Position numbers and translations under genes: made by a program
Source of the DNA: Martelella endophytica
GTDB taxonomy: Bacteria > Pseudomonadota > Alphaproteobacteria > Rhizobiales > Rhizobiaceae
DNA length: 64,000 nucleotides
NCBI RefSeq assembly: GCF_000960975.1
Contig: NZ_CP010803.1
Span: 2,259,944-2,323,943, forward strand
Direction of reading: 5' to 3'
Shown: positions 1-64,000 of the stretch, in pieces
Layout of the letters: every line of letters begins with the position of its first letter
Numbering within the stretch: the first letter of the stretch is position 1
Notes under the pieces: generated by a model
Databases searched by the model: none
Seen by the model: the letters and a program-made list of their open reading frames with translations, nothing else
Told to the model about the DNA's origin: nothing

Positions 1-2331
1 GCCTTCCTCGGCCTGACCACCGGCGTCATCCATCACGGTCTCGACGACCAGCAGCGCAAGGCTGCCTATGCATGCGACATCACCTACGCGACCAATAACG
101 AACTCGGCTTCGACTATCTGCGCGACAACATGAAGATGCAGCGCTCCGAGATGGTCCAGCGCGGCCACAACTATGCGATCGTCGACGAGGTCGACTCGAT
201 CCTGGTTGACGAAGCGCGCACGCCGCTGATCATCTCCGGCCCGCTCGACGACCGCTCCGATCTCTATGTCGCGATCGACAAGGTCATCCCGATGCTGGAG
301 GAGAGCGATTACGAGATCGACGAGAAGCAGCGCTCCGCCAACTTCTCCGAAGACGGCATGGAGAAGCTCGAAAAGCTTCTGACCGAGATGGGCCTGATGA
401 AGGGCGCCTCGCTCTACGACATCGAGAATGTCGCGATCGTCCACCACCTCAACAATGCGCTGAAGGCGCACAAGCTGTTTTCGCGTGACAAGGACTACAT
501 CGTCCGCGACGACGAGGTCGTGATCATCGACGAATTCACCGGCCGCATGATGCCGGGCCGGCGTTATTCCGAAGGCCAGCACCAGGCGCTGGAAGCCAAG
601 GAAAACGTCAAGATCCAGCCGGAAAACCAGACGCTCGCCTCGATCACCTTCCAGAACTATTTCCGCATGTACGACAAGCTCGCCGGCATGACCGGCACGG
701 CGGCGACGGAAGCGGAAGAATTCGGCAACATCTACGGCCTCGACGTCGTTGAAGTGCCGACCAACCTGCCGATTGCGCGTCTCGACGAAGACGACGAAGT
801 CTATCTGACGGTTCAGGAAAAATACCAGGCGATCGTCTCCGAGATCAAGGAAGCCAAGGAAAAGGGCCAGCCGGTTCTCGTCGGCACCACCTCGATCGAA
901 AAGTCCGAGCTTCTGGCCGCCGCCCTTCGCCGCGACGGCATTTCCGATTTCAGCGTGCTGAACGCCCGCTACCACGAGCAGGAAGCCTTCATCATTTCGC
1001 AGGCCGGTGTGCCGGGCGCGCTGACGATCGCCACCAACATGGCCGGTCGCGGTACCGACATCCAGCTCGGCGGCAACCTCGAAATGCGTATCGAAGCCGA
1101 ACTTGGTGGCACCGAACCCGGCATCGACATCGTCACCAACGAGCAGGGCCAGAAGGTCGAGGTCGAGCGCAAGTTCACGCCGGCCGGTCCTGAGCGTGAG
1201 GAAAAGGAAAAGGCGATCCGCGCCGATGTTGCCCGGCTGAAGGAGCAGGCGCTTGCCGCCGGCGGTCTTTACGTGATCGCCACCGAGCGCCACGAAAGCC
1301 GCCGCATCGACAACCAGTTACGCGGCCGTTCCGGTCGTCAGGGTGACCCTGGTCGCTCGAAATTCTATCTGTCGCTGCAGGACGACCTGATGCGCATCTT
1401 CGGTTCCGACCGGATGGAAAGCATGCTGACCAAGCTTGGCCTGAAGGAAGGCGAGGCGATTGTCCATCCCTGGATCAACAAGGCTCTGGAGCGCGCGCAG
1501 AAGAAGGTCGAAGCCCGCAACTTCGACATCCGCAAGAACCTTCTGAAGTACGACGACGTGCTGAACGACCAGCGCAAGGTCGTCTTCGACCAGCGCAAGG
1601 AACTGATGGATTCGGAGGACATCTCCGACATCGTCGTCGACATGCGCCACGAAGTCATCGAAAACGCCGTCAAGCGCCGAATCCCCGAACGGGCCTATGC
1701 CGAACAGTGGGATGTTGCCGGCCTGAAGGAAGACTGTGTCCGCCTGCTCAACCTTGATCTGCCGATAGAGGAATGGGCGCAGGAGGATGGCATCGCCGAG
1801 CCGGAGATCGAGCAGCGCATCATCGACGCAGCCGAGAAGGCCGCTGCTGTCCGGGCCGAGCAGGCAGCGCAGTTCGGTCCCGACGTGCAGAAATATGTCG
1901 AGCGGCAGGTGACCATGCAGGCGCTCGACCATCTCTGGCGCGAGCATATCGTCAACCTCGATCATCTGCGCTCGGTCATCGGCTTCCGCGGCTATGCTCA
2001 GCGCGATCCGTTGCAGGAATACAAGGCCGAGGCCTTCGAACTGTTCCAGGCGCTGCTGACCAATATGCGCGAAGTCGCGGTTTCGCAGATTTCGCGCGTC
2101 CAGCTCGTGCGCCAGGCACCGCCGCCGGAAGCCGAGCCGGCCGTCGATCCGGCGCAGATGCGTGCAAGCCACATCGATCCGGATACTGGTAATGACGAGA
2201 TGGCTGAGGCCGATGCGGTTGGCGAGACCGACGTGATGCCGGCGGAATGGGCCAATACCGGTCGCAACGATCCTTGCCCGTGCGGCTCCGGCAAGAAGTT
2301 CAAGCATTGCCACGGCCGGCTGCTCGCCTGA
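1..2331 (+). CDS. secA: SecA preprotein translocase ATPase, 3' part (5' end outside window)
   Basis: The reading frame is open from base 1 and encodes the last 776 residues of SecA, the ATP-driven motor that pushes unfolded preproteins through SecYEG at the inner membrane. The first visible residues ([17 protein letters not shown]) belong to nucleotide-binding domain 1. The [19 protein letters not shown] block follows, then NBD2 with [14 protein letters not shown] and the [11 protein letters not shown] signature. The C-terminus carries the zinc-binding SEC-C tail [14 protein letters not shown], which contacts SecB and lipids. The start codon and about the first 120 residues lie upstream. No terminator is obvious straight after the gene; the trp leader promoter begins within 20 nt of the stop. 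Identity is certain from motif order and length. Confidence 0.98.
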
Positions 2332-2347
2332 GCAGCCGTCTTGGTGC

Positions 2348-2376
2348 TTGAAAGCGGCGGCCATCCGGGTTACAAA
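2348..2376 (+). promoter_or_regulatory. Sigma70-type promoter of the trp leader
   Basis: TTGAAA (2348-2353) and TACAAA (2371-2376) are separated by exactly 17 bp. A start about 7 nt past the -10 box falls on the A of the trpL ATG at 2383. The transcript would therefore be leaderless, as I recall being reported for the rhizobial trpLE(G) transcript. The boxes are read directly; the start site is inferred. Confidence 0.75.
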
Positions 2377-2382
2377 GCGAGC

Positions 2383-2430
2383 ATGATGAACACGATGAAC
2401 AACATTGCTAACTGGTGGTGGGCTCGCTAA
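2383..2430 (+). CDS. trpL: Trp operon leader peptide (15 aa, three consecutive Trp)
   Basis: This short frame reads MMNTMNNIANWWWAR and stops at TAA. Three adjacent tryptophan codons (2413-2421) followed by Ala-Arg are the hallmark of the rhizobial trp leader peptide. Ribosome stalling there when charged tRNA-Trp is scarce decides between terminator and antiterminator. No Shine-Dalgarno sequence fits, and the predicted transcript starts at the ATG itself, so leaderless initiation is likely. In Sinorhizobium meliloti the homologous peptide (peTrpL) and attenuated RNA (rnTrpL) are also reported to act in trans; whether that holds here is unknown. A second in-frame ATG follows at once and a third at 2395. 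Confidence 0.93.
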   Translation: MMNTMNNIANWWWAR

Positions 2431-2432
2431 TA

Positions 2433-2476
2433 GGCGGCCACGATCACGCATGTTCATCTGAACTGACGAAGCCGCC
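2433..2476 (+). promoter_or_regulatory. Antiterminator-forming segments of the trp attenuator
   Basis: GGCGGC at 2433-2438, just after the trpL stop, is complementary to GCCGCC at 2471-2476. The latter is also the left arm of the terminator hairpin. The two pairings are mutually exclusive, as expected for segments 2 and 3 of a classical attenuator. Stalling on the Trp codons would leave 2433-2438 free to capture the terminator arm and allow readthrough into trpE(G). The pairing was found by eye; folding energies were not computed. Confidence 0.7.
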
Positions 2477-2498
2477 CCACGATCGAGGCGGCTTTTTT
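2469..2498 (+). terminator. Trp attenuator terminator
   Basis: A perfect 8-bp stem, AAGCCGCC (2469-2476) with GGCGGCTT (2487-2494), has a 10-nt loop and runs into six T residues (2493-2498). It lies 39 nt after the trpL stop and 75 nt before the trpE(G) start, so it terminates transcription when the leader is translated freely. The released RNA would be about 116 nt. Confidence 0.88.
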
Positions 2499-2572
2499 GC
2501 TTCTTGCCGCCTTGTGCGGGGTGAAATTTGGCGGCGCCTGCGACGGCGCCAAGCAAGGTGGAGCACGGGACT

Positions 2573-4780
2573 ATGAGCCTTCAGGAACGGCCGGATGGCG
2601 GTGAGAGCTATCAGACCAAAGGTGGCGTGAACATCACCCGCACGCGGCGCGAAGTCGGTTACGACGATGCGATTTCGAGCTATATCGAGCGGCTCGACGA
2701 GCGGCGCGGTGCGGTTTTCTCTTCGAATTACGAATATCCGGGGCGCTACACCCGCTGGGATACGGCGATCATCGATCCGCCGGCTGCCATCTCCTGCAAT
2801 GGCCGCGCCGTGTGGCTCGAAGCCTTCAATGGCCGCGGCGAAGCGCTGCTGACACTCATCCTGCCGGTGCTGGAAAACCTCGATGCCGTCACGGTCACCG
2901 GCAAGACCAACCGGCGCATCGACCTCACCGTTGCCGCGCCTGACCGCCAGTTTACCGAGGAAGAGCGGTCCAAGGCGCCGACGGTCTTCACCGTGCTGCG
3001 CGCGATTGTCGACCTGTTCTATTCCGACGAGGATGCGAGCCTCGGCTTCTATGGCGCCTTCGGCTACGATCTCGCCTTCCAGTTCGATGCCGTCGACCTG
3101 AAGTTGGTTCGCCCGGACGATCAGCGCGACATGGTGCTGTTCATCCCAGACGAGGTGCTGATGGTCGACAACCACGCCGCCAAGGCCTGGATCGATCGCT
3201 ATGATTTCGAAAAGGACGGTGTCACGACCGAGGGCAAGGCCGGCGATATCGCCTCCGAGCCTTTCGCGCCCTCCGATCGCGTGCCGCCGAAGAGCGATCA
3301 TCGCCCCGGCGAATATGCCGAACTCGTGGTCAAGGCCAAGGAAAGCTTCGTGCGCGGCGACCTGTTCGAGGTCGTTCCCGGCCAGAAGTTCATGGAGCGC
3401 TGCGCCAGCAAGCCGTCGGCGATCTCCAAGCGGCTGAAGGCCACCAACCCGTCGCCTTATTCCTTCTTCATCAATCTCGGCAATCAGGAATATCTGATCG
3501 GCGCGTCGCCGGAAATGTTCGTCCGGGTCACCGGACGTCGTGTCGAGACCTGCCCGATTTCCGGCACGATCAAACGTGGCGAGGATCCGATAGCCGACAG
3601 CCAGCAGATCCTCAAACTCCTGAATTCGCAGAAGGACGAATCAGAGCTTACCATGTGCTCCGACGTCGATCGCAACGACAAGAGCCGGGTCTGCGAGCCG
3701 GGCTCGGTCAAGGTCATCGGCCGTCGCCAGATCGAGATGTATTCGCGTCTGATCCACACTGTGGACCATATCGAGGGCCGGCTGCGTCGCGGCATGGATG
3801 CCTTTGACGCCTTCCTCAGCCATGCCTGGGCGGTGACGGTCACCGGTGCGCCGAAGCTCTGGGCGATGCGCTTCATCGAGCGCCACGAGAAGAGCCCGCG
3901 CGCCTGGTATGGTGGTGCCATCGGCATGGTCGGTTTCAACGGCGACATGAACACGGGCCTGACGCTCCGGACCATCCGGGTCAAGGACGGTATCGCCGAG
4001 GTCCGTGCCGGCGCGACCCTGCTCTATGATTCCGTGCCCGAAGACGAAGAGGCGGAGACCGAATTGAAAGCTTCAGCCATGCTCGCCGCCATCCGCGAGG
4101 CGGAGGCCGCCAAACTTGCGCCTGCAACCCGTTCGGTCTCGAAAGCCGGGGCAGGGCTCAAGATCCTGCTGGTCGATCACGAGGACAGTTTCGTCCACAC
4201 GCTCGCCAACTACTTCCGCCAGACCGGCGCCGAAGTGGCAACGGTGCGCTCGCCGGTGGCCGACGAGACCTTTGATCGCGTCAATCCGGATCTGGTCGTG
4301 CTGTCGCCCGGACCGGGCAGCCCGAAGGATTTCGACTGCAAGACAACGATCAAGAAGGCGCGCAGTCGCAACCTGCCGATCTTCGGCGTCTGCCTCGGCC
4401 TGCAGGCGCTTGCGGAAGCCTATGGCGGCACGCTGCGCCAGCTCGCCGTGCCGATGCACGGCAAGCCGTCGCGCATCCGCATCCTCGAGCATGGCCGCAT
4501 GTTCGACGGGCTGCCGGGCGAGATCACCGTCGGCCGCTATCACTCGATCTTCGCCGATGCCGTACAGCTTCCCGCCGAGTTCGCGATTTCGGCGGAAACC
4601 GATGATGGCATCGTCATGGGCATCGAGCATCAGAGCGAGCCGGTGGCAGCGGTCCAGTTCCACCCCGAATCGATCATGACGCTCGGCGGCGATGCCGGCA
4701 TGCGGATCATCGAGAATGTTGTGGGCAAGCTTGTTGGCCGCGCCGACGAAGCGCCCGTCGGGCGAAAGGCCGCAGGCTGA
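2573..4780 (+). CDS. trpE(G): Fused anthranilate synthase TrpE(G)
   Basis: This 735-residue single-chain anthranilate synthase converts chorismate and glutamine to anthranilate, the first step of tryptophan synthesis. The N-terminal TrpE/chorismate-binding part shows [22 protein letters not shown] and [19 protein letters not shown]. From about residue 528 a class I glutamine amidotransferase (TrpG) part follows, with nucleophile Cys607 in FGVCLGLQ and His697/Glu699 in FHPESI. The fused form is typical of rhizobia, where trpE(G) stands apart from the other trp genes. I start at ATG 2573 because AGGTGGAG lies about 9 nt upstream; an in-frame TTG at 2528 would add 15 residues over that site. Expression is controlled by the attenuator just upstream. 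Confidence 0.97.
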
Positions 4781-4903
4781 CGCCAGCGACGCTGTCTTGC
4801 CATTGTCGTGGCGATCGACTAGCAAGCGCTCAAGCCGAACGGGCAGACAGATCAGAACAGGCGGGCCTCGCGCCCGCGCGCAGTGCCGTGACGGGGGGCG
4901 TAT

Positions 4904-5821
4904 ATGAGTGGTGGGCAGAAAAAAAGCGGTGGCCTTCAGCCCCGCCAATTGGCACTCGCCACGATTCCGCTTTCCGTCCTGGTGCTCGCGATAAAGCTCG
5001 GCGCCTGGCGCCTCACGGGCTCTGTCGCGTTGCTTTCAGACGCGCTCGAATCAATCGTCAATGTCGTCGCCTCCATCGCCGCCTATGTCGCCATCGTCTA
5101 TGCGGCGAAGCCTGCGGACCACGATCACCAGTTCGGTCATCACAAGGCCGAGTATATCTCCGCGGTGATCGAGGGGGTCGCGATCGTCGTTGCGGCGCTG
5201 TTGATCTTCAAGGAAGCGGCGGTGGAGCTGTTCCATCCGTCGATGCCAGACGACATCTATCTCGGTCTGGGCGTCAACATCGTCGCAAGCGTCATCAACG
5301 GCATATGGGCCTATGTGCTGATCCGGGCCGGCCGGTCGCTCCGGTCTCCGGCGCTGGTGGCCGATGGCCTGCATATCCGAACGGATGTCGTGACCTCTGT
5401 CGGCGTCGTGATCGGCCTCGGCGTCGCGCTTGCGACCGGCTACGCCATCTTCGACCCGCTGATCGCGCTTCTCGTTGCCGCCCACATTCTCTACGCTGGC
5501 TATCGGCTGATCGTCGAATCGGTCGGCGGGCTGATGGATGTGGCGCTGACCCAGGAGGAGGAGGACGCCATCCGCACGGCGATCCTCGAAAATGCCGATG
5601 GCTCCTCCGGCGTTCACGATCTGCGCACGCGCCGCGCCGGCTCGGCGGCCTTCATCGATTTTCACCTGGTGGTCAGCGAGGCCATGCCGGTGGGCGAAGC
5701 GCACGACATCTGCGATCGACTCGAGGCTGCGATCAAGAAGGCCATTCCCGGCGCATCGCTGGCCATCCATGTCGAGCCCGAAGGCGTCAAGGCGCACGGC
5801 GTCCGGGTTCGCATCCACTAG
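4904..5821 (+). CDS. Cation diffusion facilitator family metal efflux protein
   Basis: This 305-residue member of the CDF family exchanges divalent metal ions for protons across the inner membrane. Six hydrophobic segments occupy about residues 15-210. A His-rich stretch (DHDHQFGHHKAEY) and a TM2 motif SDALESIVN are visible, with DGLHIRTDVVTS in the fifth helix and a cytoplasmic ferredoxin-like domain in the last 90 residues. Metal preference cannot be set from sequence; Zn, Fe and Mn are all possible. The start has a G-rich ribosome site (ACGGGGGGCG) about 4 nt upstream. queF begins 17 nt after the stop on the same strand, so the two may be co-transcribed although their functions are unrelated. 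Confidence 0.9.
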   Translation: MSGGQKKSGGLQPRQLALATIPLSVLVLAIKLGAWRLTGSVALLSDALESIVNVVASIAAYVAIVYAAKPADHDHQFGHHKAEYISAVIEGVAIVVAALLIFKEAAVELFHPSMPDDIYLGLGVNIVASVINGIWAYVLIRAGRSLRSPALVADGLHIRTDVVTSVGVVIGLGVALATGYAIFDPLIALLVAAHILYAGYRLIVESVGGLMDVALTQEEEDAIRTAILENADGSSGVHDLRTRRAGSAAFIDFHLVVSEAMPVGEAHDICDRLEAAIKKAIPGASLAIHVEPEGVKAHGVRVRIH

Positions 5822-5838
5822 AACTTCGAAGGTGATCC

Positions 5839-6303
5839 ATGGTCAAGACAGATGTTTCAGGGCTCTCCCAGCTCGGGCATGCCGTCGACGCTCCGTCCTC
5901 TCCTGAAGAGGCGGTGATGGAAAAGGTTCCGTTTTCGCAAGCGGGGACGGATTTCGTCGTGCGTTTCACCGCGCCGGAATTCACCTCGCTCTGCCCGATG
6001 ACCGGCCAGCCGGATTTCGCCCATATCGTGATCGACTACATTCCCGGCGAATGGCTGGTTGAATCGAAATCGCTGAAGCTCTTCCTGCATTCCTTCCGCA
6101 ATCACGGCGCCTTCCACGAGGATTGCTCGATCTACATCGCCAAGCGTATCGTGGAGCTGACCGAGCCGAAATGGCTGAGGATCGGTGCCTACTGGTATCC
6201 GCGCGGGGGAATTCCGATCGACGTGTTCTGGCAGACCGGCGCGCCGCCGGAAGGCGTGTGGCTGCCCGACCAGGGTGTGGCCCCCTATCGCGGGCGCGGA
6301 TAA
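5839..6303 (+). CDS. queF: NADPH-dependent 7-cyano-7-deazaguanine reductase
   Basis: QueF reduces preQ0 to preQ1 in queuosine biosynthesis, a tRNA wobble-base modification; it works in the cytoplasm. The 154-residue protein is the short, single-domain (B. subtilis-like) form. It has the nucleophile Cys in [13 protein letters not shown] and the QueF motif ESKSLK for substrate and NADPH binding, followed by HEDC. Start ATG 5839 follows GAAGGTGATCC. The gene sits 17 nt behind the CDF transporter and ends at a strong bidirectional terminator. No other queuosine gene is in the window. Confidence 0.96.
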
Positions 6304-6305
6304 AC

Positions 6306-6337
6306 AAAAAGGCGGCACCTTGCGGGGCCGCCTTTTT
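6306..6337 (+). terminator. Bidirectional terminator between queF and hupE-like gene
   Basis: AAAAAGGCGGC (6306-6316) pairs perfectly with GCCGCCTTTTT (6327-6337), leaving a 10-nt loop. A/T tracts on both sides let it serve convergent queF (plus) and the permease gene ending at 6359 (minus). Confidence 0.9.
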
Positions 6338-6358
6338 GCGTTGGATGGGACGGCGCTC

Positions 6359-6946
6359 TTAGCCGGCCATCATGGCGATGCCGGCAAGGGCGGTCAGGCC
6401 GCCGAGGATGCGCGACAACGTCATGCCGCCAAAGCGGTTGAGGCCAATGCCGAGGCCGACGCCGGCGGCATGCAGAAGCGCTGTTCCGGCCATGAAGCCG
6501 AGGCCGAAGGTAAGAGCGCCCGCGCCGCCAAGCTCGGTGCCGTGCGCATAGCCATGGAAGAGGGCAAACACCGCGACGACAGCTGCAGAAACCGTGGCGG
6601 GAACCCTTACCGCAAGGGCCACCAGCAGGCCGAGGCCGACGACGGAGGCGAGGATGGCAGGCTCGACAAAAGGCAGGGACATGCCCGACAGCGCCAGCGC
6701 GAAGCCGATCCCCATGGTGATGACGAAGGAAGCCGGCACGATCAGCATCGCACGGCCGCCGATCATCGCAGCCCAGATGCCGACGGCAACCATTGCCAGG
6801 ATATGGTCCGCACCGAACAGAGGGTGCGAAAGCCCGGCCATGAATGAGCCATGCTCGGCCGGATTGAGATGGGCGAAGGCCGGTGCGGCGGCGGCAAGGA
6901 GAATGCCAGCGGAAAGGATGGCAGGCCGGGCGGTGCGTGCGAACAT
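6359..6946 (-). CDS. HupE/UreJ family membrane protein, probable Ni/Co permease
   Basis: This 195-residue inner-membrane protein of the HupE/UreJ family has a cleavable-looking signal peptide (residues 1 to about 25, ending APAFA) and about six hydrophobic helices. The family signature is present near the N-terminus (HPLFGADHILAM) with further metal-binding histidines (ALFHGYAHG). Members take up nickel, or sometimes cobalt, for metalloenzymes such as urease, hydrogenase or cobalamin enzymes. No urease or hydrogenase gene is nearby, so the beneficiary is unknown. GAGGG lies 5 nt before the start. I looked for a cobalamin riboswitch in the roughly 100-nt leader and did not find one. Confidence 0.88.
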   Translation of the reverse strand: MFARTARPAILSAGILLAAAAPAFAHLNPAEHGSFMAGLSHPLFGADHILAMVAVGIWAAMIGGRAMLIVPASFVITMGIGFALALSGMSLPFVEPAILASVVGLGLLVALAVRVPATVSAAVVAVFALFHGYAHGTELGGAGALTFGLGFMAGTALLHAAGVGLGIGLNRFGGMTLSRILGGLTALAGIAMMAG

Positions 6947-7050
6947 TGTTCCCTCGTTCGTGTCAATGAAATCAAGGTGTTCAGACTATCGCCCCGCCGG
7001 CGCTCCTGTCCATGGGGAATTTCGCGTAGCCAGCGACGCTGCCCGCTGAA

Positions 7051-7079
7051 AAGCCGCCCGGCGTTGGTCCGGGCGGCTT
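7051..7079 (-). terminator. Terminator of the aldo/keto reductase gene
   Basis: A perfect 11-bp inverted repeat, AAGCCGCCCGG (7051-7061) and CCGGGCGGCTT (7069-7079), has a 7-nt loop. On the minus strand it is followed by TTTT, so it fits the end of the reductase gene that stops at 7099; the plus strand has no T run. Confidence 0.75.
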
Positions 7080-7098
7080 CGTACATGGAGGTTGCCGT

Positions 7099-8139
7099 TT
7101 ACTTCAAAACCCGCGGCTCGGCTTTCGTCTCGCCACCCGACTGACGTTCGAACATCCAGCCCGGATATTCGCGTGGCAGGGCGGAGACGGCGTTGAGGCG
7201 CTCCATCTCCTCGGCGGTGAACTCCACCGCCGTCGAGGCGATGTTGTCGTGGAGCTGCTCGACCCGCTTGGCGCCGACGATGACGCTGGTGACGACGGGC
7301 TGGTAGAGCAGCCAGGCAAGCGCGATCTGGGCGACAGAAACACCCTTGGCATTCGCGATCTCGCGCATCACGTCGATGACGGCAAAGCCGCGATCCTTGT
7401 CGACGGGCGGAAAGTCGAAATTGACGCGGCGACCGTTGTCGTCCGACTGGCTGTCGCGGTCATATTTGCCCGACAGGAAGCCGCCGGCCAGCGGCGACCA
7501 GACCATCAGCCCGACGCCCTCCGATTTCAGCATCGGCACGATCTCGCGCTCGAGGTCGCGGCCGGCAATGGTGTAATAGGCCTGCAGCGACTGGAACGAG
7601 GCAAGGCCCTTGCGTTCGGAAATACCGAGCGCCTTGGCGATCTGCCATGCCGCCCAGTTGGAGACGCCGACATAGCGGACGTGGCCATGGCGGACGAGGG
7701 TGTCGAGGGCTTCCAGCGTCTCTTCGATCGGCGTCTGGTTGTCGAAGCCGTGAAGCTGGTAGAGGTCGATATGGTCGGTCTGCAGCCGGGTGAGGCTCTT
7801 CTTGACCTGTTCCATGATGTGATAACGCGACGAACCGCGCGCATTCGGCCCGTCACCGACGCCGCCGAAGACCTTGGTGGCGATGACGATTTCGTCGCGG
7901 GGAACGTTGAGGTTCTTCAGCGCCTGGCCGGTGATTTCCTCCGACAGGCCGTCTGAATAGACATTGGCGGTGTCGATGAAATTGATGCCGGCATCGAGCG
8001 CGGAAGAGACGAGTTCATCGGAGGCTTTCTGGTCGAGTTCGCCGATGGCGGTCCAGAAGCCTTTGCCGCCGAAGGTCATGGTGCCGAGGCAGAGTTCAGA
8101 GACCTTGAGGCCGGAATTTCCAAGTCGATTGTAACGCAA
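7099..8139 (-). CDS. Aldo/keto reductase, Kv-beta/YajO-like
   Basis: This is a 346-residue NADPH-dependent aldo/keto reductase with a TIM barrel. Family signatures are the N-terminal RLGNSGLKVSELCLGTM, the catalytic Asp/Tyr region FIDTANVYSDG, the Lys in IATKVFG, the His in YQLHGFD, and the C-terminal cofactor region VIVGAKRVEQL. The substrate is unknown; relatives reduce a range of aldehydes and ketones. I set the start at TTG 8139 because AAAGGAAC (8145-8152 on the minus strand) is well spaced and the product then begins at the conserved RYNRLGNSGLK. A longer frame from 8286 would add 49 unconserved residues. A strong terminator follows at 7051-7079. The gene is divergent from the ClpP-like gene across a 265-nt region. 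Confidence 0.92.
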   Translation of the reverse strand: MRYNRLGNSGLKVSELCLGTMTFGGKGFWTAIGELDQKASDELVSSALDAGINFIDTANVYSDGLSEEITGQALKNLNVPRDEIVIATKVFGGVGDGPNARGSSRYHIMEQVKKSLTRLQTDHIDLYQLHGFDNQTPIEETLEALDTLVRHGHVRYVGVSNWAAWQIAKALGISERKGLASFQSLQAYYTIAGRDLEREIVPMLKSEGVGLMVWSPLAGGFLSGKYDRDSQSDDNGRRVNFDFPPVDKDRGFAVIDVMREIANAKGVSVAQIALAWLLYQPVVTSVIVGAKRVEQLHDNIASTAVEFTAEEMERLNAVSALPREYPGWMFERQSGGETKAEPRVLK

Positions 8140-8240
8140 GGGATGTTCCTTTCGCGTCTGCAGAATGCCGCAAATGAAGATGCGGATGCTCGTCATGCGG
8201 CAAAATGGATCAATGATGATTGGATTATAAATACTGGTTG

Positions 8241-8260
8241 GGTGTCCGATACCGAACACC
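8241..8260. promoter_or_regulatory. Imperfect 20-bp palindrome in the divergent aldo/keto reductase-clpP region
   Basis: GGTGTCCGATACCGAACACC matches its own reverse complement at 16 of 20 positions, with GGTGT/ACACC arms. It lies about 100 bp upstream of the reductase start and 145 bp upstream of the protease start. The position suits a dimeric regulator, but no binding protein can be named. Confidence 0.35.
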
Positions 8261-8404
8261 ACTTTTACGTGGGGTGTCGCGGGCACGCTTTCAAGAGTGG
8301 GCGCCGAATATGCGCTTCATCGCGGCCTTTGCAGTTCGGGACATTGTATTGCCGGTTCATTGGCATTAAGTCGGGAGGGAAGAACCCTGATTCCGGAGTT
8401 GCAG

Positions 8405-8986
8405 ATGAACGACGAAGAAGACGACAAGAAGACCGAACTGCCCTTGGGCAAGGAAGCTGAAGCCAATCTGTTCAAGTCGCGGTCGATCTTCATCTACGGG
8501 CCGATCACCCAGGACCTGGCGCAGCGGGTGTGCTCGCAGCTCGTCGCGATGGCGGCGGTTTCCGATGAGGATATCCGCGTTTACGTCAACTCGCCGGGCG
8601 GGCACGTCGAATCCGGCGATTCCATCCATGACATGATCAAGTTCATCAAGCCGAAGGTGATCATCATCGGCTCCGGCTGGGTCGCCTCTGCCGGCGCGCT
8701 GATCTATGTGGCGGTTCCGAAGGAACAGCGCATCTGCCTGCCGAACACGCGCTTCCTGCTGCACCAGCCCTCCGGCGGCACCCGCGGCATGGCATCGGAT
8801 ATCGAGATCCAGGCCCGCGAGATCATCAAGATGAACCAGCGCCTGATCAAGATCTTCTCCGAGGCCACAGGCCAGCCGGAAGACAAGATCGCCAAGGATA
8901 TCGATCGCGATTACTGGCTTTCCGCACAGGAGGCCATCGACTACGGCCTCGTTTCGCGGATCGTCACCAGCCAGGCTGACATCTGA
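8405..8986 (+). CDS. ClpP-like serine protease subunit
   Basis: This 193-residue ClpP-family peptidase carries the full catalytic triad by position: Ser95 in GWVASAGAL, His120 in FLLHQPSGG and Asp169 in [11 protein letters not shown]. ClpP subunits assemble into heptameric rings that degrade unfolded proteins delivered by ClpA or ClpX. Rhizobia encode several ClpP paralogs. This one stands alone without clpX, so it is a secondary copy rather than the housekeeping clpPX locus; the acidic N-terminus ([11 protein letters not shown]) is also unlike the main ClpP. Start ATG 8405 has GGAG 7 nt upstream; a longer frame from 8297 has no comparable site. A clear terminator follows. Confidence 0.9.
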
Positions 8987-9006
8987 GCGCATCTGACGTA
9001 ACAAGG

Positions 9007-9038
9007 ACGCCGGGCCAACTGCCCGGCGTTTTTGTTTT
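9007..9038 (+). terminator. Terminator of the clpP-like gene
   Basis: ACGCCGGGC (9007-9015) pairs with GCCCGGCGT (9021-9029) over a 5-nt loop and leads into TTTTTGTTTT. It lies 20 nt after the clpP stop and just before the benE-like gene. Confidence 0.9.
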
Positions 9039-9050
9039 GACGGAGGGGAT

Positions 9051-10244
9051 ATGCTGAGGGCGTTTTCGGCACAGAGCCTGTTCATGGGTCTGCTGGTGGC
9101 CTTTGTCGGCTTTGCCAGCTCGTTTTCGGTCGTGCTGCAGGGACTTGAGGGCGTCGGCGCCAGTCATGCGCAGTCGGCATCGGGCCTGATGGCGCTTTCG
9201 ATCGTCATGGGCCTTTCCGGCATCGCGATCTCCGCCGTGACCCGCATGCCGGTTTCCATCGCTTGGTCGACGCCAGGTGCGGCGCTCTTGGCGACGGCCG
9301 GTCCGCTTGGCGGCGGCTTTGCCGAAGCGGTCGGTGCCTTCATCCTCGCCAATGTGCTGATCGTGCTGGCTGGCATGCTGCGCCCGGTCGGGCGTGCCAT
9401 CTCAGCCATTCCCTCACCGCTGGCGAACGCCATGCTCGCCGGCGTGCTGATCGGTCTCTGCTTCGCCCCGGTCGAGGCCGTGGCCTTCAACCCGCTGCTC
9501 GGCCTGCCGATCGTGCTGGCCTGGCTCGTTGTCGGTGCCTTCAACCGCTTGCTGGCTGTGCCGGCGGCACTCCTGGCCTTTCTCATCGTGCTGTTTTTCG
9601 GTGTCGATATCCCACCGGATGCCTGGCAGGGGCTTGGCGCGAGCGCTGTGCCGCGGCTGATCTGGGTGACGCCCGAGTTCAGCCTGCAGGCGGCGATCTC
9701 GATCGCGCTGCCGCTCTTCATCGTCACCATGGCCTCGCAGAACATTCCCGGCGTCGCGATCCTCAACATCAATGACTACCGGCCTTCCGCCGGTCGGATG
9801 TTCACGGTCACCGGCCTGTTCTCGCTTGCAGCCGCGCCCTTCGGCGGACACGGCGTCAATCTCGCCGCCATTACCGCTGCGATGTGCGCCGGGCCGGATG
9901 CGCATCCCGACCCGAAGCGGCGCTATTGGGCGGCAATCGTCGCCGGTGTGTTCTACATCGTCTTCGGGCTGCTGAGCGGCCTTATCGTGCTGCTCGTGTC
10001 GCTGGCACCGCCGGTGCTGATCGAGGCGGTGGCGGGGCTGGCGCTGATCGGGGCCTTTTCGGGCGCCGCCCTTGCCGCCTTCAAGGATGCGGATGCGCGC
10101 GAGGCCTCTGCGGCGACCTTCCTCGTTGCAGCCTCCGGCGTCGGCTTCTTCGGCATCTCCGGTGCCTTCTGGGGGCTTGCGACCGGACTGGCGATCTACG
10201 GCCTGAAGCGCGCCGTCGACGCCCGCCGCGCGAAGGCGCCATGA
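9051..10244 (+). CDS. BenE family benzoate/H+ symporter-like permease
   Basis: This 397-residue protein has about 11-12 hydrophobic helices and belongs to the BenE family. Motifs read along it include TRMPVSIAWSTPGAALL near residues 64-80, SPLANAMLAGVLIGLCFAPV, and SQNIPGVAILN followed by FGGHGVNLAAITAA. Family members import benzoate or related aromatic acids with protons. No aromatic catabolic genes are nearby, so the substrate is a family inference. GGAGGGG lies 4 nt before ATG 9051. The upstream terminator separates it from clpP. It ends 53 nt before the leuA leader peptide, which has its own promoter. Confidence 0.88.
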   Translation: MLRAFSAQSLFMGLLVAFVGFASSFSVVLQGLEGVGASHAQSASGLMALSIVMGLSGIAISAVTRMPVSIAWSTPGAALLATAGPLGGGFAEAVGAFILANVLIVLAGMLRPVGRAISAIPSPLANAMLAGVLIGLCFAPVEAVAFNPLLGLPIVLAWLVVGAFNRLLAVPAALLAFLIVLFFGVDIPPDAWQGLGASAVPRLIWVTPEFSLQAAISIALPLFIVTMASQNIPGVAILNINDYRPSAGRMFTVTGLFSLAAAPFGGHGVNLAAITAAMCAGPDAHPDPKRRYWAAIVAGVFYIVFGLLSGLIVLLVSLAPPVLIEAVAGLALIGAFSGAALAAFKDADAREASAATFLVAASGVGFFGISGAFWGLATGLAIYGLKRAVDARRAKAP

Positions 10245-10262
10245 GGGGCGGATGTTTTCCGA

Positions 10263-10291
10263 TTGCAATTTTCCGGGCAAGCGGCTATCAA
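10263..10291 (+). promoter_or_regulatory. Sigma70-type promoter of the leu leader
   Basis: TTGCAA (10263-10268) and TATCAA (10286-10291) have a 17-bp spacer. Seven nt downstream is the A of the leader ATG (10298), so initiation there would give a leaderless mRNA. The layout is the same as at the trp leader in this window. Confidence 0.7.
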
Positions 10292-10297
10292 ACCGCC

Positions 10298-10411
10298 ATG
10301 ACCACGATTGCTGCACAGAACCCGGTTTCGATTTCGCGCGCTCCCGCGCCAGCCGTTCTGCGCGCCTCGCTCCTTCTTCTCGGCCTTATCCGCGGTTGCC
10401 GGGTCCTGTAA
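10298..10411 (+). CDS. leuL: Leucine-rich leader peptide upstream of leuA (37 aa)
   Basis: This short frame ends in RASLLLLGLIRGCRVL, with four consecutive Leu codons (CTC CTT CTT CTC) plus two more close by; 8 of its last 17 residues are Leu, Ile or Val. It lies just upstream of the gene for the first committed enzyme of leucine synthesis, as expected for a leucine-sensing attenuator peptide. The N-terminal half (MTTIAAQNPVSISRAPAPAV) is longer than in typical leaders. No Shine-Dalgarno fits; the predicted promoter places the 5' end on the ATG. I infer translation-dependent control of leuA. No experimental link is known to me for this sequence. Confidence 0.8.
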   Translation: MTTIAAQNPVSISRAPAPAVLRASLLLLGLIRGCRVL

Positions 10412-10456
10412 GGAGCGCCCGGCGGCCGGAAAGCCGCTCGGCACCAAGCGCTCCTT
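10368..10456 (+). promoter_or_regulatory. Alternative pairing elements of the leu attenuator
   Basis: The octamer CGCTCCTT occurs twice: at 10368-10375, inside the Leu codon run of the leader, and at 10449-10456. AAGGAGCG at 10410-10417, overlapping the leader stop, is complementary to both copies, so the two pairings exclude each other. The downstream one extends to 9 bp (AAGGAGCGC with GCGCTCCTT) and encloses an inner stem GCGGC (10422-10426) with GCCGC (10433-10437). A ribosome stalled on the Leu codons would mask the upstream copy. No U-rich terminator follows the structure, so the output (termination, antitermination or translation control) is not clear. Confidence 0.6.
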
Positions 10457-10534
10457 CATCCCACATATCGACGAAAACATGAGGACGGCAACGCCCGGAT
10501 TGCGCTTTGAGAGCGACCGGCAGCCGAGGACAAG

Positions 10535-12241
10535 ATGGACGTGAGAAACACCACCCCGAAGGGCATGCCGGCAGCGGCGAACAAGTATCAGCCCTATTCG
10601 CAGATCAACCTGACCGACCGGCAGTGGCCGTCGAAACGCATCGAGAAGGCACCGATCTGGTGTTCTGTCGATCTGCGCGATGGCAATCAGGCGCTGGTCG
10701 ATCCGATGGGGCAGGACCGCAAGGCCCGCATGTTCCAGCTGCTGCTGGACATGGGCTTCAAGGAAATCGAGATCGGCTTTCCGTCGGCCTCGCAGACCGA
10801 TTTCGACTTTGCCCGCTGGTGCGTCGAAAACGATCAGGTTGGCGACGATGTTTCCCTGCAGGTGCTGGTGCAGTGCCGGCCGGAACTGATCACCCGCACC
10901 TTTCAGTCGCTGGAAGGCGCGCGCCGCCCGATCGTGCATTTCTACAATTCCACCAGCGAACTGCAGCGTCGTGTCGTGTTCGGCAAGGACGTTGCCGGCA
11001 TCAAGCAGATCGCCGTCGACGCGGCGAAGATGATCACCGACATGGCCGCCAAGGCCGGCGGCGGCTATCGCTTCGAATACTCGCCGGAGAGCTTTACCGG
11101 CACGGAGCTGGACGTGGCGCTCGAAGTCTGCAACGCCGTCATCGAAGAGGTGAAGCCGACCGCCGATAACAAGCTGATCATCAACCTGCCGTCGACCGTC
11201 GAGATGTCGACGCCGAACATCTATGCCGACCAGATCGAGTGGATGTGCCGCAATCTCGACAATCGCGAGAACCTGATCATCTCCGTCCATCCGCACAATG
11301 ACCGTGGTACGGGCATCGCAGCGGCCGAACTCGGCGTCATGGCGGGCGCTGACCGCGTCGAAGGCACGCTGTTCGGCAATGGCGAGCGCACCGGCAATGT
11401 CGATATTGTCACGCTGGCGCTGAACATGTTCACGCAAGGGGTCGATCCGGAGCTGGATTGCTCCGACATCGAGCGCATGAAGGCCGTCTACGAATATTCG
11501 AACCAGATGGTGATCCCTGAACGTCATCCTTACGTCGGCGAACTGGTCTACACGGCGTTCTCCGGCTCCCACCAGGATGCGATCAACAAGGGCATGAAGG
11601 CGATCCGGATGGCCAACAAGCCGATCTGGGAAGTGCCCTATCTGCCGATCGATCCGCAGGATGTCGGGCGCACCTACGAGGCGATCATCCGCATCAACTC
11701 GCAGTCCGGCAAGGGCGGCATCGCCTATATCCTGCAGAGCGACCACGGCATCCATATGCCGCGCGGCCTGCAGGTCGCCTTCCGCGAACTGATCCAGAAG
11801 ATCACCGACGAGGAGGGCCGCGAACTGCCTTCCAAACGGATCTACGACACCTTCATGGAGCATTATGTCGACCAGCCCGATGGCCGCATCAAGTTCATCG
11901 ACCACCACACCTATCCGCAGGGGGAGGCTAAGGGCGTGCGCGTCGTCACCGCCGAGATCACGGACAGGGGCGAGAAAAAGCGGATCGACGCCAAGGGCAA
12001 TGGCCCGGTCGACGGCTTCATCAACGCGCTGTCGGCCTATCTCGGCACCAAGCTCTCGGTTGCCGATTATTCCGAGCATTCGCTGAACCAGGGCTCGGAT
12101 GCCAAGGCGATTGCCTATGTCGAGGTCGAGTATGATGGCGGCAGGATGTTCGGCGTCGGCATCAACACCAATATCGTCGCGGCATCCCTCGAGGCCATCG
12201 TCTCGGCCGCAAACCTGGTGCTGGCGGCGAAGGCGGGCTGA
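10535..12241 (+). CDS. leuA: 2-isopropylmalate synthase
   Basis: LeuA condenses 2-oxoisovalerate with acetyl-CoA, the committed step of leucine synthesis, in the cytoplasm. The 568-residue chain is the longer type-2 form. It has the DRE-TIM metallolyase barrel signature VDLRDGNQALVDPM near residues 47-60, the metal-binding HPHNDRGTGIAAAELG motif, and the GNGERTGNVD loop. The C-terminal LeuA dimer/allosteric domain runs from about residue 440 to the end. GAGGACAAG directly precedes ATG 10535. The gene has its own leader peptide and promoter upstream and a rho-independent terminator downstream, so it is transcribed alone. Leucine feedback inhibition is expected from the intact regulatory domain. 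Confidence 0.97.
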   Translation: MDVRNTTPKGMPAAANKYQPYSQINLTDRQWPSKRIEKAPIWCSVDLRDGNQALVDPMGQDRKARMFQLLLDMGFKEIEIGFPSASQTDFDFARWCVENDQVGDDVSLQVLVQCRPELITRTFQSLEGARRPIVHFYNSTSELQRRVVFGKDVAGIKQIAVDAAKMITDMAAKAGGGYRFEYSPESFTGTELDVALEVCNAVIEEVKPTADNKLIINLPSTVEMSTPNIYADQIEWMCRNLDNRENLIISVHPHNDRGTGIAAAELGVMAGADRVEGTLFGNGERTGNVDIVTLALNMFTQGVDPELDCSDIERMKAVYEYSNQMVIPERHPYVGELVYTAFSGSHQDAINKGMKAIRMANKPIWEVPYLPIDPQDVGRTYEAIIRINSQSGKGGIAYILQSDHGIHMPRGLQVAFRELIQKITDEEGRELPSKRIYDTFMEHYVDQPDGRIKFIDHHTYPQGEAKGVRVVTAEITDRGEKKRIDAKGNGPVDGFINALSAYLGTKLSVADYSEHSLNQGSDAKAIAYVEVEYDGGRMFGVGINTNIVAASLEAIVSAANLVLAAKAG

Positions 12242-12265
12242 GGTCGTCAGTTCTGCATCATGTCG

Positions 12266-12296
12266 AAGCCGGGAGCGATGCGCTTCCGGCTTTTTT
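12266..12296 (+). terminator. Terminator of leuA
   Basis: AAGCCGGGAGCG (12266-12277) pairs with CGCTTCCGGCTT with one mismatched pair over a three-base loop and runs into TTTTTT. It lies 25 nt after the leuA stop. It can also slow transcription arriving from the opposite gene, which ends at 12304. Confidence 0.85.
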
Positions 12297-12303
12297 GCAG
12301 GGC

Positions 12304-12918
12304 CTAGAGTTTCAGATAGGCAGCCTGAGCGAGCTCCGGCATGTCGGCCTCGGAAGAGGGGCCGACGAGGGCGAACAGCGCGCGCTCACCCTGCCACCAC
12401 GCGACAGTGAGGTTGTCGCGGATCGTTTCCTGGACTTCGCTCAACTGATGCTCTTCGGACACCGGCCGGGCCAGGATGAACACCGAAAGCAGGTCGCCGG
12501 AGGTGTTGCGATAGAAGAGTTCGACGCCAGGCAGGCGGTTGATGGCGACGATACGCGCGCCCTCGAAGATCTGGGTGGTACCCTCGAAGGATGGGACGGT
12601 CATTTCGAGGCCTGTCATGCGGCGCACAAGCTCCGCCACGGCGCCCTCGTCCTCGGGGCCGACATCGGTCATCGGCTGGAAGCTTTTGCCAAAGATCCGG
12701 TAATTGGAACAGATGTCGTCAATCCAGTCGTCGTTCTGGTCGACGCTAAGGGCGAGCGTGTTGAGCCCGCCCGGATCGCCGCTGCGCGAGAAGCTCATGC
12801 CGGCGGCGACGCCAATGCCGAGCAGGGTCAAACCAAGCAGGAACGGCAGCAGCGGCCGCCGGCGCAGTGAGGACAACCAGCCCGTCTTTCTGTTCTTGCT
12901 CTTGACCGCGATATCCAT
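12304..12918 (-). CDS. Membrane-anchored protein resembling anti-sigma factor (COG5662) C-termini
   Basis: The 204-residue product has a basic cytoplasmic N-terminus (KSKNRKTGW...RRR), one transmembrane helix at about residues 23-40 and a roughly 160-residue outside domain. The stretch from MTVPSFEG through GVELFYRNTSGDLLSVFIL resembles the periplasmic part of COG5662 transmembrane regulators, but the cytoplasmic zinc-finger anti-sigma domain is missing, and no ECF sigma gene is adjacent. I treat it as a conserved membrane protein of unknown role. Start ATG 12918 has AGGA about 6 nt upstream; an ATG at 12936 is possible. It converges on leuA, sharing the terminator region. Confidence 0.65.
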   Translation of the reverse strand: MDIAVKSKNRKTGWLSSLRRRPLLPFLLGLTLLGIGVAAGMSFSRSGDPGGLNTLALSVDQNDDWIDDICSNYRIFGKSFQPMTDVGPEDEGAVAELVRRMTGLEMTVPSFEGTTQIFEGARIVAINRLPGVELFYRNTSGDLLSVFILARPVSEEHQLSEVQETIRDNLTVAWWQGERALFALVGPSSEADMPELAQAAYLKL

Positions 12919-13347
12919 CTTGATCCTGAAAGGCATCCAATTCCGGCGGGATCGTTCCACGCCTGTGATCGCCTGGCGTCCCGCATTCCTGATGTGGCAT
13001 GCCCCGTCGATCTGAAAGCCTGTCCGAATTCCGGGCCGGCAGGGATACCGCGCGCGATATTGCCTTCTCGAACCCTCGGAAACAAGGGGGCACAAGAACA
13101 GTTGCCCGGCTTTCAGCGTTTTATGCGCCTGGTTTTCCCGAAGGCTGCCCGTTGCTAGGTTTCCGTCAACTCTGGAACCGCTATCGCCAAAAAATGTGAC
13201 CGATTGTTGCAAAATGTTGCGGCATGACTTGCGAAGAGGAACAGACCGAGGAAGAATGTGCGCCGGGGATTTAAAATGACCTGTTTTAGGTTTATAGGCG
13301 TGGGGGCTTAATCAGTTGAATGATCGTCTGCAAAATACGGGAACGTC
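12919..13347. other. Divergent intergenic region upstream of the membrane protein and tetR genes
   Basis: I find no convincing gene in these 429 bases. The minus frame of the membrane protein stays open to 13212 but without a better start. Near tetR a small inverted repeat ACCT-GTTTT-AGGT (13279-13291) could be an operator for the downstream TetR regulator, which would fit autorepression, but the symmetry is short. Base composition is a little more AT-rich around 13260-13340, as expected for a promoter. Confidence 0.4.
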
Positions 13348-14010
13348 ATGACCGAGACCCTGCAAGGTGCCGCGGCGACAAGACAGGCTATCATCGATAC
13401 CGCGCTCCGCCTGTTTGGCGAATACGGTTACAATGCTGTTTCGACCCGCAAGATCGCTGAACATGCGAATGCCAATATCGGCAGCATCGCCTATCACTTC
13501 GGTGGCAAGCCCGGACTGCTGCGCGCCTGCGCGCTCTATGTCATCGAGGCGGCGGAGGAAAGCCTCGGCAAGGGGATTCTCGATGCCATTCCTGACGACA
13601 TGTTGCCCGAGGAGGCCCGCACCGACCTCATCCACACCGTGCTGTTGATGGTGACGCCCATCACCGGGCGCGACGACGCCGAGGCGATCTCGACCTTCAT
13701 GATGCGGCATCTTGCTCAGCCGAGCGATGCCTTTGACCTGATCTATGATCAGTATCTGGCGCCGCTGCACAAGCACCTGCAGCAATTGCTGGCGCGAGCC
13801 GCCCATCGCGATCCGGAAAGCGAAGAGACGCGGGTGCTGACCTTCACGCTGCTCGGCCAGTCGATGTATTTCCGGCTGTGTCGCCATATCGTCCGGCGGT
13901 CGATGCATTGGGAGAGCTTCGGGCCGGCCGAGTGCTCGCAGGTGCGCGCCGCGCTGGAAATCAGCATCAATTCGCTGATCGATGCCTATGCGCTGGAGCC
14001 GGCAGCGTAG
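13348..14010 (+). CDS. TetR family regulator with CerR-type (DUF1956) C-terminal domain
   Basis: This 220-residue transcriptional regulator has a TetR N-terminal helix-turn-helix at about residues 10-55 (TRQAIIDTALRLFGEYGYNAVSTRKIAEHANANIGSIAYHFG is the classic pattern, read in pieces). The C-terminal ligand-binding part has SMYFRLCRHIVRRSMHWE, characteristic of the CerR/YbiH group. YbiH-type proteins repress efflux genes in response to small toxic compounds; the ligand here is unknown. No efflux gene is adjacent on this strand. The 3' end overlaps the convergent metallophosphoesterase gene by 25 bp. A possible operator lies at 13279-13291. Confidence 0.9.
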   Translation: MTETLQGAAATRQAIIDTALRLFGEYGYNAVSTRKIAEHANANIGSIAYHFGGKPGLLRACALYVIEAAEESLGKGILDAIPDDMLPEEARTDLIHTVLLMVTPITGRDDAEAISTFMMRHLAQPSDAFDLIYDQYLAPLHKHLQQLLARAAHRDPESEETRVLTFTLLGQSMYFRLCRHIVRRSMHWESFGPAECSQVRAALEISINSLIDAYALEPAA

Positions 14011-14909
14011 GAAAAGCGGAATTCGCTTTCCGGCTCGATGGCGCCGCTTTCGGCGCTGAGCGCATGGCGCCGGCAGTGCATTTCCCACTGACCGGGCTTG
14101 CCGGATACCGAAATCATGTTGAAGGCCGATGGCGGCTTCTTGCCGCCGGTGCCCTGGCCTGCCGCGGCAATGCCGATGACCGGTGTCTTGCCCTGCGGCG
14201 TCTCGATGAAATTCACCGTGTTGAGATGGGTGTGGCCGTGCAGGACGAGCTCGCAGCCGCCGGTAGAGATTGCCGCGCGGAAGCGGCGAATGCCGATCAG
14301 CCGCTTGTGGCGTGCGGCGGCATTTCTGACCGGCGGATGGTGGATCATCACGATGCGGAACAGCCCTTCTTCGCCGGCCTGTTTCAGGAGCTCGGCCGTT
14401 TTGCGCGCCTGCTTCCGCTCGAAGGTGCCGATGGCAAGAAATGGCGGGGAGGGCACAGCCGAAGAGCAGCCGATGATTGCGACCGGGCCGCGCCGGCGCA
14501 AATAGGGGAAGGCGATCGGCGCTTCGTCTTGCCCGGCGGCATCGTCGCCCAGCATGTAGTCATGCCAGGCCCGACAGACGCGGGCGTAGGCACCGCCGAC
14601 ATAGGCGTCATGATTGCCGGGAATGAGGGAAACCTCATGCGCCGGCCCCACGCTCTTCAGCCATTCCCCGGCGTTCTCGATCTCGGTCTTGGTCGCCAGG
14701 TTGACGAGGTCACCGGTGATCGCGAGGTGGTCGGGCGCCTCATCGGCAAGCGCCAGCAGCAGGTTCTCAAGCGTGTCCTTGCCGAGCTGCTTCTTGCGAT
14801 TGCGTTGCCAGTTGAAGAAGCCGGTAATGCGCTTGGAGAAGAGCTCGCGTGGCGAGAGCTGCGGCAGTGGTCCGAGGTGAACGTCTGAAATATGCGCCAG
14901 TGTGAACAT
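13986..14909 (-). CDS. Calcineurin-like metallophosphoesterase
   Basis: This 307-residue phosphoesterase shows every motif of the di-metal site in order: DVHLG near residue 9, GDLVN, PGNHDAY, IHHPP and HGHTHLN. The fold hydrolyses phosphomono- or diesters; the closest general type is the class III cyclic-nucleotide phosphodiesterase group, but the substrate cannot be assigned from sequence. The start at 14909 (MFTLAHISDVH) is typical because the first metal ligand comes within ten residues. The last 25 bp overlap the end of the convergent tetR gene in a different frame. Confidence 0.93.
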   Translation of the reverse strand: MFTLAHISDVHLGPLPQLSPRELFSKRITGFFNWQRNRKKQLGKDTLENLLLALADEAPDHLAITGDLVNLATKTEIENAGEWLKSVGPAHEVSLIPGNHDAYVGGAYARVCRAWHDYMLGDDAAGQDEAPIAFPYLRRRGPVAIIGCSSAVPSPPFLAIGTFERKQARKTAELLKQAGEEGLFRIVMIHHPPVRNAAARHKRLIGIRRFRAAISTGGCELVLHGHTHLNTVNFIETPQGKTPVIGIAAAGQGTGGKKPPSAFNMISVSGKPGQWEMHCRRHALSAESGAIEPESEFRFSYAAGSSA

Positions 14910-14978
14910 GAGCCACTCATAAACGGGCCGGCTTTCGGCCGCAAGCGACGTTTGTCCGTCGCCGCGGCCGAAGCGCGT

Positions 14979-15956
14979 TCAGATGCTCTCGCGCCCGTGG
15001 GGGGCGTCAAGATCGAGAAGCGGTCCCTTGGGCACGATGCCGGTCGGGTTGATGGTCTTGTGAGAGCTGTAATAATGGCGCTTGATGTGGTCGATATTGA
15101 CCGTCTCGCTGACGCCCGGAACCTGGTACAGGTCGCGCAGATAACCCGAGAGATTGGGATAGTCGGCGATGCGGCGCAGATTGCACTTGAAGTGGCCGAC
15201 ATAGACCGGGTCGAAGCGCACCAATGTGGTGAAGAGCCGCCAGTCGGCTTCCGTCAGTTGGTCACCCATCAGGTAACGATTGCCCGCCAGCCGGTCTTCC
15301 AGCATATCGAGCGTCCCGAAGAGCTTGGTCACATGCTCCTCATAGGCGGCCTGCGTGGTCGCGAAGCCGGCCTTGTAGACGCCGTTGTTGACGTTGCTGT
15401 AAACGGTGGCGTTGATCTCGTCGATGCCTGCTCTCAGTGTCTCGGGATAGAAGTCCAGCGTATTGCCGGTGATCCCGTCGAAGGCGCTGTTGAACATGCG
15501 GATGATTTCGGCGGATTCGTTCGAAACGATCGTCTTCTGCTTCTTGTCCCAGAGCACCGGAACGGTCACGCGGCCGGTGTAATCGGGGTCCGCCTTCAGA
15601 TAGACCTGCCAAAGGTAATCGGCGCCGTTGATCGGGTCGTTGGTGCCGCCGTCGCGGTTCTTGAATTCCCAGCCGTTTTCCAGCATCAGCGGGTCGACGA
15701 TCGAAAGGCCGATCACGTCCTCAAGCCCCTTGAGCTTGCGGAAGATCAGCGTCCGGTGTGCCCAGGGGCAGGCCAGCGCGACATAGAGGTGGTAGCGGTC
15801 CTTCTCGGCGGCAAAGCCGCCTTCGCCGGTGGGGCCGGCACTGCCGTCAGCGGTCACCCAGTTCCTGAACTGCGAGCTTTCGCGTTTGAAGTGTCCGCCT
15901 GATTTCTTGGTGTCGTACCAGACGTCTTTCCAGACGCCGTCCACAAGCATGCCCAT
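14979..15956 (-). CDS. Glutathionyl-hydroquinone reductase (Xi-class glutathione transferase)
   Basis: This 325-residue enzyme of the YqjG/ECM4 family reduces glutathionyl-hydroquinones to free hydroquinones and glutathione. The redox-active Cys is in VALACPWAHRTLI near residue 65. The ligand-binding SIVDPLMLENGWEF and the C-terminal helical part with GDQLTEADWRLFTTLVRFDPVY are characteristic. AGGAG lies 7 nt before ATG 15956. The length fits the family (320-330). It stands alone on the minus strand, with 69 nt to the phosphoesterase gene. Confidence 0.95.
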   Translation of the reverse strand: MGMLVDGVWKDVWYDTKKSGGHFKRESSQFRNWVTADGSAGPTGEGGFAAEKDRYHLYVALACPWAHRTLIFRKLKGLEDVIGLSIVDPLMLENGWEFKNRDGGTNDPINGADYLWQVYLKADPDYTGRVTVPVLWDKKQKTIVSNESAEIIRMFNSAFDGITGNTLDFYPETLRAGIDEINATVYSNVNNGVYKAGFATTQAAYEEHVTKLFGTLDMLEDRLAGNRYLMGDQLTEADWRLFTTLVRFDPVYVGHFKCNLRRIADYPNLSGYLRDLYQVPGVSETVNIDHIKRHYYSSHKTINPTGIVPKGPLLDLDAPHGRESI

Positions 15957-16235
15957 GGAACGCTCCTTTCAACTCCGTGTTTTCCCGTAAATACGGCGCT
16001 GGTCTGCTTTTGCCAGACCTCATTTGCTTGACAGTGTGTTGCGGATGCGCCGAAAGCTGCGCCTTTGTGGTGCTATCGTGCTGGACGGGCAGGATTTTTC
16101 CTGCTAGTGGCGATCGGGCATTGAAAACTGGAATTTGTCATGCGGGACCTGCGACGACGCTGAAGATCATCAAACCCGGAAGGATCACCCTCCGGCTGCT
16201 TTGTTTTCCTGCGTTTTCGATACAGGCATAAGACC

Positions 16236-16739
16236 ATGACATCCGAACTGTGCTACTGCCCCGAGGCCCCCTCCCACGACAGCGAGATTGAGGACATCAA
16301 CGCCGAGGCCTTCGGTCCCGGACGTTTTGCGCGTACGGCAAGCCGCATCCGCGAGCAGGGGCCGCACGACATGAACCTCTCCTTCGTCTGTCTGGATGCC
16401 GACCAGGTGATCGCTTCAGTGCGGATGACGCCGGTCTTTGCCGGCAAGGCGGAAGGCCACATGCTCGGCCCTCTGGCGGTGCGGCCTTCCTTCAAGAACC
16501 GGGGCATCGGCCGGCAACTGGTGCGCATCGCCGTCGACGCCGCGGAAAAGGCGGGCTCGGAGGTTGTGGTGCTTGTCGGCGACGCGCCCTATTACGGCCC
16601 TCTCGGTTTCAGGCCCATCATCCCGCCGACCCTTGAACTGCCGGGCCCGGTCGATCCGCGCCGGCTGCTCGCCGTGCCGCTCGTCGAAGGCGTCGAGGCA
16701 AATATGGTCGGCATGATGCGGTTCCGGGACTGTTTTTGA
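16236..16739 (+). CDS. GNAT family N-acetyltransferase (YhbS-like)
   Basis: This 167-residue acetyltransferase has the GNAT acetyl-CoA site in LGPLAVRPSFKNRGIGRQLV (residues about 78-97) and a following beta-bulge VVLVGDAPYYGPLGFRP typical of the YhbS/COG3153 branch. The acceptor substrate is unknown. The region 15957-16235 upstream is AT-richer and probably holds the promoter; the ribosome site is weak (ACAGGCATAAGACC). It converges on the membrane-protein operon ending at 16785. Confidence 0.88.
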   Translation: MTSELCYCPEAPSHDSEIEDINAEAFGPGRFARTASRIREQGPHDMNLSFVCLDADQVIASVRMTPVFAGKAEGHMLGPLAVRPSFKNRGIGRQLVRIAVDAAEKAGSEVVVLVGDAPYYGPLGFRPIIPPTLELPGPVDPRRLLAVPLVEGVEANMVGMMRFRDCF

Positions 16740-16784
16740 GCCATTCAGCGCGGCAAGCCGGTTTCTCTTCTGCCGGGAACCGCT

Positions 16785-18851
16785 TTAGCTCCGCCCTTCG
16801 CGCCACCAGGTGGCCGAAATCAGCGCCAGCAGAGCCGCAAGGCCGACGAGGCCGTTGAACAACGGCAGCGAGCGGATGCTTTCGAGCCTGGTGTCCGAGG
16901 TGGCGACGATCGGCATAGCCGCGCCGCCGCTGCGGCGCTGGGCTTCATCGATCACGCGGATCTGCGGTAGCCCGCCGCCTGCGACCCGGGCCACCACGCC
17001 GTCGGTTTCTTCGGCTAGCGGAGCCAGGGTTTCGGTCGTCGAGATCATCGCGCGGAATTCCGGAGCGTTCGGGTCGCCGATATTGACGAGGCGGCGCAGG
17101 TCGCCGTTCTCGACCGTGAACAGACCCATTTCGTCAACCGGCACTTCGGCGCGGAACAGTCCGGGCTCGACCTCCTGCAGCGTGACGCTGCGGCTTTTGC
17201 CGGACGGGAAGAGAACGGTTGCGGGGGTGGGGGCGTCCGCCATGGTCTGTCGGGTGATTTCCAGCGTTTCGCCGTCGGCCCGTGCCGTCAGCGCCTCTTC
17301 TTCCAGCGCCGGCTCCTTCATCAGCCAGTGGGCGATGCGGCGATAGAGCGGCACATAGGGACCGCCGCCTTCGAAGCCGCGAGCCCAGAGCCAGCCCTGG
17401 TCAGAGAGAAACTCCGCGACCCGCCCTTCGCCTTCACGCGAAAGCACCAGAAGCGGCGCGCCGTCCGCCGTCATCACGGTCTCGCCATTGGTGCTGCCGA
17501 CGGGGATGGACCGGAACCAGCGGCCCCAGGCCGGCGGTGTCTGTCCGCCGCCCGGCAGATCGCGGGTGACGGGATGCTTTTCGCCTGTCTCTGATATCTC
17601 AGGATAGAAAGCGCCCTCGGCAAGGTCACCGGTCGGAATAGCGGGCAGCACGGCCGAGAGCGGCGTATCCGCGATCGATTCGGCACTGGCGATCTCCGGA
17701 CCGGCCGCGACCAGAAGCGCGCCGCCATTCCTCACATATTGCGCGATGTTGTCGTAGTAGAGCAGCGGCAGCACGCCGCGGTTCTGGTAACGGTCGAAGA
17801 TGATGAGGTCGAAGTCCTTGATCTTGTCGACGAACAGTTCGCGGGTTGGAAAGGCGATCAGCGAGAGTTCGTTGATCGGCGTGCCGTCCTGCTTTTCCGG
17901 CGGTCGCAGGATGGTGAAGTGCACAAGGTCCACCGAGGCGTCGGATTTCAGCAGGTTGCGCCAGGTCCGCTCGCCATTGTGCGGCGAACCCGAGACCAGC
18001 AGCACCCGCAGGTTCTCGCGGATGCCCTCGATCTCCTGTACGGCGCGGTTGTTCACCGTGGTCAGTTCGCCGTCGACCGGCGGCACGGAGAGTTCGATGA
18101 TGTTCTCCCCACCGTTCGGGATATCGAAGACGTAGCGGGTCGGAAGACCGGGCTCGACCCGCATCTCGGCGACGACGGAGCCGTTCAGCCGCGCGGTGAC
18201 CGTCACCGGCTGGTCGCTCGCCGGCATGTCGGCGCCCTCGTTGATGACGGTGAACTCGACGGGAAGGCTCTCGCCGACGAGGCCGAAACGCGGCGCCTCG
18301 TCGATCTCGATCCGGCGGTCATATTCATCGGGATCGCCGGTGATGAGGGCGTTGACGGGCACATTCGCCGGCAGGCCGGAGGCATCGTCCGGAATATCGT
18401 GGATCTCGCCATCGGTGATCAGGAAGGCAGCGCCAAGCCGGCTCGGCGGAACGTCGCGCACAGCCTCCGTCAAGGCAGCGAAGGCTCGGGTTTCGGCACT
18501 GCCGTTCTCGTTCGATGTCGTGATGTCGACCACGCGCGGCTCGATGCCCGGTTCCTCTGAAAGCCTGTCGGTCAGCGCAGCGAGCGCCGCATCGGTCTGG
18601 CCCTCGCGGTCGCCGGTGCGCTGGCTCTGGCTGCGGTCGACGATGATCGGAACAACCGTCGAAAGCGCCGAACGCTCCTCGCGGCTGACCGTCGGGTTGG
18701 CGATGGCGGCGACCAGAAGCAGGCCGGCAGCGGCGCGAAGCGTCGTCGCCCGCATCCGCGTCGCATAACCGAGGATCGCCGCCACGACGACGGCGGCGAG
18801 CGCGGCATAGACGAGAAAGTACGGCAGCAGCGGTGCGAAGGTCAGTTCCAT
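16785..18851 (-). CDS. Large membrane protein with VWA-like and amidotransferase-like regions, last gene of the moxR operon
   Basis: The 688-residue protein has two transmembrane helices at the N-terminus (residues about 8-55) and one near the C-terminus (about 665-683). The soluble part between begins with a degenerate von Willebrand A-like region (PIIVDRSQSQR ... AAFLITDGEIHD, residues about 88-155). After a beta-rich CARDB-like section comes a class I glutamine-amidotransferase-like fold (VLLVSGSPHNGERTWRNLL) without an obvious nucleophile Cys. It resembles the large membrane proteins that follow MoxR and DUF58 in alphaproteobacteria, probably involved in envelope stress or complex assembly. 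Its ATG overlaps the previous stop codon (TAATG), implying translational coupling. Confidence 0.8.
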   Translation of the reverse strand: MELTFAPLLPYFLVYAALAAVVVAAILGYATRMRATTLRAAAGLLLVAAIANPTVSREERSALSTVVPIIVDRSQSQRTGDREGQTDAALAALTDRLSEEPGIEPRVVDITTSNENGSAETRAFAALTEAVRDVPPSRLGAAFLITDGEIHDIPDDASGLPANVPVNALITGDPDEYDRRIEIDEAPRFGLVGESLPVEFTVINEGADMPASDQPVTVTARLNGSVVAEMRVEPGLPTRYVFDIPNGGENIIELSVPPVDGELTTVNNRAVQEIEGIRENLRVLLVSGSPHNGERTWRNLLKSDASVDLVHFTILRPPEKQDGTPINELSLIAFPTRELFVDKIKDFDLIIFDRYQNRGVLPLLYYDNIAQYVRNGGALLVAAGPEIASAESIADTPLSAVLPAIPTGDLAEGAFYPEISETGEKHPVTRDLPGGGQTPPAWGRWFRSIPVGSTNGETVMTADGAPLLVLSREGEGRVAEFLSDQGWLWARGFEGGGPYVPLYRRIAHWLMKEPALEEEALTARADGETLEITRQTMADAPTPATVLFPSGKSRSVTLQEVEPGLFRAEVPVDEMGLFTVENGDLRRLVNIGDPNAPEFRAMISTTETLAPLAEETDGVVARVAGGGLPQIRVIDEAQRRSGGAAMPIVATSDTRLESIRSLPLFNGLVGLAALLALISATWWREGRS

Positions 18852-21628
18852 TACTGGCCGAGCCTTTCCAGCAATGCCGGGATATGCACCTGGTCGGCCT
18901 TGTAGTTACCGGTGAGCATGTACATCACGATGTTGACGCCGGTGCGATAGGCAAGCTGGCGCTGGCGCTGGTTCTCCGGCACGGTCGGCAGCATCGGCGT
19001 GCTGTCCGGGTTGATCGCCCAGGCGCCGGCGAAGTCGTTGCCGGTGATCAGGATCGGCGAAACGCCGTCGCCGCCGCTGGTGATCGCGTCACCCGCCGCA
19101 TCGCCCCGCGCCTCGACCCAGAGCGGCGAGCCATCATAGCGGCCGGGAAAATCGGAAAGCAGGTAGAACGACCGCGTCAGCACATGGCCCTCCGGCACCG
19201 GCTCGAGCGGCGGCACGTCTATCGTGTCGAGGATGGCGCGCAGGCGCTCGGTATTCGCGCTGACGGCGCCCTGGCCGAGCGGCGAATACTGGTCGCGGGT
19301 GTCGAACAGCACGGTGCCGCCATTGCGCATATAGGCCTCGATATTGGCAATCGCCGTTTCCGACGGCATCGGCGCCGAGGCCGAGATCGGCCAGTAGACC
19401 AGCGGATAGAAGGCAAGCTCGTCATTGGCTGGATCGACACCGATCGGATCGCCGGGTTCGAGTGCCGTGCGATAGGAGATGAAATCTGAAAGCCCCTTCA
19501 GCCCGCGTTCCGAAATCCGGTCGACATCTGCCTCGCCGGTGACGACATAGGCGAGATGGGTCTCGTAGAGCAGTTCGGTGATCTCGGCATCGGTCATGGC
19601 CGCCCGCGCCTCGCCGGGCATCGTTCCAAGCGGCAGGGCGAGTGCTGCGGCGAGAATGAAGGGCACGGCCACCCGGCGGGGTTGCAGGCGCGTAAAGGCC
19701 CCGTTGATCGCCAGAATGATGATCCCGTCGATGAGCAGCAGCACCAGTGCCGCTGCCAGCAGGAATGGCTTCAGGCTGAAGGGCTTCTCCCCGCCCACAG
19801 GCAGTGACCGGGCCGAAAGCGCGCTGGCGTCGAGCGCTGCGAGGGTATCGCCCGGACGAAACAGATTGAGCGCGACGAAGCCATCGGCCGAGCCGTAGAG
19901 GCCGGGCGGATTCTCGTGCGTGGCAGCGGGGTGGTCTCCCGATGCAAGCGGCTTTGCCCCTGCGGTCTCACCGGTGAGAACGCCATTGGCGGTGAGCAGC
20001 CGGTAGGGTGGCAGCAGCGAGCCCGCGCCATCGCCTCCGTCCACCGCGCTCGCCCGCGACAGGTTGACGACCCGGCGCAGCATCTCGACGAAATAGCCCG
20101 AGATCGGCAGGTTCGACCAGTCGGGGTCGGCTGAGGTGTGGAACAGAACGATGCGGCCTTCGCCGAGCGTGCCTTCCGTGACCAGCGGCGTGCCGTCGGC
20201 AAGGCTTGCCCAGGTATGGTCGGCCAGTGTCGGTGCGGGCTCGGCCAGCACCTGCCGGGTCACGGTGATATCGTCGGGAACGGGCAGGCCGTAGAACGGA
20301 CTGTCGGGCGTGAACGGGGCCAGGGGCTGCGGCTCGCTCCAGCTCATCGCGCCACCGAAGGCACGGGCGCCGGAACGCAGCCGGACCGGCAGCAGGCTGT
20401 CCTCGCCATCGGCGGCGGCAAGCCGGGGGCCGGCGAAACGGATGAGCGTGCCGCCATCCTCGACGAAGGTCTGCAGCGCGGCATGCGCCTCGTCCGGGAG
20501 CGTTCCGACATCGCTCAGGATCACGACGGAGGGCTTCTGCTCCAGGACCGCTGCGATTTCCTCAGGGATTGTCGCGGCGTTGCTGGCGGTGAGGTCGGCG
20601 TAGGGCGCGAGTGCCTGTCTCAGGTAATAGTCGCCATTCAGCAGCGGCTGGGCGTCGTTGCCGGCATCTCCCGCGACGAGAGCGACCCGGCGCCGGCGAA
20701 AGGCGTCGTCGACGAGATGGACGGCGCCAGCATTGGCCTCGCCATCGATCGCAAGCCGGGCGAAATCGTTACGCACCTCGAAGGGGGCGCGGAGTTCCGC
20801 GGCGGCAGCGTCGCTTCCGGCGGCGAAGATGAGCGGTGTCGTGGCGATCAGGCGCCCCTCCATGTCGTAGGCGTCAATGGTCAGCGTCTGTTCCGCCGTG
20901 CTCGATGCGCGCGTCGCCGATATCCGGGTGGCATCCGCATCGTTTTCCGCGCCGGTCAGGGCGGCCGGCCGGTCGTCGGCAGCACTCAGCAGAGCGACAT
21001 CGCGGGCGCCCGAGGTTCCGAGCAGGTCGAATGCCGCCTCGTCGTCCGGCCCGGCGAGATCATCGGTGATGTAGGCAAGCGTGCCGGGCGCATTATCGGC
21101 AAAGCCCTGCGAAAGCGCCTCCGCGGCCGCCAGCCGGTCGGGCTTCAGCGGAAGGGGCGTGGCGGCGGCAAGCTGCTCGGCTGCCTCGCTCGCCGAAAGC
21201 GGCGTCGCGTCATTGGTGGCGTCAGCCGTGAAGGCGAGCATCACCGGCAGGTCGGCGCGGCCGGCGGCATCGATCAGCGCTTCGGCGGCGCGGGTGCGTT
21301 CGTCCCAGTCCTCGGCGCTTGCCCAGCCATTGTCGATGAGAAGCGCCAGTGGACCATCGGTGGAGATCGTCGTGCGCTCCGGGTTCAGCACCGGATTGGC
21401 AATCGCGAGGATGACCAGGGCGGCGAGCGTCATTCGGAGCAGCGTCAGCCACCACGGGCTGCGCGCCGGCGTCTCGTCGCGCCGGGCAAGCCGGAGCAGG
21501 ATCGCAAGCGGCGGAAAGACCTCGCGCTTCGGCCGTGGCGGAGTCAGTTTCAGAAGCCACCAGATTGCCGGCAGGGCGACGAGGGCGGCGAGCACCCAGG
21601 GGCTGAGGAAGGCGAAGGCGCCGATCAT
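18851..21628 (-). CDS. BatA-type N-terminal / DUF4159 C-terminal membrane protein
   Basis: This 925-residue protein begins with the BatA aerotolerance-type domain: a helix (FLSPWVLAALVALPAIWWLL), the PPRPKREVFPPLAILLRL loop and a second helix at about 60-80. A VWA-like region without a clear MIDAS motif follows (LALLIDNGWASAEDW), then two helices near residues 625-680. A periplasmic DUF4159 domain ends the protein, with RNGGTVLFDTRDQ and the final LTGNYKADQVHIP. Batteries of this kind sit behind MoxR ATPases. The start overlaps the end of the DUF58 gene by 4 bp and its stop overlaps the next ATG by one base, so all are coupled. Confidence 0.87.
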   Translation of the reverse strand: MIGAFAFLSPWVLAALVALPAIWWLLKLTPPRPKREVFPPLAILLRLARRDETPARSPWWLTLLRMTLAALVILAIANPVLNPERTTISTDGPLALLIDNGWASAEDWDERTRAAEALIDAAGRADLPVMLAFTADATNDATPLSASEAAEQLAAATPLPLKPDRLAAAEALSQGFADNAPGTLAYITDDLAGPDDEAAFDLLGTSGARDVALLSAADDRPAALTGAENDADATRISATRASSTAEQTLTIDAYDMEGRLIATTPLIFAAGSDAAAAELRAPFEVRNDFARLAIDGEANAGAVHLVDDAFRRRRVALVAGDAGNDAQPLLNGDYYLRQALAPYADLTASNAATIPEEIAAVLEQKPSVVILSDVGTLPDEAHAALQTFVEDGGTLIRFAGPRLAAADGEDSLLPVRLRSGARAFGGAMSWSEPQPLAPFTPDSPFYGLPVPDDITVTRQVLAEPAPTLADHTWASLADGTPLVTEGTLGEGRIVLFHTSADPDWSNLPISGYFVEMLRRVVNLSRASAVDGGDGAGSLLPPYRLLTANGVLTGETAGAKPLASGDHPAATHENPPGLYGSADGFVALNLFRPGDTLAALDASALSARSLPVGGEKPFSLKPFLLAAALVLLLIDGIIILAINGAFTRLQPRRVAVPFILAAALALPLGTMPGEARAAMTDAEITELLYETHLAYVVTGEADVDRISERGLKGLSDFISYRTALEPGDPIGVDPANDELAFYPLVYWPISASAPMPSETAIANIEAYMRNGGTVLFDTRDQYSPLGQGAVSANTERLRAILDTIDVPPLEPVPEGHVLTRSFYLLSDFPGRYDGSPLWVEARGDAAGDAITSGGDGVSPILITGNDFAGAWAINPDSTPMLPTVPENQRQRQLAYRTGVNIVMYMLTGNYKADQVHIPALLERLGQ

Positions 21629-22527
21629 GCGCGTCCTCCCGCATCACCGGAAAGCCGCATGTGGATGGCGGTCAGCGCCTCCGACGCAGGTCTGTCGGTA
21701 TGGTGGGTAAAGAAGGTCCAGCCCGAGGTGCGGGCGCGTTCGGCAAGGATCCGCCGCCGCTCGGCATATTGCGAAAGGTAGGCTTCCTTCAGGCTCTCGG
21801 CCCGGCCAAGCGTGAGCTCCTGTCCGGTTTCGGGGTCAAAAAAGGCTGTGCGGCCGCTATAGGGAAAGCTTTCCTCGGCAGGGTCGGCGATCTCGACGAG
21901 GTGAGCGCGCAGACCGCGTTCGGCAAGCGGTGCCAGCCGTTCGAAGATCGCGTCCGGCGCATCGAGGAAGTCGCCCATGACGATGAGCTCGGACGGGCCG
22001 CGCATCATCCGCGTTTCCGGCAGCGGTGCTTCGGTGACGCCCGCCAGCGCATGGGCGAGCCTCTCGGCACCATTGCGGTTCGACACCGGCTCCATCAGGC
22101 CCGGAAAGCCGACGCGCTCGCCGGAGCGTAGCAGCGTCTCGGCCAGTGCGAGCGTCAGCACCAGCGCCCGCTGTTCCTTTGAAACCGGCGCGAGCTCGGA
22201 GCGGAAATGCATCGAAGGCGTCAGGTCGGCAAACAGCCACACGGTGTGGGCAGCTTCCCACTCCATGTCGCGGACATAGGTATGGTCGTCGCGGGCCGAA
22301 CGGCGCCAGTCGATGCGCAGCATGGATTCGCCCTGGGCATAGGGCCGGAACTGCCAGAAATTCTCACCCGGCCCGCGCCGACGCCTGCCGTGCCAGCCGG
22401 CAATCACCGTGTTGGCGATGCGCCGTGCCTCGATCAGGCAATCGGGCAGCAGGGCGGCGCGCCGCTTGGCTTCGGTGAGCGCCGAAGTCCGGGCGGTTGG
22501 CGGTGTACTCTGACCAATGGAAGCCAA
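21625..22527 (-). CDS. DUF58 domain protein
   Basis: This 300-residue DUF58 protein has the family signature GPGENFWQFRPYAQGESMLRIDWRRSAR split over residues 50-80, then a VWA-like core (TVWLFADLTPSMHF). DUF58 proteins are encoded next to MoxR ATPases and are thought to be partners or clients of that AAA chaperone. I accept the TTG start at 22527 because AGGA lies 7 nt upstream and the N-terminal residues lead straight into the conserved region. It starts 22 nt after the moxR stop and overlaps the next gene by 4 bp (ATGA). Confidence 0.88.
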   Translation of the reverse strand: MASIGQSTPPTARTSALTEAKRRAALLPDCLIEARRIANTVIAGWHGRRRRGPGENFWQFRPYAQGESMLRIDWRRSARDDHTYVRDMEWEAAHTVWLFADLTPSMHFRSELAPVSKEQRALVLTLALAETLLRSGERVGFPGLMEPVSNRNGAERLAHALAGVTEAPLPETRMMRGPSELIVMGDFLDAPDAIFERLAPLAERGLRAHLVEIADPAEESFPYSGRTAFFDPETGQELTLGRAESLKEAYLSQYAERRRILAERARTSGWTFFTHHTDRPASEALTAIHMRLSGDAGGRA

Positions 22528-22549
22528 TGGCGATCCTGCCCCTCGGCTA

Positions 22550-23551
22550 TCAGTTGAAATCGCGGGCGGCGATGGAGGCGATGACGTCGCTGACCGTCAT
22601 GCCCTCGGCGCGGGCGGCGAACGTCAGCGCCATGCGATGCTGCAGAACCGGGTTTGCCAGCGCCCGGATGTCGTCGACGGAGGGCGCGAGCCGTCCCTCG
22701 TAGAGCGCGCGGGCGCGGGCCGTCAGCATCAGGGCCTGGCCGGCGCGCGGACCGGGGCCCCAGGCGACATTGCGGTCTGTGTCCTCATGTCCTTCGCCGG
22801 GGCGGGCGGCGCGCACCAGATCGAGGATGGCTTCCAGCACGGTCTCGCTGACCGGCATCTTCCGGATGAGCTGCTGGATTTCCATCAGCCGTTCGGCGGT
22901 GATGACCGGGCTCGCGTGCTCTTCGGCGGCGCCCGTCGTCTCCAGAAGGATGCGGCGTTCGGCGGCCTTGTCGGGATAACCCACATTGACCTGCAGCAGG
23001 AAGCGGTCGAGCTGGGCTTCTGGAAGCGGATAGGTGCCCTCCTGTTCCAGCGGGTTCTGGGTTGCGAGCACATGGAAGGGGCGCGGCAGTTCGTAGTGCT
23101 GGCCGGCAATGGTGACCGCATATTCCTGCATCGATTGCAGCAGCGCCGACTGCGTGCGCGGCGAGGCGCGGTTGATCTCGTCGGCCATCAGAAGCTGGGC
23201 GAAGACCGGGCCCTTGATGAAGCGGAACGAGCGGCGGCCCGCCTCGCTTTCCTCCAGAACTTCGGAGCCCAGAATGTCGGAGGGCATCAGATCCGGCGTG
23301 AACTGGATGCGATTGGCATCAAGCCCGAGCACGGTGCCGAGCGTGGTGACAAGCTTGGTCTTCGCCAGGCCCGGCACACCGACCAGCAGCGCGTGGCCGC
23401 CGGAGAGGATGGCGAGCAGCACATTCTCGACGACGCTCTCCTGGCCATAGATGACCTTGGAGACTTCCTCGCGCACCCGGCCGATATCCTCGAGCGCCTT
23501 TTCGGCCTCGGCGACGATATCTGTGGCGGTGTTTGGCTCCATCAGACCCAT
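22550..23551 (-). CDS. MoxR family AAA ATPase
   Basis: This 333-residue MoxR-type AAA+ ATPase has Walker A in GVPGLAKTKL, Walker B with sensor in LLMADEINRASPRTQSALLQ (read in pieces), sensor 1 in ATQNPLEQEGTYPLPEAQLDRF and the C-terminal lid domain. MoxR proteins act as chaperones in maturation of VWA-containing or metal-binding complexes, which matches the three downstream genes. I place the start at ATG 23551 (MGLMEPNTATD), with GGAG 8 nt upstream; the frame stays open to 23704, but that extension overlaps the divergent DUF1285 gene and is not conserved-looking. First gene of the operon running to 16785. Confidence 0.95.
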   Translation of the reverse strand: MGLMEPNTATDIVAEAEKALEDIGRVREEVSKVIYGQESVVENVLLAILSGGHALLVGVPGLAKTKLVTTLGTVLGLDANRIQFTPDLMPSDILGSEVLEESEAGRRSFRFIKGPVFAQLLMADEINRASPRTQSALLQSMQEYAVTIAGQHYELPRPFHVLATQNPLEQEGTYPLPEAQLDRFLLQVNVGYPDKAAERRILLETTGAAEEHASPVITAERLMEIQQLIRKMPVSETVLEAILDLVRAARPGEGHEDTDRNVAWGPGPRAGQALMLTARARALYEGRLAPSVDDIRALANPVLQHRMALTFAARAEGMTVSDVIASIAARDFN

Positions 23552-23679
23552 TCGACTGTCTCCACGGCTTTGGAAAGTGATGCTGTGAAAAGGATAATCA
23601 CCTGCTGGCGGCTGACAAGCCGCTTTCAAATGACTATTTCGAGAGCAATGGATAATCGACCGGAAACTGGGACGGAAAA

Positions 23680-24291
23680 ATGACGGATGCCGGGAAAATG
23701 GCAACGACGGACGCGGCAGGACTGGCCGCCGCCATCGCGCGCCAATTCGACGGCGGCGATGCCGGCGCCCGCGGGCCAGCGCCGGTGGAACGCTGGAATC
23801 CGCCGTTTTGCGGGGATATCGACATGGAAATCCGCCGCGACGGATCGTGGTTTTATGGCGGCACGCCGATCGGCAGGCCGGCGCTGGTGCGGCTGTTCTC
23901 GACCGTGCTGCGCCGCGACGAAGACGGCCGCACCTATCTCGTCACACCGGTGGAAAAGGTCGGTATCCGGGTCGAGGATGCGCCGTTTCTGGCTGTCGGC
24001 ATGGAAAAGAGTGGCCCTGAAGAGGCGCCGGTCATCACCGTGCGCACGAATCTCGGCGATGTGGCGACCATCGATTCCAGTCATCTGCTGCGATTCGATA
24101 CCGATGATGGGCTGAAGCCCTATGTGCTGATCCGCGGCCGGCTGGAGGCACTGTTTTCCCGTGCGCTCACCTATGATCTGATGGCGCTCGGCGAGACGGC
24201 GGAGATTGCCGGCGAGGACATGTTCGTCATCCGCTCTTCCGGCGAAACCTTCCCGGTCATGCCGATGGCGAAGCTGGAGGCGTTGTCTTGA
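23680..24291 (+). CDS. DUF1285 family protein
   Basis: The 203-residue protein matches the DUF1285 family: RWNPPFCGDIDMEI, SWFYGGTPIGRPALVRLFS and YLVTPVEKVGIRVEDAPF in order. The family is soluble with a split beta-barrel-like fold and no known biochemical activity. It forms the head of a tight operon; the next two genes each overlap their predecessor by 4 bp. It is divergent from moxR across 128 nt, which must hold both promoters. A later ATG at codon 7 is possible. Confidence 0.87.
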   Translation: MTDAGKMATTDAAGLAAAIARQFDGGDAGARGPAPVERWNPPFCGDIDMEIRRDGSWFYGGTPIGRPALVRLFSTVLRRDEDGRTYLVTPVEKVGIRVEDAPFLAVGMEKSGPEEAPVITVRTNLGDVATIDSSHLLRFDTDDGLKPYVLIRGRLEALFSRALTYDLMALGETAEIAGEDMFVIRSSGETFPVMPMAKLEALS

Positions 24292-24926
24292 ACGCGCCGC
24301 TTTCACCTTATGCCGCCGGCGCCTTCCGTGACCGCGCGCTCAGTCAGCGCGGCCGGCCGGAGGCGGAAGCCTGGCGCGACCATGGCGATCATGCGCTGAA
24401 CCCGGACCTTTTCGCCTATTATGAAGATCTCGACATGCGGGCGGCGGCGGTGCTGGTGCCGGTGGTCGACTATGGCAGCGAGGCACGGGTGATCTTCACC
24501 CGGCGTGCGACAAAGCTCCGCAAGCATTCGGGGCAGATCGCCTTTCCGGGTGGTTCCATCGACCCCGATGACCGCTCGCCCGAAGATGCCGCGTTGCGCG
24601 AGAGCGAGGAAGAGATCGGCCTCGACCGTGGCTTTGTCGAACCGGTGGCGCGGCTGCCGGTCTATCTCGCCGGCACGGGGTTTCGCATCACCCCGGTGCT
24701 TTCGGTGGTGCGCCCCGGCTTTTCGCTGACGCTCAATGCCGACGAGGTCGATGTCGCCTTCGAAGTGCCGCTGGCTTACCTCATGAACCCGAACAATCAC
24801 GTGCGCAAAAGCGCCATGCTCGGCGAGAGGCTCAGGAACTACTACGAAATTAACTATGGCGAATACCGGATCTGGGGGATTACCGCCGGCATCGTCAGAA
24901 CGATATACGAAAGGCTTTACGCGTGA
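24288..24926 (+). CDS. Nudix hydrolase, CoA pyrophosphatase-like
   Basis: This 212-residue Nudix hydrolase is of the NudL/CoA-diphosphatase type. It has the family-specific lead FTRRATKLRKHSGQIAFPGG followed by the Nudix box ending ALRESEEEIGL. In this subfamily the first Glu of the box is replaced (DPDD), as also known for NudL. It would split CoA and its derivatives to phosphopantetheine and 3',5'-ADP. The start is TTG 24288 inside the TTGA overlap with the DUF1285 stop, with GGAGG 6-10 nt upstream. The stop TGA overlaps the GTG of cca. The gene set DUF1285-nudix-cca is a recurring rhizobial cluster as I recall it. Confidence 0.92.
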   Translation: MNAPLSPYAAGAFRDRALSQRGRPEAEAWRDHGDHALNPDLFAYYEDLDMRAAAVLVPVVDYGSEARVIFTRRATKLRKHSGQIAFPGGSIDPDDRSPEDAALRESEEEIGLDRGFVEPVARLPVYLAGTGFRITPVLSVVRPGFSLTLNADEVDVAFEVPLAYLMNPNNHVRKSAMLGERLRNYYEINYGEYRIWGITAGIVRTIYERLYA

Positions 24927-26179
24927 AGACGGTTGCGGAACAGGATTGGTTCAAGGACGCCCGGCTCGCCAAGGTTCTGGCTGTCCTCAACGGCGATGGC
25001 GGCGAGACGCGCGTGGTCGGCGGCGCCGTGCGCAATTCCCTGATGGGCATGGCCGTCGGCGATATCGACATGGCCTCGACCCTCCTGCCGGAGGCTGTTT
25101 CCGCGCGGGCCAAGGCCGCCGGCATGAAGCCGGTTCCGACCGGCATCGAGCACGGTACGGTGACGGTCGTCTGCGATGGCAAGCCGTTCGAGGTGACGAC
25201 GCTTCGGGCCGATGTCGAGACCTTCGGCCGACATGCGACGGTGCGTTTCGGCACGGACTGGGCGGAAGACGCCGCCCGGCGCGACCTTACGATCAACGCA
25301 CTCTATGCCGATGCCGAGGGCAATGTCATCGACCTTGTCGACGGGCTGCCGGATGTCGAGACCAAGACCGTGCGCTTCATCGGCGAGGCCGAGACCCGCA
25401 TTGCGGAAGACTATCTCCGCATTCTCCGTTTCTTCCGCTTCTTCGCCTGGTATGGCAGCGGACGGCCGGATGCGGCAGGATTGAAGGCGGCAACACGGCT
25501 GCGCGACGGGCTGAAGACGCTTTCCGCCGAACGCGTCTGGAGCGAACTCAAGAAGCTGCTGTCGGCCCCCGATCCGTCGCGGGCGCTGCTCTGGATGCGC
25601 CAGACCGGGATCTTGACCATCATCGTCCCGGAAACGGAAAAATGGGGCATCGATGCCGCTCCGGGCCTGATCGACGCCGAAAGGGCGCTTGGCTGGCCGG
25701 CCGATCCGATGCTGCGGCTTGCCGCGATCGTGCCGCCGGACGAAAGGCGGCTTTCGGAGCTCGCACGCCGCCTGAAACTTTCCAATGCCGAACGCGACCA
25801 GATGCTGGCCTTTGCTGCAGCGCCGGCCATTCCGGCGAGCGGCCGGGCGCTGTCGCGCCTTCTCTATCGTCACGGACGGACGGGCCTTTCGATGCGGTTG
25901 AAACTGGCGCTTGCGACCGCTCGCGCCAAGGCATCCGCAGGCGATCTCGAAGCAGCGGCCGAGGCCGGGCGGCTCTCCAAACTCGTGGCTCTCGCGGAAG
26001 ACTGGACAAGGCCCGAAATGCCCCTCGGCGGCGGCGACATCGTCGCTTCTGGCGTGCCCGCTGGTCCGGAGGTCGGAACGTTGCTGGCAGCACTGGAAGA
26101 CTGGTGGATCGCCGGCGATTTCGCGGCAGATCGCGCCGCGCTCGAAGCAAGGCTTGCTGCGATCAGGGCGGACAGGTGA
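24923..26179 (+). CDS. cca: CCA tRNA nucleotidyltransferase / poly(A) polymerase family
   Basis: This 418-residue class II nucleotidyltransferase adds or repairs the CCA end of tRNAs. The head domain has the metal and nucleotide motifs VVGGAVRNSLMG and GDIDMAST (residues about 31-55), RRDLTINALY and the ERA-like TRIAEDYLRILRFFRFF. The C-terminal half is helical. The start is GTG 24923, overlapping the Nudix stop by 4 bp, so translation is coupled. With alphaproteobacterial members it may act as a full CCA-adding enzyme. A hairpin follows 15 nt after the stop. Confidence 0.95.
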   Translation: MKTVAEQDWFKDARLAKVLAVLNGDGGETRVVGGAVRNSLMGMAVGDIDMASTLLPEAVSARAKAAGMKPVPTGIEHGTVTVVCDGKPFEVTTLRADVETFGRHATVRFGTDWAEDAARRDLTINALYADAEGNVIDLVDGLPDVETKTVRFIGEAETRIAEDYLRILRFFRFFAWYGSGRPDAAGLKAATRLRDGLKTLSAERVWSELKKLLSAPDPSRALLWMRQTGILTIIVPETEKWGIDAAPGLIDAERALGWPADPMLRLAAIVPPDERRLSELARRLKLSNAERDQMLAFAAAPAIPASGRALSRLLYRHGRTGLSMRLKLALATARAKASAGDLEAAAEAGRLSKLVALAEDWTRPEMPLGGGDIVASGVPAGPEVGTLLAALEDWWIAGDFAADRAALEARLAAIRADR

Positions 26180-26193
26180 GGCAGATATGAAAA

Positions 26194-26214
26194 TGCCCGG
26201 ACATGGTCCGGGCA
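26194..26214 (+). terminator. Possible terminator after cca
   Basis: TGCCCGGAC (26194-26202) and GTCCGGGCA (26206-26214) form a perfect 9-bp stem with a 3-nt loop, 15 nt after the cca stop. There is no real T run, so termination may be partial or need Rho. Confidence 0.5.
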
Positions 26215-26255
26215 CTGCTTGGCTTTCAAGATCGACTTAACGATCATGGGCGGCG

Positions 26256-26438
26256 TCAGACGTTTTCCTCGTCCTTGACGCGTTCCTTGATGTTGTCGAC
26301 CATGTTTTCCCGAATGATGGTCTCGCCATGGGCGGTACGCATATGCTCCACCGCGCGGCGGACGACTTCCGCCTGGTCTTCGGCACGGGCATGCCAGGTG
26401 CATCCGGGAACGAGTGTGCCGCAATCAAAACGTTTCAT
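26256..26438 (-). CDS. DUF1059 small protein
   Basis: The 60-residue product (MKRFDCGTLVPGCTWHARAE...) matches the DUF1059 family: a Cys near the N-terminus, GCTWHARAED, and HMRTAHG about 30 residues later. The conserved Cys and His residues suggest metal binding, but no activity is known. The start at 26438 has the ideal ribosome site AAAGGAGG 5 nt upstream, which predicts high expression; a longer frame from 26501 lacks this support. It converges on cca and shares a 76-nt spacer with it. Confidence 0.85.
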   Translation of the reverse strand: MKRFDCGTLVPGCTWHARAEDQAEVVRRAVEHMRTAHGETIIRENMVDNIKERVKDEENV

Positions 26439-26591
26439 GGTTTCCTCCTTTGTTGTCGTCGTTCCCTGTAAAACGCCTGGTACCGCGATTTGTTCGCGCA
26501 AAAGGCTTGGGAACGGATTTTGCGGAGGCCGCCGGAGGGGGAATGCTAGGCCGGCGGCATCCGCTTCATGCCGGGCTCATGCGCACCGATT

Positions 26592-26765
26592 TCAGTGCTG
26601 AGCCCAGGCCTCGAAAACCGCCGAAGATTCGCATGGGCGGCCATGCTGGCTTGCCATGTGGGCGGCATAATCGCTGTCATCGGTCACCGCGACCTTCTGC
26701 GGTCTCGGTTTCTGCTGTTTTGCCGATTCAGCTTTGTGTTCGGTAGTCTTGATCTTGTCTGCCAT
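26592..26765 (-). CDS. Small basic hypothetical protein (57 aa)
   Basis: I do not recognise a family. The product starts MADKIKTTEHKAESAKQQK, rich in Lys, Gln and Glu, and ends with a Tyr/His/Trp-containing part (DYAAHMASQHG ... FEAWAQH). The first half looks disordered. GGGAGGAG lies 8 nt before the ATG, a strong site for so small a gene, and the frame ends in a regular TGA. The neighbours (DUF1059 protein and hemF) give no functional hint. I consider it real chiefly on the ribosome site and biased composition. Confidence 0.6.
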   Translation of the reverse strand: MADKIKTTEHKAESAKQQKPRPQKVAVTDDSDYAAHMASQHGRPCESSAVFEAWAQH

Positions 26766-26887
26766 GGTCCTGCTCCTCCCGAGCAAGTTTGCGTTACAAG
26801 TCTACATTCCGACATGGTCAGTAGACCCCTTTCCTGCAAGGCGAACAAGGCATTTCTTTGATAAAAAATTAACTGTAACGATGTAGT

Positions 26888-27799
26888 TTAAGGCCATCTT
26901 GCGACAGGCGGCATCGAGGACAGGATTGCCTCTATATTTCCGCCGGTCTTGAGCCCGAAAACAGTGCCGCGGTCATACAGCAGATTGAATTCGACATAGC
27001 GGCCGCGACGCACCAATTGCTCGTCGCGTTCTTCCGAAGACCACTCGTGATTGAAGTTGCTGCGCACCAGCCGCGGGTAGATCAGGTTGAAGGCGCGACC
27101 GACATCCTGAACGAAGGCGAAGTCCGCGTCCGGCCCGCCCTTTTCGTCCGGCGAATGCTGCCAGTCGAAGAAGATGCCACCAATGCCGCGCGCCTCCTTG
27201 CGGTGCGGCAGGTAGAAATATTCGTCGCACCACTTTTTCAGCTTCTGATAGTCGACGACGGCCTGATGGCGGTTGCAGGCGATTTCCATGGCGCGGTGGA
27301 ACAGGATCGTGTCCGGGTCCTCCTGCCGGCGCCTGCGGTTCAGAACCGGCGTCAGATCGGCGCCGCCGCCGAACCACCAGCTCTTGGTGACGATCATGCG
27401 GGTGTTCATGTGCACGGCCGGCACGTTCGGGTTCACCGGATGGGCAATCAGGGAAATACCGCTCGCCCAGTAGCGTGTGCCGGTTTCGGTCCCGGGCATC
27501 GACTTCGCGAATTCCTCGGAGAACTCGCCCTCGACCGTCGATGTGTGCACGCCGACCTTTTCGAAGACGCGGCCGTGCATCACCGACATGCGTCCGCCGC
27601 CTTCGCCATTCTCGCGGCTCCAGTCCTTTGCCTCGAACCGGCCGGGTTCGAGATCGCTGAGCGGGCCGGTCAGTTCCTTCTCCAGCGTTTCGAAGCCGCT
27701 GCAGATCGTGTCGCGCAGGCTTTCGAACCAGGCGCGCGCGGCGCTCTTGCGGGCCTCGATATCGTCGGGAAGCCCTTCGGGCAATTGCGGCCGTTCCAT
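26888..27799 (-). CDS. hemF: Oxygen-dependent coproporphyrinogen III oxidase
   Basis: HemF decarboxylates coproporphyrinogen III to protoporphyrinogen IX with O2 in heme synthesis. The 303-residue product has the family blocks [38 protein letters not shown], the metal/substrate His in [19 protein letters not shown] and the C-terminal [22 protein letters not shown] start at ATG 27799 with GGAG 6 nt upstream; an upstream frame to 27937 overlaps the divergent small gene and is unconserved. No anaerobic regulator site was identified by eye. Confidence 0.97.
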
Positions 27800-27915
27800 T
27801 GTCGCTCCGTAAGCAGTTTCTTTTTGGCGCCAGCGGTTCTGCCGCGAAGCACCTGATTTGACTCGCAAACCTTGAAGGGGAATCTTATCTTCTTTGGAAA
27901 CTGAAGGATAGCGCA

Positions 27916-28170
27916 ATGGCCAATGTTCCAAAGCCACCTTCGATGGAAGGGCTGAAGCGGCGCATCAGGAACCATCGCCTGGAACAAGCGCGCGGTGACG
28001 GTTTCGTGCGCGAACGCTTTTGTCTGACGCGTGAGGATGCTAGGGCCAAGGCGCGCGAATGGTTCGACAGCTATCCGAAGGCGGCCTACTGGACCGAGGT
28101 GGAGAGCTGGCGGGTTGTCGATGACGGCCGGATCGAATTCACCATGCGCAGGCTGTCCACCGCCGACTGA
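27916..28170 (+). CDS. Small conserved-looking hypothetical protein (84 aa)
   Basis: I do not assign a family. The 84-residue soluble product is rich in Arg and Trp ([18 protein letters not shown] ... [23 protein letters not shown]) and has no membrane segment. AAGGATAGCGCA precedes the ATG. It is divergent from hemF over 116 nt and converges on trmL with a 2-nt gap, a compact layout that supports a real gene. The predicted pI is basic; nucleic-acid binding would be a guess. Confidence 0.7.
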
Positions 28171-28172
28171 GC

Positions 28173-28643
28173 CTATTCGAGGCCGGTAAAACCGCCGGTC
28201 TGGCGCAGCGCCTCGCCGGCGATCATCCCCACAGAAATTGCAAGGTTCAGCGAGCGCGTTTCCGGCCGCATCGGAATGCGGACGCGGTGGTTCGCCGTCT
28301 CGTGGACGTGATCCGGCACGCCGGCGCTTTCGCGGCCGAACAACAGGACATCGTTTTCGGCGAAGGCAAAGCCTGTATAGGCGACACTGGCCTTGGTCGA
28401 GGCGAGCACCAGACGCCGTCCGCTGTCCGCCCGCCAGCGCTCGAAGGCTTCCCAGTCGACATGGCGGGTCATGGTGGTCTTGGCGATATAGTCCATGCCG
28501 GCGCGTCGGAGATTGCTGTCCGACAGCGCAAAGCCTGCCGGCTCGATGATGTCGACGGAAAGGCCGAGGCAGGCGGCGAGCCGGAGGATGGTTCCGGTAT
28601 TGCCGGCAATGTCGGGCTGGTAAAGGGCGATGCGGAGGTTCAT
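28173..28643 (-). CDS. trmL: tRNA (cytidine/uridine-34 2'-O)-methyltransferase
   Basis: This 156-residue SPOUT-class methyltransferase modifies the wobble ribose of tRNA-Leu. It shows the N-terminal ALYQPDIAGNTGTILRLAAC, the middle LVLASTKA, and the knotted SAM site FGRESAGVPDHV and LNLAISVGMIAGEALRQTGG. Its length and motif order match TrmL (YibK). AAGGAAG precedes the ATG. The gene ends 2 nt from the stop of the convergent small gene and starts 36 nt from the next minus-strand gene's end. Confidence 0.95.
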   Translation of the reverse strand: MNLRIALYQPDIAGNTGTILRLAACLGLSVDIIEPAGFALSDSNLRRAGMDYIAKTTMTRHVDWEAFERWRADSGRRLVLASTKASVAYTGFAFAENDVLLFGRESAGVPDHVHETANHRVRIPMRPETRSLNLAISVGMIAGEALRQTGGFTGLE

Positions 28644-28679
28644 CCGGCTTCCTTAACGGGTGCACGGCAGCGCCTCAAG

Positions 28680-30053
28680 TCAAAGCACACCCAGAAGCCT
28701 CCACCACAGGAAATCGAGCGGCAGCAGCACGAGGAAGGTGATGACGGTCAGCGGTACGGTGATTTTCAGCAGTGCCGAGACGGGCTGCCGCGCCACCTGC
28801 ATGCCCACCATCAGCGGCGCCGACTGGTAGGGGAAGAACACGGTCGAGAAGCCGATCACCTGCGTCATCAGCACGGCGAACAGGCTGAGGCCGGTGAGGT
28901 CGGAAAGTTCGCCCGCCATCGGCGTCAGCACCGCCGGCACGCCGGGCAGGGTGGTGAAGATGCCGGTGATGAAGGCCATGGCCGACAGCGACACGAAATT
29001 GAGGAAATCGGCACCAGGGCTGAGCGGCAGGATATGCTCCATGCCGTGGGCGATGACCGCACCAAGGCCGGTGGCATTGACGAGCGCGCCGACGGCGAGG
29101 ATGCCGGCCATGAACAGCAGCACGCCGAAATTCACCGTCTTGTCGAATTCGGCCTGTCCGACCGGGCCGATACCCGGCCAGATCAGCGCGATCGAGGCGC
29201 AGATGCCGACCCAGGCCGGATTGACGCCGTGAAACGTATCCGTCATCCAGAAACCGAGCGTGATGACCAACACGGCGATCACATACCATTGCCGCCAGCC
29301 GAGTCGCGGCGTCGTTTCATCCGTTCCGTCGCTTTCCGCAGGGCGCGGTGCATCGGGAAACAGCCACACAATCAGCGCGACCATGATGATGCTCTTGAGC
29401 AGGCCCAGGATCGGGAAATGCAGCAGTGTGTATTCCGCGTAGGTCAGGTCGAAATTGTAGATGGTCTGGGCGGCGCCGGTCAGCACGAGGTTCGGCACGT
29501 TCGAGGGCAGGATGGTGAAGCCCGGGACGTGGCAGGCGAGTGTTGTGGCGATCGCAACGGCGGTCCGTCCCTTCGTGCCTTCGCCGTAGCCGATCCGGTC
29601 TGCGAGCGCCATGGCAAGCGGCGACAGCAGGAAGAACCGGCCGAGAGATGACGGCATCACGAAGGTCAGGACCATGGCAATGGCGAACAGGCCGGAGATG
29701 ACGAGGGCGTGGCTGTGCGCAATGTGGATACCGAGGCCGGCGAGGCGGGTGCTGAGACCCGATCCGCGCACCGCTGCCGCAATCACGAAGCCCGAAAACA
29801 CCAGCCACATCGCCGAGGAATAAAAGCCCGAAAACACCACCATCGGCGGCGCCAGCTTCAGCACCAGCGTCACCGCCATGAAGATCAGGCTGGCGAGATA
29901 GGCGGGCACGAGGCCGGTCGCCCAGAGGCTGAGCGTGACGAGCACGATGCCGAGGGTCCGCGCCTGCTCGGGCGTCATCACAGACTGGGGAATGACGGCG
30001 AGCGCCACAGCGACGACGACGAGGACAGCGACAAGCAGTTTTTTGAAGGACAT
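28680..30053 (-). CDS. DASS (SLC13) family anion/sodium symporter
   Basis: This integral membrane protein of 457 residues has about 11-12 hydrophobic segments and the DASS pattern: an N-terminal PEQARTLGIVLVTLSLW, two SN-type hairpins (FVMPSSLGRFFLLSP near 140 and TLPGVPAVLTPMAG near 375), and the GFSTVFFPYQSAPLM region. Members import di- or tricarboxylates or sulfate with Na+. The substrate is not clear. I prefer ATG 30053 (MSFKKLLVAV); ATG 30089 adds 12 residues; neither has a strong ribosome site. It is divergent from the AraC regulator across 73 nt, which makes that regulator its likely controller. Confidence 0.87.
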   Translation of the reverse strand: MSFKKLLVAVLVVVAVALAVIPQSVMTPEQARTLGIVLVTLSLWATGLVPAYLASLIFMAVTLVLKLAPPMVVFSGFYSSAMWLVFSGFVIAAAVRGSGLSTRLAGLGIHIAHSHALVISGLFAIAMVLTFVMPSSLGRFFLLSPLAMALADRIGYGEGTKGRTAVAIATTLACHVPGFTILPSNVPNLVLTGAAQTIYNFDLTYAEYTLLHFPILGLLKSIIMVALIVWLFPDAPRPAESDGTDETTPRLGWRQWYVIAVLVITLGFWMTDTFHGVNPAWVGICASIALIWPGIGPVGQAEFDKTVNFGVLLFMAGILAVGALVNATGLGAVIAHGMEHILPLSPGADFLNFVSLSAMAFITGIFTTLPGVPAVLTPMAGELSDLTGLSLFAVLMTQVIGFSTVFFPYQSAPLMVGMQVARQPVSALLKITVPLTVITFLVLLPLDFLWWRLLGVL

Positions 30054-30126
30054 GCAGGATACGTTCGGTTGTTTCTGGCTGAAATACATCCTAAGGGAGG
30101 ATTCGTCGATACGGAATTGCTACATC

Positions 30127-30963
30127 ATGTCAAACGATATCGTTTTTCTGTCACAAGTGCCGGATGACGAGGGGCCGGGGTCCGTTCTCGATCCGACCCG
30201 TCCTTTGACAGTGCGTGCGCAAAGCTGGCGGGCAGGTGACAAGGCCCGGCCAGCCCACAGCCATCCCCGCGGCCAGCTTCTCTGGCCCGTATCGGGCATC
30301 CTGCTGGTGCGCTCGGGCGAGAGCCGCTGGCTGGTGCCGCCGAGCCACGCCGTCTGGATTCCCGGCGATATCGTCCACGAGGTGCTGATCGAGACGGACG
30401 TGACCGCAAGCTTCATCTATGTCGATCCGTCCGTCCCGCAGGTGAGGGGCGCAGGTTGCGAAGTGCTGCACATGACGCCGCTGATGCGCCAGCTCATCCT
30501 GCGCTTCCGGGCGCTTGCGGATGACGGCATTGCAGACGATCGCCTGCAGCGTCTCGCCTTCGTCATCATCGATGAACTGTCGACCCTGCCGACGGCACCC
30601 CTCAGCCTGCCGGCCGGCGAGGATGCGCGGCTGAAGCGGGTGACGGCGCTGCTTCTGGCCCGGCCGGAAGACCGCTCGGGGCTTGAGGCGCTGGCGCGGT
30701 TTGCCGGCGCTGGCCCGCGCACGCTGGAGCGTCTGTTCCTGCGCGAGACCGGCCTCAGCTTTTCCGAATGGCGCAACCGGCTGCGGTTGATGGAGGCGGT
30801 CAATCACCTGAGCCGCGGCAAGAGCAGCGCCGAAATTGCCGGCCTGCTGGGCTACAGCAGCCCGAGCGCTTTCGTCGCCGCCTTCCGCCGCTCATTGGGC
30901 ATGCCGCCGCAATCTTATCTGCGTGACGGTGTCAGCGCGGTGGACCGCCCGAACGACGATTGA
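30127..30963 (+). CDS. AraC family transcriptional regulator
   Basis: The 278-residue protein has an N-terminal cupin-type sensor (PAHSHPRGQLLWPVSG ... SHAVWIPGDIVHEV) and a C-terminal AraC double helix-turn-helix (about 175-265). The second HTH is clear in SSAEIAGLLGYSSPSAFVAAFRRSLG, continuing to MPPQSYL. This cupin type usually controls a neighbouring transporter. The divergent DASS transporter (73 nt away) and the convergent FUSC protein are both candidates. Start ATG 30127 is chosen over a longer frame from 29935, which would overlap the transporter. The last 32 bp overlap the end of the FUSC gene. Confidence 0.9.
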   Translation: MSNDIVFLSQVPDDEGPGSVLDPTRPLTVRAQSWRAGDKARPAHSHPRGQLLWPVSGILLVRSGESRWLVPPSHAVWIPGDIVHEVLIETDVTASFIYVDPSVPQVRGAGCEVLHMTPLMRQLILRFRALADDGIADDRLQRLAFVIIDELSTLPTAPLSLPAGEDARLKRVTALLLARPEDRSGLEALARFAGAGPRTLERLFLRETGLSFSEWRNRLRLMEAVNHLSRGKSSAEIAGLLGYSSPSAFVAAFRRSLGMPPQSYLRDGVSAVDRPNDD

Positions 30964-32890
30964 GATAGGTGGCAAGCCAGACGATCTCGGCCTCGACCTC
31001 GCCGAACCTGTCATCCTTTTCGCGGCCCTCGGGTTTTGGCGCCGCTCCGCCATTCCTGACAAAGTCGGAAATGGCTGCGACCGCGGCGATCGCACGGTTG
31101 GCGCGCGCCTCGTTGGGCGGCGGATCGCCCAGGCGGCGACCCTCGGCATAGGCGGCAGTGGACCCGCAAAGCCGTTCGGCGCTGGCGACGGCCGGGAACC
31201 AGGATGCCGCCTCGCGACCCGCCGGCGGCGGCTCGGCGATCAGGCGCTCGAGCGTTGTCCTTAGGTCCGACAGCGACCGGAACGCGGCGAACTCGCGCTC
31301 GGCAAGGTTCTTCCGCAGTGGTATCAGCGCTTCCTTGTCGGTGGGCAGGGGTGCCGTCGCCGCCCGTAGGAACGTCGCCACATGTTCGAGCGCTGCCGTA
31401 AAGGCGGTGGTGATGCCGGCTTCCTGCGATCGTGGCCAGATCAGATAGCCGAAGACGAGCGCGATGCCGGAACCGAGCAGGGTGTCGTAAAGCCGCTGCA
31501 GGCCATAATCAGAGACCGCGCCCGGCGCCACGAGATCGATCATCAGCAGGATCACCGGCGTCAGCAGGGTCACCATTGCCGCATAGCTGCGCAGGCCAAG
31601 GAAGGGCAGGGTGGCGGCCAGCGCCATGATGATCGGAATGTAGGCGATCCCCTTCGGCACCACCGCGGCAATGGCGATCGCGACCAGCACGCCGGCAACC
31701 GTTCCGATGCTGCGATGGATCGCGCGCAGGAACACCGAGCCGAAATCCGGTTTCAGCACCAGCGCCACCGTCAGGGGCAGCCAGTAATTGTGATCGCCGG
31801 TGACCCACTGTGTCACCGCCACGCCGATGCCGACGCTGAGCGACAGCCTGAGCGCGGCAATGATGACCGCACGGCCAAGCGTCAGCCTGCGCGCGAGGTG
31901 GGTGAAGAGACCGGCAGAGAAGATGCCTTGGCCCTCGGGTGGCTCCGCCGTCGCCGTTGCGGCGGGCGCCGTTCTCCAGAGCGTCGCGACGAGACGTTCG
32001 GTGAGGTAGAGTGCTTCGCCCTCGGCGCCCTCAGGCGCGGGCGGCGGCGGGGCATGCCTCTGATAGGCATCGGCGATGGTATCGAGCCGGGCGGCTGCCG
32101 CCTCCAGCGCTTCGCCACGCCGCGAGATCAGCGTCACTTGCAGCTGGTTGATGAGCGAGAGCGCCTCGGCGCTGCGCTGCGTGGCGCGGGTGCGGGCGCG
32201 CCCGTGGCTGCGCTTCTCGATCAGGGCGGCATAGGCGCCCTTGGTCGCGTCGGTCACCTTGCGGCGAGCGACGATCATCAACGCCCGGGTTTCCGGCGTC
32301 ACGTCGCGGCCGACGGCGTCGGAGGCGCGGGCGAGTTCGGCAAGCCCGGTGATGAGATCGGCGATCATGCGCCGCTCCGGCCTGTCCTTGTCGAAGAGCG
32401 CGCCGACGCCGAGCATGACGGCGACGAAGCCGGCGCCGATCAGAACATTGGTGAACACCAGCCAGACGGGCAGCCCGTGAGGCGCGTGGCTGGTGACGAT
32501 CGCCAGCACCAGCATGTGCATGGCGCCGAGCGAGAAGGCGGCGCCATAGCCGGAAATGAGCCCCGAGACCAGCGCCACCGCCATCAGCATGGCGAGCGTC
32601 GCGACACCGTGGCCACCCACGAGCGGGCCGATGAGCGTGCCGGTCGCGCCAATGGTGGCGGAGATGGCAAGCTGGCGAAAGCGTTCCGGATAGGGATCGA
32701 GGCGCACGGACACGGCAGATAGGAACGCGCCAAGCGCAACGAACAGCATCGCGTCCTTGTGTCCCGTCATCTCGCCGATGAGAAGCGGCAGGCCGGTGCC
32801 GAGCGAGAGGCGGATCGCGTGCCGCCACGGCCTGTAGGGCGAGGCCTTGAGCAGCGCCAGATTGTGAAACCACCGGGTTGCCGGATTCAT
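30932..32890 (-). CDS. FUSC family (aromatic acid / fusaric acid-type) efflux protein
   Basis: This 652-residue inner-membrane protein has two repeats of about five to six hydrophobic helices (residues about 25-170 and 345-490), each followed by a cytoplasmic helical domain, as in AaeB and FusC-like exporters. Recognisable parts are TGHKDAMLFVALGAFLSA, the second-repeat WVTGDHNYWLPLTVALVLKPDFG and LGSGIALVFGYLIWP. Such proteins export aromatic carboxylates or similar toxic anions. GGAG lies 5 nt before the ATG. It converges on the AraC gene, with a 32-bp overlap of the coding ends in antisense orientation. Confidence 0.88.
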   Translation of the reverse strand: MNPATRWFHNLALLKASPYRPWRHAIRLSLGTGLPLLIGEMTGHKDAMLFVALGAFLSAVSVRLDPYPERFRQLAISATIGATGTLIGPLVGGHGVATLAMLMAVALVSGLISGYGAAFSLGAMHMLVLAIVTSHAPHGLPVWLVFTNVLIGAGFVAVMLGVGALFDKDRPERRMIADLITGLAELARASDAVGRDVTPETRALMIVARRKVTDATKGAYAALIEKRSHGRARTRATQRSAEALSLINQLQVTLISRRGEALEAAAARLDTIADAYQRHAPPPPAPEGAEGEALYLTERLVATLWRTAPAATATAEPPEGQGIFSAGLFTHLARRLTLGRAVIIAALRLSLSVGIGVAVTQWVTGDHNYWLPLTVALVLKPDFGSVFLRAIHRSIGTVAGVLVAIAIAAVVPKGIAYIPIIMALAATLPFLGLRSYAAMVTLLTPVILLMIDLVAPGAVSDYGLQRLYDTLLGSGIALVFGYLIWPRSQEAGITTAFTAALEHVATFLRAATAPLPTDKEALIPLRKNLAEREFAAFRSLSDLRTTLERLIAEPPPAGREAASWFPAVASAERLCGSTAAYAEGRRLGDPPPNEARANRAIAAVAAISDFVRNGGAAPKPEGREKDDRFGEVEAEIVWLATYLNRRSGGPPR

Positions 32891-33032
32891 GCCGTCTCCA
32901 CCTTGTCGCGCTTTTCTGCCACGCCTGACGTGCGCCTTTTACCCGTTCCCGCGGGGGCTCGGCAAGCCGGGGTCGCGATAGTGGCGCGGCGGCAACAGTT
33001 CGGGCCAAACGCAATGAACCGCAATTCACTAC

Positions 33033-33061
33033 TGGTCAAACACGCGTGGTGCGGGTATAAG
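33033..33061 (+). promoter_or_regulatory. Candidate promoter of the ABC exporter leader
   Basis: TGGTCA (33033-33038) and TATAAG (33056-33061) have a 17-bp spacer. The -35 box is weak and the -10 box good. A start near 33068 would place the short reading frame at 33096 about 28 nt into the RNA, with its ribosome site exposed. Confidence 0.45.
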
Positions 33062-33095
33062 GGCCGCGTTTCTCTAGCCGGCGAAAGGAGCATGC

Positions 33096-33176
33096 ATGAT
33101 GGATATCACTGACATTGTAATGCTCTGCGCAGCACCAGCCCAGGCAACCCGCCCGGCCGCGCCTCGCCTCGTGTGA
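33096..33176 (+). CDS. Upstream short reading frame (26 aa), possible regulatory leader peptide
   Basis: The frame reads MMDITDIVMLCAAPAQATRPA and ends in PRLV. A near-perfect ribosome site AAAGGAG (33084-33090) lies 5 nt before the first ATG and 8 nt before the second, stronger than that of the exporter gene itself. The stop codon overlaps a GTGTGA/TCACAC hairpin, and the exporter starts 147 nt further on. I know no family for it. The arrangement resembles translated leader peptides that control drug-exporter or resistance genes by ribosome stalling. A small functional peptide is the alternative. Confidence 0.6.
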   Translation: MMDITDIVMLCAAPAQATRPAAPRLV

Positions 33177-33253
33177 CCATTCACACGAATTCTCTGTTTT
33201 CCTCTTAGTCAAATTGTACTGCGGCAGACTTATGCCGCCCTCAGTCCCTGATT
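33171..33253 (+). promoter_or_regulatory. Hairpins in the leader between the short frame and the ABC exporter
   Basis: Three perfect hairpins occur in 83 nt: GTGTGA (33171-33176) with TCACAC; GCGGCA (33221-33226) with TGCCGC (33233-33238), loop GACTTA; and CCTGA with TCAGG just after. The first includes the stop codon of the short frame, so a translating or stalled ribosome would disrupt it. No long T run follows, so a purely transcriptional attenuator is not proven. Confidence 0.45.
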
Positions 33254-33323
33254 TCAGGTCGCGCCGGGATACGTGCCGATCTGGCATCGTCGTCACAAGA
33301 CGGGGACGGTCTGGAGCCTGATC

Positions 33324-35180
33324 ATGTTTAGCTGGTTTGAAAACCGCGTGAATCCCTATCCCCGTGAGGAGCCGACCACGCCGCCCAAGGGGTTGTTGCC
33401 GTTCCTGTGGCACTACTCGAAGCCGGCAGCACCGTGGCTGGTGCTGATGTCGCTGGTTGCGGGAACGATCGCGTTTGCGGAAGTCTACCTGTTCCAGTTC
33501 CTCGGCGATATCGTCAACTGGCTGTCCACGGCCGACCGCGAGACCTTTCTTGCCGATGAAGGCTGGCACCTTGCGCTCATGGGCGGACTGGTGCTGGTCG
33601 GTCTGCCGCTGCTCACGACCTTCGGCTCGCTGCTGATCCATCAGGTGCTGCTTGGCAACCTGCCGATGATCGGTCGCTGGCAGATGCACCGTTATGTGCT
33701 GCGCCACTCGATGACCTTCTTCGCCAACGAGTTCGCGGGCCGCGTGTCGCAGAAGGTGATGCAGACGTCGCTTGCCGTGCGCGAAACGGTGATGAAGACG
33801 CTCGACATGTTCGTCTATGTGGCGACCTATTTCGCCTCGATGATCTTCATCGTCGCCGCGGCCGACTGGCGGCTGGTGATTCCACTGATCGTCTGGCTCG
33901 TGGTCTATGGTGCGCTGCTTTGGTACTTCATCCCGCGTCTGAGGAAAATTTCGGCCGATCAGGCCGATGCCCGTTCGCTGATGACCGGGCGCGTGGTCGA
34001 CAGCTACACCAATATCGGCACGGTGAAGCTGTTCTCGCACGCGGGCCGTGAGGAGCAGTTCTCGAAAGAGGGCATGGACGGGTTCCTGCATACGGTCTAC
34101 CGGCAGATGCGCCGGGTGACCGAGTTCCAGATCCTGGTCTACCTCAACAACGCCATCGCTCTCTTTTCCGTTGGCGCGCTGGCGATCCATTTCTGGTTGC
34201 TGGATTCGATCAGCGTCGGAACGATCGCGCTGACCCTCGGCCTCGTCATGCGGATCGGCGGCATGTCGCAGTGGATCATGTGGGAAGTGACGGCGCTGTT
34301 CGAAAACATCGGCACGGTCTATGACGGCATGGCGATGATGGCACGCAAGCACGACCTGGTCGACGCGGAGGACGCGAAGGCGCTGACCGTGACCAGGGGC
34401 GAGATCGTTTATGACGACATCTCGTTCCACTACGGCAAGAAGGACGGCATCATCGAGCACCTGTCGCTCACGATCAAGCCCGGCGAGAAGGTCGGCCTTG
34501 TCGGACGCTCGGGTGCCGGCAAGACCACGATGATGAACCTGCTGCTGCGCTTCTTCGATCTGGAGAGCGGCCGTATTCTCATCGACGGACAGGATGTGTC
34601 GAAGGTCACGCAGGACAGCCTGCGCGAAAACATCGGCGTGGTGACGCAGGATACCTCCCTGTTGCACCGCTCGATCCGCGACAACATTGCCTATAGCCGC
34701 CCGGAAGCGACCGACGAGGAGGTGATTTCGGCCGCCAAGCGCGCCAATGCCTGGGAGTTCATCCAGGGGCTTTCCGACATGCAGGGGCGTACTGGCCTTG
34801 AGGCTCATGTCGGCGAGCGTGGGGTGAAGCTCTCCGGCGGTCAGCGCCAGCGCATCGCGATCGCCCGTGTGTTCCTGAAGGACGCGCCGATCCTGGTGCT
34901 GGACGAGGCGACCTCGGCGCTCGATTCCGAAGTCGAGGCGGCCATTCAGGAAAGCCTGTTCGGCCTGATGGAAGGCAAGACGGTGATCGCGATCGCCCAC
35001 CGCCTTTCGACGCTGACCGAGATGGACCGGCTCGTCGTCCTCGACAAGGGCGAGATCGTCGAGGTGGGAACTCATTCGGAGCTCGCCAGTGGCGAGGGCA
35101 TCTATGCCGATCTCTGGCGCCGCCAGTCCGGCGGTTTCCTCGCGGATGATCATACGGCAGCCGGCGAGGCCGCCGAGTAA
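33324..35180 (+). CDS. ABC exporter half-transporter, first of a tandem pair
   Basis: This 618-residue half-transporter is fused in the order membrane domain (six helices, residues about 35-320) then nucleotide-binding domain. The NBD has Walker A GRSGAGKTT, signature KLSGGQRQRI, Walker B ILVLDEAT and the switch His in AIAHRLSTL; all catalytic residues are intact. It resembles MsbA-type multidrug or lipid exporters. Start ATG 33324 (MFSWFENRVNPYP) has GGAG 7 nt upstream. The NBD has stretches identical or nearly so to the next ABC gene (AHVGERGVKLSGGQRQRIAI), so the two arose by duplication and may pair as a heterodimer. A structured leader with a short reading frame precedes it. Confidence 0.93.
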   Translation: MFSWFENRVNPYPREEPTTPPKGLLPFLWHYSKPAAPWLVLMSLVAGTIAFAEVYLFQFLGDIVNWLSTADRETFLADEGWHLALMGGLVLVGLPLLTTFGSLLIHQVLLGNLPMIGRWQMHRYVLRHSMTFFANEFAGRVSQKVMQTSLAVRETVMKTLDMFVYVATYFASMIFIVAAADWRLVIPLIVWLVVYGALLWYFIPRLRKISADQADARSLMTGRVVDSYTNIGTVKLFSHAGREEQFSKEGMDGFLHTVYRQMRRVTEFQILVYLNNAIALFSVGALAIHFWLLDSISVGTIALTLGLVMRIGGMSQWIMWEVTALFENIGTVYDGMAMMARKHDLVDAEDAKALTVTRGEIVYDDISFHYGKKDGIIEHLSLTIKPGEKVGLVGRSGAGKTTMMNLLLRFFDLESGRILIDGQDVSKVTQDSLRENIGVVTQDTSLLHRSIRDNIAYSRPEATDEEVISAAKRANAWEFIQGLSDMQGRTGLEAHVGERGVKLSGGQRQRIAIARVFLKDAPILVLDEATSALDSEVEAAIQESLFGLMEGKTVIAIAHRLSTLTEMDRLVVLDKGEIVEVGTHSELASGEGIYADLWRRQSGGFLADDHTAAGEAAE

Positions 35181-35192
35181 GACGTTAAGCTG

Positions 35193-35219
35193 ACCGGGCC
35201 CGCTTTTTGCGGGCCCGGT
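35193..35219 (+). terminator. Hairpin terminator after the first ABC gene
   Basis: ACCGGGCCCGC (35193-35203) and GCGGGCCCGGT (35209-35219) form a perfect 11-bp stem around a TTTTT loop, 12 nt after the stop. The T run is inside the loop and only TT follows, so strength is uncertain. Confidence 0.6.
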
Positions 35220-35249
35220 TCAGTTTGCTGACAAACGTCTCCCCATTCC

Positions 35250-35282
35250 GGGTCATCCTCGGGCTTGACCCGAGGATCCAGG
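35250..35282 (+). repeat. Palindromic intergenic repeat, copy A
   Basis: This 33-bp unit contains a 9-bp stem, ATCCTCGGG (35255-35263) and CCCGAGGAT (35269-35277), with a 5-nt loop and flanks GGGTC and CCAGG. It matches copy B (35335-35367, opposite strand) at 27 of 33 positions. It looks like the abundant extragenic palindromes of rhizobial genomes, whose role may be RNA stability or nucleoid-protein binding. Confidence 0.8.
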
Positions 35283-35334
35283 CCGCCCGGCAAAGGTTCT
35301 TTATATATCTTTGCAAATTCGGAGACTTCAATCG

Positions 35335-35367
35335 CCTGGATGCTCGGATCGAGTCCGAGCATGACAC
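35335..35367 (-). repeat. Palindromic intergenic repeat, copy B (inverted)
   Basis: This is the inverted partner of copy A, 52 bp away. Its stem is ATGCTCGGA (35340-35348) and TCCGAGCAT (35354-35362). Compared with copy A, two stem pairs differ, and in both cases both partners changed, so the hairpin is preserved. The pair could form a larger A-B structure in RNA. Confidence 0.8.
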
Positions 35368-35426
35368 AAGAACAAAAGGCGATGACACATGATGGTCAAA
35401 GCTTGCTGCTCGGTCAGCAGTCTGTA

Positions 35427-35456
35427 GCGGGCCCGTTTGATGCGGGCCCGGTTTTT
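35427..35456 (+). terminator. Terminator upstream of the second ABC gene
   Basis: CGGGCCCG (35428-35435) pairs with CGGGCCCG (35443-35450), each being self-complementary, over a 7-nt loop, and TTTTT follows (35452-35456). Together with the first hairpin it suggests that the two ABC genes, 370 nt apart, are not simply one transcript. Confidence 0.65.
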
Positions 35457-35550
35457 GCGACCGTTTCCGCCATAGCCAGAAAACAGCCGCTGTCCATCTA
35501 TTTGACAAGGGCACATTCCTGCTAGCCGCGAATCCCTGTATGGCTCCTCC

Positions 35551-37425
35551 ATGATCTTTCGCTCGATTGCCCGCATCTTCGAAAACTGGATCGATCCGCT
35601 TGCCGATCGCGCGCCGGAACAGCCGCCGCGCTCGCTCATGGCGTTCTGCTGGTTTTACCTCAGGCAGGCAAAGCTACCCTTCTTTGCCATGCTCGTGCTC
35701 GGTGGTGGCGGCGCGCTCATGGAGACGGCGTCGTTCTGGTTCATGGGCGTGCTGATCGATATTCTCGACGCCACCCCGCGCGAGGCCGGTTGGTCGGGCT
35801 TGATCGCAAGCCATGGAAGCGTGCTCCTCGCCATGGCCTTCGTCATGGTCGTCGTACGCGTTTTGCTGCTTTCGCTGTCCATGCTGGTCGAAGAGCAGAC
35901 GATCACGCCCGGCTTCACCAATCTGGTCCGCTGGCAGTCCTATCGCTATGTCGCGCGCCAATCGCTGAATTTCTTCCAGAACGATTTCGCTGGCCGTATC
36001 GTCACCAAGGTGAGTGCGGCGGGACAGTCGATCGGCGATCTGATGTCTTCGCTACTGCAAGTCGTCTGGTTCATGGCGATCTACGCGATCTCGACCATGG
36101 CGCTGGTGGCCGCGCTCGACTGGCGGCTTGCGGCGATGATCGCGCTCTGGATCGCGATCTTTCTGCTGCTGGCACGCTATTTCGTGCCGCGCATCCGCGA
36201 GAACGCCCGCGAACTGGCCGAGGCCAATTCGATGATGTCCGGCCGCATGGTCGATTCCTTTTCCAACATCCTCACGCTCAAGCTCTTCGGCAATGACGTG
36301 GGCAATGACGGCTACATGCGCCAGGGCTTCGAGCGGCTGATCGAGCGCGTGCAGCGCTTCACCCGGCTGATCACCGGCGTGCGCGCGGCGCTCAACCTGC
36401 TTTCGGGCGTGATGATCACGGCGATCGCGGCCGTGTCGATCGACCTCTGGTTTTCGAGCAACATTTCTTCCGGCGATGTCGCGTTCACCCTCGGGTTGGC
36501 GCTTCGGCTTTCGATGATGCTCGGCCGGTTGATGATGCAGCTGAACGGCATCATGCGCGCGATCGGCACAATCCAGAACTCGGCCGAACTGATCGCCGAG
36601 CCCATCGGCCTCGTCGACAAGCCGGATGCGACAGAGCTTGCGATCCGCCGCCCCGAGGTTCGCTTCGAGCATGTCGATTTCGGTTACGAGGGCGGCGGGC
36701 CGGTAATTCGTGATCTCTCGCTTGTCATCGGCGCCGGCGAAAAGGTCGGCATTGTCGGCCGCTCGGGCGCCGGCAAGTCGACGCTCGTCAATCTGCTGCT
36801 GCGGTTTTACGATGTCAGCGACGGCCGGATCCTGATCGACGGCCAGAACATCGCCGATGTCACCCAGGAAAGCCTCAGGGCGCAGATCGGCATGGTAACG
36901 CAGGATACCGGCCTGCTGCACCGCGCCATTCGTGACAATATCCGTTTCGGCAAGGAGGGCGCCGGCGACGACATGCTCTGGGAAGCCGTCGAGCGCGCCG
37001 AGGCCGATAGCTTTATTGCCGATCTCTCCGACATGCGCGGCCGCAAGGGGCTTGATGCCCATGTCGGCGAGCGCGGCGTGAAGCTTTCCGGCGGCCAGCG
37101 CCAGCGCATCGCGATCTCGCGGGTGATGCTGAAGGACGCGCCGATCCTGGTGCTGGACGAAGCGACTTCGGCGCTGGATTCGGAAGTCGAAGCGGCAATC
37201 CAGGCCAACCTGATGAAGTTGATGGAGGGCAAGACCGTGCTCGCCATTGCCCATCGCCTCTCCACCATCGCCGCCCTCGACCGGCTGATCGTCATGGACA
37301 AGGGCCGCATCGTCGAGTCGGGCACGCATCAGGAACTGCTGGAGCAGGGCGGTATCTATGCCGCACTCTGGGCCCGCCAGTCCGGCGGTTTCCTGCCGGT
37401 GGATGGCGCTGAAACCGAGGCCTAA
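35551..37425 (+). CDS. ABC exporter half-transporter, second of the tandem pair
   Basis: This 624-residue half-transporter has the same layout as its neighbour: six-helix membrane domain (about 30-330) and C-terminal NBD with Walker A GRSGAGKST, signature LSGGQRQRIAISR, Walker B ILVLDEATSALD and AIAHRLSTI. The paralogs agree closely in the NBD but diverge in the membrane domains (different first 100 residues), which suggests different or complementary substrate surfaces. The ribosome site is weak (GGCTCCTCC). The stop overlaps the convergent phosphatase gene by 4 bp. Whether it works with the first ABC protein or as a homodimer cannot be read from sequence. Confidence 0.92.
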   Translation: MIFRSIARIFENWIDPLADRAPEQPPRSLMAFCWFYLRQAKLPFFAMLVLGGGGALMETASFWFMGVLIDILDATPREAGWSGLIASHGSVLLAMAFVMVVVRVLLLSLSMLVEEQTITPGFTNLVRWQSYRYVARQSLNFFQNDFAGRIVTKVSAAGQSIGDLMSSLLQVVWFMAIYAISTMALVAALDWRLAAMIALWIAIFLLLARYFVPRIRENARELAEANSMMSGRMVDSFSNILTLKLFGNDVGNDGYMRQGFERLIERVQRFTRLITGVRAALNLLSGVMITAIAAVSIDLWFSSNISSGDVAFTLGLALRLSMMLGRLMMQLNGIMRAIGTIQNSAELIAEPIGLVDKPDATELAIRRPEVRFEHVDFGYEGGGPVIRDLSLVIGAGEKVGIVGRSGAGKSTLVNLLLRFYDVSDGRILIDGQNIADVTQESLRAQIGMVTQDTGLLHRAIRDNIRFGKEGAGDDMLWEAVERAEADSFIADLSDMRGRKGLDAHVGERGVKLSGGQRQRIAISRVMLKDAPILVLDEATSALDSEVEAAIQANLMKLMEGKTVLAIAHRLSTIAALDRLIVMDKGRIVESGTHQELLEQGGIYAALWARQSGGFLPVDGAETEA

Positions 37426-38393
37426 CGGGCCGTCTCTCTCAGGGAAATATCGGCGATCAGGCCGAAGTGATTGGACCCGAGCGCATCCGGCATCCGCTTC
37501 AGGCTGTCGATATGCGCCGGCGCGCGCACCAGGATATGGTCGATGGGCAGGCCGATCGCGGGTATATTGACCGGCCATGTGCGCGGTTCGTGGGCATGGG
37601 CCCTGAGGCCCGAGGCTTTCATGAAGGCGATGATATCCGGCGACAGCAGAGACGAATTGAAATCGCCGCCGAGTACGACCGGTCCCTCGATCCGCCGCAA
37701 CCTTCGTTGCGCGACCCTGAGTTCATCCTGCTGGATCGCGTCGAAGAAGGGTTTGGTGAAGTGGGCGGCGACGAGATTGACCTGTCTGCCGTCAAGCTCG
37801 ATCGAGGCCCTGATGAAGCGCTCTGAGCGGAGAGATCCCATTGACAGGAGCTTGCCGTCCTCCAGGGGATGGCGCGACAGCATCATCAGGTCGCATCTCG
37901 TCGTCATCTCGCCGCAGCCAATGCGATAGGGATAGACCTTCTCAAGCTCGGGCAGATGCGCCCGGAGCGGTCCCGATTCCAGCGCATAGATCACATCCGC
38001 CTTTTCGGCGATCAGCCATGCGGCGATATCGCCGCCGCGATCATTGTCGCCGAGCATGTTGAACTCGATAAGCCTGAAGGAGGCACCGGGCGTGCCTGCT
38101 GCAGCGCGCTGGACCACGGTTTCATGCAGATATCCGACATAGAGCAGCAGCGCTGCGGCAATGAACAGGGGAGGGGCATGCCAGGCGGTCCTGCCGATGC
38201 AGATAAAAGCCAGGGAAAACAGAAATGCCGCGATCGCGATGTGCAATCGCATGCCGCCGATGAAGGCGGAAAACCAGTCTCGCGAAAGCGAAGGCAGCAG
38301 GCAAAGCAAAATGGCAAGAATGGCAAAGGTACCGGCGATGGTCTTCACATGGCTCACAATAGAATTCCGGAAATGAAAATTGTTAAAAGGCAA
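37422..38393 (-). CDS. Endonuclease/exonuclease/phosphatase (EEP) family membrane protein
   Basis: The 323-residue protein has three N-terminal hydrophobic helices (about 16-100) followed by an EEP-fold domain. Motifs are FRLIEFNMLGDN, the Glu in IYALESGP, VVLGGDFNSS, PIDHILV and the terminal SNHFGLIADI (SDH type with Asn). This architecture is found in many bacterial membrane-anchored EEP proteins of unknown substrate, with the active site in the periplasm. The start is uncertain: TTG 38393 or GTG 38357 (VSHVKTIAGTF) are both possible and neither has a strong ribosome site. It converges on the second ABC gene with a 4-bp overlap. Confidence 0.85.
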   Translation of the reverse strand: MPFNNFHFRNSIVSHVKTIAGTFAILAILLCLLPSLSRDWFSAFIGGMRLHIAIAAFLFSLAFICIGRTAWHAPPLFIAAALLLYVGYLHETVVQRAAAGTPGASFRLIEFNMLGDNDRGGDIAAWLIAEKADVIYALESGPLRAHLPELEKVYPYRIGCGEMTTRCDLMMLSRHPLEDGKLLSMGSLRSERFIRASIELDGRQVNLVAAHFTKPFFDAIQQDELRVAQRRLRRIEGPVVLGGDFNSSLLSPDIIAFMKASGLRAHAHEPRTWPVNIPAIGLPIDHILVRAPAHIDSLKRMPDALGSNHFGLIADISLRETAR

Positions 38394-38619
38394 TAGCCGG
38401 CGTCAGGCTAGCACTCGCCGCAATCCCCAGCAACGGGATCGGCCAATGCTGCACTGCCGCAAGCGATCTACTGTGGCTGAAATTTCTCAGACACTGGACA
38501 TCGTAAGTGATCGCGCATAAAACTTGGCGATCATAAGACGCTGTCATGGTACTTTCGCGACGAGAGGCGAGGGAGGTAGGGTATCGGCGGCAGCGGCATC
38601 AGCTGATGGAGGGATAGCG

Positions 38620-39198
38620 GTGCAAGACGAGACTGTTTCGACGGACCATTCCGGCGAACCGACCCGGCGTGATTTTCTGTATCTGTCAACCGGCATGGCG
38701 GCCGCCGTGGGAGCGGCAGCAGTGGCTTGGCCGTTCATTGACCAGATGCGGCCGGATGCCTCGACGCTGGCGCTTTCGACCGTCGAAGTCGACGTCTCGA
38801 GCCTCGAGCCGGGCATGTCGCTGACCGTCAAGTGGCGCGGCAAGCCCGTGTTCATCCGCAACCGCACCGAGGCGGAGATCGATGAGGCGAAGGAAGTGCC
38901 GCTCTCCGATCTCAAGGATCCGATCGCCCGCAATGAGAATCTCCCGGCCGACGCCCAGGCGACCGACGTTGATCGCTCGGCAGGCGAGGCCAAGGAGAAC
39001 TGGATCGTGATGATCGGCTCCTGCACTCATCTCGGTTGCATTCCGCTCGGCCAGTCCGGCGATTTCGGCGGATGGTTCTGTCCCTGTCATGGCTCGCACT
39101 ACGATACGGCGGGCCGTATCCGCAAAGGCCCTGCGCCGCAGAACCTTGCCATTCCGCTATACGCATTTACGTCCGACACTGTGATCAGGATCGGTTGA
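38620..39198 (+). CDS. petA: Ubiquinol-cytochrome c reductase Rieske iron-sulfur subunit
   Basis: This is the Rieske subunit of the bc1 complex (also called FbcF), 192 residues. The Tat-type N-terminus [10 protein letters not shown] leads a membrane anchor (about 22-42). The [2Fe-2S] cluster ligands are Cys135/His137 in CTHLGC and Cys154/His157 in CPCHGS, with the disulfide Cys140-Cys156. I use GTG 38620 because GGAGGG (38608-38613) is 6 nt upstream and the length then equals the rhizobial norm; the frame from 38524 would add 32 residues over that site. First gene of the operon petABC; the upstream 226 nt hold its promoter. Confidence 0.97.
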
Positions 39199-39215
39199 GG
39201 GGGAGAGACTGAATC

Positions 39216-40493
39216 ATGAGTGGACACTCGACTTATGAGCCGAGCAATGGCGTGTCGAAATGGGTGGATGCGCGCCTGCCCTTGCCGCGGATGCTCTACG
39301 ACAGCTTCGTTTCCTATCCGGTGCCGCGCAATCTGAATTATGCCTACACCTTCGGCGCCATGCTTTCGGTAATGTTGCTGGTGCAGATCGCGACGGGCGT
39401 CGTGCTGGCCATGCACTACACGGCCTCGACCGGGGCAGCCTTTCTGTCGGTCGAGAAGATCATGCGCGACGTCAATCATGGCTGGCTGCTGCGCTACATG
39501 CATGCCAACGGCGCCTCGTTCTTCTTCATCGCCGTCTATCTGCACATCGCCCGAGGCCTTTACTACGGCTCCTACAAGGCGCCGCGCGAGATCCTCTGGA
39601 TGCTTGGCGTTGTGATCTATCTCCTGATGATGGCAACCGGCTTCATGGGCTATGTGCTGCCCTGGGGGCAGATGTCGTTCTGGGGCGCCACCGTCATCAC
39701 CGGCTTCTTCACGGCATTCCCGCTAATCGGCGACTGGGTGCAGCAGCTCCTCCTTGGCGGCTTTGCCGTCGGCGAGCCGACGCTGCAGCGCTTCTTCGCG
39801 TTGCACTATCTGTTGCCCTTCATGATTGCCGGCGTGGTGATCCTGCATATCTGGGCGCTGCACGTGACCGGGCAGACCAATCCGACCGGTGTCGAGGTCA
39901 AGCAGAAGAGCGACACCGTCGCCTTCACGCCCTATGCGACCATCAAGGATGCGCTCGGCGTTACCGTCTTCCTCATCGTCTATGCCTGGTTCATCTTCTA
40001 CCTGCCGAACTATCTCGGCCATCCGGACAACTACATCCCGGCTGATTCGATGAAGACGCCGTCGCACATCGTTCCGGAATGGTACTACCTGCCGTTCTAC
40101 GCGATGCTGCGCGCCATCACCTTCAACATCGGCCCGATCGACTCCAAGCTCGGTGGCGTGCTGGTGATGTTCGGCTCGATCCTGATCCTGTTCTTCCTGC
40201 CCTGGCTCGATACGTCGAAGGTCCGCTCCGCCGTTTATCGGCCGTGGTACAAGATGTTCTTCTGGCTGTTCGTGGCCAACGCCCTGATGCTCGGCTGGCT
40301 GGGATCGCAGCCGGCGGAAGGCGTGTTCGTTGTGCTGTCGCAGCTCGGAACGCTATATTATTTCGGATTTTTCCTCGTCATCATGCCCGTCCTTGGGCTC
40401 ATCGAAAAACCGCTGCGGATACCGAATTCGATAACCGAAGCGGTGCTCGAGAAAGAGGCCGCCCGGCGTCAGCCGGCCGCGGCCGGCGAATGA
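39216..40493 (+). CDS. petB: Cytochrome b subunit of the bc1 complex
   Basis: The 425-residue cytochrome b carries the two heme b groups and both quinone sites. Visible are the first helix [20 protein letters not shown], helix B with the heme-ligand histidines ([20 protein letters not shown]), [18 protein letters not shown] (the Qo loop cd), and [15 protein letters not shown] (the PEWY motif of the Qo site). Eight transmembrane helices are expected. It starts 17 nt after the Rieske gene and is separate from cytochrome c1, not the fused fbcH form of Bradyrhizobium. Confidence 0.98.
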
Positions 40494-40518
40494 CGGCGGG
40501 CGAGGAGGGGAAATTCTC

Positions 40519-41373
40519 ATGAAAAAACTTATCGCACATCTCCTGTTCGCGGCACTTCTGTTGCCGGCCGGCGCGGCCCTGGCGGCGGATGAAGAAGCCC
40601 ACGAGGGCGGCACGCCGCACTATCCGATCGAGCACCCGCACCACACCGACTGGAGCTTTCACGGGCCGTTCGGCACCTATGATCGCGGCCAGCTCCAGCG
40701 CGGGCTGAAGGTCTACAAGGAAGTCTGTTCCGCCTGTCACTCGCTGGACCTGGTCGCCTTCCGCACGCTGACCGATCTTGGCTATTCGGAAGACCAGGTG
40801 AAGACGCTCGCCGCCGAATACGATATCGAGGCCGGGCCGGATAATGACGGCAACATGTACGACCGGCCGGGCATCCCGTCGGACTATTTCCCGGCGCCGT
40901 TTGCCAATGCCGAACAGGCGGCAGCATCCAATAACGGTGCGGCGCCGCCGGACCTGTCGCTGATGGCCAAGGCACGCGGCATCACCCGCGGCTTCCCCTA
41001 CTTCATCTTCGACATGTTCACCCAGTATCAGGAGGGTGGGCCGGATTATATCCACTCGCTGCTGACGGGCTATCAGGAACCGCCGGAAGGCGTCGAAATC
41101 CCGACGGGTACGCACTACAATCCGTATTTCGCCAATGCCGCCTCGTTGGCAATGGCGCCGCCGCTGTCGGATGGCATTGTTTCCTATGATGACGGTGCGC
41201 CTGAGACCGTCGACCAGTACGCGACCGATGTTGCGGCCTTCCTGATGTGGACGGCAGAGCCGAAGCTCGAGGACCGCAAGCAGACCGGACTTGTCGTCAT
41301 GGTTTTCCTGGTGGTGCTGACGGTGCTTGTCTATCTGACGAAAAAATCACTGTACGCGCGCAAGCACGATTGA
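40519..41373 (+). CDS. petC: Cytochrome c1
   Basis: The 284-residue cytochrome c1 has a Sec signal peptide (1-23, AALAA end), the c-type heme site Cys70-Cys73-His74 in CSACH, and the axial Met region near MAPPLSDG. One C-terminal anchor helix (VVMVFLVVLTVLVYL) precedes the positive tail KKSLYARKHD. It passes electrons from the Rieske protein to soluble cytochrome c. GGAGGGG precedes the ATG, and the gene begins 25 nt after petB. A terminator follows at 41396. Confidence 0.98.
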   Translation: MKKLIAHLLFAALLLPAGAALAADEEAHEGGTPHYPIEHPHHTDWSFHGPFGTYDRGQLQRGLKVYKEVCSACHSLDLVAFRTLTDLGYSEDQVKTLAAEYDIEAGPDNDGNMYDRPGIPSDYFPAPFANAEQAAASNNGAAPPDLSLMAKARGITRGFPYFIFDMFTQYQEGGPDYIHSLLTGYQEPPEGVEIPTGTHYNPYFANAASLAMAPPLSDGIVSYDDGAPETVDQYATDVAAFLMWTAEPKLEDRKQTGLVVMVFLVVLTVLVYLTKKSLYARKHD

Positions 41374-41395
41374 TTTTTCGAACGTGACGTTGAAC

Positions 41396-41421
41396 AAAGG
41401 GGCGGCTCCGGCCGCCCTTTT
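41396..41421 (+). terminator. Terminator of the petABC operon
   Basis: GGGCGGC (41400-41406) pairs with GCCGCCC (41411-41417), flanked by AAAGG and TTTT, 22 nt after petC. It separates the bc1 operon from apt. Confidence 0.8.
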
Positions 41422-41477
41422 GATGTCTTGATGAATTTGCCGCCCCGGTGGGGCTGCCGAAATGAGGATGCTAGAAG

Positions 41478-42011
41478 ATGACGACAGACCTTGTCGCTGC
41501 CATTCGTTCGATACCGGATTACCCGAAGCCTGGCATCATCTTTCGTGACATCACCACGCTGCTTGGCGATGCGCGCGCCTTCCGCCGCGCCGTTGATGAG
41601 CTCGTCCAGCCCTATGTCGGCATGAAGATCGACAAGATCGCCGGTATCGAGGCGCGCGGCTTCATTCTCGGTGGCGCGCTGGCACACCAGCTTTCCGCCG
41701 GTTTCGTGCCGATCCGCAAGAAGGGCAAGCTGCCGAACAAGACCGTTTCAATGGCCTATCAGCTCGAATACGGCGAAGACACGATGGAGATGCATGTCGA
41801 TGCGATCAAGCCCGGCGAGAAGGTCATCCTCGTCGACGACCTGATCGCTACCGGTGGCACCGCCGAGGGCGCCGTCAAGCTTCTGCGCCAGATGGGTGCC
41901 GAGATCGTCTCCGCCTGCTTCATCATCGACCTCAAGGACCTGCCCGGCCGCAAGAAGCTCGAAGCCATGGACGTCGAGGTGCGCTCGCTGGTCGAATTCG
42001 AGGGCCACTGA
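41478..42011 (+). CDS. apt: Adenine phosphoribosyltransferase
   Basis: Apt salvages adenine with PRPP to give AMP. The 177-residue product has the N-terminal [18 protein letters not shown], the flexible loop region [12 protein letters not shown] and the PRPP-binding signature [14 protein letters not shown]. Length and motif order are standard. It is downstream of the bc1 operon but behind a terminator, so probably expressed on its own. The PRPP synthase gene prs lies 9 kb away in the same window. GAGGA is found 11 nt before the ATG. Confidence 0.97.
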
Positions 42012-42016
42012 GCATT

Positions 42017-42499
42017 TCAGGCCGCAAGCGCCTTTTCTATGTCGTCGGTGATTTCCTCGGGCTTGGTGGTCGGCGCGAAGCGTGCCACGGGTTCGCCATC
42101 GCGCCCGATCAGGAACTTGGTGAAGTTCCACTTGATGATGCCGGAACCGAGGATACCGGCCTTTTCCTTCTTCAGATATCTGAACAGCGGGTGCGCATGC
42201 TCGCCGTTGACGTCGATTTTCGAGAACATTGGAAAGTCGACGTCGAACTGCGTCTTGCAGAAAGTGGCAATCTCCGCTTCGGCCCCCGGCTCCTGCCCGC
42301 CGAACTGGTTGCAGGGAAAGCCGAGCACGACAAACCCCTTGTCGCGATAGCGCCGATAAAGCGCTTCCAGCCCTTCATATTGCGGCGTGAACCCGCAACC
42401 GCTCGCCGTGTTGACGATGAGCAGCACTTGGCCGCGATACCTGTCGAGGCTGATCTCCTCGCCGGTGATACCTCTGACTGAGAACTGGTAGATGGTCAT
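42017..42499 (-). CDS. Glutathione peroxidase-like thiol peroxidase
   Basis: This 160-residue glutathione peroxidase-family enzyme has the peroxidatic Cys in NTASGCGFTPQYEGLEALY (positions split), the second motif VLGFPCNQFGGQEPG with its resolving Cys, and the catalytic Trp in IKWNFTKFLIG. Bacterial members of this Cys type usually rely on thioredoxin rather than glutathione. I start at ATG 42499 (MTIYQFSVRG), with AGGA 7 nt upstream; a frame to 42556 adds non-conserved residues. It converges on apt, with 5 nt between the ends. Confidence 0.93.
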   Translation of the reverse strand: MTIYQFSVRGITGEEISLDRYRGQVLLIVNTASGCGFTPQYEGLEALYRRYRDKGFVVLGFPCNQFGGQEPGAEAEIATFCKTQFDVDFPMFSKIDVNGEHAHPLFRYLKKEKAGILGSGIIKWNFTKFLIGRDGEPVARFAPTTKPEEITDDIEKALAA

Positions 42500-42563
42500 G
42501 TCATTCCTCACATTGCCTCGTGGCCGGACTGTGTGCCGAGAAAGGGTGCCATTCAAGCAAAAC

Positions 42564-42592
42564 TTGAAAATTGTACACTATTCGTGTATACA
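42564..42592 (+). promoter_or_regulatory. brnTA promoter with overlapping operator
   Basis: TTGAAA (42564-42569) and TATACA (42587-42592) have a 17-bp spacer, a strong sigma70-type match. An imperfect palindrome TGTACAC (42572-42578) ... GTGTATACA (42584-42592) covers the spacer and the -10 box. BrnA-type antitoxins repress their own promoter by binding such a site, so this is the expected operator. Confidence 0.75.
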
Positions 42593-42620
42593 TAACCTTC
42601 AAGCTGCAGGGGAGAGCGGT

Positions 42621-42917
42621 TTGGAATTTCAGTGGGACGAAGTCAAACGACAGCGGATTCTCGCAGAACGCGGGGTCGATATCCTCTACGCCGCTCTGAT
42701 CTTCGAAGGGGTAGTGCTGACGCGCGAAGATGACCGTCGGGACTATGGCGAGCGGCGGGAGATTTCACTCGGCATGGTCGACGACGAGTGTTTCGTCGTT
42801 GTCCACACCGACCGGGGCGGCATACGCCGATTGATTACAGCCTGGAAAGGAGGCCGTGATGAGCGAAGGATCTACGAAGCACGGGTCGCTGGCGCAGCTC
42901 AGAAAGATGAAGGATGA
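42621..42917 (+). CDS. brnT: BrnT family toxin
   Basis: This 98-residue BrnT (DUF497) RNase toxin has FQWDEVKRQRILAERGVD at the N-terminus and REDDRRDYGERREISLGMVD, VVVHTDRGG and the C-terminal RLITAWKGGRDERRIYEA. BrnT inhibits translation and is neutralised by BrnA. The start is TTG 42621 with AGGGGAG about 7 nt upstream; the frame runs further 5' but without a ribosome site. The predicted promoter ends about 22 nt before this start. The 3' end overlaps brnA by 59 bp, so translation is coupled and the toxin comes first, as is typical for this family. Confidence 0.9.
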   Translation: MEFQWDEVKRQRILAERGVDILYAALIFEGVVLTREDDRRDYGERREISLGMVDDECFVVVHTDRGGIRRLITAWKGGRDERRIYEARVAGAAQKDEG

Positions 42918-43137
42918 CGGTAAGCTTGTCGACGGTCGCGACGCCGCGGCCGGAGAGAGCCTCGGTCCGGCATTCTGGGCAAAGGCCGAACTCAAGCCGC
43001 CGGCACCAAAGCGTTCGGTTCACCTGAAGCTCGACCCGGAGGTGTTCGAATTCTTCTATGAACAGGCGCAGGGCAAAGGCCATCTGACGCAGATGCAGGC
43101 GGTGCTGAAAGCCTATGCGGATGCCCATCGGCGCTGA
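42859..43137 (+). CDS. brnA: BrnA family antitoxin
   Basis: The 92-residue antitoxin has a flexible N-terminal half (SEGSTKHGSLAQLRKMKDDGKLVDGRD) that should wrap around BrnT, and a C-terminal ribbon-helix-helix DNA-binding part (RSVHLKLDPEVFEFFYEQAQGKGHLTQMQAVLKAY in pieces). AAGGAGG lies 5 nt before ATG 42859; GTG 42856 is a neighbouring option. It would repress the promoter at 42564-42592 together with BrnT. No transposase, integrase or direct repeats surround the pair, but its presence between housekeeping genes marks an insertion. Confidence 0.9.
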   Translation: MSEGSTKHGSLAQLRKMKDDGKLVDGRDAAAGESLGPAFWAKAELKPPAPKRSVHLKLDPEVFEFFYEQAQGKGHLTQMQAVLKAYADAHRR

Positions 43138-43158
43138 GGCCGGTGGGCATCCTCCCGA

Positions 43159-44262
43159 TCACGTATTGAACCGGAAATGGATCACGTCGCCGTCGGCGAC
43201 GACATATTCCTTGCCTTCGTCGCGGGCCTTGCCCGCTTCCTTGGCTCCGGTCTCGCCCTTGAAAGCGATGAAGTCGTCATAGGCGATGGTGTGGGCGCGG
43301 ATGAAACCGCGTTCGAAATCGGTATGGATCACGCCGGCGGCCTGCGGTGCCTTGGTGCCGCGGCGGATGGTCCATGCGCGGGTTTCCTTCGGACCGACCG
43401 TGAAATAGGTGATCAGGTCGAGCAGCTTGTAGCCGGCGCGGATCAGGCGGTCGAGGCCGGGCTCCTCGAGGCCCATTTCGGAGAGGAACATTTCAGCCTC
43501 TTCGGCCTCGAGCTGGGCGACCTCGGCTTCAATCGCGGCCGAGATGATGACGGTTTCGGCGGATTGCTGGGCAGCCATTTCGGCAACGGCCTTGGTGTGG
43601 GCATTGCCCTCTGCGGCATCGCTTTCGGCGACATTGCAGACATAGAGAACCGGTTTCGAGGTCAGCAGGTTGAGGCCCTTCAGGATCTTCTGCTCTTCGA
43701 CGTCGAGCGTGGCATTCAGCCCACGCACCGGCTTGCCGTCCTGCAGTAGCGCGAGCGAGGCTTCCATCACGGGGAGCATCGCAAGCGATTCCTTGTCCTT
43801 GCCGGTGGCACGCTTGCGCGTCTGGTCGACGCGGCGTTCGAGGCTTTCGAGGTCGGCGAGCATCAGCTCGGTCTCGATCGTCTCGGCATCGGCAACCGGG
43901 TTGATGCGGCCCTCGACATGGGTGATGTCGTCGTCCTCGAAGCAGCGCAGCACATGCACCACGGCGTCGACCTCGCGGATGTTGGCGAGGAACTGGTTGC
44001 CGAGGCCTTCGCCCTTCGAAGCGCCGCGCACGAGGCCGGCGATGTCGACGAAGGAGATGCGGGTCGGGATGATTTCCTTCGAGCCGGCGATCGCGGCGAG
44101 TGCATCCATGCGCGCATCGGGAACGGCGACCTCGCCGGTATTGGGCTCGATCGTGCAGAAGGGATAATTTGCGGCCTGCGCTGCGGCGGTCTTGGTCAGC
44201 GCGTTGAAAAGGGTCGACTTGCCGACGTTGGGCAGGCCGACAATTCCGCATTTGAAGCCCAT
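43159..44262 (-). CDS. ychF: YchF/Ola1 family ATPase
   Basis: The 367-residue product is a TRAFAC P-loop ATPase that binds ribosomes and responds to oxidative stress. Motifs are G1 GLPNVGKSTLFNAL, G3 FVDIAGLVRGASKGEGLGN, and the G4 variant CNVAE that shifts preference from GTP to ATP. The C-terminal TGS domain (TYFTVGPKETRAWTIRRGT, GFIRAHTIAYDDF) is intact. AGGA precedes the ATG by 8 nt. In rhizobia it is normally next to pth and rplY; here clpS stands between. It converges on brnA with 21 nt. Confidence 0.97.
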   Translation of the reverse strand: MGFKCGIVGLPNVGKSTLFNALTKTAAAQAANYPFCTIEPNTGEVAVPDARMDALAAIAGSKEIIPTRISFVDIAGLVRGASKGEGLGNQFLANIREVDAVVHVLRCFEDDDITHVEGRINPVADAETIETELMLADLESLERRVDQTRKRATGKDKESLAMLPVMEASLALLQDGKPVRGLNATLDVEEQKILKGLNLLTSKPVLYVCNVAESDAAEGNAHTKAVAEMAAQQSAETVIISAAIEAEVAQLEAEEAEMFLSEMGLEEPGLDRLIRAGYKLLDLITYFTVGPKETRAWTIRRGTKAPQAAGVIHTDFERGFIRAHTIAYDDFIAFKGETGAKEAGKARDEGKEYVVADGDVIHFRFNT

Positions 44263-44496
44263 GGGGATATCCTGCGTTTTTAAATGGCGTTACTGGCCGT
44301 TGGCTATGGGCGATGTAGGTGGCCCGGGTCAAGGCTTGATCGCCGAAACCGCGCTTTTCTGGCTTCTGCACTTGCGAAAGCGGGACCTGAGAGGCTAGAA
44401 TGCCGCCATTGCTGAATGTCAATTTACGGCATGGTGGCGGGCCACGGTGATGGCCGCAATTCTCTTCAATCTTACGGGAAAGCGAGCGGGTCGGTC

Positions 44497-44808
44497 ATGA
44501 GCGACACGGGCTCCGATACAAGGCGCAAGACCAAAACGCGGGTGAAGGTCGAAAAGCCGCGCCTCTACAAGGTCATTCTGGTCAATGACGACTACACGCC
44601 GCGCGAATTCGTGCTGATGGTGCTGCAGGCGGTTTTCCGCATGGGCGAGGATGCCGGTTACAAGGTGATGATCACCGCCCATCAGAAGGGCACCTGTCTC
44701 GTCGCGGTCTATAGCCGCGATATCGCCGAGACCAAGGCGAAGGAGGCGGTCGATCTTGCCAAGCAGGCTGGCTTCCCGCTGATGTTCACCACAGAACCCG
44801 AGGAATAA
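44497..44808 (+). CDS. clpS: ClpS adaptor protein
   Basis: ClpS delivers N-end-rule substrates to ClpAP. The 103-residue product has the substrate pocket signature YKVILVNDDYTPREFVLMVL (positions about 24-43), the core MITAHQKGTCLVAVYSRDIAETKA, and a short Lys/Arg-rich N-terminal tail that engages ClpA. The short tail and the lack of an adjacent clpA suggest one of the two rhizobial ClpS paralogs (ClpS2-like). It is divergent from ychF over 234 nt, and converges on pth with a 12-nt gap. The start at 44497 fits the family; a frame from 44416 adds 27 residues. Confidence 0.93.
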   Translation: MSDTGSDTRRKTKTRVKVEKPRLYKVILVNDDYTPREFVLMVLQAVFRMGEDAGYKVMITAHQKGTCLVAVYSRDIAETKAKEAVDLAKQAGFPLMFTTEPEE

Positions 44809-44820
44809 GCGCGCGCTTCC

Positions 44821-45540
44821 TTAATCCTTCTTCTGGCCGAACATCTTCTTCAGCATGTCGGCCATCGGCCCGCTCTCGGGCATCTTCTTCTGGCCGCGGT
44901 CGCGCGCCTTGTGGATATGGGACTTGGCCTTGGGCGCCGGTTTGGCCGCTGGGGCAGGCTGAGGCGCAGAGCCACCGCCCGTTGAAAGCGCAAGCTTGTT
45001 CATCAGCTGCGAATCCTCGCCGCGCACCAGCAGCGCTGCGTTTTCTGCAAGCGCCGCAAGCATCGGCTCCAGCCATTCCGCATCCACCTTGGCGAAATCG
45101 CCGAGCACGTGGCTGTGGACCCGTTCCTTGGTGCCGGGGTGGCCAATGCCGAGGCGCAGGCGCCGGTAGTCCTTGCCGCAATGGGCGTCGATCGACTTGA
45201 TGCCATTGTGGCCGCCGGAGCCGCCGCCGGTCTTGATCCGCGCCTTGCCGGGCATGAGGTCGAGCTCGTCGTAGATGACCACCAGATCATCGGTGGAGAG
45301 CTTGTAGAAACGCATCGCCTCGCCAACGCTTTCGCCTGAAAGGTTCATGAAGGTCTGCGGTTTGATCAGCAGCACCTTTTCCCCGGCGAGGCTGCCTTCG
45401 GCGATCAGCCCCTTGAATTTGGCAGACCAGGATGAAAACCCGTTGCGCTCGGCAATCGCGTCGACGGCCATGAAGCCGATATTGTGGCGGTTGCCGCTGT
45501 ACTGGCTGCCGGGATTGCCGAGGCCGGCGATGATCATCAT
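44821..45540 (-). CDS. pth: Peptidyl-tRNA hydrolase
   Basis: Pth recycles tRNA from prematurely released peptidyl-tRNA. The 239-residue product has [18 protein letters not shown] with the catalytic His, [37 protein letters not shown] in parts, and RLGIGHP. It carries a 45-residue C-terminal extension rich in Ala/Pro then Lys ([20 protein letters not shown]), longer than the E. coli enzyme but usual in rhizobia. I take ATG 45540 (or the adjacent ATG 45537), with AAGGA 8-9 nt upstream; the frame to 45672 is not conserved. Confidence 0.96.
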
Positions 45541-45631
45541 GACGCTTAGTCCTTCGTGGAAGTTCGGCCCTGTTCCAGCGCTTTGGGCTCCACCTGTCAA
45601 TAGGGCGCCTGATGCGCCGCGGCAAGGCACG

Positions 45632-47995
45632 TCAGCGTTCGAAGTCGAGGCCTTCGACGATGTCGGGCGCATTGATGAGGGCGCCGGCGGCTAGGTCGCG
45701 GAGCGCGCAGGTCGCGTCGGCGAGCGCGAGCGGGCGCCCGAAGAGGTAGCCCTGGCCCTTGTCCGCACCGATGGCGCGCACCTGCCGGGCCTGCTCGATT
45801 GCCTCGACGCCCTCGGCAATCATCTCGCAGTCCATGTTCTTTGAAATCGCGGCAATGCCTTCAATCAGCCGGCGGGCGCGGTTTGCGACGGTCGGATCGC
45901 AATCGGTCAGGCCCTTGGTGAAGCTCTGGTCGATCTTGATCTTGTCGACCTGAAAGCGGGCGAGATAGGAAAGCGACGAGAAGCCGGTTCCGAAGTCGTC
46001 GAGCGCGACCTGACAGCCGATCTGTCGCAGTTTCGCCAGGCTTTCGCGGATATCCGGCGTATCCTCAAGAAATACGGCCTCGGTGATCTCGATGACGAGG
46101 CGGGCCGGGGCGACACCATGCTTTGCCAGCTTTTCCGCTATGAAGTCGATCATTGCGGGTGTCATCTGCACCGGCGAGAGGTTGACGGCGATTTCGAAGT
46201 TGGATTCGGGCGCTTCCGCATCGAGTGCATTCAGCCCTTGCAGCACCTTGACGAAGAATTGCCGGCCTATGCTTGTGAGAAGCCCGGTCTCCTCCGCCAC
46301 CGGGATGAAGGCGTCCGGGGTCACCAGCCCCTTGTCGGGATGGCGCAGCCGCATCAGGCTTTCGAAACCCGAGATCGCGCCGGTTTTCAGGCAGACGATC
46401 GGCTGGAAAAACGGTTCGAACCAGCCGTTTTCCAGTCCGCGCATGATATCGGCTTCCGTCTCTGCGCGCATGCGTGTGTGCGCCAGCATTTCCTGACGGA
46501 AATACTGCGTACCGTTGCGGCCCATGCGCTTCTGGCGCGACATCGCGATATTGGCAAATCGCACCAGTTCCTCAGGCCCTACCGCATCGTTCGGATAGGC
46601 GGCGATGCCGATGCTGACCGTGGTGGCGACGGTGACGCCGTTGACGAAGAAGTTCAGTTCCGAGGTGGCATGCAGCCTCTCGGCCAGACTGCGGACAAGC
46701 CGGTCATCGCCGTCATCGAGGACGACGAAGGCGAATTCGTCGCCGCCGAGCCTTGCCGCCAGGGCAACACTATCAAGCGTCGACCGCAGTCGTCGCACGA
46801 AAGCCCTGAGCAGTTCGTCGCCGGCGCTGTGGCCATGGTTGTCGTTGACGGCCTCGAAACGGTCGATATCGACGACGAGACAGGTGATGCGCATGTCGGG
46901 CGGAGCATTGTCGATAAGCCGCTCCAGCGCCTTCTCGAAACCGACACGGTTCAAGAGACCTGTCAGATAGTCGGAGATCGCCGGTGCATTGGTCTTGGTC
47001 TCCAGATCGATGAGCTCGGAAATGTCCTTCATCACGGCAAGCGTCGCGGTGCCGCCATTGGGAAGGGGGACCGGCGCTGCCGAAAACCATATATCGGCGA
47101 AGTGGCCGTCGGCTCTCGCCATTTGCAAGACCCAGTTCTGTGGCAGACGATCCTGCTGCATGCGCCTGAGCCTGTCCTCGAAGGCCGACCGGTCACTTTC
47201 CTGCAGGAAACGGGAGAACGGCTTGCCGATGACCCTGCCGCGGCCATAGCCGCCATATTTCAGCCAGCCATCGCTGACGTCGATGATCTTGCCGACTTCG
47301 GTCATCAGCCAGGCCATTTCGGTAACGCTATCCAGCGGGCCGCCCGAAGGCTCTCCGGCGGGAACAGGCAAGCCAAGGGGCATGACAACGCCGCGGCGTC
47401 GAAAGGCGGCACGCTTGCGTTTATCCCGTGCCTTTCGCCGCGCTCTCAGCCGCGCCCGACGCTGGCTCACGCTTGGCGCGGACGGCTGATAGCGCCCGAC
47501 GCCCTTGCGGGTGCCGGCGATCACGATCATCAATGTGAAGAGGATGGTCAGATTGCCCGGGTCCAGCAATATGGGCGTCGGCGGCGTCTGGAAGTAGAGC
47601 GTCAGCCTGCCGATTTCGGCAAGGCCGGTCTCGGCACCGGAGACGATCGGCTTGGTGACTGATTTCAATGCGCTTTCGGTGCCGCCCGCTGGCTCCGAAA
47701 CAGCAACGCGGCTGCGTCCGTCCCTGTCATCGATCTCAAGGCGGGCGACATTGGGATCACCGGCAATGGCGCGCGCAATGGCAAGAATCGTCTTGTCATC
47801 GCCAGTGGCCAGCGCCGTCGAAATGGCCGGCGCGCCGAATTCCGCAAGCAGCGCGATGTGCCGTTCCAATCGTCCGGTGGCACGAATTTCCGCTGTGACG
47901 AAGTCATAGCTTGCGATCAGCACGAGGGCGACGCTCAGCCCGGCAAGGCATATCAGAGCAGGAATCGTCTTGAGGCCGCCTCGCATTCTGTCCAT
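45632..47995 (-). CDS. Membrane GGDEF-EAL cyclic-di-GMP protein with PAS-like domain
   Basis: The 787-residue protein has a transmembrane helix at 12-30, a periplasmic part, a second helix near 147-161, then an unusually Arg-rich cytoplasmic segment (about 178-202, 15 Arg or Lys in 25). A PAS-like domain (about 225-335) precedes a GGDEF domain with intact GGDEF (417-421) and an EAL domain in which the first motif is ESL and the later DDFGTGFSS and AEGVEA motifs are present. It could therefore both make and break c-di-GMP, or use one activity. The gene lies between pth and rplY; 91 nt separates it from pth. Confidence 0.93.
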
Positions 47996-48232
47996 GCGTT
48001 CAGGTTATCCCGGCATTCGAAAGGGCGAAAATAGGCATCTATTAATTAGTAAACTCTAATGTAAGTGGGTTCTTTCTAAAAGGATGCAGCTTTTTCGCGG
48101 ATCGCGCAATAGCATTCATGACAAGTGGAGAGCGGTCAAGCGCTGGCGGACAGTGCTTTTTTCAGGTCGCGTTCCACCGGATCGGACTGCGGAATGCGCC
48201 GGCTGCCTGGCATTCATGGTGAGAGCAGCCAC
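47996..48232. other. Intergenic region between the GGDEF-EAL gene and rplY
   Basis: These bases hold no supported gene. AT-rich sequence at 48030-48080 is suited to the promoter of the minus-strand GGDEF-EAL gene. A T-run hexamer at 48164 follows GC-rich sequence but I see no strong stem. The rplY terminator borders it. Confidence 0.4.
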
Positions 48233-48262
48233 AAAAAAACCGCCGGCGCAGAACGCCGGCGG
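48233..48262 (-). terminator. Terminator of rplY
   Basis: On the minus strand CCGCCGGCG (48262-48254) pairs with CGCCGGCGG (48248-48240) over a 5-nt loop, followed by seven T. It lies 25 nt after the rplY stop. Confidence 0.93.
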
Positions 48263-48287
48263 CCGAATTTCCGTAGATCGGAAAATC

Positions 48288-48923
48288 TTATTCTTCGGTT
48301 TCGCCTTCGGCTTCTTCGACGGTTTCTTCCGTCTCTTCGGCATCGGACTTCAGGCCAGCAGGAGCGGCGATCGTCGCGATGGTGAAGTCGCGGTCGGTGA
48401 TGACCGGCGTGACGTTTTCCGGCAGCTTGACAGCCGAGATGTGGAGCGAGTCGCCGAGGTTGGCCGAAATCAGGTCAACGGTGATGCTCTCCGGGATCGC
48501 ATTGGCCGGGCAATGGAACTCGACTTCATGGCGCACGATGTTGAGGACGCCGCCGCGCTTGATGCCGGGGCACTTGTCTTCATTGGCGAAGTGAACCGGA
48601 ATGGCAACCGTGACGGTGCTCTTCTCGGAAATCCGCAGGAAGTCGACGTGCATGACGAAATCACGGACCGGATCGAGCTGGTAGTCCTTCGGCAGGACCA
48701 TGTACTTGTCCTTGCCGACCTCGACGGTGAACGTCGTCGTCATGAAGCCACCACCGAAGATGCGCTTGGTGATTTCATTGCGATCGATAGCGATCGAAAC
48801 CGGGGCTTCTTTGTTGCCGTAAATGACGGCGGGAATCTTGCCGGTGCGGCGCAGTTCTCGGGCGGACCCCTTACCGACCCGTTCGCGCGCTTCGGCCGTG
48901 AGCGTGCTCTGATTCTTGCTCAT
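48288..48923 (-). CDS. rplY: 50S ribosomal protein L25 (CTC form)
   Basis: L25 binds 5S rRNA. The 211-residue product is the long CTC/TL5-type: an N-terminal L25 domain ([27 protein letters not shown], read in parts), a middle beta domain ([10 protein letters not shown] ... [12 protein letters not shown]) and an acidic C-terminal tail ([16 protein letters not shown]). Start ATG 48923 has AAGGA 8 nt upstream. It is transcribed from its own region downstream of prs; the two are 2.3 kb apart because the MHYT gene is inserted on the other strand. A strong terminator follows. Confidence 0.97.
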
Positions 48924-49204
48924 GGCATATCCTTTCAGGTGTTGTGGAGTGTTCCTGCGGGCACATCGAGCGCCGTTCGGAACGGGAGAACGCATTCTCC
49001 CATCCGCGCTGCCTCCAAGGGTGTCTGCACGGACTGGGTGCCTATAGAGTAGACCGGCAAAAAACGCAAGCAAAAGCCCGCGAATGCACGCATCACACTT
49101 CACTTTTCCGGCTTTTGCTTTATGGAAGCGTCGGCTGTTTGCTTGCGAGGATGCTCATAAGAAGGCACCATATCGCATCCCTTAGCTGTCGGAGCCCGTT
49201 TTTT

Positions 49205-51220
49205 TTGAACAACCTCGTCACGTGTCTTGCGGTCGAACATTCCCATAGCGCCATAGCCGCCGCACTCTTCGTTTCCCTGATCGGCGGCGCGCTGACCATC
49301 AGCCTGACGACGCGCGTGCGTCAGGCGCCGCGTAGCCAGTCATGGCTCTGGCTCTTGCTGGCCGGGCTCGTCGGCGGCATGACGGCATGGTGCACGCATT
49401 TCATCGCGATGCTCGGCTATGATGTCGGCCTGCCGCACAATTACGATCCGCTGCTGACCTTTCTCTCGCTGGGTTCGGTGATCGTCACGACGACGGTCGG
49501 TATCTTCATCATCGGCAATGCAGGTCGCTCGCTTCTGGTGGAAGCGGGTGGCGCTGTGGTCAGCCTCGGCGTGGTGCTGATGCATTTCATCGGCATGTCG
49601 GGTTACGACGTGCCTGGCTATCTGGTGTGGTCGACGCCCTATATCATCGCCTGCCTGATCTCCGGAATGGTGTTCGGCATGCTCGCCTTTTCCACCCTGG
49701 TCCGGATGCGGTTTCGCTATCACGGCCTGGCAGCGGCGCTGCTGCTGACCGTTTCGATCGTCTGCGTCCATTTCGTCTCGATCGCCGGACTCACCTTCGT
49801 GCCGGATGGTTCGATCATCCTGCCGAACAGCGGTCTGCAGACGCAGACCATGGTGTTCTTCACCATCCAGGGCTCGGGCATGGTGGTGGTGCTCGGTCTG
49901 TCGCTGCTGCTGCTCGACATCAAGAACCGCGAAAACGTCCGTTCCGAAGTGCGTCGCGCCAGCGTCCATGATGCGCTCACCGGTCTGCCGAACCGCACGG
50001 CGATGGGTGAAGAGCTGGCACGCCTCATCAGCGAGAAGGGCGCTGGCGGGATACAGTTCGCACTGGCTTTTCTCGATGTCCGCGGTTTCAAGGGGTTGAA
50101 CGATGTCCGCGGCCATGCCGCTGGTGACTTCGTGCTGTCGTCGGTGGCGGCGCGCCTGCGTGGCTCGCTTCCGGCTGGTGTGTTCGCGGCGCGGACCGGA
50201 AACGACGAATTCGCGATCCTGATCCCGGACCTCCAGCATCGCGGCGATGTCCAGCGGCTGCTGCGCCGCGTGATCCAGGAGGTTGCCCGGCCGGCGAGCT
50301 GGAGCGGGCAGCAGTTCGTGGTGCGCCTCGATGCGGGAATTGCCGTTTTCCCCGATGACGGTCAGGTGAGCGACGAACTGGTAGCCCGAGCAGACGCCGC
50401 GCTGCTGCGCGCCAAGCGAACACGTGACGTCACCTTCTATGACGCCGGCGTCGATCACGGCGAAAGACGGCTCAATGCGCTTGCGCTTGACCTCAGGCGC
50501 GCCTTCGAGGACGGCGAGTTTCAGCTCTACTATCAGCAGCAGCACCTGACCGGTGACCGATCCATCTTCGGCTTCGAGGTTCTGCTGCGGTGGTTCCACA
50601 GGGATTACGGTTTCATTCCGCCGGACGAGTTCATCCCACTTGCCGAACGCACCGGCTTCATCCACGTCCTTGGCGAATGGGTGCTCCGGCAGGCCGCGGC
50701 CGACGCCGTGACCTGGAAGAACCCCTTCCAGGTCGGCGTCAACGTCGCGCCCGAGCAGCTCGCCGACCCGAATCTGGCGCAGATCGTCGGCGCCGTGCTC
50801 AAGGAGACCGGATTGCCGCCAGAGCGGCTTGAGCTCGAAATCACCGAAAGCGGCATCGTCGATGACTTCCATAGGGCCCTTGCTTCCATCGAAGCCGTCA
50901 AGGCGCTCGGGGTGAAAGTGGCGATGGATGATTTCGGCACAGGTTATTCGTCGCTGACGACGCTACAGCAGTTTCCGTTCGACAAGATCAAGATCGACCG
51001 AAGCTTTGTCGCCGGTCTGCCGCATGACGAACTATCGGCGGCCATATGCCGCTCGACCGTGATCATCAGCAAGAGCCTCGGCATCCGCGTGCTGGCGGAA
51101 GGGGTCGAAACCGAGGAACAGCTTGCCTTCCTGCAGCGCGAGGGATGCCCGCGCGCGCAAGGCTACTATTTCGGGCGCCCGAAACCGCGCTCCGAAATCG
51201 AGGACCTGGTGAACGGTTAG
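49205..51220 (+). CDS. MHYT-GGDEF-EAL membrane protein
   Basis: This protein of about 671 residues begins with a seven-helix MHYT sensor domain carrying three repeats of the motif (THFIAM, MHFIGM, VHFVSI), proposed to bind copper and sense O2, CO or NO. A GGDEF domain follows (about 255-410) in which the signature is TGNDEF, so the first two glycines are not both present and cyclase activity is doubtful. The EAL domain has EVL in place of EAL but keeps DDFGTGYSS and AEGVETEE, so phosphodiesterase activity is possible. The start is uncertain: TTG 49205 with GGAG 10 nt upstream, or ATG 49151. Confidence 0.9.
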   Translation: MNNLVTCLAVEHSHSAIAAALFVSLIGGALTISLTTRVRQAPRSQSWLWLLLAGLVGGMTAWCTHFIAMLGYDVGLPHNYDPLLTFLSLGSVIVTTTVGIFIIGNAGRSLLVEAGGAVVSLGVVLMHFIGMSGYDVPGYLVWSTPYIIACLISGMVFGMLAFSTLVRMRFRYHGLAAALLLTVSIVCVHFVSIAGLTFVPDGSIILPNSGLQTQTMVFFTIQGSGMVVVLGLSLLLLDIKNRENVRSEVRRASVHDALTGLPNRTAMGEELARLISEKGAGGIQFALAFLDVRGFKGLNDVRGHAAGDFVLSSVAARLRGSLPAGVFAARTGNDEFAILIPDLQHRGDVQRLLRRVIQEVARPASWSGQQFVVRLDAGIAVFPDDGQVSDELVARADAALLRAKRTRDVTFYDAGVDHGERRLNALALDLRRAFEDGEFQLYYQQQHLTGDRSIFGFEVLLRWFHRDYGFIPPDEFIPLAERTGFIHVLGEWVLRQAAADAVTWKNPFQVGVNVAPEQLADPNLAQIVGAVLKETGLPPERLELEITESGIVDDFHRALASIEAVKALGVKVAMDDFGTGYSSLTTLQQFPFDKIKIDRSFVAGLPHDELSAAICRSTVIISKSLGIRVLAEGVETEEQLAFLQREGCPRAQGYYFGRPKPRSEIEDLVNG

Positions 51221-51267
51221 CCGGCGGCGCACGCTGGCGCAAAAGCTGGAAAAAAAGTGGCGTCGGA

Positions 51268-52200
<933 letters not shown>

Positions 52201-52413
52201 GTGATGTCGCCCGTTCGCTCGCTCTGCCCGCCTTTTAATACCCCTGCCGGTGAATGCAAGGCGGTAATTGTTGACGAAGGCACGTTTTATCGGGGTTTTA
52301 CACGGAGTTTTCAGGCGCGCAAACCAGTCGGCCGCACGCCGAGCCGGTTTTCACTGCGACAATACCCGCTTTCGCACGAAAAGCTTCCTTCGCTTCCCGG
52401 ACGCATCCGGTGC

Positions 52414-53286
52414 TCATCCCTGACTGTCGAGCCAGGCGAGCAACTCGCCGACGGTTTTCTGTCCGATCGATGCCATCATCTCGTCGGTAACGCCGGCCCA
52501 CGGGTCGGCTCCGGTGAAGCCGCCACTGGCTGCGGCCTCGTTGCCCTGGATACGATGCAGCCGGGTGCCATCGGTTCCGAGCACATCCCAGACATAGACC
52601 ACCGAGACGACGCCATCCTGGTTGACGGCCGAGAAATAGCCCTTGAGGCTGATTTCGGCGCTGTCGTTATCCATCGGCATGATGGTGAGGCCGGCGGCAC
52701 GGGCGGTATCGCCGAGCCGGGTGGAGAGCGCTTCGAGTTTGTCGGACGGGGCGCCGATGATCGGCAGAAAGCGGATCGTATCGGCACTCGCCAGGGATTG
52801 CGCAGTTGTCTGTGTAGCCGGCGCACTCGCAGGTGCGGTGGTGGTCGCTGCAGGCGCCACGGCGGCGGGGGCGGCGACGGCGGCAGGTGGCGCGGCGACG
52901 GCGGCAGCCGGCGGTTGCTGAACGGCCACCGGCCGCGACTGCGCAGGCATGCTGGCGGCCTGGGCGCCGAAGGTGCTCGGGGCCCGTCCCGTTCCCGGTG
53001 TATCGTCGTAGACGGTTGTCGCGGGCGCCGTCGCCGCCGATGGCGTCGGCGCGCTATATGTCGGCGCAGTGCCGTAGGTGGCGGGTGCCGATTGCGGCGG
53101 GGCGAGCGCCTGTCGCGAGACGCTTGCCTGCGGGGCTGCCGCGATCGGTTCGGCGGGCTGAAGCGTGGCGCCCTGCGTGCCGATGCTCTCTGGCGGCGTC
53201 GCGCTGCTGTCCACCGTCAGCACATCGCTGGTCGTGCAGCCCGAAACGAGGGTCGCACAGAGGATGATGGCCGTAACCCGTCGCAC
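52414..53286 (-). CDS. Ala/Pro-rich lipoprotein of unknown function
   Basis: The 290-residue product has a lipoprotein signal peptide with lipobox LVSGC (mature N-terminus Cys17). A long Ala/Pro/Thr-rich, probably disordered part runs to about residue 165. The C-terminal domain (about 165-290) contains IIGAPSDKLEALSTRLGDTA, GYFSAVNQDGVVSVVYVWDV and RIHRIQGN-like segments, and resembles lipoproteins of alphaproteobacteria with unknown role. It is attached to the outer membrane by inference. Located 82 nt downstream of the M24 gene on the same strand, it may be in one transcript with the lgt group, which is fitting because Lgt modifies this lipobox. Confidence 0.75.
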   Translation of the reverse strand: MRRVTAIILCATLVSGCTTSDVLTVDSSATPPESIGTQGATLQPAEPIAAAPQASVSRQALAPPQSAPATYGTAPTYSAPTPSAATAPATTVYDDTPGTGRAPSTFGAQAASMPAQSRPVAVQQPPAAAVAAPPAAVAAPAAVAPAATTTAPASAPATQTTAQSLASADTIRFLPIIGAPSDKLEALSTRLGDTARAAGLTIMPMDNDSAEISLKGYFSAVNQDGVVSVVYVWDVLGTDGTRLHRIQGNEAAASGGFTGADPWAGVTDEMMASIGQKTVGELLAWLDSQG

Positions 53287-53368
53287 GTCGTTTCGCCCTT
53301 TGCTTTGAAATCGTTCGCGATTTTCGGAGCGCCGGGATGGCTTGTCAATCGACGGGCACGATCATCGT

Positions 53369-54520
53369 TTATTTTGTGTAAAGGTCGAGCCCGAGCCGCG
53401 AGAGCGGTCGTGGTTCGTCCTCGCCGGTCAGGTAGGTCCGGCCGAGAGTCATCGCCGTGCCGCTGTCGGAATCCATGATGATGATGTGCACGAACAGCGA
53501 CATCGATGGCAGGATCGGGTTCTGATTGCCCGCATGGAACATCTGGTGTTCCATCCACGAGGGCGCAAACCGGGCGCCGAGCGAATAGCCGCACGCATTC
53601 AGCCGGTGACGCGACAGGCCGCGCGCATCCATGATCTCGGCATGCTTGTCGAACACCTCGCCGAAGGTGTGGCCGGGTCGCAGCAGTTCCTCGATCGCCT
53701 GGAGTGCTGCGCGGGCGGCGCCGTGGAGCGCAACATGCCGGTCGGTCGGCTCGCCGATAACGACCGTGCGCATGGCCGCAGCGTGATAACGAGCCCAGAC
53801 TCCGGCCCATTCGAGGGTGAGCTGGTCATTGTCATCAAGCCGCCGACGCCCGGATTTGGAACGGCAGAGCAGGGCGCTTTCGCCCGAACCGATGATGAAT
53901 TCGTTGGCCGGATAATCGCCGCCGCCGGAAAGCACGGCGCCCTGCATGGCCGCAAGGATCTCGGCCTCGTCGCCGCCCGGCACGATCAGCGGCAACGCGG
54001 CATCGAAGGCGTCGTCGCAGAGTTCGGAAGCGCGTTCGATGTAGCGGATTTCGGCAGGGCTCTTGATCAGGCGAAGATTGGAAACGAGGTAGGACGCATC
54101 CTCGAGCTGGCCGAAGGTCTGCAGCTGGCTGTCGAGCAGATGCGCCGCGCGGCCGGTCATGCCGTGGGTGTCGTATTCGACACCGATGCGGCAGCCGAGC
54201 AGATCAAGATCCGCCAGCATCTCCTTCAGGTCTCGGCTGGGGTCGGTCTGGCCGCGGTCGACCCAGATGCGGATGTCGCTGATATTGGAGGTCTGGCGGG
54301 CCTGGCGCACATCCGCCGAGCGCGTCAGAAGCGTCATCTTGCCGTCTGCCGTGACGGCGAGGCACTGGAAGAAGACAAAGCCGAACGTGTCGTAACCCGT
54401 CAGCCAATAGAGGCTTTCCTGCGCGAACAGCAGGAGCGCATCGAGCTTTTTCTCGGCCATTGCCGCCTTCAGCCGTTCCAGCCGTGCTGCATATTCTTCG
54501 CTATCAAAGGCAAGTGCCAT
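53369..54520 (-). CDS. M24 family creatinase-fold protein lacking the usual metal ligands
   Basis: The 383-residue protein has an N-terminal creatinase/prolidase domain (about 1-135) and a pita-bread M24 domain. It would be called Xaa-Pro peptidase by similarity, but the five metal ligands do not line up: the DxG motif reads LEWAG, the Asp of DxTR is Ala (HAAAMRT), and the His motif is GYSLG. Metal-free members include creatinase and ectoine hydrolase-like enzymes, so a hydrolase of small C-N bonds is more likely than a peptidase. GGGGAG lies 7 nt before the ATG. It follows pgeF by 27 nt and shares its strand. Confidence 0.82.
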   Translation of the reverse strand: MALAFDSEEYAARLERLKAAMAEKKLDALLLFAQESLYWLTGYDTFGFVFFQCLAVTADGKMTLLTRSADVRQARQTSNISDIRIWVDRGQTDPSRDLKEMLADLDLLGCRIGVEYDTHGMTGRAAHLLDSQLQTFGQLEDASYLVSNLRLIKSPAEIRYIERASELCDDAFDAALPLIVPGGDEAEILAAMQGAVLSGGGDYPANEFIIGSGESALLCRSKSGRRRLDDNDQLTLEWAGVWARYHAAAMRTVVIGEPTDRHVALHGAARAALQAIEELLRPGHTFGEVFDKHAEIMDARGLSRHRLNACGYSLGARFAPSWMEHQMFHAGNQNPILPSMSLFVHIIIMDSDSGTAMTLGRTYLTGEDEPRPLSRLGLDLYTK

Positions 54521-54547
54521 AGTCGTCTCCCCTGGCGCAGATGCGCC

Positions 54548-55372
54548 CTACAATGCGATGGCCGAGAGCTGGCGTCCATAATCCTTCTCGCCGTGATGGG
54601 TGGTGCGGCGATAGGAAAACAATCCGTCCTCGTCCTCATAGGTGCAGTGATCGATGATGTCGTGCGCGATGCCGGCGCGCTCAAGCCTGAGGCCGATGAA
54701 AGCAGGCAGGTCGAACATCGCGTGGCCGTCCGCCGAGGACGGTGTGAAGAAGCGTGCGAAGGCCTGGTCCGTTTCGACGAAACGGTCGACGAATTCCGGC
54801 CCGACCTCATAGGCCCGGCGGCTGATGGTGGGGCCAAGGCAGGCCACGATCGACTGGCGTTCCGCGCCGACCGCGATCATCGCCTCCGCTGTCGCCTCGA
54901 GGATGCCGCTGAAGGCGCCGCGCCAGCCGGCATGGGCGGCGCCGATGACGCCGTTCTTCGGATCGGCGAACAGAACCGGGCCGCAATCGGCCGTCAGGAT
55001 GCCGAGCACGAGACCGGGCGTGCGCGTCACCATGCCGTCTGCCTCAGGCCTCTTTCCGGCAAATGGGGCATCGATGCGGATCGCTTCGGCGGAGTGGCAC
55101 TGGTGCAGGCTCGCAAGCCGCTCCGCGCCATGGCCGAACCAGCGTGCAACCCGCGCCCGGTTTTCCGCCACATCCTCCGGCCGGTCAGCGGAGCCGGCGC
55201 CGCAATTGAGGCTTTCGTAGATGCCGGTGGAGACACCGCCGCGGCGGGTGAAGAAGCCGTGGCGAATGCCGGCCGGGGCGAGCCGTTCGGTCATGAACAC
55301 GCTCGTCATCGGGGCGATCGCGCCGCTTTCCGCCATCTCGAATCTGTCGTCTAGCATCGGTGTTTCCGTCAT
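54548..55372 (-). CDS. pgeF: Multicopper polyphenol oxidase-type purine nucleoside phosphorylase / PgeF
   Basis: The 274-residue YfiH/PgeF family member has RHGFFTRRGGVSTGIYESLNCG (in parts), the metal-binding QCHSAEAIRI (His), TADCGPVLFADP (Cys) and AAHAGWRGAFSGILEAT (His). Family members hydrolyse mis-incorporated L-Ser-containing peptidoglycan precursors (PgeF) and also cleave purine nucleosides. The neighbours lgt and a methyltransferase are the usual rhizobial context. Start ATG 55372 is shown; ATG 55357 (MLDDRFEMA) has a better ribosome site (CGGAAA) and is a good alternative. Confidence 0.93.
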   Translation of the reverse strand: MTETPMLDDRFEMAESGAIAPMTSVFMTERLAPAGIRHGFFTRRGGVSTGIYESLNCGAGSADRPEDVAENRARVARWFGHGAERLASLHQCHSAEAIRIDAPFAGKRPEADGMVTRTPGLVLGILTADCGPVLFADPKNGVIGAAHAGWRGAFSGILEATAEAMIAVGAERQSIVACLGPTISRRAYEVGPEFVDRFVETDQAFARFFTPSSADGHAMFDLPAFIGLRLERAGIAHDIIDHCTYEDEDGLFSYRRTTHHGEKDYGRQLSAIAL

Positions 55373-55423
55373 TGATTGCAGGAATGGTGGAGCGCGGGAG
55401 CCGGTCTTGTCAATCCGGCCGGG

Positions 55424-56530
55424 TCAGGGGGCTGCTGCTTCCGGCTGCTCGAAGGGAATAAGCGCAAGCTTTCGGCTTGAGACCGCGAGCACCTTGAAAA
55501 GGTCGCCCATCTCGCCTTCGCCGTTTCCCGCGAGCCTGCGGGCGGCCGTGACGATAGAGGCTTGCGTGGCGGCATCCTTGCCGCGTCCAAGCGCCGAGGC
55601 GCGGGGCCCGAGGCCGAGGTCGGCGAGAAACGCGCCCTGCGGCATCATCGGGTGGACATGCAGCCCTTCCGCGCGGCCAATCGCCGCAAGGGCGGCAAAA
55701 TCGACATGGCTGGTGAGGTCGGCCTCGCCGGGGTGGTCCAGCACCGGATCGAAGGAATGATCGCGCACGGCTTGCAGCGTGTCGCCGAACCCGCTCTCAA
55801 GATGGCCGTAATCGATGATCAGGGCGGTGCCGCCACCGGCCCTCAGCCGGGCGCAAAGCTCGGCCATCAGCGCTTCGCGAGCCGGCGCCGTCTCGAAGAT
55901 CGCCCCTTCGGGCGCCGTGCCGTCGGGCAGGGCCTTGGGGTCAAGCCGGGCCGGGGCCGTCGAAAAGGTGAAGTTGCCGTTGTCGTCGAGCGTCACCACT
56001 CGCTCGAAGAAGCCGCCTCCCGCTTTGACGAACTGGCGCGTCGGGATGGCGTCGAACAGTTCGTTGGCGACGAACAGGCAGAGACCCTCGGGCGCCTCGC
56101 CAAGGGCGTCGATCCAGCTGAGCCTTTCGGCATGGCGCTTCAGGGTTTCAGCCTGTCGCGCGCGCAGTGTCGGGCTCGTCTCCAGCAGGCGGACGGAAAG
56201 GGTGGCATAAAGCGGCGGCGCCAGCGTCTCGATCACCTTCAGGATATCGGCCATCATCGTGCCGCGTCCCGGGCCGCCTTCGATCAGCACCGTGTTTGCC
56301 GGGGCGCCATGAGCCTGCCAGGCCTGCACGAGGAAGATGCCGACGAGTTCGCCGAAAAGCTGGGAGATCTCCGGCGCGGTGGTGAAATCGCCCCCGCGTC
56401 CCAGCGGGTCGCGGGTTCGATAATAGCCGTATTCTGGGTCGGCAAGGCAGAGCTGGAAGTAGGTCGAGACCGGCATCGGCCCGTCCGCCGCGATCAGGCG
56501 GCGGATTTTTGCGGCGAGCGGCGTGGTCAC
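55424..56530 (-). CDS. NDUFAF7/MidA-like SAM-dependent methyltransferase
   Basis: The 368-residue protein matches the DUF185/NDUFAF7 family: N-terminal TYFQLCLADPEYGYYRTRDPLG (in parts), GRGGDFTTAPEISQLFGE, the SAM-binding LIEGGPGRGTMM, and the FVANELFDAIPTRQF block. The mitochondrial homolog dimethylates an Arg of complex I subunit NDUFS2, so a role in NADH dehydrogenase assembly is the family inference. It starts at GTG 56530, overlapping the lgt stop by 4 bp, with GGGAGG 5 nt upstream. The frame remains open 330 bp further 5' within lgt, which I reject as coding. Confidence 0.9.
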   Translation of the reverse strand: MTTPLAAKIRRLIAADGPMPVSTYFQLCLADPEYGYYRTRDPLGRGGDFTTAPEISQLFGELVGIFLVQAWQAHGAPANTVLIEGGPGRGTMMADILKVIETLAPPLYATLSVRLLETSPTLRARQAETLKRHAERLSWIDALGEAPEGLCLFVANELFDAIPTRQFVKAGGGFFERVVTLDDNGNFTFSTAPARLDPKALPDGTAPEGAIFETAPAREALMAELCARLRAGGGTALIIDYGHLESGFGDTLQAVRDHSFDPVLDHPGEADLTSHVDFAALAAIGRAEGLHVHPMMPQGAFLADLGLGPRASALGRGKDAATQASIVTAARRLAGNGEGEMGDLFKVLAVSSRKLALIPFEQPEAAAP

Positions 56531-57375
56531 GGCGCCTCCCGGCGCGCCATGCGGCCGGAGTTCCAGATGCCCCAAAGGCCGATCGCAAGCATCGGCAGCG
56601 ACAGCAGCATGCCCATGGTCAGCCAGCCGCCAAGGAGATAGCCGAGTTGTGGATCCGGCTCGCGGAAGAATTCGACGAAGATGCGCGAAAGGGCGTAAAG
56701 GCAGACGAACAGGCTGGCGGTGAAACCGCGGCGCTTCAGCGTGCCGAAGACGAAGACGCAGACGAACAGGATGACGAGGGTCAGGATGCCCTCGAGCCCG
56801 GCTTCGTAAAGCTGGCTCGGATGGCGCGGCAGGTCGCCGGCGCCGGGAAACACCATGGCCCATGGCACGTCCGATGTCCGGCCCCAGAGCTCGCCGTTGA
56901 TGAAGTTGGCGATCCGGCCGAAGAACAGGCCGATCGGCGTCACGGTGGCGATCAGGTCGAACAGCGACCAGACGCGAATGCCGTTCCTTCGGGAAAACAG
57001 CAGCATCACCACGATCATGCCGATGAGGCCGCCATGGAAGGACATGCCGCCATCCCAGATCTTGAAGATCGAGAGCGGGTTGGCGAACAGCATGTCGGAG
57101 GCATAGAACAGCATGTAGCCGAGCCGGCCGCCGATGACGATGCCGAGCACCGACCAGGTGATGAAGTCATCGAGCTTCGCCGTGGTCATCGGTGCCGTAT
57201 TCGCCGGCCAGAGGCTTTCCCGCTTCAGGAGAAGCCGCGCATAGAGCCAGCCGAGCAGGATGCCGGCGACATAGGCAAGCCCATACCAGTGAACCTGAAG
57301 CGGGCCGAGCCGGAAGGCGATCGGATCGATGGCCGGGTAGGTCATCGAGGCAAGAACGATATTGTCTGGCAGCAA
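56527..57375 (-). CDS. lgt: Prolipoprotein diacylglyceryl transferase
   Basis: Lgt attaches diacylglycerol to the lipobox Cys of prolipoproteins at the inner membrane. The product, 282 residues from TTG 57375, has seven hydrophobic helices and the Lgt signature GRIANFINGELWGR (with the catalytic Arg and Asn/Glu), as well as HWYGLAYVAGILLGW, DGGMSFHGGLIG and HPSQLYEAGLEG. I choose TTG 57375 because AGAGGAAA lies 8 nt upstream; ATG 57345 (MTYPAIDPI) is possible, and a frame to 57495 lacks a site. It heads the operon lgt-methyltransferase-pgeF-M24, possibly with the lipoprotein. Confidence 0.95.
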   Translation of the reverse strand: MLPDNIVLASMTYPAIDPIAFRLGPLQVHWYGLAYVAGILLGWLYARLLLKRESLWPANTAPMTTAKLDDFITWSVLGIVIGGRLGYMLFYASDMLFANPLSIFKIWDGGMSFHGGLIGMIVVMLLFSRRNGIRVWSLFDLIATVTPIGLFFGRIANFINGELWGRTSDVPWAMVFPGAGDLPRHPSQLYEAGLEGILTLVILFVCVFVFGTLKRRGFTASLFVCLYALSRIFVEFFREPDPQLGYLLGGWLTMGMLLSLPMLAIGLWGIWNSGRMARREAP

Positions 57376-57534
57376 GGGGCGGTTTCCTCTATGGTCGGCG
57401 CGAAGATGGCGGCTTAAACCTGTCCGGTCAAGCCGCCTGAGCTCGGCTATGGTCTTGCCTTTCGATGCCAGCATGACTACGTCAAAGGCAAGCACTGGAC
57501 GCCCTCATACCGGCCGTAGAAGGAGACATCGACC

Positions 57535-57798
57535 ATGAGTTCCGGCACCACGCGTATCCTCGACGATCTCGCCAAGCTGATGACCGACGCCGCCGGCTCG
57601 ATGCAGAGTGCCGGCAAGGACCTGGAGACGGCCGTCAAGGCGCAGGTCGAGCGCTGGCTGAACAGCATGGATGTGGTCAAGCGCGAGGAGTTCGACGCCG
57701 TTCGCGATATGGCGATCAAGGCGCGCGACGAAAACGATGCCCTGCGGGCCCGGATCGATGCGCTTGAGGCCAAACTCGGGGGCAAGACCGGCGAATAG
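57535..57798 (+). CDS. UbiK/BMFP family accessory factor
   Basis: The 87-residue protein has an amphipathic helix region (RILDDLAKLMTDAAGSMQ) and a C-terminal coiled coil (REEFDAVRDMAIKARDENDALRARIDALEAKL in parts), the membrane-fusogenic BMFP/UbiK (COG2960) layout. UbiK assists ubiquinone biosynthesis in E. coli; in Brucella the homolog has membrane fusion activity. AAGGAGACATCGACC precedes the ATG. It is divergent from lgt over 159 nt and followed by a strong terminator, so it stands alone. Confidence 0.88.
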   Translation: MSSGTTRILDDLAKLMTDAAGSMQSAGKDLETAVKAQVERWLNSMDVVKREEFDAVRDMAIKARDENDALRARIDALEAKLGGKTGE

Positions 57799-57826
57799 CC
57801 GATCCTTTCAAGCGGCGAGACTTGCG

Positions 57827-57856
57827 AAGCGGACCCCACAGGCGGTCCGCTTTTTT
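57827..57856 (+). terminator. Terminator of the UbiK-like gene
   Basis: AAGCGGACC (57827-57835) pairs perfectly with GGTCCGCTT (57844-57852) over an 8-nt loop, with six T (57851-57856). It lies 28 nt after the stop. Confidence 0.93.
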
Positions 57857-58193
57857 GTTGGCCGGATGAGGGCGCTGTCATCCTGGGTGGCGCTCAGGCC
57901 ATGACTTGCAAGCGAGTGCCCCGGTTTTTCCATCTATCACCAAAAAAAATCCGGCCTGTGGACATGGTTAAAAAATTCAATCCGCAGAGTCGTTTAGGGC
58001 ACCGGTCTGAATCATTTTAGGAGCGCGAAATCTAGTGCGCGACGGAAACGGGCCGGGGAGGGGCTGGTGTTCGCTCCGGCGCATTATACACTGATTTTAA
58101 TAGATGATTCGAAATGGTGACTGGCCGGCGCCTCCCGTTTCGACGGGCCCGGCGGGAGTGCGGGCGGCTGGTGTCGGCTGAAGAAGGTGGTTT
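57857..58193. other. Intergenic region upstream of the YbjN-like gene
   Basis: These 337 bases are AT-rich in two patches (57935-58020 and 58080-58125) and contain no supported gene. They include an A-tract (57942-57949) and GGTTAAAAAATTCAATCC. A promoter for the YbjN-like gene must be here, but I could not choose a convincing -35/-10 pair. No hairpin with a T run is present. Confidence 0.4.
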
Positions 58194-58694
58194 ATGAGCC
58201 TCATCGAGTGGGAAGCTGAACGGCTGAGCAATCCGGTGGACATGATTGAGTTCGTGGCCGCCACGAACGACTGGACGTTCGAGCGTTCCGGGGAGGACGA
58301 GATCGCGATGACGGTCGGTGGCCGCTGGGCCGATTACCACGTCTCGTTTTCATGGATGAGCCATCATGAGGCGCTGCATCTCGCCTGCGCCTTCGATCTG
58401 CGCGTGCCGGAGCACAAGGCCAACGAGATCGTTCGGCTGCTGTCCAAGGTCAACGGCCAGGTGCTGATGGGGCATTTCGATTTCTGGCCGCAGGAAAACG
58501 TCATCGTCTATCGTCATTCGCTGCTGCTTGCCGGCGGTGCCGAGCCGACCAATCAGCAGGTCGAGGGCACGCTTTCCAACGGGCTCGATGCGTGCGAAAA
58601 TTATTTCCAGGCTTTCCAGTTCGTCGTCTGGTCCGGCATGACGGCAGATGATGCGATGAAGGCCGTTCTGTTCGAAACGGTCGGGGAGGCGTGA
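58194..58694 (+). CDS. YbjN domain protein
   Basis: The 166-residue protein matches the YbjN family: DMIEFVAATNDWTFERSGEDEIAM at the start (in parts), YHVSFSWMSHHEALHLACAFDLRV and EVNRLLS-like, then GHFDFWPQENVIVYRHSLLL. The fold is related to tetratricopeptide-binding secretion chaperones (type III chaperone-like); in E. coli YbjN affects motility and stress responses. GAAGGTGG lies 5 nt before the ATG. The gene is followed by proC with 1 nt between stop and start, a fixed pair in rhizobia. Confidence 0.88.
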   Translation: MSLIEWEAERLSNPVDMIEFVAATNDWTFERSGEDEIAMTVGGRWADYHVSFSWMSHHEALHLACAFDLRVPEHKANEIVRLLSKVNGQVLMGHFDFWPQENVIVYRHSLLLAGGAEPTNQQVEGTLSNGLDACENYFQAFQFVVWSGMTADDAMKAVLFETVGEA

Positions 58695-58695
58695 C

Positions 58696-59547
58696 ATGCC
58701 GGATATCAGCGGGCCGGATATCAGCGGGTCAGGCCTCGGCGGGATAGACGGGCTCGTTCTCGTCGGCGCCGGCAATATGGGCGGGGCAATGCTCGCCGGC
58801 TGGATCTCCGGCGGGTTGAAGCGCGACGACGTGACCGTTATCGATCCCAATCCCTCCAATCGGGTGAAGAGCCTGCTCGACAGTTCGGGCATCCGCCACG
58901 CCGTGGCGCCGCCGGATAACGTCAAGGCCAGGATCCTCATCCTCGCGGTCAAGCCGCAGGTCATGTATGCCGTGCTCGACACGCTGGCGCCGATTATCGA
59001 CGAGAACACGCTGGTAATCTCGGTTGCGGCCGGAAAGACGCTGTCCTATTTCGAGGAACGGCTCGGGCCGCTCGCCATGGTCCGCACCATCCCCAATACA
59101 CCGGCCATGGTCGGCCGCGGCGTCATCGGCGCCTTCGCCAATGGCCGCGTCAGCGAGGACGCGCGCACCAAGGCCGACGCGTTGCTTTCCGCTGTCGGAC
59201 AAGTTGAGTGGGTCGAGAAGGAAGCCGATATCGATGCCGTGACCGCGATCTCCGGCAGCGGCCCGGCCTATGCCTTCTATCTCGTCGAATGCATGGCGGA
59301 GGCGGGGCGCAAGCTCGGTCTCGATGCCGATCTTGCCATGCGGCTTGCGCGCGGGACCGTCATCGGCGCCGGCGCGCTTCTCGACAAAACCGGTGACGAT
59401 GCGCCATCGCTGCGCAAGAACGTGACCTCTCCCGGCGGTACGACCGCTGCTGCCCTCGAACATCTGATGGCCGAAGACGGGCTGCAGCCGGTCTTCGACC
59501 GTGCCCTGGAGGCGGCCTGCAAGCGTTCGCAGGAACTTGCCGGCTGA
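58696..59547 (+). CDS. proC: Pyrroline-5-carboxylate reductase
   Basis: ProC performs the last step of proline synthesis with NADPH. The 283-residue product has the Rossmann motif LVLVGAGNMGGAMLAGW at about residues 21-37 and the signature TAISGSGPAYAFYLVECM with the C-terminal VTSPGGTTAAALEHL. The first 20 residues are unusual: a tandem duplication (58699-58728) repeats PDISG before the fold begins. The ATG 58696 is 1 nt after the YbjN stop, with GGAGG 9 nt upstream, so the start is well supported. Coupled to the YbjN gene. Confidence 0.96.
   Translation: MPDISGPDISGSGLGGIDGLVLVGAGNMGGAMLAGWISGGLKRDDVTVIDPNPSNRVKSLLDSSGIRHAVAPPDNVKARILILAVKPQVMYAVLDTLAPIIDENTLVISVAAGKTLSYFEERLGPLAMVRTIPNTPAMVGRGVIGAFANGRVSEDARTKADALLSAVGQVEWVEKEADIDAVTAISGSGPAYAFYLVECMAEAGRKLGLDADLAMRLARGTVIGAGALLDKTGDDAPSLRKNVTSPGGTTAAALEHLMAEDGLQPVFDRALEAACKRSQELAG
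58699..58728 (+). repeat. Tandem 15-bp duplication at the start of proC
   Basis: CCGGATATCAGCGGG occurs twice back to back (58699-58713 and 58714-58728), duplicating five codons (PDISG PDISG) right after the start Met. The identity is perfect, so it is recent or maintained, and the frame is kept. Confidence 0.9.
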
Positions 59548-59633
59548 CCGCCTGAAATGATATGTCCCGATGAAGCACGTCGTCTGACACGCCGGAAGCA
59601 TTCGGCGTCGCAGGCCAAAAAAGGCAGGGTCAT

Positions 59634-59978
59634 ATGGTCGGGGATGAAATCAATTTCGACGATTTTCTGAAGGTCGATATCCGGGTCGGAACTGTCGTCG
59701 AGGCAGAACCTTTTCCCGAAGCGCGCAAGCCGGCCATCAAGATGGTCATCGACTTCGGTCCCGAGATCGGCCTGAAGAAATCCTCCGCCCAGATCACCGT
59801 CCACTATACACCGGAAACATTGCTCGGCCGCCAGGTGATGGCGGTGGTGAATTTCCCGCCGCGGCAGATCGGGCCCGTTCGCTCGGAGGTGCTGACGCTC
59901 GGCTTTGCCGATGCCGACGGCGCGATCGTGCTCGCTTCGCTCGACCGCAAGGTGCCGGACGGCGAACGGCTGCAGTAG
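59634..59978 (+). CDS. csaA: CsaA-like tRNA-binding domain protein
   Basis: The 114-residue protein has the EMAP/CsaA OB-fold tRNA-binding motif: [26 protein letters not shown] in parts, [40 protein letters not shown] in parts and [13 protein letters not shown]. CsaA is a dimeric chaperone linked to protein export in Bacillus and binds tRNA in vitro. The length and fold match. Its ATG 59634 has no good ribosome site but the family start is consistent. It ends 4 nt from the stop of the convergent sensor kinase. Confidence 0.93.
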
Positions 59979-59982
59979 TCAC

Positions 59983-61425
59983 TCAGCAGGGAATCTTGAT
60001 CGTCGCCCTGAGGCCACCGAGCGGGCTTTCGGAAAGTTCGACGTTGCCGCCATGCGAGCGCGCGATATCGCGCGCGATGGCGAGCCCCAGGCCGGTGCCG
60101 GACGAATCGAGATTGCGGGCGTTATCGAGCCGCAGGAACGGCTTGAACACGTCCTCCCGCAGTTCCGGCGCGATCCCCGGGCCATCGTCGTCAAAGGTGA
60201 CCGTCAGCCATTTCTCGCCGTGGTTGGCGCGGATTTCGAGCCGTTCGGCATGGCGTTTGGCATTCGAGGCGAGATTGGCGACGAGGCGGCCAAAGGCGTT
60301 TGGTCGCACGGTGACGGCATCGCGGCCGGTGACCGTGTAGGTCAGCGTCTTGCCGCTCAGCTCGAAATCGTCCTGCTGGCGGCGGAACAGTGCGGCGAGG
60401 CTCGCCGTCCCGGTCGTTTCCTCGGCATCGCCGCGGGCGAAATCGATATAGCCCTGCAGCATCTTCTGCATCTCCTCGACATCCTCATTAAGCGCATCCG
60501 TTTCCGGACCGTCACCGATCAGGGCGAGTTGCAGCTTGAAGCGGGTGAGGATGGTGCGCAGGTCGTGGCTGACACCGTTCAGCATGGTGGTGCGCTGCTC
60601 GATCTGGCGCTCGATACGCTCGCGCATCAGAATGAAGGCAAGGCCGGCGCGCCGGACCTCGCTTGCGCCGCGCGGCGAGAACGGCTCGGCCGAGCGCTGG
60701 CCCTTGCCAAAGTCCTCCGCCGCCTGGGTGAGCCTGAGAATCGGCCGGATCTGGCCGCGCAGGAACAGTGTGGCGATGCCGATCAGCACCAGCGACGTGC
60801 CGACCATCCAGAGAATGAAGATATGGGTGTTCGACGCATAGGTCATCGAGCGCCTCGCATAGATGCGCAGAACGCCGTCGTCGAGCTTGATGCGGATTTC
60901 GACGAAACGCGAGTCGCCCAGCGTGTCGATCCAGAAGGGGCGACCGATCTTTTGCGAGATCTGCTCGGCGAGCACCTGGTCGAGCAGGCCGAAGAACGGC
61001 TTCGGCAGCGGTGGCGGCAACTGGCCGCCGGGCTCGATCGAAGCGCGCAGGCCCATGTCGCGCGCCGCAATCCTGAGGATGTCGCGCTGGTAGCGGTCGT
61101 CTGTCGCGTCCAGCAGGTCGATGACGGCGGTGATGTCGCCGGTGACGGCATCGGCCAGCCTGCGTGTCACCATCTGCCAGTGCCGTTCCATGAACACGGT
61201 CGCAACGACGGCCTGCAGCAGCAGCATCGGCACGATGATGATCAGTAGTGATCGCGCGAACAGGCCGCGCGGCAGGCGGTGATGCGTCCAGCGGGCGATG
61301 TTCTTGTAGACGAAGAGGGTGTGACTGATGCCGGGCAGGCGCGCCACGATCCGCATCGTGCGCCGAAAGCTGCGGCAGCTGCGCCGGACCACTCTTGCCG
61401 TATCTCGCTTCAGTGTCTTCAGCAC
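59983..61425 (-). CDS. Sensor histidine kinase, EnvZ-like
   Basis: The 480-residue kinase has a 57-residue basic N-terminus, a first transmembrane helix at about 58-78, a periplasmic sensor (about 80-200), a second helix (about 201-223), HAMP, the phospho-acceptor His287 in NGVSHDLRTILTRF, and an HATPase_c domain with N, G1 (DDDGPGI) and G2 (GTGLGLAIA) boxes. The Pro that normally follows the RT of the H-box is Ile. The GTG start is 1 nt after the stop of the response regulator; a later Met (about residue 24) is an alternative. Last gene of marR-RR-HK. Confidence 0.92.
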   Translation of the reverse strand: MLKTLKRDTARVVRRSCRSFRRTMRIVARLPGISHTLFVYKNIARWTHHRLPRGLFARSLLIIIVPMLLLQAVVATVFMERHWQMVTRRLADAVTGDITAVIDLLDATDDRYQRDILRIAARDMGLRASIEPGGQLPPPLPKPFFGLLDQVLAEQISQKIGRPFWIDTLGDSRFVEIRIKLDDGVLRIYARRSMTYASNTHIFILWMVGTSLVLIGIATLFLRGQIRPILRLTQAAEDFGKGQRSAEPFSPRGASEVRRAGLAFILMRERIERQIEQRTTMLNGVSHDLRTILTRFKLQLALIGDGPETDALNEDVEEMQKMLQGYIDFARGDAEETTGTASLAALFRRQQDDFELSGKTLTYTVTGRDAVTVRPNAFGRLVANLASNAKRHAERLEIRANHGEKWLTVTFDDDGPGIAPELREDVFKPFLRLDNARNLDSSGTGLGLAIARDIARSHGGNVELSESPLGGLRATIKIPC

Positions 61426-61426
61426 T

Positions 61427-62122
61427 CTAGTCTCGCGTCAGCCGGTAGCCGATGCCGCGCACGGTCTGCAGGTAGATCGGATTGGCGGGGTCGGTCTCGA
61501 TCTTGCGGCGGAGCCTGTTGATCTGCACGTCGATGGTGCGCTCGTTGATGTCGGCGGCGTTGGAAACGAGGTCGTAGCGCGCCACCGTCTCGCCGGCGTT
61601 TTCGGCAAGCATCGTCATGATGTCCTGTTCGCGCTCCGTCAGGCGGATTGCGGTCGCGCCGCGCTTCAGCTCCTTGCGCGCAAGCGAGAAGGTGTAGGGT
61701 CCGAACATCACCTGCTCGATGGCCGGCGTCTTCGGCTGCTGGGCACGGCGCAGGATGTTGGAGATGCGCAACAGCAACTCGCGCGGCTCGAAGGGCTTGG
61801 CGAGATAGTCGTCGGCGCCGGCCTCAAGGCCAAGAATGCGCGATTCGGCCTCCGCCTTCGCCGTCAGCAGCAGCACGGGTACGGGGCGGATGTCGGCGAG
61901 GCTGCGGGTCAGTTCGATCCCGTCCTCGCCCGGCATCATCACGTCGAGCACCAGGAGGTCGAAGTCGAGGCCTTCCAGCTTACGCCGGGCCTCGGCCGCA
62001 TCGCCGGCGGTCGAGACACGATAGCCGTGCTCGCCGAGGTAGCGCTTCAGCAGGGTGCGGATGCGGGTATCATCGTCGACGATCAGCAGATGGGGGGCGT
62101 CGTCGCCGGGGCGTTCGCTCAT
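61427..62122 (-). CDS. OmpR-family response regulator
   Basis: The 231-residue regulator has a receiver domain with the acidic pair in LLIVDDDTR, the phospho-Asp in DLLVLDVMMPGEDG, the Thr/Lys in LLLTAKAE and YLAKPFEPREL, and an OmpR winged helix (LTEREQDIMTMLAENAG ... TIDVQINRLRRKIE, RGIGYRLTRD). I start at ATG 62122 with GGAG 6 nt upstream; two ATGs at 62134 and 62137 are alternatives. Its neighbours marR and kinase make a three-gene signalling unit. The arrangement recalls petP-petR of Rhodobacter, but orthology is only suggested. Confidence 0.94.
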   Translation of the reverse strand: MSERPGDDAPHLLIVDDDTRIRTLLKRYLGEHGYRVSTAGDAAEARRKLEGLDFDLLVLDVMMPGEDGIELTRSLADIRPVPVLLLTAKAEAESRILGLEAGADDYLAKPFEPRELLLRISNILRRAQQPKTPAIEQVMFGPYTFSLARKELKRGATAIRLTEREQDIMTMLAENAGETVARYDLVSNAADINERTIDVQINRLRRKIETDPANPIYLQTVRGIGYRLTRD

Positions 62123-62133
62123 TGCATGCTCCA

Positions 62134-62661
62134 TCATCCGTCGTGCGGTCGCGTCGCCGAGAGCGCACCCTTCATCGCTTCCGGGTCGCCGTCGCACATC
62201 TCGGTCAGGAATGTCTTCACCGTGGCACGCTCATCCGCGGAAAGATGATCGAATGCCTTGCTGATGCGGCAAAGCTGCGGCGAAATCAGCTCCTGACGCA
62301 GGGTTTCGCCCTTTTGCGTGAGGAAAAGCCGCCGCTGGCGCCGGTCCTCGGGGCCGGCGGCCTGGCGAACATAGCCGCCATCGATGAGCTGCTTCAGGAC
62401 GCGGGCGAGCGACTGCTTGGTGATCCTGAGCGTATCCAGCAGGTCGGCGACGCTCATCCCCGGGCGGCTGCCGACGAAATGGACGACGCGGTGATGGGCG
62501 CGGCCGAAACCGATCTTGTCGAGAATGGCGTCCGGATCCGCAATGAAATCGCGATAGGCGAAGAACAGCAATTCGACAATCTCAAATCCCTCCACCGCCT
62601 CCCTGGGCAGGGGCGTGGAAAAAAAGTCGGTCCTCAGTGCCTCGTTCTTGGCCACCGTCAT
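62134..62661 (-). CDS. MarR family transcriptional regulator
   Basis: The 175-residue protein has a MarR winged helix: FGRAHHRVVHFVGSRPGMSVADLLDTLRITKQSLARVLKQLIDGGYV (in parts) and DRRQRRLFLTQKGE. An N-terminal extension of about 30 residues precedes the fold. I use ATG 62661 with AAAGGAACC directly upstream; ATG 62679 is possible. It is first in the operon with the OmpR-type regulator, beginning 11 nt after it. In Rhodobacter capsulatus PetP (MarR-type) with PetR controls the bc1 complex; bc1 genes are also in this window, but no link is shown by sequence. Confidence 0.9.
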   Translation of the reverse strand: MTVAKNEALRTDFFSTPLPREAVEGFEIVELLFFAYRDFIADPDAILDKIGFGRAHHRVVHFVGSRPGMSVADLLDTLRITKQSLARVLKQLIDGGYVRQAAGPEDRRQRRLFLTQKGETLRQELISPQLCRISKAFDHLSADERATVKTFLTEMCDGDPEAMKGALSATRPHDG

Positions 62662-62840
62662 GGTTCCTTTGCCGCCCATCCGTCGCTGTCCTGCCGTCTC
62701 GCCTCGACCCGAATGCGTCTCCGCCACGCGATAGGATTTGAAACGGGGTCATGTCTGCCATAGGTTTAAGGTCAAACATCTAGAAATGGAAGTCGTTCGG
62801 ACAGCGGGCTCTCCTGCGGCGGACGCAATCAAGGAGTGAT

Positions 62841-63497
62841 TTGCACAACATGGGACAGCTTCAGGCCGGGATTATCCCCGTCACGCCGCTACAGCAGAAC
62901 TGCACGGTGATGTTCGATCTCGAGATCCGGCGCGGCGTGGTGGTCGATCCTGGCGGCGATGCCGACGTCATCATCCAGACGATCGAGGAGAACGGCATCA
63001 CGCTCGAGGCAATCTGGCTGACCCATGGCCATCTCGACCATGCTGGCGGGGCGATGGAGCTGAAGGAACGGCTGAACATCGACATTCTCGGCCCGCACGA
63101 GGACGACCGGTTCATTCTGGACAGCATCGAAGACAGCGCCGAGCGGTTCGGCATGGCGGGAATGGTGCGCAACTGCACGCCCGACCGTTTCCTGACCGAA
63201 GGCGAGACGCTGAGCTTCGGTGATCATCACTTCGACGTCTTCCATTGCCCTGGCCACTCGCCGGGCCACGTCATATTCTTCAATCGCCTGCAGAAGTTCG
63301 CCCATGTCGGCGACGTGCTCTTCCACGGGTCGGTCGGGCGCACCGATCTGCCGGGCGGCGACCACGACACTCTGATGGCCTCCATCCACGACAAGCTCTT
63401 CCCGCTCGGTGACGATGTCGGCTTCATCTGCGGGCATGGTCCGGGCGGCCGAATCGGCGAGGAGCGCCGCACCAATCCGTTTCTGAGAGGACTTTAG
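62841..63497 (+). CDS. Metallo-beta-lactamase-fold hydrolase (glyoxalase II-like)
   Basis: The 218-residue protein has the metal-binding motif THGHLDHAGG, the second His in FHCPGHSPGHVIFF, the Asp in HVGDVLFHGSVGRTDLPGGD and the last His in GFICGHGPGG. It is of the short YcbL/persulfide-dioxygenase-like branch, so it may be a hydroxyacylglutathione hydrolase-like enzyme; the substrate is not certain. The start is TTG 62841 (AAGGAG 4 nt before) or ATG 62850 (13 nt after the site). It is divergent from the marR operon. After the stop, 318 nt separate it from the small RNA. Confidence 0.92.
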   Translation: MHNMGQLQAGIIPVTPLQQNCTVMFDLEIRRGVVVDPGGDADVIIQTIEENGITLEAIWLTHGHLDHAGGAMELKERLNIDILGPHEDDRFILDSIEDSAERFGMAGMVRNCTPDRFLTEGETLSFGDHHFDVFHCPGHSPGHVIFFNRLQKFAHVGDVLFHGSVGRTDLPGGDHDTLMASIHDKLFPLGDDVGFICGHGPGGRIGEERRTNPFLRGL

Positions 63498-63780
63498 GAC
63501 GGAATCTGGTGGTTGAGTCCTGAAGCCGTGACGATTCGGGAGAGAGGGGCGGTGCGCCCGACACTTCCTCTCAAATGACGAATGCCAGAACGGCAGCGTC
63601 CGGGCGAAAGGGTCTCTGCGGCAAGTGATCTTCTTCCAATGGTTAAATCAGTAGAGGTGAGGACACGTTTTCCGGGTTGTTTTCTGCCTATAAAATAGGC
63701 GATAGCGGCGCTAGATCAAATTAAAGGCAAAATTGTCGGCAAATTTCGCTCTCCGCATGGCAGCCATGCACAAAGATGCA
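63498..63780. other. Non-coding region between the hydrolase gene and the small RNA
   Basis: I find no gene here. A perfect 15-bp palindrome GCCTAT-AAA-ATAGGC (63686-63700) overlaps a TATAAA box, so it may be an operator or a promoter of its own. AAATT..AATTT-type A/T runs follow (63715-63750). The AT-rich part is the likely upstream control region of the small RNA. Confidence 0.45.
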
Positions 63781-63809
63781 TTGTCTTCTGCCTAATCAAA
63801 GAGCATATC
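63781..63809 (+). promoter_or_regulatory. Promoter of the predicted small RNA
   Basis: TTGTCT (63781-63786) and CATATC (63804-63809) have a 17-bp spacer. Initiation about 7 nt further on, at 63816, coincides with the first base of the 5' hairpin stem, which is consistent with an exact RNA 5' end. Confidence 0.6.
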
Positions 63810-63815
63810 GCACGC

Positions 63816-63934
63816 AGCTGATGCAGTTGGTGCCCAACTTCTCCCTGGTGCACCGCAACAGCTGTTCCCCTCTGGAGGTTTTGAGAAGCCTTCTAACTCA
63901 AAAGGGCCCCGTTTCACGGTGGCCCTCTTTTTTT
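63816..63934 (+). ncRNA. Small trans-acting-type RNA with three hairpins (AbcR / alpha-r15-like candidate)
   Basis: A compact 119-nt unit is visible. Hairpin 1 (63816-63863): AGCTG with CAGCT, then GTTGGTGC with GCACC(GC)AAC, and a loop containing CTTCTCCCT. A single-stranded linker has TTCCCCTCTGG. Hairpin 2: TTTTGAG (63879-63885) with CTCAAAA (63897-63903). Hairpin 3 is a terminator: AGGGCCCCGT with ACGG(T)GGCCCT, then seven T. Two pyrimidine, anti-Shine-Dalgarno-like windows, the size and the order of elements match Hfq-dependent AbcR RNAs that repress ABC-transporter mRNAs in rhizobia. The family call rests on memory of the architecture, not on alignment. A tandem second copy, if any, lies beyond the window. 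Confidence 0.65.
63903..63934 (+). terminator. Rho-independent terminator of the small RNA
   Basis: A 10-bp stem with one bulged T (63920) and a TTC triloop is followed by TTTTTTT (63928-63934). It is one of the strongest terminators in the window and no coding gene ends before it. Confidence 0.92.
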
Positions 63935-64000
63935 GCCCGCAAATATCTGTTGTTTTTTTTCGCAGCCGGCGATGAAAACTATTGCAATGCGCACAAAAAA

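Follow-up and report, generated by a model that had tools for sequence, protein, structure and literature searches.

A probable leucine attenuator ahead of leuA in Martelella endophytica and its relatives that lacks a terminal U-tract

Does the DNA ahead of leuA in Martelella endophytica hold a leucine sensor and, if so, how could it act on leuA when no U-tract follows its last hairpin? We addressed this question in a stretch of 64,000 nucleotides of the genome (positions 2,259,944 to 2,323,943 of contig NZ_CP010803.1), hereafter the window, in which an original prediction made from the letters alone had placed a regulatory leader at 10263-10534. These coordinates fit the feature, and all of the elements that the prediction named were located in the sequence (Table 1). 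The leader ORF encodes MTTIAAQNPVSISRAPAPAVLRASLLLLGLIRGCRVL, with the LLLL run at 10370-10381. The gene under its control is presumed to be leuA, whose nearest named relative among the matches listed is that of Martelella limonii (90% identity; records very close to the window have possibly been omitted). From the comparisons below, we consider it likely that the leader is a ribosome-mediated leucine attenuator of leuA, and we infer both its response to leucine and a termination at hairpin 3:4, achieved either by the U-less (I-shaped) hairpin alone or together with Rho.

Table 1. Position of the leader, its regulatory elements, and leuA in the window.
Feature	Coordinates	Strand	Remarks
Promoter-like box pair	10262..10290	+	-35 ATTGCA 10262-10267, 17-nt spacer, -10 CTATCA 10285-10290; from box comparison across loci
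Leucine leader ORF	10298..10411	+	37 aa, probably leaderless; ATG 10298, stop TAA 10409-10411
Regulatory Leu codons	10370..10387	+	CTC CTT CTT CTC (Leu25-28) and CTT (Leu30); from codon count over 96 loci
Segment 1 (CTCGGC)	10379..10384	+	Can pair with GCCGGG 10398-10403 (helix 1:2)
CTTA tetramer	10385..10388	+	Starts 8 nt before segment 2
Segment 2 (CGGTTGCCGGG)	10393..10403	+	Within codons Arg32-Val36; 5' arm of helix 2:3, extended by TCC 10404-10406
Segment 3 (AAGGAGCG 10410-10417 and CCCGGCGGCCG 10418-10428)	10410..10428	+	Partner of segment 2 or segment 4; overlaps the stop
Segment 4 (GCGCTCCTT)	10448..10456	+	3' arm of terminator-like hairpin 3:4
leuA, 2-isopropylmalate synthase, 568 aa	10535..12241	+	NCBIfam PRK03739.1 1.2e-262, leuA_yeast 9e-230

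A scan of the leader against Rfam gave no family match at the gathering score and, at E-values up to 10, two chance-level matches only, both on the opposite strand; none of the NCBIfam models matched the leader of the window. The annotations of S. meliloti and R. leguminosarum list no protein-coding gene under the leader, in a gene table that is incomplete and holds protein-coding genes only. Elsewhere in the window, Rfam recognized the ar15 small RNA at 63816-63931 (88.2 bits).

To our sample of 25 loci, 80 were added that had been fetched by leuA alone (the best 80 of at least 592), and a Leu-rich leader was present in 79 of the 79 with upstream DNA (L102 has none). The claim of a leucine leader peptide ahead of leuA is therefore borne out, with an ORF of 37 codons that carries leucine at residues 25-28 and 30 in the window. 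The peptides usually end in LLLLGL(T/I)RGCRVx or LLLLGL(I/S)GDRRxR. From these 105 loci, 99 were placed by a strict script, which put L109 at a wrong site; L051, L060, L082, L104, and L109 were placed by hand, and L021 and L102 were dropped, leaving 103 loci. Distinct loci numbered 96 for the codon, promoter, energy, octamer, and CTTA counts, 97 for the T-runs, and 100 for the terminator finder. Alignment A1 comprises 88 of the 94 distinct cores, without the diverged L085, L103, L106, L107, and L108 and the misplaced L109. Among the loci collected, L181 lies on plasmid pSK03 (408 kb) of Rhizobium leguminosarum, where a ClpP-type protease gene, the benE transporter, the leader, and leuA stand together in the gene order of the window. 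Another locus, L180 (CP090106.1), comes from a 3.72-Mb record titled S. meliloti pSymB that has leuA and is probably a chromosome labelled as a plasmid.

A covariance search of leuA leaders in the Rhizobiaceae had been suggested as a check of the original prediction, and such a search, made with the model R1 (built from 47 sequences), found the leader in 39 of the 41 sampled genera of the family (window included); the two genera missed are represented by genomes of 2.0 and 1.1 Mb. Across the order, 23 of 297 genomes were matched, with 21 of the 22 new loci linked to leuA. The 23 matches comprise all but one of the 15 listed members of the window's family, counting the window itself (the exception, G567, is a genome of 1.5 Mb), eight genomes of one genus in another family (the ninth genome of that family, G046, gave no match), and the doubtful L179. 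Across the class, 12 of 385 were matched, window included, and among the other 11, six are leuA-linked (L117, L118, L121, L122, L125, and L126) and five are not. These scans were run with the stricter filters of Infernal, by which weak matches are lost. In four of the diverged leuA leaders outside the order (L117, L118, L122, and L125), a stem of 11-14 pairs built of different letters crosses the stop, and L121 and L126 did not pass the filter for a stop-spanning helix. The strict form of the leader is thus a trait of the family, with related forms that reach deeper. The leader ORF, the hairpins, and their position before leuA are far beyond chance.

When a crude filter was applied to 20 other loci of the class sample with leuA of the same type, L131, L132, L138, and L148 clearly showed a Leu-rich ORF and a stem across its stop; L128 was ambiguous and 15 loci had nothing clear. 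In the four loci, which are outside the order, the ORFs before leuA end in LTSPVL, LTRPTS, LIGPAS, or LRRPAS with a short hairpin over the stop, and they possibly represent a second type of leucine leader.

The leader ORF is probably translated from a leaderless mRNA. The promoter-like -10 box of the window ends 7 nt upstream of the leader ATG, which makes a leaderless start plausible, and a CTTGC-N17-CTATAA-like pair whose -10 box ends 7-8 nt ahead of the leader start was found in 81 of 96 loci by a script that considered only -10 boxes ending 1-10 nt from the start and picked the start by the best promoter score, a procedure that favours finding a promoter. Just 6 of the 96 loci have a Shine-Dalgarno-like motif ahead of the leader start, and a generic sigma-70 scan detected no promoter at this start in the window. 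The leaderless start suggested earlier from the promoter of the window is supported as likely. The trpL leader ORF of S. meliloti is likewise leaderless, as stated in a passage of PMC10117765.

At the five positions of the leucine run, the 96 loci hold 442 Leu codons, namely CTT 284, CTC 124, CTG 26, CTA 7, and TTG 1. In the coding sequences of leuA (3541 Leu codons), CTT accounts for 4.0%, CTC for 19.7%, and CTG for 63.4%, and since CTT dominates the run, the run is built on a rare codon; attenuators often use rare codons in the regulatory run. Segment 2 begins 16 nt upstream of the stop in 92 of 96 loci. With 12 nt covered ahead, a ribosome whose A site holds Leu25, 26, 27, or 28 would therefore reach no farther than 10391, immediately ahead of segment 2. 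In this geometry, all or part of segment 1 would be covered and segment 2 left free; helix 1:2 itself has no covariation. The CTTA tetramer is present in 95 of 96 loci though the codon that starts at its A encodes T in 44 of them, I in 33, S in 9, N in 7, and M and R in one each. It is conserved at the RNA level, codon context at the last Leu codon being one possible explanation. Pairing of CTTA with the stop codon was set aside on reading alone, since CTTA would pair with most stops and such pairing proves nothing.

Around the stop codon, two mutually exclusive hairpins compete for segment 3: helix 2:3, in which segment 2 pairs with 10418-10428, and hairpin 3:4, in which AAGGAGCGC (10410-10418) pairs with GCGCTCCTT (10448-10456). 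The placement of a switch at the leader stop is supported; segment 3 overlaps the stop and is shared by both helices. Helix 2:3 has 11 pairs, with 99.9% of cells paired over 88 loci and 93.6% in the 3-pair extension, and its variable pairs are of the types GC 58/AU 30, UG 57/CG 30/UA 1, and UG 81/UA 4/CG 3. The covariation score of the helix with its extension was 0.186, against 0.154 (sd 0.004) in shuffled and at most 0.123 in slid versions, and 30 cells showed double changes against 11.4 in shuffles. A single pair (GC 58, AU 30) is altered on both sides, which is fewer than in shuffles (1 against 1.9), so that relatedness may account for part of the signal and the two-sided change may represent one event between lineages. 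Hairpin 3:4, taken with its four inner pairs, has five compensatory pairs against 1.6 in shuffles (2 of 500 reach five) and 35 cells with such changes against 12.9; the outer pair, for example, is GC 42/AU 30 in the 88 loci. Within the outer stem, the innermost pair fails to form in 25 of 87 loci, and the inner pairs are poorer, with 76.5% of cells paired and one pair formed in 23 of 86 loci. Helix 1:2 is the weakest of the three, with 94.3% of cells paired and no covariation above shuffles.

In the window, the 2:3 stretch alone is predicted to fold at -26.7 kcal/mol (z -2.94) and the 3:4 stretch alone at -28.9 kcal/mol (z -3.81), compared with -7.9 kcal/mol (z -0.01) for the 1:2 stretch; folded whole, the leader (10318-10465) gains no stability over shuffles (z -0.95). 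Mean minimum free energies over 96 loci were nearly equal, at -25.7 kcal/mol for the 2:3 stretch and -26.1 kcal/mol for the 3:4 stretch. Synonymous recoding was uninformative for helix 2:3 (a median of 23% of variants were as good, and 6 of 96 loci fell below 5%) because the peptide itself imposes G-rich codons. In sum, two exclusive hairpins with a common arm are conserved and covary, the reservation being that helix 2:3 has a single two-sided pair.

The original prediction had remarked that no U-tract follows, and this is confirmed. No T-run comes after segment 4 in the window (CATCCCAC), and a T-run of at least four within 18 nt after segment 4 occurs in 5 of 97 loci, at the level of the background (3.1%). 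Judged by this comparison, the absence of the U-tract is confirmed as old and common to the leuA leaders of the family. A canonical hairpin with a T-run was found in 31 of 31 ilvB loci (the genome of the window and 30 others of the family), which indicates that the lack is common to leuA leaders and not to ilvB leaders. As a control, trpE gave a hairpin with a T-run in 13 of 30 loci by the same rule, a weak result, perhaps since loops longer than 9 are missed. Of the 40 genomes that had a trpE match, 30 were read for this control, and of the 39 that had an ilvB match, 31 were read; a search yielded no more than 30 loci, and the window's own came in addition. The window also carries a trp attenuator at 2383-2500, with the leader MMNTMNNIANWWWAR (trpL 2383-2430) and, ahead of trpE(G), a hairpin that ends in six T's; this attenuator serves as an internal control with a U-tract, and the ilvB leader of the same genome (MIKTELLIVVGSRMGRMV; L113, about 1325-1437) has a hairpin with seven T's. 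A canonical terminator farther downstream was also sought, and among 100 loci the finder reported two, neither at 3:4: that of L020 lies about 105 nt past the stop, and that of L107 is an inner hairpin. This finder is blind to 3:4 itself because its loops are limited to 3-9, and the T-run count is the measure there. Set against the definition of an intrinsic terminator as a GC hairpin with a U-tract, the leuA leader has the hairpin and lacks the U-tract.

Comparison between loci thus supports the leader ORF, the rare-codon Leu run, the helices 2:3 and 3:4, and the absence of the U-tract, and the 2:3/3:4 arrangement is the plan of ribosome-mediated attenuation. The leader mRNA would begin at or beside the AUG. 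With ample leucine, the ribosome would pass the CUY Leu codons and segment 2 and reach the stop; segment 2 would then be unable to hold segment 3, hairpin 3:4 would form, and most transcripts would end there or shortly after. Under a shortage of charged tRNA-Leu, the ribosome would halt at Leu25-28, over all or part of segment 1, leaving segment 2 free; helix 2:3 would then form, 3:4 would be excluded, and RNA polymerase would continue into leuA. Hairpin 3:4 would end transcription either alone, as a U-less (I-shaped) terminator, or with Rho. Several observations stand against an attenuator, namely the missing U-tract, though every ilvB leader read in the same family has one, the lack of covariation in helix 1:2, the solitary two-sided pair in 2:3, and the z-score of the whole leader; in addition, a ribosome paused on the stop codon, which overlaps segment 3, would keep 3:4 from forming as well. 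Since one defining feature that was tested, the U-tract, fails, the leader is best described as a variant of the ribosome-mediated attenuator rather than a plain member, its anatomy being in agreement with that class.

The switch originally proposed for this locus was a different one, in which stalling would hide the copy of CGCTCCTT within the Leu codons, so that a second copy could pair with the stop-codon segment. Both copies (10368-10375, in Ser24-Leu26, and 10449-10456) and their complement AAGGAGCG (10410-10417, overlying the stop) are present where they had been placed, and a triple of at least eight letters exists in one more locus, L017. The Leu run can pair with the stop segment (1:3) in 90.7% of cells, above any slid version (at most 73.5%), and the covariation score of this pairing was reached by 9 of 500 shuffles. 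However, a repeated octamer with its complement arises in 9.6% of 2000 dinucleotide shuffles of this stretch, exact copies of at least eight letters occur in 2 of 96 loci (the window and L017), and 57 of 96 share no stretch of even five. Over 88 loci, the 1:3 pairing fails at one of its positions in 24 and at a second position in 21, shows one double change in 698 cells, and gains nothing over synonymous recoding of the Leu run in most loci (a median of 35% of variants pair equally well; 12 of 96 loci fall below 5%). The proposal had been staked on conservation of both the octamer and the Leu run in relatives; the Leu run is conserved and the octamer is not. The competition of the two copies, which overlooks segment 2, the competitor that is conserved, is thus not borne out, and we rejected this switch as very improbable.

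With regard to the output, the earlier guess that it may be translational implies that alternative structures govern access to the ribosome-binding site of leuA, a mode of control put forward for the LEU element of actinobacteria. The missing U-tract would suit such control, and segment 4 resembles an anti-Shine-Dalgarno sequence, which some of the predicted folds, when it is free, pair with the start region of leuA. The predicted effect, however, has the wrong sign for induction, as the accessibility of the leuA start is 0.478 in the 2:3 (starvation) state and 0.555 in the 3:4 state, and among the 86 loci scored (of 103, the 17 skipped including many of the GDRR type), 30 show a drop of more than 0.1 in the 2:3 state and 2 show a rise. 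Moreover, leuA starts about 145 nt (median) past the leader stop, and the sequences ahead of the candidate starts vary. Translational control by unmasking is accordingly not favoured and appears improbable, which leaves a U-less terminating hairpin or Rho. Methylosinus sporium, which we take to belong to the same order as the genome of the window, offers a precedent for the former. In that species, 78% of the strong hairpin 3' ends are at hairpins without U's, according to a section of PMC12403871. If instead Rho ends the transcript between the leader stop and leuA, the leader and the 2:3/3:4 switch would be the same and the hairpin would pause the polymerase or alter the RNA exposed. Consistent with this are the family-wide lack of a U-tract, the untranslated stretch of 105-255 nt between the leader stop and leuA (86 loci), the excess of C over G (29.8% against 22.3%) in the 60 nt after segment 4, and the DUF1127 uORF of S. 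meliloti, which attenuates presumably via Rho and without an intrinsic terminator (passages of PMC12218461). Yet the excess of C is modest, a purely rut-based switch needs no conserved 3:4 stem, and the pyrimidine-rich segment 4 would be hidden in the very state meant to terminate, so we regard this version as rather unlikely, if worth keeping in view. The leader transcript or peptide could also act in trans like rnTrpL/peTrpL of S. meliloti, a trpL precedent in the same family (extracts of PMC7298713), and this would partly explain why the core, CTTA included, is so unusually conserved. Against such a role, peptide residues vary where pairing in the RNA does not (GCR becomes DRR and GGR; also GAR) and, on visual comparison, genera resemble each other in the final part of the ORF only, which indicates a constraint on the RNA in cis; we give an additional action in trans little credence.

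Returning to the ribosome-mediated attenuator, a fuller reading would be that of a family-wide leucine attenuator with a classical 2:3/3:4 switch and a non-canonical output (Rho or U-less), whose sister ilvB leaders kept the U-tract and to which the near-invariant CUUA before segment 2 would add an undescribed element; we hold this tentatively, being almost evenly divided about it. If true, rhizobia and their relatives have a defined leucine control of leuA that is unlisted in Rfam and has no annotated gene in two relatives. The same genomes would carry two ribosome-controlled leaders, one with and one without a U-tract, which is conceivably a natural experiment on what replaces the U-tract.

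By its predicted elements, the leader resembles a classical leucine sensor minus the U-run, and almost every rhizobium or close relative in the sample has it. With the enterobacterial leu attenuator (leuL; Rfam RF00512 Leu_leader) it shares four adjacent Leu codons before leuA, exclusive hairpins, and the use of rare Leu codons, CUA in leuL. Here, in contrast, the run is of CUU/CUC, the U-tract is missing, the stop lies inside segment 3, the start is probably leaderless, and Rfam gives no match. A description of an alpha-proteobacterial leuA leader was not found in the titles, abstract openings, and passages of the open literature that were covered; Vitreschak et al. (2004) may list leuA, and the Caulobacter survey (PMC4117421) shows an ilv attenuator and has no word starting with "leu" in its main text. 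The alpha-proteobacterial ilvB leader (Vitreschak et al., 2004, as cited in a passage of PMC1273637) is a branched-chain leader peptide too, but it precedes another gene and has the U-tract terminator in all ilvB loci read here. Similarly, trpL of S. meliloti and the trpL and ilvB leaders of the window's genome consist of a leader ORF before a biosynthetic gene with a switch set by ribosome position, leaderless in S. meliloti trpL, and those of the window's genome end in a GC hairpin with T's (six in trp, seven in ilvB), whereas the leuA leader does not. With DUF1127 of S. meliloti, itself a rhizobium, attenuation also depends on a uORF and involves no intrinsic terminator, but there impaired translation is sensed via C-rich early codons, with neither a run of amino acid codons nor a 2:3/3:4 pair in passages of PMC12218461. 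Finally, the actinobacterial LEU element also has a leader ORF with a Leu run before leuA and is not a classical attenuator; it differs in that a pseudoknot forms and the Leu run pairs with the leuA Shine-Dalgarno sequence, as set out in portions of PMC1262725, whereas the 2:3 and 3:4 hairpins predicted here lie away from it.
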